From: Tillus elongatus
Lineage: Eukaryota > Arthropoda > Insecta > Coleoptera > Cleridae
DNA length: 64,000 nt
Direction: 5' to 3'
NCBI GenBank assembly: GCA_964006375.1
Contig: OZ023264.1
Span: 17,536,717-17,600,716, forward strand
Shown one piece after another: positions 1 through 64,000 of the stretch. Within the stretch, counting starts at the first letter, position 1, and every line of letters begins with the position of its first letter. The position numbers and the translations under genes were made by a program. The notes beneath the pieces were generated by a model, which saw only the letters and a list, made by a program, of their open reading frames with translations, was not told the origin of the DNA and ran no database searches.

Positions 1-159
1 CTAACAATCTCCTAGATATGTGTCTAAGTCGTTATTTTCCTTTATTTCGTTAAAATATGAGCAAAAAATCCATTGTAAATCAAAATGGTTTTGTGTACAT
101 TGTCAAACCTTGAACAATTAACATGTATTATAGGATATACCTGCTAATTAATACATGTC

Positions 160-235
160 CAGCGTAGCTCAGTGGCCTGAGTTTCTGTACATCGTATAAT
201 CGACTCCTACATGACGAGTTCTAATCCCAGTTAGT
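160..235 (+). other. tRNA-like sequence (SINE head or tRNA pseudogene)
   Basis: An A-box-like stretch (GTAGCTCAGTGGCC) is followed about 45 bases later by a B-box-like stretch (GAGTTCTAATCCC), the spacing of an internal RNA polymerase III promoter. The acceptor stem does not close cleanly, so this is more likely a decayed tRNA-derived SINE head than a working tRNA. No long poly-T follows at once. The call rests on the two boxes only. Confidence 0.3.
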
Positions 236-470
236 GACTTTACTTTTTATCAATTTTTTTTAGTCTCATTTCACTTTACCGTTATCTAATTAGATTTTTG
301 TTATTCCGGTGAATGTTTTAGCCAGTTTTTGTATAAAAAATAATTTGATAAAGAGATGAAGGTTTTAAGACTTAATTAAATTTGAATAGCATATCTGGTT
401 GTTTGTTCTTGAAACCGTTCCATATTTTATACAGTCGTAGACTTTTCCCGCGGCTTCACAAATGCTTGTT

Positions 471-586
471 TTAGTGAATTTTCTTTAAAAAAAAATCACT
501 AACGAAGAGATCACCACTTTTGAATTTAGAAAAAAATTCTTCTAATGACTGCGAACGAGGCCCCCTAGAACCCATATCCAGGGCCA

Positions 587-658
<72 letters not shown>

Positions 659-1194
659 CTATACATACATATAGATTTATATGTATAAAGAGTGAACAAT
701 TTACCAAAATTTAGGTCTATTAGTTTAGAGACAAAAAAGTTAGAGGCATTTAAAGAACAAAAATTGGGGTTTTCCTCAAAACGTAAAAAGTCGCGATTTG
801 AAACGTCAAAATTGGCAACATTTAGGCAAAAAACCTGAAAAAATACGGATTGTGTAAAGAGTGTTCTGCAAACCCTTAACTTTCAGCTTCAACCATTATT
901 GCTCTTCATTTCACTAAAATATTTACAGAAAATTCATTTCAAAAAGAACCTTTCTCTGGTGCTTTGGCAGTAGTTTTATTTAAGTTTATAGTTTAACGGT
1001 CTATAATTTTTAGCTAATTTTCATAGAAAAAAATCGTTAATGAGGAGACCGCAGCTTTTGAATTCTAAAAGGATTTCTTCAAATGAGCGCAAACTAGCCC
1101 CCCTAGAATTCATATCCGAGTTTACTTTCTGTTTACATATATACAGGGTGACGCACTTCTACGGTAAAGCTCAATATAATTGTTATTATGCAAG
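471..1194 (-). repeat. TAH repeat copy 1 (3' hairpin, (TA)n, body)
   Basis: Minus-strand copy of the TAH family. The hairpin end lies at 471-502, the conserved GGGGTC/GGCCCCCTAG block at about 570-585, and (TA)n at 595-654. The body then runs to 1194, where a LINE 3' tail begins. A second, internal hairpin-end-like block lies at about 1035-1130, so the body already contains a duplicated end. No coding potential is seen. Confidence 0.8.
595..654. repeat. (TA)n microsatellite
   Basis: An almost pure TA dinucleotide run at the fixed microsatellite position of TAH copy 1. Confidence 0.97.
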
Positions 1195-3092
1195 ATTTTT
1201 TTATTTCAACAACACACCACGAGGGCTCACAGCCTAAATACTATCGTACAGTGGGTGTCGACAAGGAGGAAAGAGGCAACTTGTTAATTCTGGACTTGAG
1301 GGTTTGGGGGTTCGGAGGAGAAGAAAAACATGTACCGACAGGGAATTCCATGTCCTCGGAACAAAAGAGCGGGCATAACAAGATGTCCTATATATGGTCA
1401 CCTGGACAGTAAAAGGGAGCATTCGCTCTGATTCCCTGGTAGATCTGTTGAGAGCAGCAGGTGGAGGAACTATGGAAGAAAACTCCTCTGAGCAGTGCCC
1501 GTGCAGATATCTATAAAAGAGAGAGAGAGAGAAAGAGAAAGAGAGAGAGAGGTTACCAACAGCACGTCGGTGTGCAAGAGATGGCAGCGTTTGGGTGAGG
1601 GAAGGGTCACCGATGATACGTATATCTCTCTTCTAAATGGACTCCAGGATAGCGAGTGTAGAAGCGGTAGCGGCACCCCAGATGTGGGAGCAGTATTTGA
1701 GGTTTGGCCTTATTTGTGAAGTATATAAGGTATAGAGATTAGCTGGTGAAAAGTATTTGCGAGCCCGGAAGAGGAAACCTAATTTATTAGCAGCTGCTTC
1801 TGCAATTAATGTGACATGTTGGTGTCAATTGAGATGTCGATCCACAGAAATGTCAACAAGTGAAAAGGACTCATTACTTTGATTAACTTGGTTGTTCATT
1901 GTGATGGGTCTAGGGCTGGTGTATCTCTTATGAGAAAGAAATCAAGACTGTGATTTGGTGGGGTTGAATTTTTCCCAATTAATATCTTTTGGAGATCCAC
2001 ACAGACAGAACCGTCCATGAGTGTGCGATCCTCATCTATATGGGCTAAAGAGGCAGGCTTAGAATATTATATATTTGAGTGGAGGGTGCTGTCATCCACG
2101 TAACTGTGAACTGGGTTGGATGTGCTAGAGAGGAGGTCATTGATGTGGAGAAGAAACAAAGTAGGAGCTAAAGCTGAACCTTGAGGGACTCCTTAATTGG
2201 ATACAGTTTAGAGGAATGGCCATCCACAATAACAGAAATGCTTGGTTGGAGAGGATATTTGCTGTTCAGGTACAGAGTTTTGGTGGTAGATCATAGGCCG
2301 GAAGTTTTTTAAGCAGCGCTGCGTGCCAGACCTGGTCGAATGCTTTGAATATATGTCTAGAGCGACAATCTGGGATTCACCGTGTAGTTCCATAGACTTG
2401 TTCCAAGAATGGGTGACAAGGGAAAGGAGGTCGGCAGTTGATCTGCGCTGACAGAATCCATACTGACTGTCTTGGATTAGACTGTGTTTTTTAAGAAATT
2501 TTAGTCATTCGGTGTTTATATACTTTTCCATCACTTTAGAGACGACTGAAAGGAGAGAAATAGGCCTGTAGTTGCTAGGAAGCGCTTTGGATCTTTTCTT
2601 GAGGACGAGTTGTACTCGAGCAGTTTTCCAGTTACTAGGGAATATGCCTCTATTGTAAGATATCTGAAACGGACGAGTCAGGACAGGAGCAAGTTCTGGT
2701 GAGCATTATTTAAGAACAATTGCTGGAATCTCGTCATAGCCAAAGGCTTTCCTGATATTAAGAGAAGAGAGCATCTTTCGTGCTTTTTTAGTTTTGAAAA
2801 TGATATCCGTTATTTTATGCGCGACATTGGGGACTGTTGGTGGTTGAACATTTGAAGGTGGGTTGAAAGTATAATTGCCGGCGAACAACGATGCAAAAAG
2901 TTCAGCCTTGCACAGGACGGTAGAATCAGTTTCATCCTCTTAAACAAGAGGTGGGAACGTGGTCTTGCAGAAATTATTCCCAATAGATTTAGCAATATTC
3001 CAAAAGGGTTTGCTGCCGTTGGAGCTTGAGAGGACTTTGCTTTTGATGTGGTAATTAAACGAGTTTTTTGTCTCAGTAAAAATGCAGACATT
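1195..3092 (-). mobile_element. 5'-truncated Jockey/CR1-type LINE, copy 1
   Basis: The LINE lies on the minus strand with its 3' tail (T-run, then the TTTCAACAACACACC end shared by all copies) at 1195 and its 5' break near 3092. Translated fragments match the reverse transcriptase of the better copies at 16-18 kb and 59-60 kb, but frameshifts and stops break it throughout. A (GA)n expansion occurs near 1520-1550, just downstream of the region coding for the C-terminus. Only the reverse transcriptase half and 3' end remain, and the endonuclease is absent. It abuts TAH copy 1 on the left. This is a dead copy. Confidence 0.9.
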
Positions 3093-3880
3093 GCTCAAAA
3101 ATGAGTTTATGTAGGCCATATTTCAACAAAAATGAGTTTATGTGCGCAATATTACTCTTAGGCAGCTTAATATTAATTTGTGAAAATTTTCATTTGAGGT
3201 GCAAACTGTGACGTGTTTTTTTTATATTACCACACATTTCTGTGTCTCTAAGAAATGATATCTCAATCTAAACGAGCTAATATCTGATGACGTTAAATGA
3301 ATAATTTATCAATTAGTCATACACACGACGAGAAGAATGATGACATTTTTTCTGTCATGACTGAGCACAGCCTCGCCCGACCCGTCGATCATCCTAATGT
3401 TGGTAGTTCTGGTTGACTACACAGAAGTAGCGTCTTCCGGATGTGCGTCAGCATCGGAAATACTGCAGAAACAAGTGAATATATGGCCCCCACAGCCAGC
3501 TTTCCGCTAGCCAACAGAAATATTCAGCGATTTCTTTTATAGTCTTGTTTACCAGCGCTGGCGGATAGAAAAGAGGGATATATTCCAGAAACTTTTTCAA
3601 TACATCTTTATGCTCTTCCAGGGAACGCCCAATTAAATTAAGTTTTATTTTACGCCTTATAAGGCAGTTGTTGAAACGAAAAGTCTTAGGGAATGTATTG
3701 GTGGAGATAATCTGTTTAGATTGGTCGCATGTTGGTCTGGATTTTGATTGAATTTATACAGTTTCTTAAATTTGAGTTTTATGTTTTGCCGTTTGTAGTT
3801 ATTTTTTACTGACAAATGATTAAATCAGCAGTTAAAATTATTGTGGATATACGGTTCGAGAGCGAACTAAAATAACGTCT
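3093..3880. other. Unassigned stretch without recognised gene
   Basis: No confident gene or known repeat was found. A minus-strand open stretch around 3455-3630 translates without stops and includes LEEHKDVLKKFLEYI, vaguely like a retroelement polymerase linker, but there are no catalytic motifs to support that. Confidence 0.4.
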
Positions 3881-4848
3881 GGACGCAGCAAGTCCTTTAT
3901 AGATGTGAATTTTCTTAAAATGTTTTTAATAGAAAATATGTCTCTTTAATGCAAGCAGGAATCAATTTGGTCACCGGGAGAACCTATATAGTAGAAACAA
4001 TGTACCATATATTACCAACATAACTTGTTTGAAAATGTACAAAAAATTTCCGAAAATAAACTTAAAACGTTTCTGAGAAAACTTGTTTCCTAGATGACGA
4101 ACCTTAGATTAATATCGAATTGCGTTATTGAATTTAATGAAAATTCGCTACTAAAACGCGCTTACTGCGTCTCGATTCGTTTTACAAACATGCATCATAT
4201 TTCGATAAAAATGCAATAAGGAATGTTCAAAAAAAAAGTAGGTATCACCAACTACTTATGAGCCATCCTGTGGTTGTCAAAAATTTTTTATAAGATGCAG
4301 CTCATAACACCCTATAGGTAACGTATACAATTTTTTCTCGTATCTTGCATAATAACAAGTATATTGAGCTTTACCGTAGAAATGCATCACCTTGTATGTA
4401 TGTAAACAGAAAGTAAATCCGGATATGGATTCTAGGGGGCCTAGTTTGCGCTCATTTGAAGAAAACTTTTTAGAATTCAAAAGCCGCGGTCTTCTCAATA
4501 ACGAATTTTTTCTATGAAAATTAGCTAAAATTATAGACCGTTAAACCATAAATTTAACTCAAACTACTTCCAAAGCATCAGACAAAGGGTGTATTTGAAA
4601 TTAATTTTCTGAAAATATTTTATTAAAATGAAGGGCAATGATGGTTTAAGCTCAAACTTAAGGGTTTGCAGAACATTTTTTACATAATCCGTATTTCATT
4701 CAAGTTCTCTGCCTAAATGTTGCCAATTTTGACGTTTCAAATCGCGACTTTTTATGTTTTGAGGAAACCCCCAATTTTTTTTTCTTTAAATTCCTCTAAC
4801 TTTTTTATATTTAAACTTACAGACCTAAATTTTGATAAATTGTTTGCC

Positions 4849-4930
<82 letters not shown>

Positions 4931-5050
4931 GAAACTGACCCTGGATATGGGTCCAAGGGGTCCTAGTTCGCGCTCATTTGAAGAAATGTTTCCTAAATTC
5001 AAAAGTGGGGGTCTCCTCGTTAGTGAATTTTTTTAAAGAAAATGCATTAA
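3881..5050 (+). repeat. TAH repeat copy 2, near full length
   Basis: Starts with GGACGCAGCAAG at 3881 and ends with a decayed hairpin (TTAGTGAATTTT) near 5020-5050. Inside is an inverted copy of the 5' end at about 4140-4175, a partial internal 3' end block at 4405-4530, (TA)n at 4852-4927, and the GACCCTGGATATGG block after it. This order is the same as in the full copy at 47.4-48.8 kb. Confidence 0.8.
4852..4927. repeat. (TA)n microsatellite
   Basis: TA run at the fixed microsatellite position of TAH copy 2. Confidence 0.97.
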
Positions 5051-5165
5051 AACAAGCACTTGTGAAGTCACGGGAAAAGTCTACGCGAATTTTTTTACAG
5101 ATGATTGGTTTTTATAAATGACATGTTGCTCATCTTTGTTTCAACGGTAATTTAAATTAAACGTT

Positions 5166-5663
5166 TTAGCAGGTATTGTTGGTGACAATTTAATGGGCCC
5201 AGTGGTTATACCTGTTCAATTAACTGGAGCTGCTTACTTGGACTTTATAAAGAACAGATTGCCTCCATTGCTTGAAGACCTATGTTTGCAAATTCGACAA
5301 GACTTAATTTTTATGCACGATCGCGCTCCACCCCATTACACGCATCCTGTCTTAACGAAAACTACCATATAAGATGGATTGGTAGTGGAGAATATGCACC
5401 TAACACTTGGTCACCTAGATCTCCTAATATCGCGCCATTGGCCTTTTACTAATGGGGCACCTCGAAAAAAAATTTCTACGGTACGCCTGTTGAAATCAAG
5501 GAGGAATTATGGAAAAGATTTGTTGCAGCTCCTGGCGAGATACGTCAAATTCCTGATGTTTTTAGTAATGTAACAAATTTACTTCTACGCCAAGCAAATG
5601 CTTGTATTAGGCAAAATGGTGAATGCTTTGACCACTTATTAAGATTTTTTAAGTATAAAGCTA
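5166..5663 (+). pseudogene. DD41D Tc1/mariner transposase, C-terminal fragment (F1)
   Basis: Translation from about 5170 gives GIVGDNLMGP, then LPPLLEDLCLQIRQ, then FMHDRAPPHY, which carries the second catalytic Asp. The fragment ends with FDHLLRFFKYKAT and a stop at 5663. These are hallmarks of IS630-Tc1-mariner transposases with the DD41D spacing seen elsewhere in this window. The frame is broken at least twice between 5340 and 5560. The N-terminal half, including the DNA-binding domain and first Asp, is missing. Similarity begins directly after GTTTTAG, which resembles a splice acceptor. It is certainly inactive. Confidence 0.75.
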
Positions 5664-5811
5664 CATGATGATCTAGAATTTCCTGATAAAATTTTTATGA
5701 GTGACGAGTGCCGATTTCACAATGATGGAGTAGTAAACCGCCACAACTGCCATTATTGGGCAGTGGTAAATCCGCGTTGGAATAGAGAAACAAATTTCCT
5801 GCGTATTTGGG
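5664..5811 (+). pseudogene. DD41D transposase, middle fragment upstream of LINE (F2a)
   Basis: Translation gives MSDECRFHNDG, which carries the first catalytic Asp, then NRHNCHYW and a stretch ending IWG. That is the middle of a mariner-type transposase. It begins right after the stop codon of F1, so the fragments are out of the normal order and come from two elements. It ends at a GGGGTAAG sequence where the LINE begins. Its continuation (F2b) resumes at 7734. The same fragment recurs at 62.9-63.03 kb. Confidence 0.75.
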
Positions 5812-7733
5812 GTAAGAAGAAACCGCTATGTTCGCATTCTTTCTGAGCCAAAAAACTCGTTTAATAACCACATCAAAAACAAAGTCCTCTTAAGCTCCAG
5901 CGGCAGCAAACCCTTCTTGACTCTTGCTGAATCTATTGGGAATAATTTCTGCAAGAGCACGTCCCCAACTCTTGTCTCAGGGGATGAAATTGTTTCTACC
6001 GCCCTGGGCAAGGCTGAACTTTTTGCCTCGTTGTTCGCCGGCAATTATACTCTCAACCCACCTCCAAATGTTTAACCACCAACAGTCCCCAATGTCGCGC
6101 ATAAAATGACGGATATCATTTTCAAAACTAAAAAGGTACGAAAGATGCTCTCTTCTTTTAATACCAGGAAAGCCTCTGGTCTTGACGAGATCCCAGCAAT
6201 TGTTCTCAAAAAATGCGCACCAGAACTTGCTCCTGTCCTGACTCGTCTGTTTCAGACATCTTACAATAGATATTCCCCAGTAACTGGAAAACTGCTCGAG
6301 TACAACCCGTCCACAAGAAAGGATCGAAAGCGCTTCCTAGCAACTACAGGCCTATTTCTCCCCTTTCAGTCATCTCTAAAGTGATGGAAAAGTTGATAGA
6401 CCCGAATTACTAAAATTTCTTGAAAAACACAGTCTAATCCACGACAGGCACTATGGATTCCGTCAGCGCAGATCAACTGTCGACCTCCTTTCCTTTGTCA
6501 CCCATTCTTGTAACAAGTCTATGAAACTACACGGCGAATCCCAGATTGTCGCTCTAGACATATCCAAAACATTCGACCAGGTCTGGCACGCAGCGTTGCT
6601 TAATAAACTACCGGCCTATGGCCTACCACCAAAACTCTGTACGTGGACAGCAAATTTCCTCTCCAACCGGAGCATTTCTGTTGTCGTGGATGGCCATTCC
6701 TCCAAACTGTATCCAATTAATGCAGAAGTTCCTCAAGGTTCAGCTTTAGCCCCTAATTTGTTTCTTCTCCACATCAATGACCTCCTCTCTAGCACATCCA
6801 ACCCAGTTCACAGTTACGCAGAAGACAGCACCCTCCATTCAAATATACAATATTCTAAGCCTGTCTCTTTAGCCCAATTATATGAGGATCGCAGACTCAT
6901 GGAGGGTTATATCTCGGTGGATCTCCAAAAAATATTAGACTGGGGAAGTAGAAATCTTGTACAATTTAACCCCACCAAATCACAGTCTTGCTTTCTTTCT
7001 CATAAGAGATACACCAGCCCTAGACCCATCACAATAAGCAACCAAGTTATTCAAAGTAATGAGTTCTTTTCACTTGTTGTCATCTCTGTGGATTGAAATC
7101 TCAATTGGCACCAACATGTCACATCAATTGCAGAAGCGGCTGCTAAGAAATTAGGTTTCCTCTTCCGGGCTCGCAAATACTTTTCACCAGCTAATCTCTA
7201 TACTTTATACACTTTACAAATAAGACCAAACCTCGAATACTGCTCTCACATCTGGGGTGCTGCTGCCTCTTCTACATTCGCTATCCTGGACTCCATTCAG
7301 AAGAGAGCTATACGTCTCATCGGTGACCCTACCAACACCCAAAGGCTGCCATCCCTTGCCCACCGACGTGCTGTTGGTGAGCTCTCTCTCTTTTATAGAT
7401 ATCTGCACGGGCATTGCTCAGAGGAGCTTTCTTCCATAGTTCCTCCACCTGTTGCCCCCAACAGATCTACCTGGGGAACAGAGCGAATGCACCCTTTTAC
7501 TGTCCAGGTCACCAGACATCGACCATCTTGTTATGCCCGCTCCTTTGTCTCGAGGACTTCCAAGTTGTGGAATTCCTTGCCGGCACATGTTTTTCCTTCT
7601 CCCCCGAAACTTCAAGTCCAGAATTAACAAGTTGCCTCTTTACTCCTTGTCGACACCCACGGTACGATAGTATTTAGACAGTAAGCTCTCGTGGTGTGTT
7701 ATTGAAATAAAAAATTAAAAAAATTAATTTCAG
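5812..7733 (+). other. Putative intron-like interval containing a LINE
   Basis: The interval starts with GTAAGA and ends with TTAATTTCAG, both close to splice consensus. Removing it would join codon TGG-G to GT-GCG-ATC, giving W-G-A-I-F in one frame across the transposase halves F2a and F2b. That fits the transposase family alignment. No transcript evidence is available; this is inference from boundaries and reading frame. Confidence 0.4.
5817..7722 (+). mobile_element. 5'-truncated Jockey/CR1-type LINE, copy 2
   Basis: Plus-strand copy from the linker just upstream of the reverse transcriptase to the common 3' end. An intact stretch at 6521-7096 carries VALDISKTFDQVWH, EVPQGSALAP and a changed catalytic box (YAEDS in place of YADDS). 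Upstream, frameshifts break the fingers domain near 6270-6420, and the thumb and C-terminal parts are in other frames. The copy sits inside a DD41D transposase remnant. It has the same 5' truncation point and left flank as copy 7 at 63 kb, so the two are duplicates rather than independent insertions. Confidence 0.9.
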
Positions 7734-8165
7734 GTGCGATCTTTTTAATGGACGATTCATTGGACCATAGGTTTATGAAGGTATTTTGAATGGTGATATT
7801 TATTGATCATTTTTGACTGAAGTCTTACCTGCACTCATGGAAGACAAACATAAATAAACGTTTAAATATGTGGTGACAAAGACACAGCGTGTCAGCGCAC
7901 AACTCCTTGATTGTGTCAAATTTTTTAAACAATAAGTTTGGAACAAAGTGGACAAGAAACCTAGGGCCAGTCAGGTGGCCCGCAAACTCGCCTGACCTGA
8001 CACCATTATATTATTTTTATGGGGTTATGTAAAACATGTGGTCTATTCTGTACAGTTAAGAAATTTGGAGGATTTGAGAAAGAAAATTACTCGTGCCTGC
8101 AGGGAAATTTCACCTCAATTTATCAGAAATGCATATACTGTGGAGCTTATTAAACGATATGACGT
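7734..8165 (+). pseudogene. DD41D transposase, C-terminal half downstream of LINE (F2b)
   Basis: Translation gives AIF followed by NGRFIGP-like sequence, a decayed second-Asp region, then VRWPANSPDLTPL with the third Asp lost to Tyr, and finally LEDLRKKITRACREISPQF. It continues F2a, which stops at 5811, with the LINE lying between them. Several frameshifts and stops are present, so the gene is dead. Confidence 0.7.
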
Positions 8166-8319
8166 TACCTCTCTATACGCAAAATGTTCTTTATTAAAAT
8201 TCGCTAAAAATTATAATTTCCTCAAACAAACCAGAAATAAACCAGTTCGTACATATATCGCCTACTATTTATTCAAGAACCACTCGACTCCAGAACTAAA
8301 TTGGCCATCTTCTTGATAC

Positions 8320-8844
8320 TCTATTGACATTCTGAATCAACAGAATCTGTCATATGTCGTAAGAGCGCTCTAACCAATCCCGCAGAATAGTCACGGTAAT
8401 TGCAGATCAAACATTATCACGTCATAAATGAAACAATAACAGAATCAGTGACTATAACTAAACGGGTGTGTCTCCATCTGACAGATGAGTAGTGGTTTCT
8501 CTAATTTCTAACGATGTGCTCAACTAACGGTCCTATAATTATAATGAGTTGAGTTGTTAATGCAATAAACTGAGCCCCTGCCCGAGCAATGTCGTTAAGT
8601 AGTAACCCTTATGTAAAAACCTCCCTCGCATTCATGGGATGGATGGCCAGGGTGCTGGATTCAACATAGGGAGACAGACCTCTGGGAGCATTAGAATGGA
8701 GCGATACAATCAGTATTGTAGAAAATAATTGAGCAGTTGTAATTTATAATTTTTTTAAGTCAGCAAAACACATAGGCATAAACACACACACACACACACG
8801 CACAACCAAAATGTTCAGCGATTGTATAATATTTTAAAAAGTCT
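8320..8844. other. Unassigned stretch with a short (CA)n
   Basis: No recognised gene. A (CA)n run of about nine repeats lies at 8782-8799, just before TAH copy 3. Confidence 0.5.
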
Positions 8845-9314
8845 GGACGCAGCAAGTGCGTTATGATAGTGAATTTTCATAGAAATGATCTAGCACAAAA
8901 TATTTTATTATAACTTTTTTTTCTTGTAACTTGGAATTCTAAATTTTGGTGTATAGTTTACTTTTTATATCGTAAACCTACCTACCAAATTTGGTTATCA
9001 TAGATTTTTAATTTTTCAAGATAAATTTTTTTTTTCAAACGAAAACCTACAATTTTCTCGGAAAACCTCGTCCGATTTTTTCTATTAACGAACTTATCAA
9101 AGCCATTTACAAAAGGAAGGTACATGCCAAATTTTATCAAAATAGACCTATTATTCTTTGAGATAAAAATTTTTTTGGAATAAAAACTCAAAATTTTCCC
9201 AGAAAACCTCCTCCGATTTTCCTGACTAACGAACTTATCCAAGCCATTTATAAAAGAAAGGTACGTGCCAAATTTTATCAAAATCGGCCCATTATTTTTT
9301 GAGTTATCGGTGTG

Positions 9315-9413
<99 letters not shown>

Positions 9414-9549
9414 TAGATATATAAAAATTGAAACTGACCCCGGATATGGGTTCTAGGGGTCCTAGTTCGCGCTCATTTGCAAAAAATTATTCAAAATTCA
9501 AAAGTCGGGATCTCCCCATTAGTGAATTTTTTCTACGAAAATTCACTAA
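8845..9549 (+). repeat. TAH repeat copy 3, short form
   Basis: Complete short copy: GGACGCAGCAAG start, two internal units of about 140 bp (each with GGAAAACCTCsTCCGATTTT-like sequence), (TA)n at 9319-9411, the GACCCCGGATATGG block, and the terminal hairpin ending CACTAA at 9549. It is followed at once by the start of copy 4 in the same orientation. Confidence 0.88.
9319..9411. repeat. (TA)n microsatellite
   Basis: TA run inside TAH copy 3, preceded by the GAGTTATCGGTGTGATAC block. Confidence 0.97.
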
Positions 9550-9556
9550 AAAGTCT

Positions 9557-9830
9557 GGACGCAGCAAGTGCGTTATGGTAGTCAATTTCCATAGAAATGG
9601 TCTGGTATATAGTTTCCTTTTAATATCAGTAACGTACCAAATTTGATTACCATAGCTGTTTTGTTTTTGGAGATAAAAATGTTTTCCGAAAGAAAACTTA
9701 AAATTTTCCCGGAAAAAGTGGCTCGATTTTCCTGGCCAACGAACATATCCAAGCCACTTACAAAAGGTAAGTACACGCCATATTTTATCAAACTCGGCCT
9801 ATTATTTTTTGAATTATCAGTGTGACACAA
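9557..9830 (+). repeat. TAH repeat copy 4, 3'-truncated, tandem to copy 3
   Basis: Starts GGACGCAGCAAGTGCG immediately after the hairpin end of copy 3. It has one body unit and stops at the GAGTTATCAGTGTGACAC block before a degenerate TA/TTA tract. The hairpin end is missing. Confidence 0.85.
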
Positions 9831-9839
9831 ATATATATT

Positions 9840-10290
9840 ATTATTATAGTTTATTGCCAAAAATGATACAGTATGTTAATACAAGAAGATCATTTTTAAA
9901 AAGATGGTATCACGACAAACAAATTGATACCCCACGTGATGAGTCTAGGCCCAACCGTTTCAGAGTTATTCATTTGTTTATTTAAAATATTGGTCTAGTT
10001 TGGTGCGTAAATGCTTCGATGCTGCACAATGTTTGGCTGCATATTTACTAGAGTTAATTTTATACACTCCTTACCATAACAAAATGCAACATTGTAATTC
10101 TTAATGCAACCTGCCTATACATAGTGTTAAATTTCGCAAAACCTAAATTTTCTCGAAAAAACGCTCTGTATATTAGAACGTTATTAAATGCGCATTTTCA
10201 TGGCCTTTTTAGCAATAACACGTTTGATGACATTATTTTCAACGGTTTCAAAGATATTAAGGCCCACTTACTGAATTAGCCATTTTTATA
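9840..10290. other. Unassigned stretch without recognised gene
   Basis: AT-rich sequence with no recognised gene, RNA or repeat. Confidence 0.5.
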
Positions 10291-10509
10291 TAAATTAAAG
10301 TAAATACTTCACGTTAATATGCAACACCCTGTATTTTATATCATCTTTAAATAGTTTACGTGATACCTTTAATTCATACTGCATAAAAAAACTAAAGTGT
10401 GTGTGATGTAAAAGAGCAAAACATTTAATGCATATATTAACAGGGTTTAAATCAACAAGAACAACACTAAATCGAAATTCACAAAATAAACAACAAAAAT
10501 TCAACACAG

Positions 10510-11566
10510 TAAATGTTCAGGTTGGGAGCCGTCATTATCGATACAAATTTGTAATCTCTATCTTAAGTTGTTTTGCACGTTAGACAATGTTGTTTCGCGT
10601 ACAGAATTGAAAGCCTCTGGAATTCCAGCGCCCATGTCCTCCGTGGTTATTGGTGGAGTCGCATACAGTTTACCTTTAATGTCACCCCACAAAAAGAAAT
10701 ATATTTTGGAAAGATCAGGAGATCTTGCTGGCCAAGGGGTTGGTCCACCTCTATCTATCCATCGTTCTTCAAAATTATGGTTTAAAAATGCTCTAACAGC
10801 TCATGTTGAATGTGGAGGCGCTCCATCGTGTTAATACCACATTTCACCCCGGAGTTGTAGAGGAATTTCTACTAACAGCTCTGGTAGATCATTATTCCAG
10901 AAATTTAGATAACGCTCACCGGTGAGAGTTCCGTCGAAAAAATACGGTTCGATTAAATACGGACCCAAAATTCCAGCCCATACGTTTATGGACCACCTAT
11001 GCTGACGATCCACTGGCCACGAAAAATGTGGATTTATATCAGCATAATAATGCAAATTGTGCATGTTAATTCCTCCATAGTTTGAAAATTTTGCTTTCTG
11101 TAAATAGCACTTTTGCAAGTAATCCTGGTTCCTGGTTGTCCTTCTGTAGAGCCCAAATACAAACATTCAATCTTTGCTGCTTATTACTTGTAGACAGCTC
11201 TTGTACTTTTCTAACATAGTATGCGTGATATTTGTTTTCTTTAAACGATCTTTGAACAGAAGTTTTACTGATATTTAAATTCGAAGCTAACTGTCGCTGG
11301 CTGATATGTGGATTTTCAATGACTGGGGCTATTATGTTTACAGACGTACCTTCATTTAGAACAGTTTTGTTTCTTACGGGAGCCCGATACTGTACACTGC
11401 CGTATGCATCAAAACGAGCTTTTACCAATACCTATAAATGCTTTCAAATGAGGTTGTTGTCAATTCTGGAATTTCTGCCTATAGATTCTCTTTGCTAAGG
11501 CAAAATTTCCTTCACTTTCAACAATCACGTACAGCACTGACATAAGTTCTTCAGTAAACAACATGC
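10510..11566 (-). pseudogene. DD41D Tc1/mariner transposase, decayed
   Basis: Reads right to left. A start-like MLFTEELMSVLYVIVE lies near 11560. A helix-turn-helix stretch at about 11430-11230 includes HISQRQLASNLNISKTSVQR. Then come the region of the first Asp, NVWAGILGPYLIEPYFFDG, a HDGAPPHS second-Asp motif near 10830, and WPARSPDL near 10740. Stops and frameshifts separate these parts (for example a stop just before HDGAPPHS), and the third Asp position has changed to Tyr. Domain order is normal. The element is inactive, and its terminal repeats were not identified with confidence. Confidence 0.8.
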
Positions 11567-11579
11567 TGATATCAAGAAA

Positions 11580-12243
11580 AAAGCGGGTAACTAAGAAAGC
11601 TACCAGTCAATAGTTTAGTTATTTTTTCAAATCTCAAGTGGCGTTGTCAAAGTCGCTCTTAGACAGGAGTCATGAGAGAAACGTGTACGTTCTGCGCATA
11701 ACCTCGAAATTGGCTCCGCTAATTCCTTAGTATCTCAGAATATAAAACAACTACCTATATTCCAAGGTTAATACAAATAGTATGTAAATAATAACCCAAC
11801 TTTTAATTTTAACATAACTTTATCAAATGCCTTTGGCCGTCCACTGTGACTGTAATATATTATCATTCTAACATCCAATCAAACAAATAAAGAAGTGGTT
11901 ATGTACATCAGGTTCAGCTTCTTAATCAACGTATGTAGGTAATTTATTACTAAAGTGAAAGAAAATGATTTCAAGAAGAAATATACCTACCGCAAACTTA
12001 TATAAGTATAATACCTAGGGTACCTAGGTACTTATATTTTCTTTACTCTTAGCTTTTACTCTTTCTGGAACATTTGAAGTAAAGGAAACTATATAATATC
12101 ATAAAACAGTTTATTTTACATGTATAACGGCATGTACGGTGTAAATTATTAAAATTTTATATTCAAAATTTTGTACTGTTTATATTTATTTCATTTTTAC
12201 AAAATTTGTATACAGTAATAGTAAAAAGTGTCGAAAAGAGTTT
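11580..12243. other. Unassigned stretch without recognised gene
   Basis: AT-rich sequence with no recognised gene or repeat, lying between the transposase remnant and TAH copy 5. Confidence 0.5.
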
Positions 12244-13100
12244 AGGTGCAGAAAGTGCGTTATAGTGGCGAATTTTTGTAAAAATAGTTGAGTTAGTAAT
12301 AACTCAATTTTCCGTTAAACTAGAATCTTCAGTTTTGATGCCCAGTAAAACCCATAAAGGTAACGTGGGGACTAGATTTGAAAAATAACTACAAATTTCT
12401 TTTAAAAAACCTTATTTGTTATTTTGTTTGCAGAAACTTCGATTGAATTGACTAAAATGGATCATCCAAGCGATTAACAAGAAAAAATACCTGCCACGTT
12501 TATAATTTGGCAGGTACATTCCTTTTGGAAAGAAAAATTAAGTTTTCGGTAAATTTTCAGTCTAGCACACGGTGAACTTGCGAAACGTGCTTAGAACCCT
12601 TTCTGAATGCACATACCACAAGAAAAATTTCTTGCAAACAGCCCTTAAGAAAGTTACAGGATCAGGAGTGAAAAGGGGTGCTAGGCGGAGAAAAATGAAA
12701 TGTGAGCGAAAAGTTCAAAAACGCCAGCTTAGTTAGACCTCTATAAGCTACCTTTTACCAATTTTGGAGCTATACTTCCTTAAAATCCTGTTTATTTCGC
12801 CCAGACCCCTTATTGACCGCAGGTCCCGTAACTTGGGGATTGTTCCGAAAAAACTTTTCTTGCTTATATTGTTCTTGCTTGTGAATTTATGGTGGTTGTA
12901 GGCATGTAGAAGGGGAACGAGAACCCCTCTGATGAAGCCGAGAACCAAGATTTTTAATTTACGTTTAAATCGTTACCTCATTTCATTTGTTTAAAATATT
13001 TTTCAAAAATGAATTTGAGGTTGCCTTGTTTTTCAGTCTCACATAAGGAGCTACAATAGTTTATCATTTAAAAAAGTATGGATACAGCAACAGTAAATAC
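12244..13100 (+). repeat. TAH repeat copy 5, divergent
   Basis: Begins with the GTGCAGAAAGTGCGTTATAG variant of the 5' end. Its body is similar to copy 6 (GTAAAACCCATAAAGG against GTAAAACCTATG). At 12640-12720 it carries a segment like the one repeated at 61.1-61.5 kb (AAGTTACAGGATCAGGAGTG). No (TA)n or hairpin end was found, and the right boundary is approximate. Confidence 0.6.
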
Positions 13101-13847
13101 GCGATGGAGAGAATCTGGGTGCAGCAAGTACGTTGTGGTAGAGAATTTTCATAAAAAGATTTCAAATACTATAACTCAATTTCCCATTATGCTATAATCT
13201 TCGATCTTGAGACATAGTAAAACCTATGTAAAATAAATTTTTGGTTATTTTATTTGCAAAAACTAGTTCGATTGGGTTGACTATAACAAAACCAACCAAG
13301 CAATTAATAAGGAAAAATACCTGCCATATTGATAATTTGGCAGGTATATTCCGTTTGTAAATAATTTTTTTTTCTGAAAACTTTTGTAACTTTAGTGAAA
13401 TTTGTAACACAATTTTTTTTAAAGCGGCTTGCAGTATTTACATATATGTACCAAATTTTAATTTTCTAGCCGCATAGAAAATAGAAATTTCTTTAAGTAA
13501 ACGCTTGGAAATCACTGGGACCTCTAAAACCAATCTCCAAGTTCCATTTAAATTTAAACAATTAGTTTTAATAATATACCTTACTAAGAGTGTACAATTC
13601 TTATGAAAATTTACTACAATAATGTACTTGCTGCGTCCTGAACTTTTTTTTTTGGAGATCCGAATTTTGGTACCTGGAATACGTTTTGTGGTCAAAAAAT
13701 GCGTACTAAATTTGGTTGACATAGCCTAGTTATTTTCGAAGGTACAAAAATGTTCTTGAAGAAAATCTCAAATTCGCCGGAAGACTAGTGTAATTTTCCT
13801 GGCCCACGAATTTTTCCAAACGGTCGATTATTTTTTGAGTTATCGGT

Positions 13848-14702
<855 letters not shown>

Positions 14703-14728
14703 CATTAAAGACCGCGGAAATATTTCTG

Positions 14729-14731
<3 letters not shown>

Positions 14732-14814
<83 letters not shown>
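14732..14814. repeat. (TA)n microsatellite
   Basis: TA run right of the foldback element; probably the other half of the TA tract at 13851-13964. Confidence 0.97.
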
Positions 14815-14817
<3 letters not shown>

Positions 14818-15312
14818 AATAATACAATTCTAGTGGTCCAAGTTCGTGGTCATTTAAATAATTTTTTTAAATTTTCGATCACATTAGTGAATTTTATCTA
14901 CAAAATGTCGTTAATTAGTAATGCAGTTATTGAAATTTGAGGCCCGTAATTTAATTCCGTTACGCCCCTGTTAACAAAAGTACCCCCAACTTTCTCTTTG
15001 TATTGCTCATCGTTACACTGTTATTCATAATTTTTCCTATACATATCTCAGTAATAGACGAAGAACCGCGAATATCTAGCATAGAACTTTTGTCCAAAAT
15101 TTATCGTGTGTTCTTTATAGCGACCGTTAAAACTTCATATTTTATTGTTTTGCGTCGTCGCTATGAATTCAGGGGGACTTATTTTTAGTAGTGTCATAAC
15201 AATTTAGCGCATAGTAATTATAGTATTGCGTCAAGTGGCAATATCTACAACTTTGTTTTATAACTGACATTCCGTACTATGTGAATGGATCTTTTCATGG
15301 TCACTTTTAATA

Positions 15313-15559
<247 letters not shown>

Positions 15560-15732
15560 CTTAAAAATTTGTGGGAAAGCCGTCAGTTGCAAAATAAAAC
15601 TCTTTATTAAAAGCTGAGCTTTCGGAAAAGTTTATTCCATTCTCAAGGCTACAACATGGAAAGGAAAAAGTTTACAATTTACTTAGGAAAAATATAAAAG
15701 TTTAAAATACTTACATCTAACGTGAGTTTTAC

Positions 15733-18258
15733 TTTTTTTTTTATTTCAACAACACACCACGACGGCTTACAGCCTAAATACTATCGTACCGTGAGTGTCG
15801 ACAAGGAGGAAAGAGGCAACTTGTTAATTCTGGACTTGAAGGTTTGGAGGTTCGGGGGAGAAGGAAAAACATGTGCCGGCAAGGAGTTCCACAATTTGGA
15901 AGTCCTCGGGACAAAAAAGCGGGCATAACAAGATGTTCTATGTCTGGTGACCTGGACAGTAAAAGGATGCATTCGCTCTGTTCCCCTGGTAGATCTGTTG
16001 GGGGCAGCAGGTGGAGGAACTATGGAAGAAAGCTCCCCTGAGCAGTGCCCCTGCAGATATCTATAAAAGAGAGAGAGGTCACCAACGGCACGTCGGTGGG
16101 CAAGGGATGGCAGCCTTTAGGTAAGGGTAGGGTCACCGGTGAGACGTATAGCTCTCTTTTGAATGGAGTCCAGGATAGACAGTGTAGAAGCGGCAGCAGC
16201 ACCCCAGATGTGGGAGCAGTATTCGAGGTTTGGTCTTATTTGTGAAGTATATAAAGTATAGACATTAGCTGGTGAAAAATATTTGCGAGCCCGGAAGAGG
16301 AAACCTAAATTCTTAGCAGCCGCTTCTGCAATTGCTGTGACATGTTGGTGCCAATTGAGATTTCGATCCACAGAGATGCCAACAAGTGAAAAGGACACAT
16401 TACTTTGAATAACTTGGTTGTTTATTGTGATGGGTCTAGGGCTGGTGTATCTCTTATGAGAAAGAAAGCAAGACTGTGATTTGGTGGGGTTGAATTGTAC
16501 TAGATTTCTACTTCCCCAGTCTAATATTTTTTGGAGATCCGCGGAGATAGAACCCTCCATGAGTCTGCGATCCTCATCTAGTTAGGCTAAAGAGACAGGC
16601 TTAGTGTATTGTATATTGGAGTGGAGGGTGCTGTCGTCCGCGTAACTGTTAACTGGGTTGGATGTGCTAGAGAGGAGGTCATTGATGTGAAGAAGAAACA
16701 AAGTAGAGGCTAAAGCTGAACCTTGAGGAACTCCTGCATTAATTGGATACAGTTTAGAGGAATGGCCATCCACGACAACAGAAATGCTCCGGTTGGAGAA
16801 GAAATTTGCTGTCTACGTACAGAGTTTTGGTGGTAGACCATATGCCGGTAATTTATAAAGTAGCGCTGCGTGCCAGACCCGGTCGAATGCTTTGGGTATG
16901 TCTAGAGCGACAATCTGGGATTCACCGTGTAGTTCCATAGACTTGTTCCATGAATGGGTGACAAAGGAAAGGAGGTCGGCGGTTGATCTGCGCTGACGGA
17001 ATCCATACTGCCTGTCGTGGATTGGACTGTGTTTTTCAAGAAATTTTAGTAATTCAGTGTTTATATACTTTTCCATCACTTTAGAAATGACTGAAAGGAG
17101 AGAAATAGGCCTGTAGTTGCTAGCAAGCGCTTTCGATCCTTTCTTGGGGACGGGTTGTACTCGAGCAGTTTTCCAGTTACTAGGGAATATGCCTCTATTG
17201 TAAGATGTCTGAAACAGACGAGTCAGGACAGGAGCAAGTTCTGGTGCGCATTTTTTGAGAACAATTGCTGGGATCTTGTCAAGGCCAGAGGCTTTCCTGG
17301 TATTAAGAGAAGAGAGCATCTTTCGTACCTTTCTAGTTTTGAAAATGATATCCGTCATTTTATGCGCGACATTGGGGACTGTCAGTGGTTGAACATTCGG
17401 TGGTGGGTTGAGAGTGGACTTGCCGGCGAACAACGACGCAAAAAGTTCAGCCTTGCCCAGGGCGGTAGAAACAATTTCATCCCCTGAGACAAGAGGTGGG
17501 AACGTGCTCTTGCAGAAATTATTCCCAATAGATTTAGCAAGAGTCCAGAAGGGTTTACTGCCGCTGGAGCTTAAGAGGACTTTGTTTTTGATGTGGTTAT
17601 TAAACGAGTTTTTTGCCTCAGGAAGAATGCGGACATAGCGGTTTCTTGCGTCGTTAAATGCTTGACGGTTTTCTTGACTGGGATTGTGTAGAAGCTTTTT
17701 TTGCGCTTTGACCTTTTCAAGTCTGGTCTTGTCACAGGATTTAGAGAACCAGGGCTTTTGAGTGGCTGCAGAGGTTTTCTGTGTACGTGGAATAAATAAT
17801 TCCATGCCAGCTTGAATAATTTCGGTGACGTTTTGTAAGATATCGGAGGGGTCAGGATGAGAGAAGCAGACAGGCGCCCATGGAAAGGAGCAAAAGTAAT
17901 CTCGCATTTCGTCCCAGTTCGCGGAGTTGTAGTGCCAAACGATACCTGGGTGTGATGACTGCGTGACCTCGGGTTGCATTGCGCAGGAAGCAGTGACCAT
18001 GCCGTGGTCTGAGCGACCCAGGGGGGCGGCGACTGGTATCTTATAGCAGTCAGGATTTGTAGTAAGAAAGAGATCCAAGGGATTTGAGCTGTGTGTTGGG
18101 ATGCGAGGAAAGTAAGTAGGTTGCTGAACCATATTGGCTAAAGAATTGCTGACTGCAAAGGCCTCCGCTGCTCTTCCTTGTGGATAGGTTTTTGAAGATC
18201 CTAGCCATTCCTTATTATGGACATTGAAGTCACCAAGAATAGTGACCTCGGAGGAAGG
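15733..18258 (-). mobile_element. Jockey/CR1-type LINE, copy 3 (longest)
   Basis: Minus-strand LINE with its 3' tail at 15733 and 5' break at 18258, inside a foldback arm. It is the longest copy here and reaches into the endonuclease domain (VTILGDFNVHNKEW). The 3' end carries the T-run and ATTTCAACAACACACCACG sequence shared by all copies. Because the arm's empty-site sequence exists on the other arm, the insertion boundaries are well defined. Target-site duplication is short or absent. Confidence 0.92.
16117..18258 (-). pseudogene. LINE endonuclease/reverse transcriptase reading frame, broken
   Basis: From right to left the frame encodes the end of an EEP-type endonuclease (GDFNVHNKEW near 18220, GRSDHGMV near 18000), a long linker, and reverse transcriptase fingers and palm (SNYRPISLLSVISKVMEKYI, QYGFRQRRSTADLLSF, VALDIPKAFDRVWH). 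This part is open from 18258 to 16813. A frame change near 16800 and stops near 16575 separate it from GVPQGSALAST, the YADDS catalytic box, and the C-terminal NPTKSQSCFLSHKRYTSP segment. Reverse transcription of LINE RNA at a nicked target is the family role. This copy cannot make the full protein. The clade is inferred from motifs only. Confidence 0.88.
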
Positions 18259-18788
18259 ATAATCAATTATGAAAAAACAAACAAAAACAAAAATGAAAAA
18301 AACCATTTTTTAAATTTGAGTGAAGTCGAAAAGTGCCAAACTGACATATGAATGTGTTTAGAAGAATTTGAAATTACTTTTAACGACAATTTAATAAACT
18401 TAAAGAAAGATAATAATTTTAGAAATCACTACCCCTATTTATATTTCCTAGACAAAAACAAAAAACAAATTCAAATAGACAATTGTTAGCTTCATATGTC
18501 AGTTTGGCACTTTTCTACTTCACTCAAATTTAAAAAACGGTTTTTTTCATGTTTGTTTTTATTTGTTTTTTCATAATTGATTATAGTAAAACTTACGTTA
18601 GATGTAAGTATTTTAACCTTTTATATTTTTCCTAAGTAAATTGTAAACTTTTTCCTTTCCATGTTGTAACCTTGAGAATGGAATAAACTTTTCCTAGCTC
18701 GGCATTTAATAAAGAGTTTTATTTTACAACTGACGGTTTTCCCACAATTTTTTAAGTAAATAAGATTAGTACCGTCACGAAAACTTAA

Positions 18789-19650
<862 letters not shown>

Positions 19651-19652
19651 AT

Positions 19653-19767
19653 AGATGGAAATTATTATAAAAAATTGATGGAGGGAATTTTTTTTGATAT
19701 GGGAAAAAAGAGATTGAAATTATTATTAAAAATTGATGGATGGGAATTCTTTTTGATATGGAGATAG
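19653..19767. repeat. Imperfect tandem duplication, about 58-bp unit
   Basis: AGATGGAAATTATTATAAAA... and AGATTGAAATTATTATTAAA... repeat the same order of motifs, including TTTTTTGATATGG, in adjacent units. Confidence 0.7.
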
Positions 19768-19889
19768 AAATTTTGAAATATTTTTTGTAAATTTTAAAAC
19801 GAGAAGTAGGTACATTTTTGAAGAAAGGAAGAACATTTTATTATTGAGGAATTGATATATAAAAATTTAGGGAGGCTATGCGGCGTCAA

Positions 19890-20570
19890 TTCTCCGAAAA
19901 TAGTATAATACCAGGTAATTTATGAAAATTAATAGCTGAAAAATGTATCATGAGGTTGAGGATCATTGACAAACACGTGTAAGTAGAGTTTAAAGTGCAA
20001 AGAACATAAATAAAAGTGTAATCAGCAAAGAAGAAGGTACATACCTGGCCGTTGACATACAGACCAGGACTGTTAAGATATAAAGGATTAGTTGCCAGGA
20101 AGAATATTGATGAGAGTTTGTCGACAAACTTCAATTTAAATTGATGGAGGAAACCACAAGTACAGCTCATTGTCAAGAATGAGTATGACGTATAAACAGT
20201 ATAAAGAATAGGTGCTAGGATTGAGCCCTGAAATACACCACAACTGAGGCATTTTAAACATGAGATAACATTGTCATATGTTGTCAGCCAGAGAGATAGC
20301 TAGTCAAAAGGTCATATTACCTCTCTTAGAACCTGACATGTAACAGATAGACTGTTGAAGCTCATGATTAAGCATTGAAAGCTCTGCTTAAATCAAAAAA
20401 AGCAAAGCTGTTACTAAGCATTTATCTCTAGCAGCAATAATGTCGTCCTGTATATTTAAACAAGCAGCGTCACACAAATGAAAAGACTGGAGCCCAGACT
20501 GCATTCCAGGCTAAAAACAAACACCTTGTTTTTCTGGCATTTAAAGAAGTTTGACAATTTAACGGATTTC
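19890..20570 (-). pseudogene. Old non-LTR retrotransposon reverse transcriptase remnant
   Basis: Reading the minus strand gives a DDIIAARDKCLVTALLFL stretch near 20450, a LNHELQQS stretch near 20370, GVFQGSILAPILYTVY near 20200-20240, and FADYTFIYVLCTLN near 20000. These correspond in order to palm motifs of LINE reverse transcriptases, with the catalytic YADD changed to FADY. The family differs from the main LINE of this window. Stops and frameshifts interrupt it, and ends were not found. This is inference from motif order. Confidence 0.6.
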
Positions 20571-20579
20571 CATGTCATA

Positions 20580-21030
20580 ACACCACTACTACTGCAGTTA
20601 CAAGCAAAAAAAAAATGGCACTGTTATTAATAATAAGGTAAACAGGAATATTTCAAACTTACACATACTTTAAATTACTAAAGCCTTTTGCTTATCAGAA
20701 TTGTCAAATTTAGTAATTTCATGTGAAGAAGAGATATCTATTAAATGTTATTGATAAACTGTTTTGTAGTAGAATATTAATATTAAAAAAAAAATAAAGA
20801 AATGAAGAGCTCAAAAAGTCAGAAATAAAAGGGTATTATAAGTAGTAAGTAGTGATAGATTTTGTCAGATTGTGTTAATCAATAAATATTTAAGTTTTGT
20901 GAGCATATAAGGACTTTTGCTTTATTTTCTTTAATACATACATATATATCTATAAGTATTTTAAGCAAAGATCATAGGGCAATATATTTCAAAATTTAAA
21001 ATTAAATCATACTTTTGGAAATAATAATAA
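20580..21030. other. Unassigned stretch without recognised gene
   Basis: AT-rich sequence; nothing recognisable. Confidence 0.5.
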
Positions 21031-21034
21031 AAAT

Positions 21035-21112
21035 TTTGATAGGACTTGAACCCACTAGCTAAATAAGCTCCCTGTTTTAAGAGTAAGTATATCCATGCTA
21101 TCAATTTGTTTA
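21035..21112 (-). other. tRNA-like sequence (probable SINE head)
   Basis: On the minus strand, GATAGCATGGATA leads to GGGTTCAAGTCCTATC, a good B-box (GGTTCAAGTCC), and the outer bases GATAG and CTATC can pair. The sequence downstream on that strand is AT-rich (AAAATTTTTATTATTATT), as in a SINE tail. No clear anticodon arm was found, so a working tRNA is unlikely. Confidence 0.4.
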
Positions 21113-21489
21113 TATCACATGTAGCAATATAAGGCATTCAATACACCAAGGTGTAATTTACACACAAACCTTTGGTGAGCACACATATTTACAACACATT
21201 TCATTAAACTTTACAGGCAAATAAAACTTAAAAGCTAAGATACCTGAAATATAACTAAGAAACTAAATCTATATCAATTCTATATATTAAATTAAATTTA
21301 AAAAAGCTCGGGACGCAGCAAGTGCGTTATGGTAGTGAATTTTCATAGAAATGATCTGGCACAAAATATTTTATTATAACTTTTTTTTCTTGTAACATAG
21401 AAATCTAAATTTTGGTGTATAGTTTACTTTTTGTATCGTAAACCTACCTACCAAATTTAGTTATCATAGATTTTATATTTTTTAAGATA

Positions 21490-22050
21490 AAAAATTTTTT
21501 CAAATGAAAACTCAAAATTTTTCCGGAAAACCTCGTCCAATTTTTCTAAAAAACGAACTTGTCAAAGCCATTTACAAAAGGAAGGTACATGCCAAATTTT
21601 ATTAAAATCGGCTTATTACTTTTTGAGATATGAATTTTTTTCAAATGAAAACTCAAAATTTTCCCGGAAAACCTCGTCCGATTTTCTTGACTAACAAACA
21701 TGTCAAATCCATTTACAAAAGTAAGGCATGTGCCAAATTTTATTAAAATCGGCTTATTACTTTTTGAGATATGAATTTTTTTCTAATGAAAACTTAAAAT
21801 TTTCCCGGAAAACCTCGTCCGATTTTCCTGACTAACAAACATGTCAAAGCAATTTACAAAAGGAAGGTATGTGCCAAATTTTATTAAAATCGGCTTATTA
21901 CTATTTGAGATATGAATTTTTTTCGAATGAAAACTCAAAATTTTCCCGGAAAACCTTGTCCGATTTTCCTGACTAACGAACTTATCCAAGCTATTAACAA
22001 AAGAAAGGTACATGCCAAATTTTATCAAAATCGGCCTATTATTTTTTGAG
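21490..22050 (+). repeat. Tandem array of four ~140-bp units inside TAH copy 8
   Basis: Each unit contains AAAACTCAAAATTTT, GGAAAACCTCGTCC, GCCAAATTTTATTAAAATCG and GAGATATGAATTTTTTTC in the same order, with a period of about 140 bases. Confidence 0.85.
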
Positions 22051-22061
22051 TTATCGGTGTG

Positions 22062-22065
<4 letters not shown>

Positions 22066-22114
<49 letters not shown>

Positions 22115-22131
22115 AATATATATATATATAA
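22066..22131. repeat. (TA)n microsatellite, interrupted
   Basis: TA run broken by two TAAATA interruptions; at the fixed microsatellite position of TAH copy 8. Confidence 0.95.
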
Positions 22132-22263
22132 ACATATAAAAATTGAAACTGACCCCGGATATGGGTTCTAGGGGTCCTAGTTCGCGCTCATTTGCAAAAA
22201 TTTTTTCAAAATTCAAAAGTCGGGATCTCCCCATTAGTGAATTTTTTCTACGAAAATTCACTA

Positions 22264-23425
22264 AAACCTTAAATTAAACATCACTCTTTAACAATATATA
22301 TTGTTACGAGTTAATGGTCCTAACTTTGTGTTTTGTTGTGTAGTTTTCAATGCCCCACGATTTGGTGTCAGTTGATATATTTTTAATGGGTGTAATTTGT
22401 GTATATTTTAATTTATTGTAGATATTTATGTTAATTTTGTGTTTAAGTGTAATATCTGTAGCGTTTCACACTCAAATATTTGTATACTTGGTATTATAAA
22501 GCATAAATTAAGTGTTACATTTATGAAATTCAAATTTTAAATTGCTGGGCGCCTTTAAATTCCTTTATTTACAATACTTATATTGATTATTTGATTATTG
22601 TATTCACTATATTATTTACTCTATTTCATAAATCAAAATATGATACTTTTAGAACACTTATATGTATATATGTAAGTAAAATTTTGTTAGTTTTTAAGAA
22701 TTATATCCAATGTTAAAGTAATTTATGTTTATATGAGTATTTGAATAAATTTACCTTTTATTTACTTTATTTGCTTCTTACTTGTCCACGGCTTTAGATT
22801 GACTCTTTCTGCAGGTATGTAGTGGGTTGCAATTGAAAATTCTTACCTTTAATCCCTTTTTAAACCTAAATTTTCTGTAGAACCTTTTATCAAATTTTGT
22901 ATCTTCTTAGGCAATGATATATGAAATGTACAACAATTTAAAAGCCTGTTGACTTCTATTTTAATACCTGTTTTCATAAATAAAAGAATTGACAATAATA
23001 TTAATTACTCTAACATGACAATTTATTTTGATTTGACATTTATTTACTTACTAGATCCTTCTAACAATTATAGGTATTAGCGATTTAAATTTACAAATTT
23101 CTGTAGTTTGCGTTCGAACCGACTATTGTTTGTATTTACCGCGGTATTTGTCTTCTACAAACTGTTAGTTTCTCACAAGATTCAAATTCATGTTCCTATG
23201 GCAACCGTATTAGGAAAAATGGACGATATTTTTAATTTAATATTCTGACTAGTGCAGAGTGCAGAGTAGCGACATCTACAGAGATTGATACGAGACTCCT
23301 TGTTCTACCATTCTAAAATCTATTTATACCGAATTTTAACGACGTGAAATGACATTTCAATCTTTATTACTGTTCTAATTGACAATGTGTTAGTTCTTTA
23401 AGGTTATTTCGACCAGTAGTTACGA
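22264..23425. other. Unassigned stretch without recognised gene
   Basis: AT-rich sequence upstream of a transposase; no gene or terminal inverted repeat recognised with confidence. Confidence 0.5.
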
Positions 23426-23429
23426 TAAT

Positions 23430-24194
23430 TATGTTAAAATGTTACTATGTTCATAAATACCTTCAATGGCAAGTAGCGTTACTTCAGCTATGTATAGTTT
23501 TGGTCACAATTTACTATCTGGGTTTACTTTTTTGTCAATGGATGCTGCAATGATCACGCAAATTCCACAGTTCTTATCTCGTATTTTATTTACCGATGAG
23601 GCCAACTTTTCACGAGAACCTATTAGAAATTTTCATAATAACAACATATGGTCTGAAGAAAACCCACACGAAATTACGGAATCTCATTTTCAACACCAGT
23701 TTTCATTAAATGTATTGCTTGCTGTCATTGGTGATGACTTAATTGGACCATATTTTCCTCCGATAAGACTAAATGGAGAAGTGTACTGTCATCTACTCAA
23801 AGAAGAGTTGCCCCTACTTCTTGAAAATATTCCTTTACAAATTAGACAACAAATGTGGTACATGCACGACAGGGCTCCGGCTCATTTTCGTATCAACGCT
23901 CGTAACTACTTGAACGAAGTTTACCCAAATCGTTGGATAGGTCTAGGAGGCCCACAGAATTGGCCTGCCCGATCTCCTGAATTGAATCTGTTGGATTTTT
24001 GCCTGTGGGGTTTTCTGAAAACCTTAGTTTATTCAAGTCCTGTTGAAAACATCGATGACCTCAGAAATCGTATTATCGCATCATGTGATATTATAAGAAA
24101 CACACCCGGTATTTTTCATAGAATACGAAATTCAATGAGAAACAGATTAGTCATGCGTTCTCTGCGAAGGGGGCATTTTCAACATTTATTATGA
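23430..24194 (+). pseudogene. DD41D Tc1/mariner transposase, N-terminally truncated
   Basis: The last 200 codons are open and well kept. FTDEANF carries the first Asp, NVLLAVIGDDLIGPYFPP follows, MHDRAPAHF carries the second Asp, and WPARSPELNLLDFCLWGF carries the third, 41 residues after the second. The natural stop follows FQHLL. The DNA-binding N-terminal half is missing. Just upstream, FCQWMLQ lies in a different frame near 23525-23545, showing a frameshift, so the Met at 23466 is not a true start. The family cuts and pastes at TA dinucleotides. This copy is probably inactive despite intact catalytic residues. Confidence 0.85.
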
Positions 24195-24199
24195 TGATA

Positions 24200-24680
24200 C
24201 GTACTGACATTCTGTTAATATTTCTTTTCCTTTCTTAGTTTGTTAATTATTAATTATAAAATAGTAGTACAATAGTTGTTGTTTCTTATTATGAATTTTT
24301 GGAAATTACTAAAATCCAGAACAATATATATTAACATATTAGTGTAATTATAACGTTATTTGACAGCCTACCACGTACTTGATTTTTCAGCAAATAACAA
24401 CCACTCTGTAAATTCATGTGACATCGATCTGAGTAATATTTAATTATTTTTTTATGAAACTAACAATTTTGTGAGAAAATGTCAAGACAAAAAAAAGTTG
24501 CTAAATGAATCCTTATTTCTAAATCATTTTTTTTAAATAGAAAACGGTACACACAATAAAAAGTAATGATAAAAAATAATGTAAGGGCTGGTTTTTCACC
24601 CTCTTGTGATAACATTATAGGGCTACAAAATCAATTTAAAACTGTCATTTTGTTAGCCTTATGCATCTGCAAAATTTCGT
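24200..24680. other. Unassigned stretch without recognised gene
   Basis: AT-rich; may include the 3' flank of the transposase element, but no terminal repeat was confirmed. Confidence 0.45.
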
Positions 24681-24682
24681 TT

Positions 24683-24813
24683 TTAGTGAATTTTCTTAAA
24701 AAAAATTCACTAATGAGGAGATCCCGACTTTTGAATTTTGAAAAAATTTCTTCAAATGAGCGCTAATTAGGCCCCCCAGAAAACATATCCGGGGTCAGTT
24801 TCAATTTTTATAT

Positions 24814-24885
<72 letters not shown>

Positions 24886-25550
24886 CACACCGATAACTCA
24901 AAAAATAATGGGCCGATTTTGATCAAATTTAGTGAAAAAATTCCTTTTGCAAGTGGCTTGGATGAGTTCGTTAGCCAGGAAAATCTGCCGAGGTTTTCCC
25001 GGAAAATTTTGTGTTTTCTTTTGAAAAAAATTTATATCTCCGGAATTAACAAAGTAAGGGCAACCAAATTTGGTACTCAGGTTTACATCTTTATAAGTAA
25101 GTTACCTACCAAAATTTAGCTATGTAGGTCAAAAGACAAAACGTCAAAGTGGCGATTTAAAATGTCAAAATTGGCAACATTTAGGCAAATAACTTAAATC
25201 TAATACGGGCTATGGAAATAAAATGTCTCAAGAAGGATGTTTTACAAACCCTAAAGTCTTAGTTTCAACCGTCATTGTCCTTCATTTAACTAAAATATTT
25301 GCAGAAAATTCATTTCAAATAGACCCTTTCTCTGACGCTTGGCAGTAGCCTTAGCTATAGAGTTTATCATTTAATGGTATATAATTTTTGTCGAATTTTC
25401 GTAAAAAATCAATAAAGCTCAATATATCCGTTATTATATAAGATATGAAGAAAATTTGTATATATTAATTATAGGGTGTCTTGAGCTACATCTTAAAATA
25501 ATATTTCTACAATCACAGGGTGGCCCATAAGTCGTTGGTGATACAAATTA
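24683..25550 (-). repeat. TAH repeat copy 9, missing its 5' end
   Basis: Hairpin at 24683, GACCCCGGATATG block (reverse) near 24785, (TA)n at 24817-24881, then GATAACTCAAAAAATAATGG and the body as far as the GGCCCATAAGTCGTTGG block. It stops at about 25550, where the hairpin of copy 10 begins in the same orientation. Confidence 0.87.
24817..24881. repeat. (TA)n microsatellite
   Basis: TA run of TAH copy 9. Confidence 0.97.
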
Positions 25551-25686
25551 CCTTTTTAGTGAATTTTCTTTAAAAAAATTCACTAATGAGGAGATCCCGA
25601 CTTTTGAATTTTGAAAAAATTTCTTCAAATGACCGCGAACTAGGCCCCCTAGAACACATATCTGGGGTCCGTTTCAATTTTTATAT

Positions 25687-25834
<148 letters not shown>

Positions 25835-26628
25835 CACACCGATAACTCAAAAAATAATAGGCCGATTTTGACTAAATTTGGTGGAAAAATTGCTTTTGCA
25901 AATGGCTTGGATAAGTTTGTTAGCCAGGAAAATCTGCCCAGGTTTTCCCGGAAAATTTTGTGTTTTCTTTCGAAAAAAATTTATATCTCCGGAATTAACA
26001 AAGTAAGGGCAACCAAATTTGGTCCTCTAGTTAATATCCTTATAGGTAAGCCATCTACCAAAATTTAGCTATGTATGTCAAAAGACAAAAAAGTTATAGG
26101 CATTTAAAGAAAAATAAATTGGGGTTTTCCTCAAAACGTCAAAGTTGCGATTTAAAACGTCAAAATCGGCAACATTTAGGCAAAGAACTTGAATCTAATA
26201 CGGACTATGGAAATAAAATGTCTCAAGAAGAATGTTTTACAAACCCTGAAGTCTTAGTTTCAACCGTCATTGTCCTTCATTTTACTAAAATGTTTCCAGA
26301 AAATTCATTTCAAATAGACCCTTTCTCTGATGCTTGGCAGTAGCCTTAACTATAGAGTTTATCGTTTAATGGTATATAATTTTTGTCGAATTTTCGTAAA
26401 AAATCAATAAAGCTCAATATATCCGTTATTATACAAGATATGAAGAAAATTTGTATATATTAATTATAGGGTGTCTTGAGCTACATCTTAAAAAAATATT
26501 TCTACAATCACAGGATGGCCCATAAGTCGTTGGTGATACAAATTTTCTTTTTTTTTTAATCAAACACGCCTTATGTTATTGCATTTTTGAATTTTTCAGC
26601 GATGCATGTTTGTAAGAAAAGAAAGTCG

Positions 26629-26939
26629 GGACGCAGCAAGTGCGTTATGGTAGCGAATTTTCATTAAATGATTCAAATTTGAATAGCTCAATTTGCTATT
26701 AACCTATAAGGTTGACCAAGAAACGAGTTTTTCCGGGAACACTTTAAGGTTACTTTTGGAAATTTTTGTACATTTTCACACAATAAAGTTATTTTTATGA
26801 AACATGGCACATTGTTTTTACTATATAGGTTATACTGGTAACCAAAATTGATGCCTGCTTTCTTAAAAAGGAAACACACATATTTGCAATTAAAAACATT
26901 TTTATGAAAATTCACTACCATAACGCACTTGCTGCGTCC
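26629..26939. repeat. 311-bp inverted-repeat-bounded unit at a TAH 5' end
   Basis: Starts GGACGCAGCAAGTGCGTTAT and ends with its reverse complement, giving terminal inverted repeats of about 36 bases that include the GAATTTTCATT motif. Equivalent units are at 3881-4175, 38969-39268, 47062-47367, 47451-47757 and 53710-54021, always at the 5' end of long TAH copies. Confidence 0.85.
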
Positions 26940-27227
26940 AGAGTTTTTTAAAATTATTTCATAACGGAGAAATTTAATGAAAACTTTTTTTTTCGTAAAA
27001 ATTTCAAGAGGCTGTAACCTGGATGAGTAGGGGTTTCAAGAAAAACTTTATAAAAAAGACACCTCTTATTTTTCGCCAAAGAATCACCCTGTAAAATTTT
27101 TCACATCAATTTAGAAACACCCTGTATAAATCAGATTTTTAAAGCTTTTAGGAGAATTCAGGTAATTTACTACACTAGTTTAGACACTTATTTATATATT
27201 CATGATCACGTTTATACACGTGAATTT

Positions 27228-27230
<3 letters not shown>

Positions 27231-27322
<92 letters not shown>
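27231..27322. repeat. (TA)n microsatellite
   Basis: TA run not flanked by recognisable TAH blocks. Confidence 0.97.
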
Positions 27323-27324
<2 letters not shown>

Positions 27325-27870
27325 CTATCTAATGTTTTAAAAGCTTATTTAATGAGCCAAACAAACTCTGCTATGAAGATTATTCATTCAATTCTTTCGC
27401 ATAGAATCTATTTTTTTTGCAATACTCACTTCTTGGCTATTACTTGTCTTGAAAATATATGTTGGTCGATTAAAAGGAAAAAGAAATGAAGGCTGCCAAA
27501 CATTTCCACCCTTTTATATCCATACATATACAGCCCCACCGAGGCAGTCATTTATGTTTTATAGCAATAAATTTAATATAGACACAATTAAGTCCTGATA
27601 TCGATTAAAGAGTGTAAGAATGTTGGGGGTCGCACTCGCCAGCTACAGTCAGAATTGCACAAAGTTAAATGGGCAACTTTGTACAGAGACGGGTGAAACC
27701 AATTTGTGGGGTTCATTTCAGTCAACGAGTATAATACTTTATCAAATTAAATAACAGTATAAAAAAGTTCCTATTATAACAATAATGTCATAATAGCAGT
27801 TTATTGTATCAGTGATACAAGACAATGTGCAACCAAAACATAACAAACCTTATTAAGTTTTATATACAGA
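27323..27870. other. Unassigned stretch without recognised gene
   Basis: A mildly GC-richer patch (GGTCGCACTCGCCAGC near 27630) lies in otherwise AT-rich DNA. Nothing recognised. Confidence 0.45.
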
Positions 27871-27961
27871 GTGGCGCAACGAAAAGGAAACAGACCCAGT
27901 GTTGCACATTTCGTATTAAGCACACTTGTAGAACCCAAAACACCACAACACATTTTAAAAA

Positions 27962-28002
27962 CCTGACGATCGTTTCACTAACCAAGTTAGCGTCATCAGA
28001 GG
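27962..28002 (-). ncRNA. Hammerhead-ribozyme-like motif
   Basis: On the minus strand this 41-base segment reads CCT-CUGAUGA, then C, then the helix GCUAAC/GUUAGU with loop UUG, then GAAA, the short palindrome ACGAUCGU, and a C at the expected cleavage site, with AGG closing stem I. Core CUGAUGA, GAAA and a GUC triplet are all present. One unpaired pyrimidine lies between CUGAUGA and the helix, which may reduce or change activity. Hammerheads with very short stem III are known in PLE terminal repeats. Confidence 0.6.
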
Positions 28003-28036
28003 ATAAATGATTTAGATTAATTTGAAAAAATTCCAT

Positions 28037-28074
28037 CCTCTGATGACGCTAACTTGGTTAGTGAAACGATATTA
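28037..28074 (+). ncRNA. Hammerhead-ribozyme-like motif, decayed stem III
   Basis: The same CUGAUGA core and stem II as the minus-strand motif at 27962-28002, but after GAAAC the sequence reads GATATTAG in place of GATCGTCAGG, so stem III, the cleavage site and the stem I partner are lost. Probably inactive. Confidence 0.5.
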
Positions 28075-28869
28075 GTTTTTTTAAAGTTTTATGGTGATTT
28101 TGGTTCTCCAAGTGTGCTTATCAGTGCTCATCACAGGTTACAATCTTATCTTAGTGACATATTTCCTGTTATTTAAAAAAAATCACTTGCATACCACAAT
28201 TTTTATTTGGAGGGGGAAATGTTCGGCCGATATTTTCAGTGCTATCAGTTCATCCCTCTAGCGGGGAGAGTTTCACTCCTGAAACTTCAAATGGAAAGGG
28301 GTCTTGAGTGACACTTCACTTTAAAGCTTCTTAAAATTTTTTTTAAAGGGTCAGTTTTTGAAAATCGGTTGAGTATTTTTTGAGAACACGCATTTCAACT
28401 TGATGCCTGCCAAACAAAACAAACAAGTTTTTTACATTATTTTTATTACCTTAACAGTATACTTAGTGTATAAATTGTTCGAAATGTCGACCTCCAGCTT
28501 CCATCCAATTCTTTCTGTTCAAAGCGGTTTTGAACGTTGCGGATCATTTCCGGTGTGATTTGTTGACACTCGTTGATCGGAAATCGTCTACGCATTCTGG
28601 CAGTGCAGTGTAAATCTTATTTTTCAGGTGGCCCCACAAGTAAGTCTAAAGGATTTAAATCTGGCGAACTTGTAGGCCATTCTATTCCTCCTCTTCGCCC
28701 AATCCATCTCGTACGAGAAATGTAATAACATTTTTTAAAAGATGTCGTTGATCCAGGGCCAACAGAAGTTTTTAAACAAAGTAACCGTTACAATGAAAGC
28801 GAATTAATATTTCAGTAGGACAAAGAAGCTCCACACTAGACCATTGCTGTTCGTCGGTATCTGAACCAA

Positions 28870-28875
<6 letters not shown>

Positions 28876-28911
<36 letters not shown>
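28876..28911. repeat. (TA)n microsatellite
   Basis: Short TA run, about 18 dinucleotides. Confidence 0.96.
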
Positions 28912-28913
<2 letters not shown>

Positions 28914-29189
28914 TTACATATTAGTTCATTGATTGTTGTTGCCCTTACTTGGTGAAACTTGTCCATACTGCATACAGACTTGGAGAATACTTCTCTAGCT
29001 TCACTGTTGGTTTTTAGTGGCATGACGTCAAATAGTTTTAGCTTTTTTAAAGCTTAGTGTTCAAATATAAGAGAACGAGGGAGCACATGGGCAGAAGAAA
29101 CTATGAAAGTTGCCTTGCAAGCAGTGCGCAATGGTGAAAGCATTAGAAAAAGTCCGTTGACATATAGTATTTCATTTTATGCTCTGTCA

Positions 29190-29730
29190 AAACGTAAGAA
29201 TTAAGGTCCCCACATTTGATGGATCAGTCCCGTGGGGTATTTATCTACGCCAGTTTGAAGCCGCTGCTACAGCAAATGGTTGGGGCGAGAGAGAGAGAAA
29301 GCGACTTCGCTAATTGTAGCTCTCAGAGAAGTTGCCCTAGATGTGCTTCAAGGTATTCCCAGGGAAAAACCGCTGAGTTTTGACAGCATTAGACATCAGT
29401 TAGAGATGAGGTTTGGCGACCAGCATTTACAACAGTTGTATCGATTGCAGTTGAAAAATCATTGTCAGAAACCGGGCGAAAGTCTCCAACATCTCCACGC
29501 CGACGTTGTCAAACTGACGCGATTAGCCTACCCCATAGCACCAAATGAGTTTTTAAACCAGCTGTCGGTGCAAACCTTCATTGATGCCATCAGAAATACC
29601 GACATGCAGCAGGCGCTGAGGATAGCGAGACACAAAAACTTGAAAGATGCTTTGGCACATTCCTTGGAGTTTGAAGCGGTAAGGCAAGCGTCGGAAAGTC
29701 ATGCGAAAGTTCGCAGTCTCCAAGTCTAAG
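29190..29730 (+). pseudogene. Gypsy-type gag fragment
   Basis: Upstream of 29284 one frame reads KVPTFDGSVPWGIYLRQFE, a capsid-like start. After a (GA)n slippage-type frameshift at 29284-29300 the frame reads KATSLIVALREVALDVLQG and LEMRFGDQHLQQLYRLQLKN, ending in LEFEAVRQASESHAK. This pattern of an aromatic-rich start and an LxxRFG...L..L helix region is usual in Ty3/gypsy capsid proteins. A stop at 29729 and a further frame change separate it from the zinc knuckle. Confidence 0.75.
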
Positions 29731-29821
29731 AAGAAAATAAAACAGATTAATCCAAGATCAAATAGCACAAAAAATAAGGCCGACGTCTCATGGACACTCA
29801 ATAAGAGATCACCGTGCAAAT

Positions 29822-30100
29822 GCCTTGCGCTGCTGGAACTGCGGCAAGGTGGGACATATAAGGAGCCAATGTTGGGCTCTAAGATCACGCGTAAGGGAGT
29901 CAGTGAAGCTAAGGCCGGTAAGCATTTATCAGGTTAGCGATTCTGGCAGCGCTCTCCTCGTCGACGGATACGTAAGCGATAATAAGACTAAGATGGTCGT
30001 CGACACAGGCGCACCTAGAACGATTATTTACCGCGACATGGTTCCAAGATGGGGAGTAAGAGCCAGACAGAGTGTACAGAGTATATGCAGCAGGTGGTGA
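29822..30100 (+). pseudogene. Gypsy-type zinc knuckle and protease fragment
   Basis: RCWNCGKVGHIRSQC at 29825-29870 is a CX2CX4HX4C nucleic-acid-binding knuckle. It is followed by KTKMVVDTGAPRTIIY near 29990, with the DTGA active site of a retroviral-type aspartic protease. The frame stops at 30100, inside the protease. Protease and knuckle lie in one frame, as in elements where gag and pol are joined or overlap. Confidence 0.85.
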
Positions 30101-30443
30101 TTGGAACCAGGTATTTGGCGAAACTGACGTCGAGCTGCAAATTGGGACATAGAAGGCAAAGCAGAGAGTCATAGTCGCCGCCATATCAGACCCGATTATA
30201 ATTGGCTTGGACATACTTCAGGGTCAGTGCGTTAAACTTGATCTTGGCACTAACGTCTTGACTATCGGCGGTGAAGAATAATGTCGCCTAGCAGTAACCT
30301 GGTATTGCGGAAAATCATCATAGAGGAAAATAGCAACGTCTGCCGCAAAAGTGCCATTCCAGTGAAGAGAGCTGTGAGACGAAGAGACCACCCAGAAAAA
30401 GATCAGTGAACACATTTATTGGAACAGAGTCAATGCTGACAGG

Positions 30444-30812
30444 ATGAATAGGTTCCGCCAAGATATTTGTGCAAGTAGAAACACCAGAACAAGAGCCACT
30501 ACGCGTAAGAAGCGGTATCACGTAAGAACTTCGCTTGAAGGAAGCCCCGACATATTGACGAGAAGGAAAGCAATCCACTCTGCTGTCGGAATGCATATAC
30601 GAATAGAAAGGGACCGCATGAAGACCCGTTATGACGTGCAATCTAATTCAGCTGGTTTTGAAGAAGGAGATCGTGTGTGGTTCTACAATCCAGTACAACG
30701 CAAGGGACTGTCATCGAAACTACAGAAATTATGGATAGGTCCTTATAAGGTGGTCAAAAGAATCAATGACGTTGTCTATCGCATTCAGAGGAGCCCGAAG
30801 AGCGATATGTAG
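30444..30812 (+). pseudogene. Gypsy-type integrase C-terminal fragment
   Basis: The frame contains EEGDRVWFYNPVQRKGLSSKLQKLWIGPYKVVKRINDVVYRIQ in pieces typical of the integrase C-terminus: GDxVW, a Lys/Leu-rich turn, and the GPY module. A stop follows at 30812, about 80 bases before the LTR. The zinc-binding and DDE core domains are absent. Confidence 0.85.
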
Positions 30813-30892
30813 GTAGTCTATATGCACAGACTTACGCCATACCAAGTAATGTCAGATTTCGACCGGGGCGATCGAATATAAGAGGGAGGCAG

Positions 30893-31327
30893 TGTCACAT
30901 TTGTCTATGAGAACTGAGTTTATGTTACTTCTATGGTCAGTTGTAGTGTGTTGGTAACAGCGAACACTGTGGAATGATATTTATAGAAGGGACCAGAAGT
31001 GACAGGTGTAGAAGAGTGTAGAAGGTATAGAATCTCTATGGACAGTATAAATAGGCGAGCGGTACACAGAGTAAGTTTTCAGTATTGAGTTAGTGTGGTG
31101 CAGACTAAGTGATCCTAGAGTATTAAGCGACTCAGCATTAAGTGTTGGTGTATAAGAAGCGATCATAGAAGGCGGATAGTGGAATATAGTCCTATGGACA
31201 TTTAATGATAGAGAGAAATATTTTTGTTGATACTGGTGTTGGAAAATAGTTGGTTATAATAAATTAGTAGTTTGAAAAGCTGTGTTTTGTTAGTTTAGTT
31301 AAATCCAGAACCCCGTAGAACGTAACA
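30893..31327 (+). repeat. 3' long terminal repeat of the gypsy-like element
   Basis: Begins TGTCAC directly after a purine tract and ends GTAACA, so it has the TG...CA ends and a short inverted repeat. Its length is 435 bases. ATAT follows it. The matching left LTR was not found in the window. Confidence 0.78.
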
Positions 31328-32345
31328 ATATCAAAAAAAGACTTGACATTTGTTAAAAAATTGTCTCTTTGGTGTACCACCTCAAGAATTTCTTAAAATA
31401 ATGTATACAGTCTACGTTAGAACCTAAAAGCTTAAATAACCTTTTATATTTCAGGAGAAATTAATGCTTTGCTAAAGTAATTCCGGCTACCCGTCTCTCC
31501 CCTATACTTATCAGTGCTCCTCACTGGTGCCAATCTTTACTTAGCGTTCTATAATAAATACAGCTATAGATATTTTTCTCTAGTTTCAGAATAGCTTCTG
31601 ATTTTACGGTTGCAAGAAAGACAAATTATTGTGAAGCAAGGGAAACTCTAGGTTCGTGTTTAATATACTTTTACTTAAGTTTCAGGTATGGGAGTTGATT
31701 TTGGCGCTCATCTATATTTTACTGTGGCATATCTTAATGAGATTTACACCCAAAAAACCTGTGTTCTACGTACTGTTCCACCAAATACTTACTAAATCCT
31801 GACCCCAGTGTCTTTTTCGGCAGCTCCTGTTCTGTACTGGAAGAAGCCAGAACAATATAAAGCAGTATTCCACATAGTGGTGCGGAGTGAACAGCGACCA
31901 TAAATAACCCATTAGGGATGTGTTGTTACCCCCCTGCAGACTATGACAAAATGGGGCCCTTCGGGACCACTCATGCGGCAATGCTGGACGAGCCCGGAGC
32001 ACTCGCGCTGTCACCGCTCTTGTTAAAGAGATTCGCATTCTTGATCTATTGCGACAGCCGGCTATTATCGTTTTCCACTATCACATACTTATATGTATTT
32101 ATGAATATATAAGGCCAAAATTATTCAGATGAAAATAATCCCTTAAGTCAAAAGCTTTAGTCAGTTTTACAGTTTCCATATCTCTGAATCTAGGTTGCAT
32201 TTCTTACATCAATGGAACAAATATCAGTGACGGATTCTACTTTTTGAATAATAATTGGAAAGTATTTTTCTAAATTAATTTTAACCATACGCGCCCTTCC
32301 AAACGTTTTGTTGAAGTACGTACTAATCATATACCAATATATCTA
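31328..32345. other. Unassigned stretch; short PLE-like fragment
   Basis: Around 31500-31545, ACTTATCAGTGCTCCTCACTGG resembles the PLE terminal sequence at 28112-28140. A GC-richer patch lies at about 31915-32060 without recognised coding similarity. Confidence 0.4.
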
Positions 32346-32734
32346 TACAGGCTGGCGCATTGAAAACGAAACAGACCGATTTGCATCCAGAGAAGTTTTT
32401 CTTTAAGAAACGCTGAAATACGTCAATTTTAATATTGAGGGGGACATGTTTTGACACAAAACTCAACTTTGTCACATCAACCCCGTAAGGGTGGTGATAA
32501 CAACCCTTATGTTTTAAATAGGGAACATGGGTCAAATAATACATCATTTGTAAGCTTTTTCTTTTCTGAATTCAGCAAACTAATTTTTTTGGAAGTTATA
32601 GCAACACGTTTAAAAATTATTCACAGTTGTAGTTGCAAGAATGTATTTTATTCATTGTCATAAGAAATGCACTAATTAGTCAATTTTTCGGTTAAAAAAC
32701 TAAAAAACAAAACCAAACGTTCAAAAATGTTTAT

Positions 32735-33814
32735 TCAGTTAAGTAAGTGTTCAAATTGTTGACCACCAGCTTCCATACAAAGGAACAAACTTTGTTCAAA
32801 ACGAGCTCAGACATTCTGGAGTATTTGTGGAGTTATTAGACGGCATTCTTCAACAATGCGTCGTCTAAATTCTTCCAGAGACTCCGGTTCTGTTGCGTAA
32901 ATTCTACTCTTTAAATGGCCCCATAGAAATAAGTCTAAAGGAGTTAAATCCGGTGATCTAGAGGGCCACTCAATAGCACCTCTACGCCCAATCCATTGTC
33001 CTGGAAACTCTCTGTTCAAAAACTCCCTAACACGTTGTGAAAAATGCGGAGGAGCTCCATCTTGTTGAAACACTAATTGATTTTCTTGATATCGATCATC
33101 ATTTTCAACAATGTCAATTAGTAGAGGGTAAACGATATCTTCTAGTAACTCCACATGCGTTTTGCCACTCAAATTGCCATCAAGAAAAATTGGTGTGATT
33201 AAATGGTCTCCAAAAATGCCAGTCCATACATTCAATTTCTGTGGAGTTTCAGTGTGGAGTTCGTGAAAATTTCTTGGATTATTATCTGCCGAATAACGAC
33301 AATTATGACGATTGACTGTAGAGTTTAATAAAAACGTACACTTGTCTGAAAAACAGATATTGAACAGAAAGTTCCCGTTATCAGCTATTCGTGCAGTCAT
33401 AACTTCACAAAACTCCAGCCGCCGATCAAAATCATCTTCATTCAGTTGATGTACAAGATGAATTTTATACGGGTGGAATTTATGATGCTTCAATATTCGC
33501 TGAATAGTTCCTCTTTTGGTGTTTGAAACAGTGGTCAATTTGCTCTTGCTCAAAGTTGGGTCTGCAGCAATTTGTCCTAAAACTTCAATCTCAGTAGTCT
33601 CATTTCTAACCGGAAATTCACGTTCAGGATCCCGTTTTTTGTTGGCTACTGAACCACTTTGTCGAAACTTTGCAACTAACTCCAAAATGTATTTTCTGTT
33701 AACATCTCTGGTCGGATCTCGTTCATTAAACAAATTTGCAGTACGGTTGGGACAGTCATCGTTTTGAAAAAAAAGAGTAATTATTTCAACTCTTTCTTCT
33801 ACAGAATACACCAT
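32735..33814 (-). pseudogene. DD41D transposase, one premature stop
   Basis: The best start is the Met at 33814 (MVYSVEERVEII), chosen because the family begins this way; an in-frame Met upstream at 33907 lies in the terminal repeat. A helix-turn-helix region follows (residues about 1-130, with LSKSKLTTVSNTKRGTIQRIL). The catalytic core has FSDKCTF, QQDGAPPHF and SPDLTPLD, with 41 residues between the second and third Asp. All three Asp are present. The Glu usual after the first Asp is Lys. An in-frame TGA at 32807 cuts off the last 24 residues, after which EAGGQQFEHLLN and the natural stop can still be read. Confidence 0.88.
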
Positions 33815-33840
33815 TGTGAAATTAATAATAATAATAAACC

Positions 33841-33947
33841 GCATTTCTCTCATTCCGATAAGAAATGTTCTAATAGTCAATTTTTTGTTCACAAACCAAC
33901 AAAACATTGACCATCAGCACATTTCTTATCGGAATGAGTGAAATGCG
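33841..33947. repeat. Palindrome at the transposase start side of transposon A
   Basis: GCATTTCTCTCATTCCGATA and its near reverse complement lie about 50 bases apart, making a hairpin of about 45-50 base pairs between the inner end of the right terminal repeat and the transposase start. The same hairpin occurs in transposon B at 41088-41195. Confidence 0.8.
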
Positions 33948-34192
33948 TTTTTGCATCTTCAACTGTGAATAATTTTTAAACGAGTTAATAAAACTTCCAA
34001 AAAAATTAGTTTGCTGAATTCAGAAAAGAAAGAGCTTTCAAATGATGTAACACTCGACCCACTGTCCCCTATTTAAAATATAAGGGTTGTTATCACCACC
34101 CTTAATGTGACAAAGTTGAGTTTTATGTCAAACATGTCCCGCTGAATATTAAAATTGACGTGTTTCAGCGTTTCTTAAAAAATGCACCACCC

Positions 34193-34630
34193 TATATAAA
34201 TCTTAATCGCCCTGCCTCGCGAGTTCTTTGTTCTTAAACTAAAATCATTTGAAAGTACAGTAGAAACAATGTAACTACCATATTTCATCAAAATAACTTT
34301 ATTGCTTGAAAGAGTACAAAAATTCTCCGAAAATAAACTTAAGATGTTCCCCAAAGAAACTGAACGGATTTTTCTAGCCTATGAGCCAGTTCAAGCTATT
34401 TGCCCAACTAGCAAGATATAATTATTCACAAAAAGCTTCTCCGCAAAAAAATTACATTAAAATTTGCAAACAATTTTTTCACGAAAATCCGAAAATAATT
34501 TTTTACAATAACCTAATAAACATTTATTGACAAAATTTCAAAAATCTTACAAACAATGATTTCTACAGAAACACAAAAAAATTTCTGCGAAAATTGGCAA
34601 TTTTTTTTAATTTTCCTAAAGAATACAAAA
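34193..34630. other. Unassigned AT-rich stretch, partly TAH-like
   Basis: Fragments such as AGTAGAAACAATGTA and AATAAACTTAAGATGTTCC recall TAH 5' units, but no ends were defined. Confidence 0.4.
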
Positions 34631-34635
34631 GAAAA

Positions 34636-35219
34636 AGCTCGAGACGCAGCAAGTGCGTTATGGTAGTGACTTTTTATTAAATGCTTCAAATTTGAATAAC
34701 TAAATTTTCAATAAACTTAGAAAGTTGAATTTTGGTATATAGTAAGATATTTTCTAAGGCAACGAATTCACCAAATTTCATTAAAATAACCTTGTAATTT
34801 TCGAAGAAAAATAAAACTTAAAATTTGAATAACTCAATTTTTTATAAACTCAGTAAGTTGAATCTTGGTTCGTAGGAAGATATTTTGCAAGGCAACATAT
34901 CTTCCAACTTCAATTAATATAACTTTGTAATTTTCGGAGAAAAAAATTCTTTTCGAAAGACAACTCAAAATTTTCCCGGAAAACGTTGTCGGATTTTCCT
35001 GGCTAACGAACTCATTCGAGTTATTAATAAAAGAAAGGTACTTGCCGAGTTTCTTCGAAATCGGTTAATTATTTTTTGAGTTATCGGTTGGACATTTAAA
35101 CTGACCCCGGATATGGGTTCTAGGGGTCCTAGTTCGCGCTCATTTAAAAAAAATGTTTGCAAAGTCTCACCATCGATACCTCTCTCTATTAGTGAATTTT
35201 TTTAAATAAAAATTCACAA
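34636..35219 (+). repeat. TAH repeat copy 11, without a (TA)n tract
   Basis: Runs from GAGACGCAGCAAGTGCG to a terminal hairpin (ATTAGTGAATTTT with AAAAATTCAC). At the usual microsatellite position GAGTTATCGGTTGGACATTT passes directly into AAACTGACCCCGG, with no TA run. Confidence 0.85.
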
Positions 35220-35222
35220 AAA

Positions 35223-35669
35223 AATCAAATTTTATACCTAATCTGTAACTAGGTTAAAAGAATAGGAAAATCCAGAAAAATATTTCCAAAACTAGAGTCT
35301 GTAGGTATTGGAAGCTGTTCAATTTGAAAAAACTGAGTTACGACTGTTTCAATTTTTCCAAAAACTATTTCAAAGCGCTTTGTATACGGCATTTCGATTT
35401 TTTCGAAAAATAATATTAACCGAAATCCTCTCTGAATGCGTCACTTTCATGAGACTCTCCTATCTATTGGTAAATATAATTGAAAACTTATCTAAATGCG
35501 TCATTTTCATGGCACTCCGATTTCCATTGGTAAAAACGCCGTATCACAATTTTGTTCCAAAATGTAAAAAGTAGAAAAACAATTGAAATAAATGGAAAAC
35601 GATAGGCGATGTAAATGTTATCTCCTTACAAGCATGCATTAAAATTGGATGGAAAATGAAATAATGAGG

Positions 35670-35674
<5 letters not shown>
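35223..35674. other. Unassigned stretch without recognised gene
   Basis: A CTAAATGCGTCATTTTCATG-like segment occurs twice (about 35430 and 35490). No gene recognised. Confidence 0.45.

Positions 35675-35753
<79 letters not shown>
35675..35753. repeat. (TA)n microsatellite
   Basis: TA run without recognised TAH flanks. Confidence 0.97.
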
Positions 35754-35755
<2 letters not shown>

Positions 35756-36094
35756 GTATGGAAGTATATAATGTCACAGTGACAACTTGCAATTTTAGGT
35801 CCTAAAATGTTTGAAAATATTAATAAACTAAAGCTGAAAGAAAACTATTTTGGAGTGTGAAATGGTTGGGAAGTTCAAAGGATGTAGAGGAAATATTGGA
35901 GGTGCTAATAAATGAAGATTGGTTAAATAAATTGCAAATTTGAAATACCGAAATTTTATAGCAAGAAATGTCAGTGTCAATAGGATTTTGATATGTTTCA
36001 GTTTAATATTTTAACCAAATCGCATCAATTACAGCCACAAGTTTGTAACTTCTATGTAAGATGCACTGTATAATTTGAATGCATATAAATAAAT

Positions 36095-36098
<4 letters not shown>

Positions 36099-36182
<84 letters not shown>
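36099..36182. repeat. (TA)n microsatellite
   Basis: TA run preceded by AATAAATAAAATA. Confidence 0.97.
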
Positions 36183-36184
<2 letters not shown>

Positions 36185-36189
36185 TGTCC

Positions 36190-36877
<688 letters not shown>

Positions 36878-37324
36878 TATTTGCCTCCCGCAGGTTTTTT
36901 TTCTGAACACTTTCTAATTTCTAACCAAACATATTAGACGTTAACGCTCGACACACCAGCAGGTGGGCCAATTATATTGGACATTAGCTAAGGAGTGATA
37001 GCTGGCACAAAAATAAAGCGATGGGGCTCAAGGTGCCTTAATAAAATGTTACTGGTTTTAGTTTTACAGGGTGTTTAAATAATTTTTCTTAAAATTATTT
37101 TTTCAAATATTTTGAAAGTGGTCTTGAAATGTTGCATGGTATTATTAAGCACCATGCGTAATACGATGACGGTATCAATTTCACCACTGCCGCTTGGTGA
37201 CGCCACCGACAGGACACTGGTTCATTAACATGGTCATAATTTTTTTGTCCACCCCATATGCACATTTTCGAATAAAAATAAAGAAAGCCTATTTAGTTTC
37301 AAAAAAGGTATTCTTCTTTGACGT

Positions 37325-37417
37325 TGAAAAAATTTATACAAAACATTGCTAATTTAACCGTCGCCCTATCTCTAATAATAACGGAGATAGCAATACATTC
37401 ACATCCAGTTTGGAACA

Positions 37418-37420
<3 letters not shown>
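37325..37420 (+). repeat. Interspersed repeat end ending at a (TA)n, copy 1
   Basis: ACAAAACATTGCTAATTTAA, CTATCTCTAATAATAACGGAG and CATCCAGTTTGGAACACAC are shared with 37871-37972. Both copies end in ...ACACACT followed by TA, as a mariner-type MITE end would. The other end was not defined. Confidence 0.65.

Positions 37421-37500
<80 letters not shown>
37421..37500. repeat. (TA)n microsatellite
   Basis: TA run after the interspersed repeat end. Confidence 0.97.
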
Positions 37501-37501
<1 letters not shown>

Positions 37502-37870
37502 TGGTATTAGATTTCATAGCTTACTATCCTCAAAATGGTTTTTCTCAAAATTGTCTGTGCAATTACAACATTTCTCAAGCATGTTGTACATCATTGGAAA
37601 GCTCTTTTGACAGGCGAGTACAATATCCAATATGGCTGTCATAATAAAAACGAACGTTGATACATGTAGCTCAAAAACAAATGATAATTCAAAGTTGAGA
37701 ATAGCACAAAAAAATTACTCTCTAAAAAGTGTCCTGATAATGTGCAAGTCTTAGACATGTCAGATCAACGCCTACTTTTGAAGAAAAAAAAAAGACAAAT
37801 TTTGGTTCTGTCAAAATAACTCGAAAACGAAACGAGGCAGGGCAAAATATTTGGAACGAGCATGAAATTC

Positions 37871-37969
37871 TACAAAACATTGCTAATTTAACTGTCTCCC
37901 TATCTCTAATAATAACGGAGAAACGGAGAAACGGAGATATCAATACATTCCCATCCAGTTTGGGACACA

Positions 37970-37972
<3 letters not shown>
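37871..37972 (+). repeat. Interspersed repeat end ending at a (TA)n, copy 2
   Basis: Second copy of the 37325-37420 repeat in the same orientation, with an extra AAACGGAGAAACGGAG triplication, again ending GGGACACACTG next to TA. Confidence 0.65.
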
Positions 37973-38041
<69 letters not shown>

Positions 38042-38056
38042 GTGTGTGTGTGTGTG
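37973..38056. repeat. (TA)n followed by (TG)n microsatellite
   Basis: TA run to about 38038, then a short TG run to about 38056. Confidence 0.96.
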
Positions 38057-38058
38057 TA

Positions 38059-39268
38059 TGTATCAAACCGATAACTCAACACATAATTGGCCGATTTTGA
38101 TCAAATTTCGTGAGTACCTTCCTTTTGCAAGTGGCTTGGATAAGTTCTTCAGCCAGGAAGATCGGCCAGGGTTTTCCGGAAAATTTTTGGTCCTCTTTGG
38201 AAAAAAATTATATATAATAAAGCAAGGGCAACAAAATTTGGTATGCGTGTTTTTATTATAAGAAGCATGTCCGAAAACTTAGGCCCGTAAGTTTAAAGAC
38301 AAAAAAGTTATGGACGGTTAAAGAAAAAAAGTTGGAGTTTTCCTCAAAACGTCAAAGTCGCGATTTGAAATTCGCAACTTTTAGGCAAAGAACCTGAAAC
38401 AAATATGGATTATGTAAAAAAAAATGTGGCAAGAAGAGTGTTCTGCAAACCCTTAATTTTCAGCTTCAACCGTCATTGTCCTTCATTTTACGAAAATATG
38501 TACAGAAGATTCATTTCAAATAGACCCTTTTTCTGACGCTTTGGCTGTAGGTTTAGTTAAGTTTATGGTTTAATGATCTATAATTTTTAGATAATTTTCG
38601 TAGAAAAAATTCGTTATTGAGGAGACCGCAGGTTTTGAATTTTAATAGCATTCCTTTAAATGAGCGCAAACTAGGCCCCCTAGAATCCATACCCTGGTTT
38701 ACTTTCAGTTTTTATCTGTTTACACATATACAGGGTGACGCATTTCTACGGTAAAGCTTAATATAATCGTTATTATACAAGATAAGAGAAAAAATTGTAT
38801 ACGTTAATTATAGGGTGTCAAGCTGCATCTTATAAAAATATTTCTACAGTCACAGGGTGGTCCATTACTCGTTGGTGATCCCTAAAATTGTTTTTTTCGA
38901 ACATCCTTATATTATTGCATTTTTGCATCTTGTATCGAAAGATGATGCATGTTTATAAGAAAAAAACTCGACACGCAGTAAGTGCGTTTTGGTAGAGAAT
39001 TTTCATTAAATCGTTCAAATTTCCATAACTCAGTTAGCTATTAACCTTGGTTAAGTTTATTGGCTAGGAAAGAAACATTTTAAGTTTATTTTCGCAAAAT
39101 TTTTGTACATTTTCAAACAGTAAGTAATTTTGATAAAATATGATACCATGTTTCTACTATATAGGCTATACCGGTAACCAGATTGATGCCTGCTTGCATT
39201 AGAGATACATATTTGCTATTAAAAACATTTTTATGAACATTCGCTTCCATGACGCATTTGCTGCGTCC
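38059..39268 (-). repeat. TAH repeat copy 13
   Basis: Minus-strand body beginning at ATCAAACCGATAACTCAACAC, with an internal duplicated end block (about 38600-38710) and a 5' unit of about 300 bp (38969-39268) ending CTGCGTCC. The (TA)n tract lies immediately to the left; the hairpin end is missing. Confidence 0.8.
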
Positions 39269-39275
39269 AGACTTT

Positions 39276-39915
39276 TTAGTACCTATTTTTAAATCGGGTA
39301 ATTTTTTTAAGTTTGTTTATTTAAATAAGCGATCCAATTTCTTTAAAGTATCTCTATGTTTTCAAGACACCATATATTATAATCTTTGGAAAGGGGAAGT
39401 GATTTCTAACATTATCATATTTTTATTTCAGCGTTTGGAAAACAAAACATAATTCACGTTGTTCTTTTTATTTGGTAAATCACATTGTGTGACTATATCT
39501 CCTAACAAGTTAATAAATTTGATACACAATATCTCAAAGACACACCCCAATTCGTCATAATATCAGTAACAGAAATGTATCAAAACTGGCCCATAAATAA
39601 CCCTTATCATCTTAGGAATTTGTCGTTGTACATCCCACAAGCAATATCTAAAATTGCAACTGTTTTCATCAGAAAGTTTTCCCGACTAGCGCCAACATAA
39701 AGTATTACGAGGGGTTAAAATGGCCTATCATAGATATCTATCAATCTGCAAAGCACTCAGTCGATTCGTGCTTTTGCAATACTCATATATCTTGCCGATC
39801 GTTATAGATATGAATGATATCGGGTCATGGTTTCTTTCTTTCGCTGAATGGGGTGATACACTCATTTCTCTGATTTATTCCGACTTTGCCAAGTTTACAG
39901 ATTATCTATTAGAAG
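39276..39915. other. Unassigned stretch without recognised gene
   Basis: A 66-codon frame at 39720-39920 has no recognisable similarity and is not supported as a gene. It is the flank of SINE copy 1. Confidence 0.45.
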
Positions 39916-39926
39916 ACTAACTAAAG

Positions 39927-40286
39927 AACCTCGGTGGTTCAGGGGTAAGAACGTGTGCCTCTGAACCGAAGGGTACTGGATTCGATTCCAGGTTACTCCT
40001 TTCACTTTTTCAGTACAAACTGTAACATTAACATCAACCGAGGTTCTGGCATTGTATTTGAGCAAGTTGAATGTCTGCACGTTCCGCCCATCGGAGTGGG
40101 CGTAAATCCGTCGGTCCCGTGTCCATACGATGTTGGGCACGTTAAAGATCCCTACCCTCCTTACAGTAAGGCAGGGGTTCGGCAAAATTTCCAGGATAGT
40201 GAGGTGAAACTGCTCCCTGGCGTCGGTCATTGGCCATAGTCGCGGAAATAGGCCGACGTTAAAGAAACAAAACACACACACACAAA
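39927..40286 (+). mobile_element. tRNA-derived SINE, copy 1
   Basis: The head has pol III boxes (TGGTTCAGGGGTAAG and GGATTCGATTCC). A conserved body and a tail of (CA)n follow. The 11-base direct repeat ACTAACTAAAG at 39916-39926 and 40287-40297 is the target-site duplication. The body is very similar to the copy at 57.7 kb. It is non-coding and would depend on a LINE for movement. Confidence 0.88.
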
Positions 40287-40314
40287 ACTAACTAAAGATT
40301 GAAACCTGTAAAGG

Positions 40315-40425
40315 TTGGAACCTGACTTGTACACTTGGAGAACCCAAATCACCACAACACATCTTTTTAAAGACCTGACGATCGTTTCACTAACAAGGTT
40401 AGCGTCATCAGAGGATGAAAAATTG
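40315..40425 (-). mobile_element. PLE terminal repeat fragment
   Basis: ACACTTGGAGAACCCAAATC, CACCACAACACA and a hammerhead-like core match the PLE ends at 27.9 and 48.9 kb. Only one arm is present. Confidence 0.65.
40374..40414 (-). ncRNA. Hammerhead-ribozyme-like motif
   Basis: The minus strand reads CCT-CUGAUGA-C, helix GCUAAC/GUUAGU with loop CUU, GAAA, ACGAUCGU, C and AGG. It matches the 27962-28002 motif except in the stem II loop, as expected when only the helix matters. The same extra pyrimidine is present after CUGAUGA. Confidence 0.6.
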
Positions 40426-40521
40426 TAAAGTGCTTACTAATAAACATCACATTATATACTTTAAGGCGAGACCGATACCGAGTGGGAGACTAAATCGTAG
40501 GCAAATTTTCACTGTGTTGTA

Positions 40522-40625
40522 TTAGTGGATTTTCATTAAGAAAAATTCGCTAATAGAGAGGTCACGATGAAAAGCTTTCGGAAAAATTACTTCAGATGAG
40601 CGCGAATTTGGTCCCTAAAAACTTT
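40522..40625 (-). repeat. TAH repeat copy 14, hairpin end
   Basis: Hairpin (TTAGTGGATTTTC with GAAAAATTCGCTAA) at 40522-40553, then the decayed GCGCGAATTTGG block before (TA)n at 40634. The rest of this copy appears to resume at 42891, beyond two inserted transposons. Confidence 0.75.
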
Positions 40626-40630
40626 TATAT

Positions 40631-40804
<174 letters not shown>

Positions 40805-41087
40805 GGCGCATTGAAAACGAAACAGACCGATTTGCGTCCAGAGACATTTTTTAAGAAACGCTGAAACACGTCAATTTTAATATTGAGGGCACATGTTTTG
40901 ATATAAAACTCAACTTTGTCACATCAAATCCTTAAGGGTGGTAATAACAACCCTTATATATAAAATATGGAACATGGGTCGCGTGTTACATCAGTTGAAA
41001 GCTCTTTCTTTTCTGAATTCAGCACACAAATTTTTTGGAAGTTTTATCAACTCGTTTAAAAATTATTCACAGTTGAAGATGCAAAAA

Positions 41088-41195
41088 CGCATTTCACTCA
41101 TTCCGATAAGAAATGTGCTGATAGTCAATGTTTTGTTGGTTTGTAAACAAAAAATTAACTATCAGAACATTTCTTATCGGAATGAGAGAAATGCG
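41088..41195. repeat. Palindrome at the transposase start side of transposon B
   Basis: CGCATTTCACTCATTCCGAT and its complement face each other across about 50 bases. It is conserved in position and sequence with the palindrome of transposon A. Confidence 0.8.
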
Positions 41196-41258
41196 GTTTA
41201 TTATTTCAGTTTATCGGTCGGTTTGATACTTGATAGTACTACCGAAAACTAATTTCAC

Positions 41259-42190
41259 AATGGTGTATTCTGTAGAAGAAAGAGTTTAAATAATTACTCT
41301 TTTTTTCAAAACTGTGCCAACCGTACCGTAAATTTGTTTAATGAACAACATCCGAACAGACATGTTAACAGAAAATACATTTTGGAGTTAGTTGCAAAGT
41401 TTCGACTAAGTGGTTCAGTAGCGAACAAAAAACGGGATCCTGACCGTGAATTTCCGGTTCGAAATGAGACTACTGAGATTGAAGTTTTAGGACAAATTGC
41501 TGCAGACCCAATTTTGAGCACGAGAAAATTGGCCACTGTTTAGCTGATAACTGGAACTTTCTGTTCAATATCTGTTTTTCAGACGAGTGTACGTTTTATT
41601 AAAATCTACAGTCAATCGTCGTAATTGTCATATTGGGCAGATAATAATCCAATAAATTTTAACGAAGTCCACACTCAAATTTCACAGAAATTGAATCTCT
41701 GGACTGGCATTTTTGGAGACCGCTTAATCGGACCAATTTTTCTTGATGGCAATTTGAGTGGCGAAACGTATTTGCAGTTACTAGAAGATATCGTTTACCC
41801 TTTACTAATTGACATTGTTGAAAGTGATGATTGCTATCAGGAAAACAAATTCGTGTTTCAACAAGATGGAGCTCCTCCGCATTTTTCACACGTGTTAGGG
41901 AGTTTTTGAACAGAGAGTTTCCAGGACAATGTATTGGGCGTAGAGGTGCTATTCAGTGGCCCCCTAGATCGCCGGATTTAACTCCTTTAGACTTCTTTCC
42001 ATGGGGCCATTTAAAGAGTAGAATTTACGCAACAAAACCAGAGTCTCTGGAAGAATTACAACGACGTATTGTTGAAGAATGTTGTCTAATAACTCCACAA
42101 ATGCTCCAGAATGTCAGAGCTCGTTTTGAACAAAATTTGTACTTTTGTATGGAAGCTGGTGGTCAACAATTTGAACACTTACTTAACTGA
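41259..42190 (+). pseudogene. DD41D transposase of transposon B, broken
   Basis: The gene starts MVYSVEERV near 41259 but meets a stop after about ten codons. NEQHPNRHVNRKYILEL and SGSVANKKRDP then follow. After RKLATV a deletion of about 170-180 bases removes the segment holding IQRILKHHKFHPYKIH in transposon A. The first-Asp region is out of frame, while WTGIFGDRLIGPIFLDGNL and FQQDGAPPHF are intact. After a further frameshift the SPDLTPLD motif and EAGGQQFEHLLN end complete the gene. It cannot encode an active protein. Confidence 0.87.
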
Positions 42191-42553
42191 ATAAACATTT
42201 TTGACGTTTGGTTTTATTTTTTAGTTTTTTTTTAACGAAAAATTGATTAATTAGTGCATTTCTTATCACAATGAATGAAATACGTTCTTGCAACTTAAAC
42301 TGTGAATAATTTTTAAACGAGTTAATAAAACTTCAAAAAAAGTTAGTGTGCTGAATTCAGAAAAGAAAGAGCTTTCAAATGATGTAACTCTCGACCCCTG
42401 TTCCCTATTTAAAATATAAGGGGTTGATGTGACAAAGTTGAGTTTTATGTCAAAACAAGTACCCCTCAATATTAAAATTGACGTGTTTCAGCGTTTCTTA
42501 AAAAAAAATTTCTCTGGACGCGAATCGGTCTGTTTCGTTTTCAATGCGCCACC

Positions 42554-42808
<255 letters not shown>

Positions 42809-42890
<82 letters not shown>
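42809..42890. repeat. (TA)n microsatellite
   Basis: TA run right of fragment C. It is followed by TAH sequence (GATAACTCAAAAAATACTAA), so it is part of TAH copy 14. Confidence 0.97.
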
Positions 42891-42892
<2 letters not shown>

Positions 42893-43080
42893 TTTTATGT
42901 ATATATGTATCTGAGTGATAACTCAAAAAATACTAAACTGATTTCAGATTTCAATCAAACTTGGCAAAAATCTTGTTTGGGCGATAATCGAGGTCGAGTT
43001 CGTTATTCAGCTTTTATACTTAAGTTTTCCGGTGGAAAATCGGGGAAAACTTTTTGAAAACGCTATATTTTTGTAAGTAT
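42891..43080 (-). repeat. TAH repeat copy 14, body part
   Basis: GTATCTGAGTGATAACTCAAAAAATAC is the divergent start of the TAH body that normally follows the (TA)n. It continues with an AAAACTTTTTGAAAAC segment and fades out near 43080. Confidence 0.6.
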
Positions 43081-43523
43081 CAGTGTAACTGGAATTACAC
43101 TTTACACGTGGCTAGAAATAGTGCAAATTAACCCATGCTGTGAATTTTAAGTAATTTGGTACACATTAGTTACACTATTTTTCCAAATAAAAAGAACATC
43201 CCAAAGACACGCGTTGACACGACTTAGTGGTTAAATTCCAATGCCTGACAGACAGAGTGGTTAACTGCCACGCGAAGATTAATTCATACAACAGGGATAA
43301 ACCATACATCAATGCTAACCAAACTAAATATATACCAGGCATAATACATACTACCCGAACCAAAAATCGTGAAATCTCGGCCGTAATTATGGAAAATGAC
43401 AGACATGAAATTAAAAATTTGCCAAGTAATTGTTCTTTAACTGGGGGATTCAATCAATTATTAAAAGACACTATATTTTAGCTTTATGAGCGGTGTCAAA
43501 TACAGTTTTAGCGCAGCATAGAT
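43081..43523. other. Unassigned stretch without recognised gene
   Basis: Contains an 84-codon frame (43227-43481) without recognisable similarity. Left flank of the solo LTR. Confidence 0.45.
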
Positions 43524-43527
43524 ATAT

Positions 43528-44056
43528 TGTTACAAAGCACTTCAATAGATTTGGGTGCGATGCTGCCACATCTCCAAAAACCTCCCCAACATCTGCGAAT
43601 TCTTGCACAATCTGACAACACCGGCTCCACAACCCGCCTGGGGTGACCCCCCACAGGCGAAGTCTCAACCCTTTAGGACCAAAAATATCGAAGTTACCAA
43701 CTTGTACCCCGTCAGAACAGATAACTGACATCTGCGCATTCGGAAGACTCTGTACATACACCCTGTATACGCAGAGAACCCTTACACCCTGTATACACAG
43801 AAAGCCCTTATAGTAGAGAAACACTTCTTGTGTAACATAGGAGGATGGCCACATTTGGATCAGTCTGTAAATACACCCTCCTGTATACACACGGAGCCGT
43901 TCTGTTTTCACATAACCTTCTATCAAAACAAGGTCCTTACACAAGAGTAAGAGAGACATTCCAGAACTTTTATTGTACCCATATTTAGAGAGTAAATAAA
44001 GTTGTTTTGTTGAAATTTAAAGTCTCACTTATCCAGAACCCGGCGAAAACGCAACA
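43528..44056 (+). repeat. Solo LTR with target-site duplication
   Basis: Begins TGTTACAAAG and ends CGCAACA, giving TGTT..AACA ends. ATAT precedes it (43524-43527) and follows it (44057-44060). AATAAAG near 43994 could be a polyadenylation signal, so the plus strand is the likely orientation. ACACCCTGTATAC is repeated inside at about 43757-43800 and, in variant form, near 43874. Length 529 bases. The 4-base duplication is typical of Ty3/gypsy elements; it is not the LTR of the element at 29-31 kb. Confidence 0.85.
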
Positions 44057-44310
44057 ATATTATGCTGTCGTATAATATGCAAGAAATGTAAACAAAATGA
44101 AGCCAAGTCTCTATAAAAATGATTCTGAAGTAGTTCCTTTTAACTTTAAACTTAAACATAGACCTCATATAAGACCGAAACAGTCGTAGGATGTGTTTCA
44201 ATGGTAATTCTACTAATTCTGGAATTAATTACTTATACTTTGAATATATTTTCCCGGGCATCAAGCCGATCTAAGATATCACGCAACTAAAACCTTTGTT
44301 GACGTGCGCC

Positions 44311-44382
44311 CAGATAGCGCAGGGGGTACCGTGTTTGCCTCCTAAGCAGAAGGTTACGCGATCGAATCCAGCTTGATGAATG
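44311..44382 (+). other. tRNA-like sequence (SINE head or tRNA pseudogene)
   Basis: CAGATAGCGCAGGGGGTACC fits an A box, a TTTGC/GCAGA-like anticodon stem follows, and GCGATCGAATCC fits a B box. The 5' and 3' acceptor bases do not pair, so it is not a convincing working tRNA. Confidence 0.45.
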
Positions 44383-44789
44383 TATGTTCTTTTATTATTT
44401 ATTGTGACATCTGGAGAAACAATAGCGCAGAGATTTCATACGTTTTGAACAAGATCTCATTTTTGTTTAAAACTCCTGAATAAGTTTGTCACCTTTTAGA
44501 CTGAAATTATCATTTTGTTATTGTTGATATTGAAAAAACTGGTTTGAATAGAAGAAATAAATAGACGCCGTCCGAGAAATAGAAATATGGGTACTGAAAA
44601 AACACATTCTGCAAGATATGCATTCAAGGTAAGATATGAACGCAAGGAAATATAAGTCTGTAAAGAGCCATTTTTGGGCATTCATGGTATAACTGTGGGC
44701 AGGCTTAGATGCATCCAAAACCACCTGGTCACACGAGGTATGTTGCCAAGGGATTTAAGAGGAAAAGACAAAAAAGGTTAACTGATTAT

Positions 44790-45640
44790 CCAGACACCTT
44801 TATTTAATTAAGCATCACATTAAGTCTTTTAAACCAAGGCAATCTCATTACTCACGACGCAAAAAACCTCTTCGTTTTTACCTGCCGGAAGGTTTAACCA
44901 TAAAGGACATGCATTCCATATTTCCCTCTGAATAGCTATGATCAATATATACTGGAAATTATCACAACAAACTCTAATATAAAGTTTGGCTTCCCACGAT
45001 CAGATACATGTGATTCCTTCCAACAAAAACTTACTTCCCAAGAAATCGGCGATGCAGAGAAAGTCCAAACAACGATGAAAAAAGATTCATTTAAGAAAGG
45101 CCGAAGCATTTTTTACAATGAAAAAACGATACAAAACACAGGCTAACGCTGAAGAAATCGTTGTATTAACTTTGAATTTATGCAGAATCTACCTCTTCCC
45201 CATATTCCATCAAACCCACTTTTTTATTCACGTCAGTTATCAGGTATACACCATCTTGATAGATATGAGTCATTTATATTTACACTGAGGGACAAGCTAA
45301 AAAAGGTACCAACGATGTGTGTTTCATGTTGTTATATTAACAATAATACCTTTACGACAAAGAATCTTATACTCTTAAGTAATGGATGTCCCAGGCAAAA
45401 CAAGAGTTATGTTATGTTTTGCACTTTTAATTTATTCTTGTCAATGTACTTAAAATTTTTGACAAAATTACGTACCTGTTTCCTGTTCAGGGCCATTCCT
45501 ATATCCCAAACGATCAGGACCTCGCACTGATCGAAAAGAAAAAGAAACGCCATTTAAAAACAGTAGAGACACTTGAAGAGTGGGATAAAGTGATATTGTC
45601 AGCACGAAGTAATCGCTCAAAATTTTCCTTAGTCAAAATT
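44790..45640 (+). pseudogene. DUF7869-like TE protein remnant
   Basis: Conceptual fragments in changing frames read HIKSFKPRQSHYSRRK, PLRFYLPEGLTIKDMHSIF, NLPLPHIPSNPLFYSRQLS, LLSNGCPRQNKSYVMF, GHSYIPNDQDLALIEKKK-like sequence and EEWDKVILSARS. From memory, this order (H..SHY, LP.I..N..FY.RQL, SDGCPGQN, GHSYLPND) recurs in a repetitive insect protein family annotated with DUF7869 and thought to come from transposable elements. The role is unknown. Several frameshifts are present. The LINE at 45641 has cut into its C-terminal end. Confidence 0.6.
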
Positions 45641-46872
45641 CTTGTCACCGATTCTTGTAACAAGTCTATGGAACTACACGGTGAATTCCAGATTGTCGCT
45701 CTAGACATATCCAAAATAATCGACCAGGTCTGGCAAGCAGTGCTGCCTAATAAACTACCGGCCTATGGCCTACCACCAAAACTATGTACGTGGACAGCAA
45801 ATTTCCTCTCCAACCGGAGCATTTCTGTTGTCGTGGATGGCCATTCCTCTAAACTGTATCAAATTAATGCAGGAGTTCCTCAAGGTTCAGCTTTAGCCCC
45901 TCCTTTGTTTCTTCTCCACATCAATGACCTCCTATCTAGCACATCCAACCCAGTTCGCAGTTACGCGGACGACAGCACTCTCCACTCAAATATACAATAT
46001 TCTAAGCCTGTCTCTTTAGCCCAATTAGATGAGGATCGTAGACTCATGGAGGGTTCTGTCTCCGTCGATCTCCAAAAAATATTAGACTGGGGAAGTACAA
46101 ATCTTGTACAATTCAACCCCACCAAATCACAGTCTTGCTTTCTTTCTCATAAGAGATACACCAGTCCTAGACCCATCACAATCAACAACCAAGTTATTCA
46201 AAGTAATGAGTCCTTTTTACTTGTTGGCATTTCTGAGGATCGAAATCTCAATTGGCACCAACATGTCACATCAATTGCAGAGGCGGCTCCTAGGAGATTA
46301 GGTTTCCTCATCCGAGCTCGCAAATACTTTTCACCAGCTAATCTCTATACCTCATATACTTCACAAATAAGACCAAACCTAGAATACTGCTCCCACATCT
46401 GGGGTGGTGCTGCCGCTTCTACACTCGCTATCCTTGACTCCATTCAGAAGAGAGCTATACGTCTGATCCGTCACCCTACCCTCACCCAAATGCTGCCATT
46501 CCTTGCCCACCGGCGTGCCGTTGGTGACCTTTCTCTCTTTTATAGATATCTGCACGGGCACTGCTCAGAGGAGCTTTCTTCCATAGTTCCTCCACCTGCT
46601 GCCCCCAACAGATCTTCCAGGGGAACACCCAATGCACCCTTTTACTGTCCAGGTCACCAGACATACAACAGCTTGTTATGCCGTTTCTTTTGTCCCAAGG
46701 ACTTCCAAGTTGTGGAATTCCTTGCCGGCACATGTTTTTCCTTCTCCCGCGAACCTCCAAACCTTCAAGTCCAGAATTAACAAGTTGCCTCTTTCCTCCT
46801 TGTCGACACCCACGGTACGATAGTATTTAGGCTGTAAGCCCTCGTGGTGTGTTGTTGAAATAATAAAAAAAA
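45641..46872 (+). mobile_element. 5'-truncated Jockey/CR1-type LINE, copy 4
   Basis: Begins in the palm at DSCNKSMELHGE and runs to the common 3' end (GTGTGTTGTTGAAATAAT and an A-rich tail). A single frame from the junction to 46780 carries VALDISKIIDQVWQ, GVPQGSALAPPLFL, the intact YADDS box, and the C-terminal half as far as LINE position 46780. The frame also includes about 17 codons of the upstream DUF7869-like remnant (from 45590), a chance fusion. The fingers domain is missing, so the protein is inactive. Confidence 0.92.
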
Positions 46873-47367
46873 TATTATGCAAGATACGAAAAAAATTGTA
46901 TACGTTACTTATAGGAAGTCTTGAGCTGCATCTTATAAAATTATTTTAACAATCACAGGGTGGCGCATAAGTCGTTGGCGATACCTACAGTTTTTTTTTT
47001 AACATTCCTTATTGCATTTTTGCATTTTTCATCGAAATATGATTCATGTTTGTAAAAAAAATCGAGACAGTAAGTTTGTTTTGGTAGCGAATTTTCATTA
47101 AATGCTTCAAAACTCAATAACTCAATTTGCTATTAACCTAACGTCGGCTGGGAAAGGAGTTTTCTCGGAAACATTTTAAGTTTATTTTCGGAAAATCTTT
47201 GTACATTTTCAAACAAGTTATTTTGATAAAATATGGTACATTGTTTCTACTATATAGGTTATACCAGTGACGAAATTGATGCCTGCTTGCATTAAAGAGA
47301 CGTATTTGCTTTTAAATATATTTTTTATGAAAATTCACTTCCATAACGCACTTGCTGCCTCCAGACT
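46873..47367 (-). repeat. TAH repeat copy 15, 5' part
   Basis: Starts at TATTATGCAAGATACG directly against the LINE tail. It includes the GTGGCGCATAAGTCGTTGGC block and a 5' unit at 47062-47367, and ends with CTGCCTCC. Confidence 0.75.
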
Positions 47368-47450
47368 TTTTTTCTTAGATATACTAGCCAGAAAATCTTT
47401 ATTGAACTTATATTCATTAATTTATGACTTAAAGGTATTTTAAAAATTCT

Positions 47451-48557
47451 GGACGCAGCAAGTGCGTTATGGTAGTGAATTTTCATAAAAATGTTTTTAA
47501 TAACAAATATGTGTGTTTTTTTAAGAAAGCAGGCATCAAATTTGGTTACAAGTATAATCTATATATTAGAAACAATGTGCCATGTTTCATCAAAATAACT
47601 TTATTGTTGAAAATGTACAAAATTTTCCAAAAGTAAACTTAAAGTGTTCCCGAAAAAACACGTTTCTTGGTCAACCTTATAGGTTAATAGCAAATTGAGC
47701 TGTTCAAATATGAAACATTTGATCAAAATTCGCTACCATAACGCACTTGCTACGTCTAGAATTTCTTTTCTTACAAACATGCATTATATCTCGATGGAAA
47801 ATGCAAAAATGCAATAACATAAGGCGTGTTTGATTAAAAAAAAAGGAAATTTGTATCACCAATGACTTATGGGCCAACCTGTGATTGTAGAAATATTATT
47901 TTAAGATGTAGCTCAAGACACCCTATAATTAATATATACAAATTTTTTTCACATCTTATATAATAACGGATATATTGAGCTTTATTGATTTTTTACGAAA
48001 ATTCGACAAAAATTATATACCATTAAACGATAAACTCTATAGCTAAGACTACTGCCAAGCATCAGAGAAAGGGTCTATTTGAAATGAATTTTCTGCAAAT
48101 ATTTTAGTAAAATGAAGGACAATGACGGTTGAAATTAAGACTTTAGGGTTTGTAAAACATTCTTCTTGAGACATTTTATTTCTATAGCCCGTATTAGATT
48201 CAAGTTATTTGCCTAAATGTTGCCAATTTTGACATTTTAAATCGCCACTTTGACGTTTTGAGGAAAACCCTAATTTATTTTTCTTAAAATGCCTATAACT
48301 TTTTTGTCTTTCGACTTACATAGCTAAATTTTGGTAGGTAGCCTACTTATAAGGATATAAACCAGCGTACCAAATTTAGTTGCCCTTACTTTGTTAATTC
48401 CGGAGATATAAAATTTTTTCGAAAGAAAACACAAAATTTTCCGGGAAAACCTAGGCAGATTTTCCTGCTTAACAAACTCATCCAAGCCATTTGCAAAAGG
48501 AATTTTTTCACCAAATTTAATCAAAATCGGCCGATTATTTTTTGAGTTATCGGTGTG

Positions 48558-48651
<94 letters not shown>

Positions 48652-48783
48652 ATATAAAAATTTAAACTGACCCCGGATATGTTTTCTGGGGGGCCTAATT
48701 AGCGCTCATTTGAAGAAATTTTTTCAAAATTCAAAAGTCGGGATCTCCTCATTAGTGAATTTTTTTTTAAGAAAATTCACTAA
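47451..48783 (+). repeat. TAH repeat copy 16, full length
   Basis: The plus-strand reference copy: GGACGCAGCAAGTGCG at 47451, the inverted-repeat-bounded unit to 47757, the body (GACTTATGGGCCAACCTGTG near 47865), GAGTTATCGGTGTGATAC, (TA)n at 48562-48648, GACCCCGGATATG, and the hairpin ending CACTAA at 48783. Confidence 0.9.
48562..48648. repeat. (TA)n microsatellite
   Basis: TA run of TAH copy 16. Confidence 0.97.
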
Positions 48784-48973
48784 AAATGGTAATAAACTCG
48801 ATAGTGCGTTTGTTTTCACCTCCTGAAAAATTAACATTTTGGACATATGTTGTTTCTAAAATAAACTCCTCAACCGTTATATACATTTTAACCAATTAGT
48901 TTTTAAATTGTGTAATATGTGAAAACTTGAACCTGTGATGAGCACTAATAAGTACACTTTGAGAACACCCAAA

Positions 48974-49520
48974 TCACAACACATATTTCAGAGACCTTAC
49001 GATCGTTTCGTTGACAATGTCAACATCTCCAGAGGAAGAAAATTTTGATAACCCTCTGTTTAAGAGGTCCATCTCATTTTTGTTAAACAACTGCGAAGAA
49101 AGATTTTCTACAAGGTCAATTTTCCGAGGAACTGTTTTTTCAATTTTAATCTGATCGTTTACAAGTTTTTTTAGTTTTTTATTCTGAATATTGATTTTCT
49201 TAATTAACTTAGCGTTTATGACTACAAACATGTTCCTCTGAAAATTGCACCATTCATCATACTCTATGTTATCTAAATTAAATGTTAACTTTTTAAACAA
49301 ACTATAAGCTTCTATTTCTAATTCACTACGTTTCGAGTAAAGATATTGCCTTTCTAAATCTAACCATTTTTGCTTAGCACACTTTAAAACCTTTTGACCA
49401 ACTTTTGTGTTGATAGAAATTTTAACATTGAAATTAATCAAATTAGGAAAAGCCGACTTCTGTTTACATGATTTTAAAAAAGCAATATCAGCACCTAAAA
49501 ATCGAATCTTTCTATATAGA
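48974..49520 (-). pseudogene. PLE polyprotein N-terminal fragment
   Basis: The minus-strand frame is open from about 49520, without a start codon there, through the Met at 49441 and on to 48974. It includes RFLGADIAFLKSCKQKSAFPN, KWLDLERQYLYSKRSELE, KLIKKINIQNKKLKKLVNDQ and VENLSSQLFNKNEMDLLNRGL. The closing 'L..N....LLN.GL' pattern and the Lys-rich helix before it are typical of the region preceding the reverse transcriptase in PLE proteins. The last 20 or so codons run through the terminal repeat and are not native. The assignment is from pattern memory, supported by the terminal repeats. Confidence 0.65.
48995..49035 (-). ncRNA. Hammerhead-ribozyme-like motif, one core change
   Basis: The minus strand reads CCT-CUGGAGA-U, helix GUUGAC/GUCAAC with loop AUU, GAAA, ACGAUCGU, A and AGG. 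The core has G in place of the invariant A of CUGANGA, so activity is doubtful. Stem II differs from the 28 kb family but remains paired. Confidence 0.55.
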
Positions 49521-49528
49521 ATTTTCTT

Positions 49529-49569
49529 CCTCTGAAGATGTTGACATTGTCAACGAAACGATCGTAAGG
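49529..49569 (+). ncRNA. Hammerhead-ribozyme-like motif
   Basis: The plus strand reads CCT-CUGAAGA-U, helix GUUGAC/GUCAAC with loop AUU, GAAA, ACGAUCGU, A and AGG. CUGANGA and GAAA are intact, and the cleavage triplet is GUA. Compared with the motif at 27962-28002, stem II has two double compensatory changes and a GU-to-GC change, good evidence for selection on structure. Confidence 0.65.
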
Positions 49570-49620
49570 TCTCTGAAATATGTGTTGTGGTGATTTGGGT
49601 GTTCTCAAAGTGTACTTATT

Positions 49621-50032
49621 TTAATTTGCGGTTGTTACGTCTCGACTTCTGTTGGTTCTGGCTTGACAATATTATTTGATTATAATCATTCATACTTATT
49701 TATTTAAGTAAGATATTTCGATACACGATTTGCATGCCCTATTTAGCATCGCCAACGCAATCTGCGGTCCACGACAGTTCTACGATACATTGAGCTAGAG
49801 GCTACAGTTACAACTTTCGATCACTGTGGGTAGGTTGTTGCCATTGCGGTAGTGTTATTGGTATTTGACACCTACGTGATAAACCATATAATCTTCTCTG
49901 CACTTGTTTCAACTTATATAACCATAAGCAGAACCACCTATTACACATATTTGTCATTTCTTTTCACAGTAAACCGCATACCATTATCTAGAAATATCGC
50001 TATGCATAGCTAAAATTGGTTACACAGTGTTT
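49621..50032. other. Unassigned stretch without recognised gene
   Basis: Mixed-composition sequence with no recognised gene or repeat. Confidence 0.5.
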
Positions 50033-50857
<825 letters not shown>

Positions 50858-50914
50858 CATCATATGCTATATCAATTTGTAGCATTTGTTGAGACGAGTT
50901 TGAAAAATGAAAAA

Positions 50915-51102
50915 TATACCGGGCGTTCCATTTAAAAAAATGCGTGTTCAGTCTGCCACGGGAAAAGTGATCAGCCTGTACAGTGGAAAATATTTTCAGG
51001 GTGTGCTGTGATTTGGTGTCAAAAAATTTTGTTCAACACACATTTTCATAAAACTGATATTAATGGGCAAAAATGAGCGTTTCCAGCGAAATGGACCACC
51101 CA

Positions 51103-51107
<5 letters not shown>
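50915..51107. mobile_element. Small MITE with TA-flanked inverted repeats
   Basis: TATACCGGGCGTTCCATTT at the left and AAATGGACCACCCAGTATA at the right are near reverse complements (about 16 of 19 match), separated by about 155 non-coding bases. TA at both tips suits a Tc1/mariner-type MITE. The right tip lies against a (TA)n. Confidence 0.7.

Positions 51108-51177
<70 letters not shown>
51103..51177. repeat. (TA)n microsatellite
   Basis: TA run right of the small MITE. Confidence 0.97.
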
Positions 51178-51178
<1 letters not shown>

Positions 51179-51641
51179 ATCCGATAACTCAAAAAATAAT
51201 TAACCGATTTCGATTAAACTCGGCAAGTGCCTTTCTTTTATTAATGGCTTGGACGAGCTCGTTAGCCAGGAAAATCGGACAGGGTTTTCCGGGAAAATTT
51301 TGAGTTTTCTTTCGAAAAAAAATTTTTTTGCTCCGAAAATTACAAAGCTGTTTTAATGAAATTTACTAGATATGTTGCCTTGGGGGAGACCTTACTATGT
51401 ACTTAAACTCAACTTCCTAAGTTTATAGAAAATTGAGTTATTCAAGTTTTGAATTTTCTTTCGAAAAATTTTTTTTCTTCGAATATTACAAAGTTTTTTT
51501 AATAATATTTCGTCAATATCTTGCCTTAGGAAAGATATTACTACATACCAAAATTAAACTTTCTAAGTTTATAGAAAATTGAGTTATTGAAGTTTAAAGC
51601 ATTTAATAAACATTCACTACCATAACGCACTTGCTGCGTCC
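51178..51641 (-). repeat. TAH repeat copy 17b (body and 5' end)
   Basis: Continues from the (TA)n with CCGATAACTCAAAAAATAATT and ends at CATAACGCACTTGCTGCGTCC (51621-51641), the complete 5' end. The next copy's hairpin begins 8 bases later in the same orientation. Confidence 0.87.
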
Positions 51642-51649
51642 CGAACTTT

Positions 51650-51778
51650 TTAGTAAATTATTATTTACAAAATGCACTAATAGGGAGGTACCGATGGTGA
51701 GACTTTGCAAAAAATTTTTCAAATGAGCGCGAACTAGGACCCCTAAAACTCACATGCGGGGTCATTGTCAATTTTTAT
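51650..51778 (-). repeat. TAH repeat copy 18, hairpin end
   Basis: Decayed hairpin (TTAGTAAATTATT, TTTACAAAATGCACTAA) and the GCGCGAACTAGGACCCCTA block, then TTTTATATG, where sequence in the opposite orientation begins. Confidence 0.8.
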
Positions 51779-51782
51779 ATGT

Positions 51783-52029
<247 letters not shown>

Positions 52030-52345
52030 ATTTTGATGAAACTCGGCAAGTGCCTTTCCTTTCTTAATGGCTTCGATGAGTTCGTTAGCCAGGAAAATCG
52101 GACAAGGTTTTCCGGGAAAATTTTGAGTTTTATTTCGAAAAAAAAATTACAAAGCTTTTTTAATGAAATTTGGTGGATACGTTTCCTTGGGAAAGACCTT
52201 ACTATATACCGAAATTTAACTTTCTAAGTTTATAGAAAATTGAGTTTTTCAAATGTTGAGTTTTATTTTGAAAAAAAAAATTTCTCCGAAAATTACAGAG
52301 CTATTTTAATGACATTTGGCGCACATGTTGCTATCAAAATCCATA
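52030..52345 (-). repeat. TAH body fragment
   Basis: ACTCGGCAAGTGCCTTTC, GTTCGTTAGCCAGGAAAATC and later body sequence in minus orientation, without a 5' end. Confidence 0.75.
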
Positions 52346-52353
52346 ATAAAAAG

Positions 52354-52652
52354 TTCGTGATGCAGCAAGTGCGTTATAGTAGTGAATTTTCATTAAATGC
52401 TTCAAATTTGAATAACTCAATTTTCTATAAACTTAGAAAGCTGTGTATGGGGTAAGCTTTTTCCCAAGGCAACATATCCATAAAATTTCATCAAAATAAC
52501 TCTGTAATTTTCGGAGCTAAAAATTTTTATTGAACGAAAATTCAAAATTTTCCCCGAAAACCTTCTTCTATTTTCCTGGCTAACGAACTCTTCCAAGCTA
52601 TTAATAAAGGAAAAGTATTTGCCGAGTTTCATCCAAATCGGTTAATTACTTT
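52354..52652 (+). repeat. TAH repeat copy 19, 5' part
   Basis: Starts TTCGTGATGCAGCAAGTGCG and runs to GGTTAATTACTTTTGG, just before the hairpin of copy 20, which lies in the opposite orientation. Confidence 0.78.
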
Positions 52653-54506
<1,854 letters not shown>

Positions 54507-54507
54507 C

Positions 54508-54522
54508 TTTTGAGTTATCGGT

Positions 54523-54619
<97 letters not shown>

Positions 54620-54717
54620 TAGGGATCCTAGTTGGCGCTCATTGGAAAAAATGTTTGCAAACTTTCACCATTGATACCTCTCTATTAGTGCATTTTTAAA
54701 TAAAAATTCACTAATAG
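54508..54717 (+). repeat. TAH repeat copy 22, 3' part
   Basis: TTTTGAGTTATCGGTGGGATA, (TA)n at 54526-54618, TTCTAGGGATCCTAGTTGGCG and a terminal hairpin ending CACTAA. It is joined back to back with copy 21. Confidence 0.82.
54526..54618. repeat. (TA)n microsatellite
   Basis: TA run of TAH copy 22. Confidence 0.97.
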
Positions 54718-54951
54718 GTTGTCCCTTTAAAAAATATCGATGACGTCATAACTTGAAAAACAAATGACGTAACAAGATGAAAATAATGTAGTGTAACCTC
54801 AAATTAGTAAAGTCGTTATACCCCTAGGAGATTTTTTCCAGGCGATCATTTTTAATAAAGTTAACGAGTTTATCCGTTACTTTATTTCCAAACTGCATAA
54901 TTATTACGTTTACGTTAATACGTTTATTAGCTTAAATTACACAATGTATCT

Positions 54952-55709
54952 TTTTTTCTTCCAACAACACACCACGAGGGCTTACAGCCTAAATACTATC
55001 GTACCGTGGGTGTTGACAAAGAGGAAAGAGGCAAGTTGTTAATTCTAGACTTGAAGGTTTGGAGGTTCGGAGGAGAAGGAAAAACATGTGCCGGCAAGGA
55101 ATTCCACAATTTGGAAGTCCTCGCGACAAAAGAGCGGGCATAACAAGATGTTCTATGTCTGGTGACGTACACAGTAAAAGGGTGCATTCGCTCTGTTCCC
55201 CTGGTAGATCTGTTGGGGCAGCAGGTGGAGGAACTATGGAAGAAAGCTCATCTGAGCAGTGCCGGTGCAGATATCTATAAAAGAGAAAGAGGTCACCAAC
55301 GGCACGTCGGTGGGCAAGGGATGGCAGCCCTTGGGTGAGGGTAGGGTCATCGATGAGACCTATAGCTCTCTTCTGAATGGAGTCCAGGATAACGAGTGTA
55401 GAAGCGGCAGCGGTACCCCAGATGTGGGAGCAGTATTCGAGGTTTGGCCTTATTTGTGAAGTATATAAGGTATAGAGATTAGCTGGTGAAAAGTATTTGC
55501 GAGCCCGGAAGAGGAAACCTAATTTTTTAGCAGCCGCTTCTGCAATTGATGTGACATGTTGATGCCAGTTGATATTTCGATACACAGAAATGCCAACAAG
55601 TGAAAGTGACTCATTACTTTGAATAACTTGGTTGTTTACTGTGATGGGTCTAGGGCTGGTGTATCTCTTATGAGAAAGAAAGCAAAACTGTGATTTGGTG
55701 GGGTTGAAT
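54952..55709 (-). mobile_element. 5'-truncated Jockey/CR1-type LINE, copy 5
   Basis: A short 3' piece only: tail and TCCAACAACACACCACGAG at the left, break at 55709 within the NPTKSQ-coding region. The frame 55585-54989 encodes the C-terminal part (NINWHQHVTSIAEAAAKKLG, PNLEYCSHIWG, PTLTQGLPSLAHRRAVGDL). No reverse transcriptase core remains. Confidence 0.9.
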
Positions 55710-57711
55710 CTGTATACAAAAGTCTAACAGTTGTTGTGCATAATAACATAAGTTATAAAGTTTTTATGGTCAGTTGTTTGACAATTAATGCATAACAAAT
55801 ACCTATAATAAAACTTCTAAATTTTGTCTCTAGGTTTTCATTTTATAGATCAGAGGCACAACATACTAATCCGCTCTCGTAATGATTTATTCAGGCAATC
55901 GTGAAAGAATATGCCCATAGAACACTGTTAACAGTTATAGTTATGTAATTTTTACTTTTTACGGATTAGGAATTTTTTTAGTGCATACCTATAACTGCAA
56001 TCAGTTAAAATATTCAGCATTTAAAGAAATTAAAAACTTATTCAACTTGTAATAGCTTTATTGATGTATTGAGGCGACTAAGGTAGGCAATGTTAGTTTT
56101 GGCAGGTTCCCCACAACTACCTAGCTAACGTTTTGTTTAGAACAAACAAAAACAAAACAAAATCAACGAGTATGAGCATGAGCTCTTATTTATTTTGTGC
56201 GAGATTAGTTACGCATTTTCAAATTACAGCACGATAAAAAAGAAATGTTAAAATCCTAGTTAATTAGCAATTTTAACACACTTTGTAACTATTTTTACTT
56301 AAACACTCGGAGGCAGTTGTATACGGATGTACCCGTGATGATTAATTATTTTTTGGAACCTTAACAACGTATTCCACTTCCTTTGTCGTGTCTCAAACCA
56401 TGTGTAATTAGGCTTTTGTTATATTTAGAACGTTGGTTTCACTAATTTTATATCGATTTTCCCTTTCAACTGGATCAATACTCAAACTACTATGCCATGA
56501 TTATATAAATATTCTAAAACACCTAATTATTTCGGCGTTCATGATTCAAATTTTATTACAATGATCACACCAGATTAATTATTCATTTTCAAACGTTTAT
56601 ATTATTAAAACACCTAATTTGTTTACATTACACTGATTAAGAAACAAAGCGGGGCCGCCTCTGACTCAACGCAGTTCACGGTTTGGCCGCTGTGTGACGC
56701 CACCTTTCTTTGCAACCAGTCGAAATCTTGGCCTACGTTGGGCGTGTTGAATTTGCAAAACTTTGCTAATAAAACTGTGTTTTTTAAAGAAATGTAATGA
56801 ATTAAATCAACACCAAGGTAACGTACCGTTTTAATTTACTTATTGTTACGTATTTTTAATCTTATCTCGTCTGTATATCGATTAATTGTTGTGTAATTTA
56901 CGATTGAAATTGCATCTGTTTAGGTTCAACCCAGTAGTAGATAAAAATACATTTTTTATGTTTCTTATCTACGCTTGTATTTCCTAGTTTTGTGTCTAAT
57001 AAATTTCACGCCTAATGTCCTGCAGAAAGCAAGGGTTTTCGTGGAACGAATTACACGGGCATTATTGAATTTTCCGTAATCCAATAAACGTTTTGACAGT
57101 TGTATAAACATTTGTATTTGTTTATAAACGATGAGCGTGTTGCGAGTGTTATATCATGTTTTTAAATAAACGCTGGTGTCATTAAACCTGGAAATTATTG
57201 GTTTTCGGGGTTGTATTTTGGTAGTTCGTGATTTTCTTCAGCTAATCAATAAGTCTGACGTTGGCTTTATTTATATTCTAACACACCAAGGCCTGTTTGA
57301 TTTCGGGCGATTTAAATTGCCAGCGGCGCCGACTCCGTTCCGCAGATGGGGGTTTTTCTCCAATAGGCAACTTCAGACGAGATTGCTATTCTAATTTGAT
57401 TCGAAGGAATGATTGATAGCGCCTGTAAAAATTTATAGCTTGTACACATCTGATTAAACTGGTGATTATCAGAGCCGAGTTCGGTAGCTATCCAATTGAT
57501 GGAGTTGAAACTACTTGTGCTCAATTTACTAACAGTTTTATTTGTGCTATCGATTTTTAGGCTCTACAAATTTTATACAAAATTCTGTGTGTACCGTATT
57601 GTAAATATCGTATTTTATTTACGTGTTGTTAGGTTTTGAATCAGTTCTGAAGTACAGGTGTAAATTTCACAAGGTAGATTTTATGTATAGGGTGTTTCAT
57701 AGCCATGGTTT
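55710..57711. other. Island without recognised repeats or genes
   Basis: None of the window's repeat families were found over about 2 kb. Composition varies, with GC-richer patches near 56650-56740 (GCGGGGCCGCCTCTGACTC) and 57310-57380. No frame above about 75 codons and no recognised protein. It may be single-copy intergenic or non-coding transcribed DNA. Confidence 0.5.
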
Positions 57712-57727
57712 ACATTATTGAGGGAAG

Positions 57728-58088
57728 AACCTCGGTGGTTCAGGGGTAAGAACGTGTGCCTCTGAACCGAAGGGTACTGGGTTCGATCCCAGGTTGCTCC
57801 TTTCACTTTTTCAGTACAAACTGTAAAATTAACATCAACCGAGGTTCTGGCATTGTATTTGAGCAAGTTGAATGTCTGCACGTTCCGCCCTTCGGAGGGG
57901 GCGTAAAGCCGTCTGTCCCGTGTCCATGTGATGTTGGGCACGTTAAAGATCCCTACCCTCCTTACAGAAAGGCAGGGGTTTGGCAAAATTTCCAGGATAG
58001 TGAGGTGAAACTGCTCCCTGGCGTTGGTGATTGGCCATAGTCGCGGAAATAGGCCGACGTTAAAGAAACAAAAAACACACAAGACAAC
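57728..58088 (+). mobile_element. tRNA-derived SINE, copy 2
   Basis: The head has TGGTTCAGGGGTAAG (A box) and GGGTTCGATCCC (B box). The body is nearly the same as in copy 1, including GTTGGGCACGTTAAAGATCC and AATAGGCCGACGTTAAAG, with an AC-rich tail. The 16-base direct repeat ACATTATTGAGGGAAG flanks it (57712-57727 and 58089-58104), so it is a recent, whole insertion. Confidence 0.92.
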
Positions 58089-58104
58089 ACATTATTGAGG
58101 GAAG

Positions 58105-58565
58105 TTATTGGATGTTAAATTTGAAAATTTGCACTCGAACATCATCTTTGATCACATATTTGAAAATACACTGGCTTACATTTCCCAGTTATGCTAAAGT
58201 CTAGATAATATTTGGGGGACGGTCCATTTAACCGCAACTGGAATCTAGCAAAACGGCGCGCACCACAAGAAAGAGTACGTAACGTAGATTTATAATACGG
58301 AAAAAAAATTACGGAAAAACCAGAAATAAGTGAATAATTGAGAAATGAAATTCCAAAAAATGCACCAATTTCACCTTTCGAACTGTCAATTTTCAGCAGC
58401 GTTGCCACATTGAATGAATGCACTGCCGGACAGTGCTTACTGCTCTATCGGCCTGCCTGACCTGACCTTGACCTGACCTGACATCCCCCAGTAACAAGTA
58501 AATAGCTTCGAAACTGACAACAACGCCCCTCATGTCAACAAAACAACAGCTACAAAAATATACGT
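58105..58565. other. Unassigned stretch with a short GACCT repeat
   Basis: CCTGACCTGACCTTGACCTG lies at about 58457-58482. No gene recognised. Confidence 0.5.
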
Positions 58566-58568
58566 TTT

Positions 58569-58607
58569 TAGCGAATTTTTTTTTAAATCGCTAGGGAGAT
58601 CTGCCTT

Positions 58608-58608
<1 letters not shown>
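58569..58608 (-). repeat. TAH repeat copy 23, hairpin end
   Basis: TTAGCGAATTTT against AAATCGCTA forms the hairpin, followed by GGGAGATC and a deletion of the usual conserved block, then (TA)n. Confidence 0.7.

Positions 58609-58681
<73 letters not shown>
58609..58681. repeat. (TA)n microsatellite
   Basis: TA run ending directly at the 3' end of LINE copy 6. Confidence 0.97.
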
Positions 58682-58685
<4 letters not shown>

Positions 58686-60200
58686 TTCAACAACACACCA
58701 CGAGGGCTTACAGCCTAAATACTATCGTACCGTGGGTGTTGACAAGGAGGAAAGAGGCAGCTTGTTAATTCTGGACTTGAAGGTTTGGAGGTTCAGAGGA
58801 GAAGGAAAAACATGTGCCGGCAAGGAATTCCACAACTTGGGAGTCCTCGGGACAAAAGAGCGGGCATAACAAGATGTTCTATATCTGGTGAGCTGGACAG
58901 TAAAAGGGTGCATTCGCTCTGTTCCCCTGGTAGATCTGTTGGGTGCAGCAGGTGGGGGAACTACGTAAGAAAGCTCCTCTGAGCAGTGCCCGTGCAGATA
59001 TCTATAAAAGAGAGAGAGAGGTCACCAACGGCACGTCGGTGGGCAAGGGATGGCAGCCTTTGGGTGAGGTTAGGGTCACCGATGAGACGTATAGCTCTCT
59101 TTTGAATGGAGTCCAGGATAGCGAGTGTAGAAGCGGCAGCGGCACCCCAGACGTGGGAGCAGTATTCGAGGTTTGGCCTTATTTGTGAAGTATATAAGGT
59201 ATAGAGATTAGCTGGTGAAAAGTATTTGCGAGCCCGGAAGAGGAAACCTAATTTCTTAGCAGCCGCTTCTGCAATTGATGTGACATGTTGGTGCCAATTA
59301 AGATTTCGATCCACAGAAATACCAACAAGAGAAAAGGACTCATTACTTTGAATAACTTGGTTGTTCATTGTGATGGGTCTAGTGCTGGTGTATCTCTTGT
59401 GAGAAAGAAAGCAAGACTTAGTTTTGGTGGGGTTGAATTGTACAAGATTTCTACTTCCCCAGTCTAATATTTTTTGGAGATCCACGGAGACAGAACCCTC
59501 CATGAGTCTGCGATCCTCATCTAATTGGGCTAAAGAGACAGGCTTAGAATATTGTATATTTGAATGGAGGGTGCTGTCGTCCGCGTAGCTGTGAACTGGG
59601 TTGGATGTGCTCGAGAAGAGGTCATTGATGTGGAGAAGAAACAAAGTAGGGGCTAAAGCTGAACCTTGAGGAACTCCTGCATTAATTGGATACAGTTTAG
59701 AGGAATGGCCATCCACAACAACAGATATGCTCCTGTTGGAGAGGAAATTTGCTGTCCACATACAGAGTTTTGGTGGTAGGCCATAGGCCGGAAGTTTATT
59801 AAGCAGCGCTGCGTGCCAGACCTGGTCGAATGCTTTGGATATGTCTAGAGCAACAATCTGGGATTCACTGTGTTGTTCCATAGACTTGTTCCAAGAATGG
59901 GTGACAAAGGAAAGGAGGTCGGCAGTCGATCTGCGCTGACGGAATCCATACTGCCTGTCGTGGATTAGACTGTGTTTTTCAAGGAATTTTAGTAATTCGG
60001 TGTTTATATACTTTTCCATCACTTTAGAGACGACTGAAAGGAGATATATGGGCCTGTAGTTGCTGGGAAGCGCTTTGGATCCTTTCTTGGGGATGGGTTG
60101 TACTCGAGCAGTTTTCCAGTTACTAGGGAATATGCCTTTATTATAAGATATCTGAAACAGACGAGCAAGCTCTGGTGCGCATTTTTTGAGAACAATTGCT
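58682..60200 (-). mobile_element. 5'-truncated Jockey/CR1-type LINE, copy 6
   Basis: The 3' end (ATTTCAACAACACACCACG) sits directly on a (TA)n tract, and the 5' break at 60200 meets another (TA)n tract. TAH sequence resumes beyond it, so the LINE went into the microsatellite of TAH copy 23. It covers reverse transcriptase motifs to the 3' end. Confidence 0.93.
58961..60022 (-). pseudogene. LINE reverse transcriptase, 353-codon open frame
   Basis: The best-kept reverse transcriptase core in the window. From right to left it has MEKYINTELLKFLEKHSLIH, YGFRQRRSTADLLSF, VALDISKAFDQVWH with the first catalytic Asp, GVPQGSALAPTLFLLHIND, and YADDS with the two catalytic Asp. It continues through RNLNWHQHVTSIAEAAAKKLG and CSHVWGAAAAS and ends shortly after AHRRAVGDLSLSF through a shift in the GA-rich tract. 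The fingers' N-terminal part lies outside the frame, and the endonuclease is missing. Confidence 0.9.
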
Positions 60201-60203
60201 ATG

Positions 60204-60207
<4 letters not shown>

Positions 60208-60282
<75 letters not shown>

Positions 60283-60291
60283 ATATATATA

Positions 60292-60351
<60 letters not shown>
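60208..60351. repeat. (TA)n microsatellite
   Basis: TA run with two TATATCTATATA interruptions, right of LINE copy 6. Confidence 0.97.
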
Positions 60352-60355
<4 letters not shown>

Positions 60356-60943
60356 ACCGATAACTCAAAAAATAATGAACCAATCTTGATCAAATTTGGT
60401 GAATACCTTCCTTTTGCAAGTGGCTTGGATAAGTTCGTTAGCCAGGAAAATCGGACCTGGTTTTCCCGGAAAATGTGTTTTCCTTCTAAACAAAAATTCA
60501 TATCTCCAGAAATAATAAAATAAGGGCACCCAAAATTGACACGCGTGTTTGTATTATAAAGAGTCAACTCTGTACCAAAATTTAGGTCCCTAGCTTTACA
60601 GACAAAGAAGTTATGGGCAGTTAAAGAGACAAATCTTGGAGTTTTCCTCAAAACGTCAAACTCGCAATTTTAAACGTCAAAATTGGCAATGTTTAGGCAA
60701 AGAACGTGAAACAAATACCGATTGTGAAAAGAAAATGTTGCAAGAAGAGTGTTCTGCAAACCCTTAAGTTTCATATTCAAACGTCATTGCCCTTCATTTT
60801 ACTAAAATAATTACAAAATATTCATTTCAAATAGACCCTTTCTTTGATGCTTTGGCTGTCAGTTTAGTTAAGTTGGTGCCTTTTTGGATATTTATTTGTA
60901 GGTTTAGTGAAGTTTATGGTTTAACGGTCTATAATTGTTTTTA
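60352..60943 (-). repeat. TAH repeat copy 23, body
   Basis: Begins CCGACCGATAACTCAAAAAATAATG and follows the body order of copies 10 and 20 (GTTCGTTAGCCAGGAAAATC, TTCCTCAAAACGTCAAA) as far as about 60943. Confidence 0.8.
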
Positions 60944-61497
60944 AGCTAATTTTCGTAAAACAAATTCGTTAACGCATTTTTGAATTTTTTATCGAAATAT
61001 GATGCGTTTGTAAAAAAAAAATCTGAACGCAGTAAGTGCGTTTTGGTAGCGAATTTTCGGTAAATTTGCAGTTTAGCTCCCGAACGCTTTTCGAAAAACT
61101 GTTTTCGGAAACCTGCCTAGACCCCCCCCCCCTGGATCCACAAACCCCAAAAATAATTTCTTGTTCACACCCTCAAGGAAGTTACGGGACCAGGAGTGAG
61201 TAGGAGTGTATAGTTTTTTTTAGCTAATTTTCGTAGAACAAATTCGTTAATGCATTTTTGCATTTTTTATCAAAATATGATGCGTTTGTAAGAAAAAATC
61301 TGGACGCAGCAAGTGGGTTTTGGTAGCGAATTTTTTGGTAAATTTGCAATTTAGCTCCCGAACGCTTTTCAAAAAACTGTTTTCAGAAACCTGCCTAGAC
61401 CCCCCCCCCAGATCCACAAACCCCCATAAAAATTCTTGTTCACCCCCACCCCCCTAAAGGAAGTTACGGGACCAGGAGTGAGTAGGGGTGCTGGGCG
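60944..61497 (+). repeat. Direct tandem duplication, 278-bp period
   Basis: Two units (60944-61221 and 61222-61497) each contain AGCTAATTTTCGTA, a GCAGTAAGTGCG or GCAGCAAGTGGG variant of the TAH 5' motif, TTTAGCTCCCGAACGCTTTT, a poly-C tract, and GTTACGGGACCAGGAGTGAG. A related single copy lies in TAH copy 5 at 12.6 kb. Confidence 0.82.
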
Positions 61498-61670
61498 GGG
61501 TAGGTAGTAAAAAGGAAATATGAGCAGAAAATTCGAATAAAACGGGCTTGAAAGCTGTCTTTTTCACATTTTGAAGCCATATCTCTCTTAAACCCTGCCT
61601 ACCCCGCACAGCACCCCTATCCCCCCAGGAGCCGTAACTTCCTTGGCGGGTAGGAACAAGACATTTTCCT
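61436..61670. repeat. Inverted repeat, GC-rich arms
   Basis: CTTGTTCACCCCC...AGGAAGTTACGG...GGGGTGCTGGGCGGGGTAGG at the left is mirrored by CCTGCCTACCCCGCACAGC...CCGTAACTTCCTTGG...AACAAG at the right. The arms are imperfect, about 70 bases each. Confidence 0.7.
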
Positions 61671-61859
61671 TGTGGTTTATGCCCCAATCATTCGGGGGAT
61701 GTGGTAGTGAAGCTTATAGATTTTTAAAACGTTTTTGCGAATTTTGTGGGAAAAAACTTCTTCATTTCATCATTATTGCAGGAAACAATTTTTGGTGTAT
61801 ATTTTTGCCAGTGAAGTTGAATAAATTGTTTTCATAAAGAAACTTTGACTTTTATGCTT

Positions 61860-62177
61860 TCTTTGAGCCTCCCATAAGGAAACAAAAAATAAAGGCCTAA
61901 ATTTACTGTTATTTTCGAAGCTGCGACATTTTTCTCGGGTAGACTGGTTCGAACTAACGAACTTATCTAAGCTATTTACAAAATGGAAGGTAACGGCCAA
62001 ATTTACCATTTTGGCCTTGTTAATCGCTTGGATGAATTCGTTAGTCAACCGGTTTTTTGGGAAAAAGTTTTTTCTCAAACAATTTTGTATTTCCAAAACT
62101 AATAATATTCCTATTTTTCGTGATTCGAAATATATCTATGAAAATTCGCTACCTTAACGGATTCGCTGCATCCAAAC
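61860..62177 (-). repeat. TAH repeat fragment (5' end)
   Basis: A GTTCGAACTAACGAACTTATC...GTTAGTCAACCGG body piece, ending CGCTACCTTAACGGATTCGCTGCATCC, a decayed 5' end on the minus strand. Confidence 0.6.
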
Positions 62178-62179
62178 TT

Positions 62180-62824
62180 TTTTCATTATATTTTCATCAT
62201 TTATTTGTTCTATTATCAAAGATAACCATTCCATAATATTTATTTAACCTTTTCTGTTATCCTTCTTATTCAAATAAGATATGTTTAATATAAATATGCA
62301 GAGTATTATCCAATATCAACGATATGCAGTACGTCTTCCTGTTGGAATGTTATTTATCACCTACGGTGGAATTTTTTATGATTACAAACGGAAGTGACGT
62401 TGACCACTTTTCTGATTATATTTGTAAGAATGTAAAATATGTATTTGCAACGTGTTGGTTTCATATATCTCATTAAGTATTATACTAATTTATCTCTTAA
62501 CGTTGTTATAAAAATGTTGATCCAAAAGTACCTCGGTACCTATCTTTCTCGTTTTATTTACACTCTAGTGTTTCTTTTTATGTCAAATCAGATGCTGTTT
62601 CAAAATTATTTTAAAAACTGCTTCTGTATCATTGGTTTGGCTAGCGGGACAGTATATCAAAATTTTCCACCTTTGTAAAACTACGCCACTCCATTGTAAA
62701 ATATAATAGACTTTGGGGAAAATAAATATATATTTAACGACGCAAGAAAGTTATGATTTTCGGCATAGTAGGAGGATACAAAACATTTTCATCATTTTGC
62801 ATCCATGCCTATTGTCGGTAAAAA
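62180..62824. other. Unassigned stretch without recognised gene
   Basis: AT-rich; a 79-codon frame at 62439-62678 has no recognisable similarity and looks hydrophobic by base composition. Not called as a gene. Confidence 0.45.
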
Positions 62825-63033
62825 ATGCTTGTATTAGGCAAAAAGGCGACTGCTTTGACCACTTATTAAGATTTTTTAAGTATAAAGCTACATGACAGAA
62901 TTTCCTGATACAATTTTTTGGAGTGACGAGTCCGGATTTCACAACGATGGAGTAGTAAACCGCCACAACTGCCATTATTGGGCAGTGGTAGAACCGCGTT
63001 GGAATAGAGAAACAAATTTCGAGTGTATTTGGG
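62825..63033 (+). pseudogene. Second copy of the F1/F2a transposase junction
   Basis: Carries NACIRQKGDCFDHLLRFFKYKAT and its stop, directly followed by EFPDT-like sequence, the first-Asp region (SDESGFHNDG in shifted frames) and NRHNCHYWAVVEPRWNRETNF. This is the same order as 5597-5811, with scattered base changes. It ends at the same GGGGTAAG junction with a LINE. Confidence 0.8.
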
Positions 63034-63038
63034 GTAAG

Positions 63039-64000
63039 AAGAAACCGCTATGTCCGCATTCTTTCTGAGGCAAAAAACTCGTTTCATAACCACATCAAAA
63101 ACAAAGTCCTCTTAAGCTCCAGCGGCAGCAAACCCTTTCGGACTCTGGCTAAATCTATTGGGAATAATTTCTGCAAGAGCACGTTCCCACCTCTTGTCTC
63201 AGGGGATGAAATTGTTTCTACCGCCCTGGGCAAGGCTGAACTTTTTGCCTCGTTGTTCGCCGGCAATTCTACTTTCAACCCACCTCCAAATGTTCAACCA
63301 CCAACAGTCCCCAGTGTCGCGCATAAAATGACGGATATCATTTTAAAAACTAAAAAGGTACGAATGTTGCTCTCTTCTCTTAACACCAGGAAAGCTTCTG
63401 GCCTTGTCGAGATCCCAGCAATTGTTTTCAAAAAATGCGCACCAGAACTTGCACCTGCCCTGACTCGTCTGTTTCAGACATCTTACAAGAGAGGCATATT
63501 CTCTAGTAACTGGAAAACTGATCGAATACAACCCGTCCTCAAGAAATGATCCAAAGCGCTTCCTAGCAACTACTTTTTCTCCTTTCAGTCGTCTCTAAAG
63601 TGATGGAAAAGTATATAAACACCGAATTACTAAAATTTCTTGAAAAACACAGTCTAATTCACGACAGGCAATATGGCTCCGTCAGCGCAGATCAACTGCC
63701 GACCTCCTTTCCTTTGTCACCAATTCTTGGAGCAAGTCTATGGAACTACACGGTGAATCCCAGATTGTCGCTCTAGACATATCCAAAGCATTCGACCAGG
63801 TCTGTCACGCAGCGCTGCTTAATAAACTACCGGCCCATGGCCTACCACCAAAACTCTGTACGTGGACAGCAAATTTTCTCTCCAACCGGAGGATTTCTGT
63901 TGTCGTGGATGGCCATTCCTCTGAACTATCCAGTTAATGCAGGAGTTCCTCAAGGTTCAGCTTTAGCCCCTACTTTGTTTATTCTCCACATCAATGACCT
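63039..64000 (+). mobile_element. 5'-truncated Jockey/CR1-type LINE, copy 7 (runs off the window)
   Basis: Begins at the same base as copy 2, after GGGGTAAG, with the linker (SGSKPFRTLAKSIGNNF), fingers (SLNTRKASGLVEIPAIV) and palm (VALDISKAFDQVCH) regions. Frameshifts occur near 63545, 63580 and 63675, and a deletion near 63930 breaks the frame before GVPQGS. The window ends inside the reverse transcriptase. Confidence 0.9.

What the first reader, a model, noticed from the sequence alone, without database searches (positions are those of the whole stretch)
48947..49620. Hammerhead-like ribozyme motifs in inverted terminal repeats of a PLE, with covariation
Each arm carries a 41-base motif with CUGANGA (one arm mutated to CUGGAGA), a 6-bp stem II, GAAA, a tiny ACGAUCGU stem III, a cleavage triplet and a CCU/AGG stem I. 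Compared with the motifs at 28.0 and 40.4 kb, stem II changes from GCUAAC/GUUAGU to GUUGAC/GUCAAC: two double compensatory changes and one GU-to-GC. That is strong evidence for conserved RNA structure. An extra pyrimidine lies between CUGANGA and stem II in every copy, which is unusual for the canonical core. Hammerheads in PLE terminal repeats are established; the inverted two-ribozyme arrangement around a short coding piece and the extra core base merit attention.
Basis: partly seen in the sequence, partly recalled or inferred. Interest (0 to 1): 0.78.

Follow-up and report, generated by a model that had tools for sequence, protein, structure and literature searches.

The report
Ribozyme-bearing ends of a Penelope retroelement
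This is a short relic of a known kind of jumping gene (a Penelope-like retroelement) whose two mirror-image ends each carry a small hammerhead-type ribozyme motif; the arrangement is normal for the family, but the motif has one extra core base and the two ends tend to differ, one short and one long.

Summary
The window has five copies of a 41-nt hammerhead-like motif (pairs at 49.0 and 28.0 kb, a single at 40.4 kb). The host genome has 20,732 exact-core matches. A full element, L032, shows the family: pLTR, 791-aa ORF with RVT_1 and GIY-YIG, pLTR, plus an inverted pLTR: a Penelope-like element. The motif lies in the pLTR, about 90 nt upstream of the ATG, not in the ORF. The finding (48916-49620) is one degenerate insertion: two stretches running from just below the TATA box to the tail, head to head, around a 462-nt ORF fragment. 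Head-to-head pLTRs, a tail on one of them and target-site duplications are published for Penelope. Among the first 100 listed matches, 20 of 26 close neighbours are head to head and none tail to tail; 17 of the 18 head-to-head pairs measured have one short and one long tail; 12 of 19 have duplications abutting such ends. Stem II covariation is weak in the window, better supported genome-wide. The extra core base is a pyrimidine in 97 of 98. Rfam does not recognise the motif; cleavage is untested. New member of a known kind.

The parts
48916..49042 (-). Left arm (49L): pLTR stretch from just upstream of the motif to the end of the long tail
   Evidence: 93.8% to L032 1632-1761
48995..49035 (-). 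Hammerhead-like motif 49L, core mutated to CUGGAGA
49049..49510 (-). PLE ORF fragment, about codons 17-170 of 791
   Evidence: 97.2% to L032 1817-2278; protein 92% identical over 161 columns
49517..49620 (+). Right arm (49R), inverted, ends with the short tail
   Evidence: 95.3% to L032 1625-1730
49529..49569 (+). Hammerhead-like motif 49R: CUGAAGA, extra U, 6-bp stem II, GAAA, ACGAUCGU, GUA, CCU/AGG
27917..28003 (-). Arm 28L with motif 27962-28002, short tail
28036..28139 (+). Arm 28R with degraded motif 28037-28077, long tail; head to head with 28L
40287..40523 (-). Single copy with motif 40374-40414; similarity to 28R reaches 40287, to pLTRs of other loci reaches 40523

Best explanation
The locus is one old, degenerate insertion of a Penelope-like element. 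Mechanism (inferred): RNA starts at the pLTR promoter just upstream of the ribozyme motif; the PLE protein cuts both DNA strands and starts reverse transcription on each of them inside the RNA, at one of two sites about 30 nt apart, so that one cDNA has a short and the other a long tail; each cDNA here ran to about the RNA 5' end, and the two were joined head to head, with a 462-nt ORF piece copied in between by a template jump. The motif is a minimal PLE-type hammerhead with one extra core base; its palindrome ACGAUCGU could form a continuous stem III between two copies. Shown: anatomy, orientation rule, two tail ends, duplications, covariation. Inferred: promoter, two-ended priming, template jump. 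Not shown: cleavage. At this locus the motifs are probably inert.
For: Full element with RVT_1 3.6e-13 and GIY-YIG 7.9e-07, pLTRs, inverted pLTR and a 13-bp duplication. Window blocks map to it. Among the first 100 listed matches 20 of 26 neighbours under 5 kb are head to head and 0 tail to tail; in the young subfamily 39 of 50 and 0. 17 of 18 head-to-head pairs have one short and one long tail. Longest word shared by the two flanks is 9 nt or more in 16 of 19 pairs against 6 of 342 mispaired flanks, and in 12 of 19 it abuts ends at 50-57 and 83-90 nt. In close pairs 17 of 22 arm ends lie 14-20 nt upstream of CTGA, 27-33 nt below the TATA box start. PAc protein extends both strands and starts inside the RNA at two sites, the tail lying between them (PMC11167929, section 3).
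Against: No exact duplication longer than 6 nt was found around the three window loci. In 7 of 19 pairs the shared word is short, off by some nt or not at the ends. Some long-tail calls are 5' pLTRs that run on into the ORF; without three such pairs the count is 14 of 15. The PAc study saw no difference in RT start between top and bottom strand in vitro. 5' ends are variable outside the close pairs. Only the first 100 of each match list were seen.
Confidence: 0.85

Rival explanations
1. The head-to-head arms come from self-priming (snap-back) or template switching on one strand, not from priming on both target strands.
For: Proposed for A. vaga Penelope from palindromes at the junctions, on an antisense template (PMC3846280, passages). 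The L032 junction near 1200-1250 is itself an inverted repeat.
Against: A snap-back would be expected to give arms with the same outer end; 17 of 18 pairs differ, at two ends like the two start sites seen in vitro for PAc.
Confidence: 0.25
2. The 41-nt motif is not (or no longer) a ribozyme but a conserved hairpin or a binding site for the PLE protein near the RT start.
For: Rfam reports no hammerhead, even at E up to 10. The lone motif of 40 and 28L is predicted to fold into a long hairpin that buries the core. Copies with G at position 17 were propagated: by eye 7 head-to-head pairs have it in both arms. PAc inserts without an active HHR in vitro.
Against: The long hairpin loses pairs at two positions in 3 of 5 copies and pairs 88.0% of cells against 94.5% for the hammerhead fold. 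Differences between 49R and 40 fall only in stem II, loop II, N7, the extra base and position 17. Position 17, free in the search pattern, is never G in 95 copies.
Confidence: 0.2
3. The pair is a DNA-level foldback or terminal-inverted-repeat element, or two separate insertions.
For: Inverted arms around a short core.
Against: One duplication flanks whole pairs; arms end at PLE tails and the family has an intact RT-EN ORF.
Confidence: 0.02

Closest known systems
Penelope of Adineta vaga, Pen2a (PMC3846280, passages)
   Same: Two direct pLTRs, one inverted pLTR head to head, tail of 31 bp optionally on one of the inverted pLTRs, 9-bp duplication, TATA-like box in the pLTR
   Different: [quoted passage not shown] in L032 the ribozyme motif lies about 90 nt upstream of the ATG. 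The passages seen do not mention ribozymes
PAc, Poseidon of Anolis carolinensis (PMC11167929, passages and section 3)
   Same: RT plus GIY-YIG, hammerhead near the ORF start, two internal RT start sites with the tail between them
   Different: PAc ORF begins at stem II of its HHR; no difference of start site between strands was seen in vitro
Minimal type I hammerheads of PLEs (reviews PMC6155905, PMC7761336, PMC6466107, passages; original papers of 2014 and 2017 not held)
   Same: Short stem I and II, stem III lacking or tiny and palindromic, in pLTRs, thought to act as dimers
   Different: Extra base between CUGANGA and stem II in 98 of 100 listed places; whether the 2017 variants include it could not be read
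Chrysanthemum chlorotic mottle viroid plus-strand hammerhead (PMC3705267, passages)
   Same: Extra base (A10) between A9 and G10.1; U there raises trans-cleavage 3-4 fold, C or G is very detrimental
   Different: Viroid, extra base A; here U in the CUGAAGA type and mostly C in the CUGAUGA type

Membership tests
Penelope-like element (EN+) | RT domain and GIY-YIG endonuclease in one ORF | tested here: met
   L032 and L033 ORFs; the window copy itself keeps only an N-terminal fragment
Penelope-like element (EN+) | Tandem or partial-tandem pLTRs | tested here: met
   Same-strand motifs about 3,078 bp apart; L032 pLTR-ORF-pLTR
Penelope-like element (EN+) | Optional tail and target-site duplication | tested here: met
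   in relatives; not clear at the window loci
Hammerhead ribozyme | CUGANGA, GAAA, U16.1, H17 not G | tested here: met
   49R, 40, 28L; 49L fails at A6, 28R at stem III and stem I. CUGANGA and GAAA are part of the search pattern; U16.1 91 of 95 and H17 95 of 95 are not
Hammerhead ribozyme | Stems I and II | tested here: met
   Stem II 6 of 6 in 84 and stem I 3 bp in 83 of 95 copies; all features in 73
Hammerhead ribozyme | Canonical core without a base between A9 and stem II | tested here: not met
   Extra base in 98 of 100 listed places; insertions of one or two nt there are allowed in known alignments (PMC10085705, passages)
Hammerhead ribozyme | Match to an Rfam hammerhead model | tested here: not met
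   no known minimal PLE hammerhead was available as positive control
Hammerhead ribozyme | Self-cleavage 3' of H17 | not testable with these tools
   Needs an RNA assay

The most novel reading that the evidence does not exclude
Each insertion is made by two priming events that use different RNA start sites, one per DNA strand (hence one short and one long tail). The ribozyme sits between the RNA 5' end and both start sites, so cleavage would cut the template off from its priming tail; the extra core pyrimidine keeps the ribozyme slow until protein or a second copy engages, making it a switch between mRNA processing and template use.
Probability: 0.2. Interest if true: 0.65.

Novelty: new member of a known kind. 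Interest (0 to 1): 0.4.

Why it matters
How PLEs integrate and what their ribozymes do is open; a review calls the in vivo role still a mystery (PMC7761336, passages). A genome with 20,732 motif matches shows clean ends: two discrete tail ends usually used one per arm, duplications around whole pairs, and 5' ends just below a TATA box. That makes two-ended priming directly testable and fits in vitro work in which uncleaved RNA is the main template.

Tried and rejected
Rejected: (1) 'The extra pyrimidine is the wobble base of an Asp codon.' The 49L motif reads in frame within the 191-aa window ORF, and 49R versus 40 differ mostly at third positions (7 of 12); but in the full element the motif lies upstream of the ATG, so that frame is a fusion. 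(2) 'The 49 kb locus is an internally deleted element.' Not excluded, but both arms start near the same pLTR point (L032 1632 and 1625), which a template jump between two complete arms explains better. (3) A simple hairpin instead of a hammerhead fold.

Led nowhere: protein search with the 191-aa frame, Pfam (19: three weak matches below their cut-offs), PDB (37), pattern scans of viral and prokaryote contigs (34, 35). The first extent estimates used unsuitable scoring and were replaced. A genome-wide count of close head-to-head pairs and the number of A-at-17 copies to set beside one search did not complete.

Full report
What is there. The window holds five copies of a 41-nt motif: 49529-49569 (+), 48995-49035 (-), 40374-40414 (-), 27962-28002 (-), 28037-28077 (+). 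A strict scan finds three of them and nothing in 60 dinucleotide shuffles. A model built from the five finds nothing else convincing in the window (next: 11.2 bits at 3281). Rfam reports no hammerhead.

The family. The host genome (1.72 Gb, 30 contigs, unnamed) has 10,301 + 10,431 exact matches to CTGANGA-N13-18-GAAACGATCG; the pattern read backwards has 1. Only the first 100 places were listed, all in the first 9.2 Mb of C1. Same-strand neighbours about 3,078 bp apart mark full units. L032 is a complete example: inverted pLTR, pLTR with TATAAATA 47 nt upstream of CTGA, ATG at 1769, 791-aa ORF with RVT_1 and GIY-YIG, 3' pLTR with long tail, and a 13-bp duplication. Its protein has 308 homologues at E 0.001 or better among 7,993 scored candidates; the best (59%) are unnamed, and the best named ones include beetle proteins (Tribolium castaneum 54%, Molorchus minor 52%, over part of the query). 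This is a Penelope-like element.

The window copy. Read on the minus strand the order is: antisense of L032 1625-1730 (49R, short tail), L032 1817-2278 (ORF), L032 1632-1761 (49L, long tail), at 93.8-97.2% identity. Both arms start at nearly the same pLTR point and end at two different tail ends. The 191-aa frame that runs through the 49L motif is a fusion. In a predicted fold of the whole locus 108 (+ strand) or 96 (- strand) of 115 bases of one arm pair with the other arm, and 49L has a core mutation, so this locus is probably inert.

Genome-wide rules. Of 26 neighbour pairs under 5 kb among the 100 places, 20 are - then + (head to head), 4 --, 2 ++ and 0 + then -. In the GTAGAC/GTCTAC subfamily (first 100 of 128 matches) the 50 neighbour pairs under 7 kb are 39, 4, 7 and 0; the inner gaps of the 39 are 15-47 nt in 9 and 480-5,373 nt in 30, with none between. 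Downstream ends were measured for 95 copies (92 distinct ones from fetched loci, 3 from the window): 53 lie 50-67 nt past CGATCG, 38 lie at 82-95, and four at 13, 31, 70 and 77; none lies at the cleavage position, 2 nt past. Eighteen of the 20 head-to-head pairs could be classed (two lost an arm as duplicates): 17 short plus long, one 70/58. In three of them the long end is a 5' pLTR that runs on into the ORF (2929053, 7579641, 8655562); without these it is 14 of 15. The pairs at 6.33 and 6.36 Mb look like copies of each other. For 19 pairs the longest word shared by the two flanks is 9 nt or more in 16; mispaired flanks give that in 6 of 342. In 12 of 19 the word abuts ends at 50-57 and 83-90 nt; in three it is near such ends (7726549, 8923751, 2926023) and in four it is not (961743, 4833779, 8652483, 8758638). 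So an inverted pair is, as a rule, one insertion. No duplication over 6 nt was found at the window loci.

The 5' ends. In 11 close pairs (one is the window's 28 kb pair, two look like duplicates) 17 of 22 arm ends lie 14-20 nt upstream of CTGA; the window pair fits poorly (9 and 8). That is 27-33 nt below the start of the TATA box in two subfamilies, the usual distance to a transcription start (general knowledge). The close pairs were picked by a gap of 8-60 nt and two motifs, so ends inside the motif would be missed; the empty gap interval does not depend on that limit but also sees only intact motifs. Over the 95 copies as a whole the upstream extents are spread widely.

The ribozyme. Stem II is fully paired in 87 of 98 places; the four commonest forms differ by double changes at pairs 2, 3 and 4. 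A-U at pair 3 occurs in 128 matches; of the first 100 listed, 99 are one sequence and one lies in the other background. The mismatch A.A there is no rarer (158 matches), which speaks against simple counting; but by eye none of the first 100 A.A places lies in a head-to-head pair under 5 kb (one - then + pair with different sequences is 6.5 kb apart), whereas 78 of 100 A-U places lie in such pairs under 7 kb. Mispaired forms look like decay after insertion, the compensated one was propagated; this is one large lineage against many singletons, not many independent events. The extra base is T in 61, C in 36, G in 1 of 98. Position 17 is A 55, C 39, T 1, G 0 of 95. Against a strict need for cleavage: 156 copies of one tail type have another base than A there; of the first 100 listed 53 have G, and seven head-to-head pairs have G in both arms (counted by eye; their ribozymes were not fetched). 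The 49R motif is predicted to pair with a second copy through the palindrome, while lone 40 and 28L motifs are predicted to fold into a hairpin that buries the core.

What is known. Head-to-head pLTRs, a tail on one of them and duplications are described for A. vaga (PMC3846280, passages). PAc protein extends both DNA strands, starts inside the RNA at two sites with the tail between them, and its hammerhead is protein-assisted and dispensable in vitro (PMC11167929, passages and the whole of section 3). Minimal PLE hammerheads are known and thought to act as dimers (PMC6155905, PMC7761336, PMC6466107; passages). The extra base has a precedent in CChMVd (PMC3705267, passages), where U is good and C bad. 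The original PLE hammerhead papers were not held. In the listings I noticed no paper that counts the short/long rule, but the A. vaga paper states it in words and these searches cover open-licence papers only.

Verdict. A correct observation of a known kind of thing. The open points are the extra base and the unequal ends.

Noticed in passing
48558-48718 and 50096-50256: 161-nt inverted repeats (94%) containing (AT)n on either side of the PLE insertion; relatives of the 40518-40800 stretch occur several times in the window.
   Followed up: no
31505-31544: A stretch like the PLE long tail (84-88% over 24-38 nt) without a motif beside it.
   Followed up: partly
39895-40287 (-) and 57681-58091 (-): Two similar open frames (130 and 136 aa) of unknown nature; the first ends where the 40 kb PLE copy begins.
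   Followed up: no
G000:C1:123371114 and 123371246; six further pairs: Head-to-head pairs with G at the cleavage position in both arms, which a hammerhead should not cleave.
   Followed up: partly
G000:C1:313159418 and 313159457: Head-to-head pair whose two tails meet 5 nt apart right at the cleavage position; a possible trace of cleaved templates, one case in the 100 listed.
   Followed up: no
6380-7627, 16117-18309, 45431-46780, 54989-55723, 58961-60280; 23457-24194, 32807-33913: Several copies of one non-LTR reverse-transcriptase frame, and two mariner-like transposase frames (named by their look, no family search).
   Followed up: no
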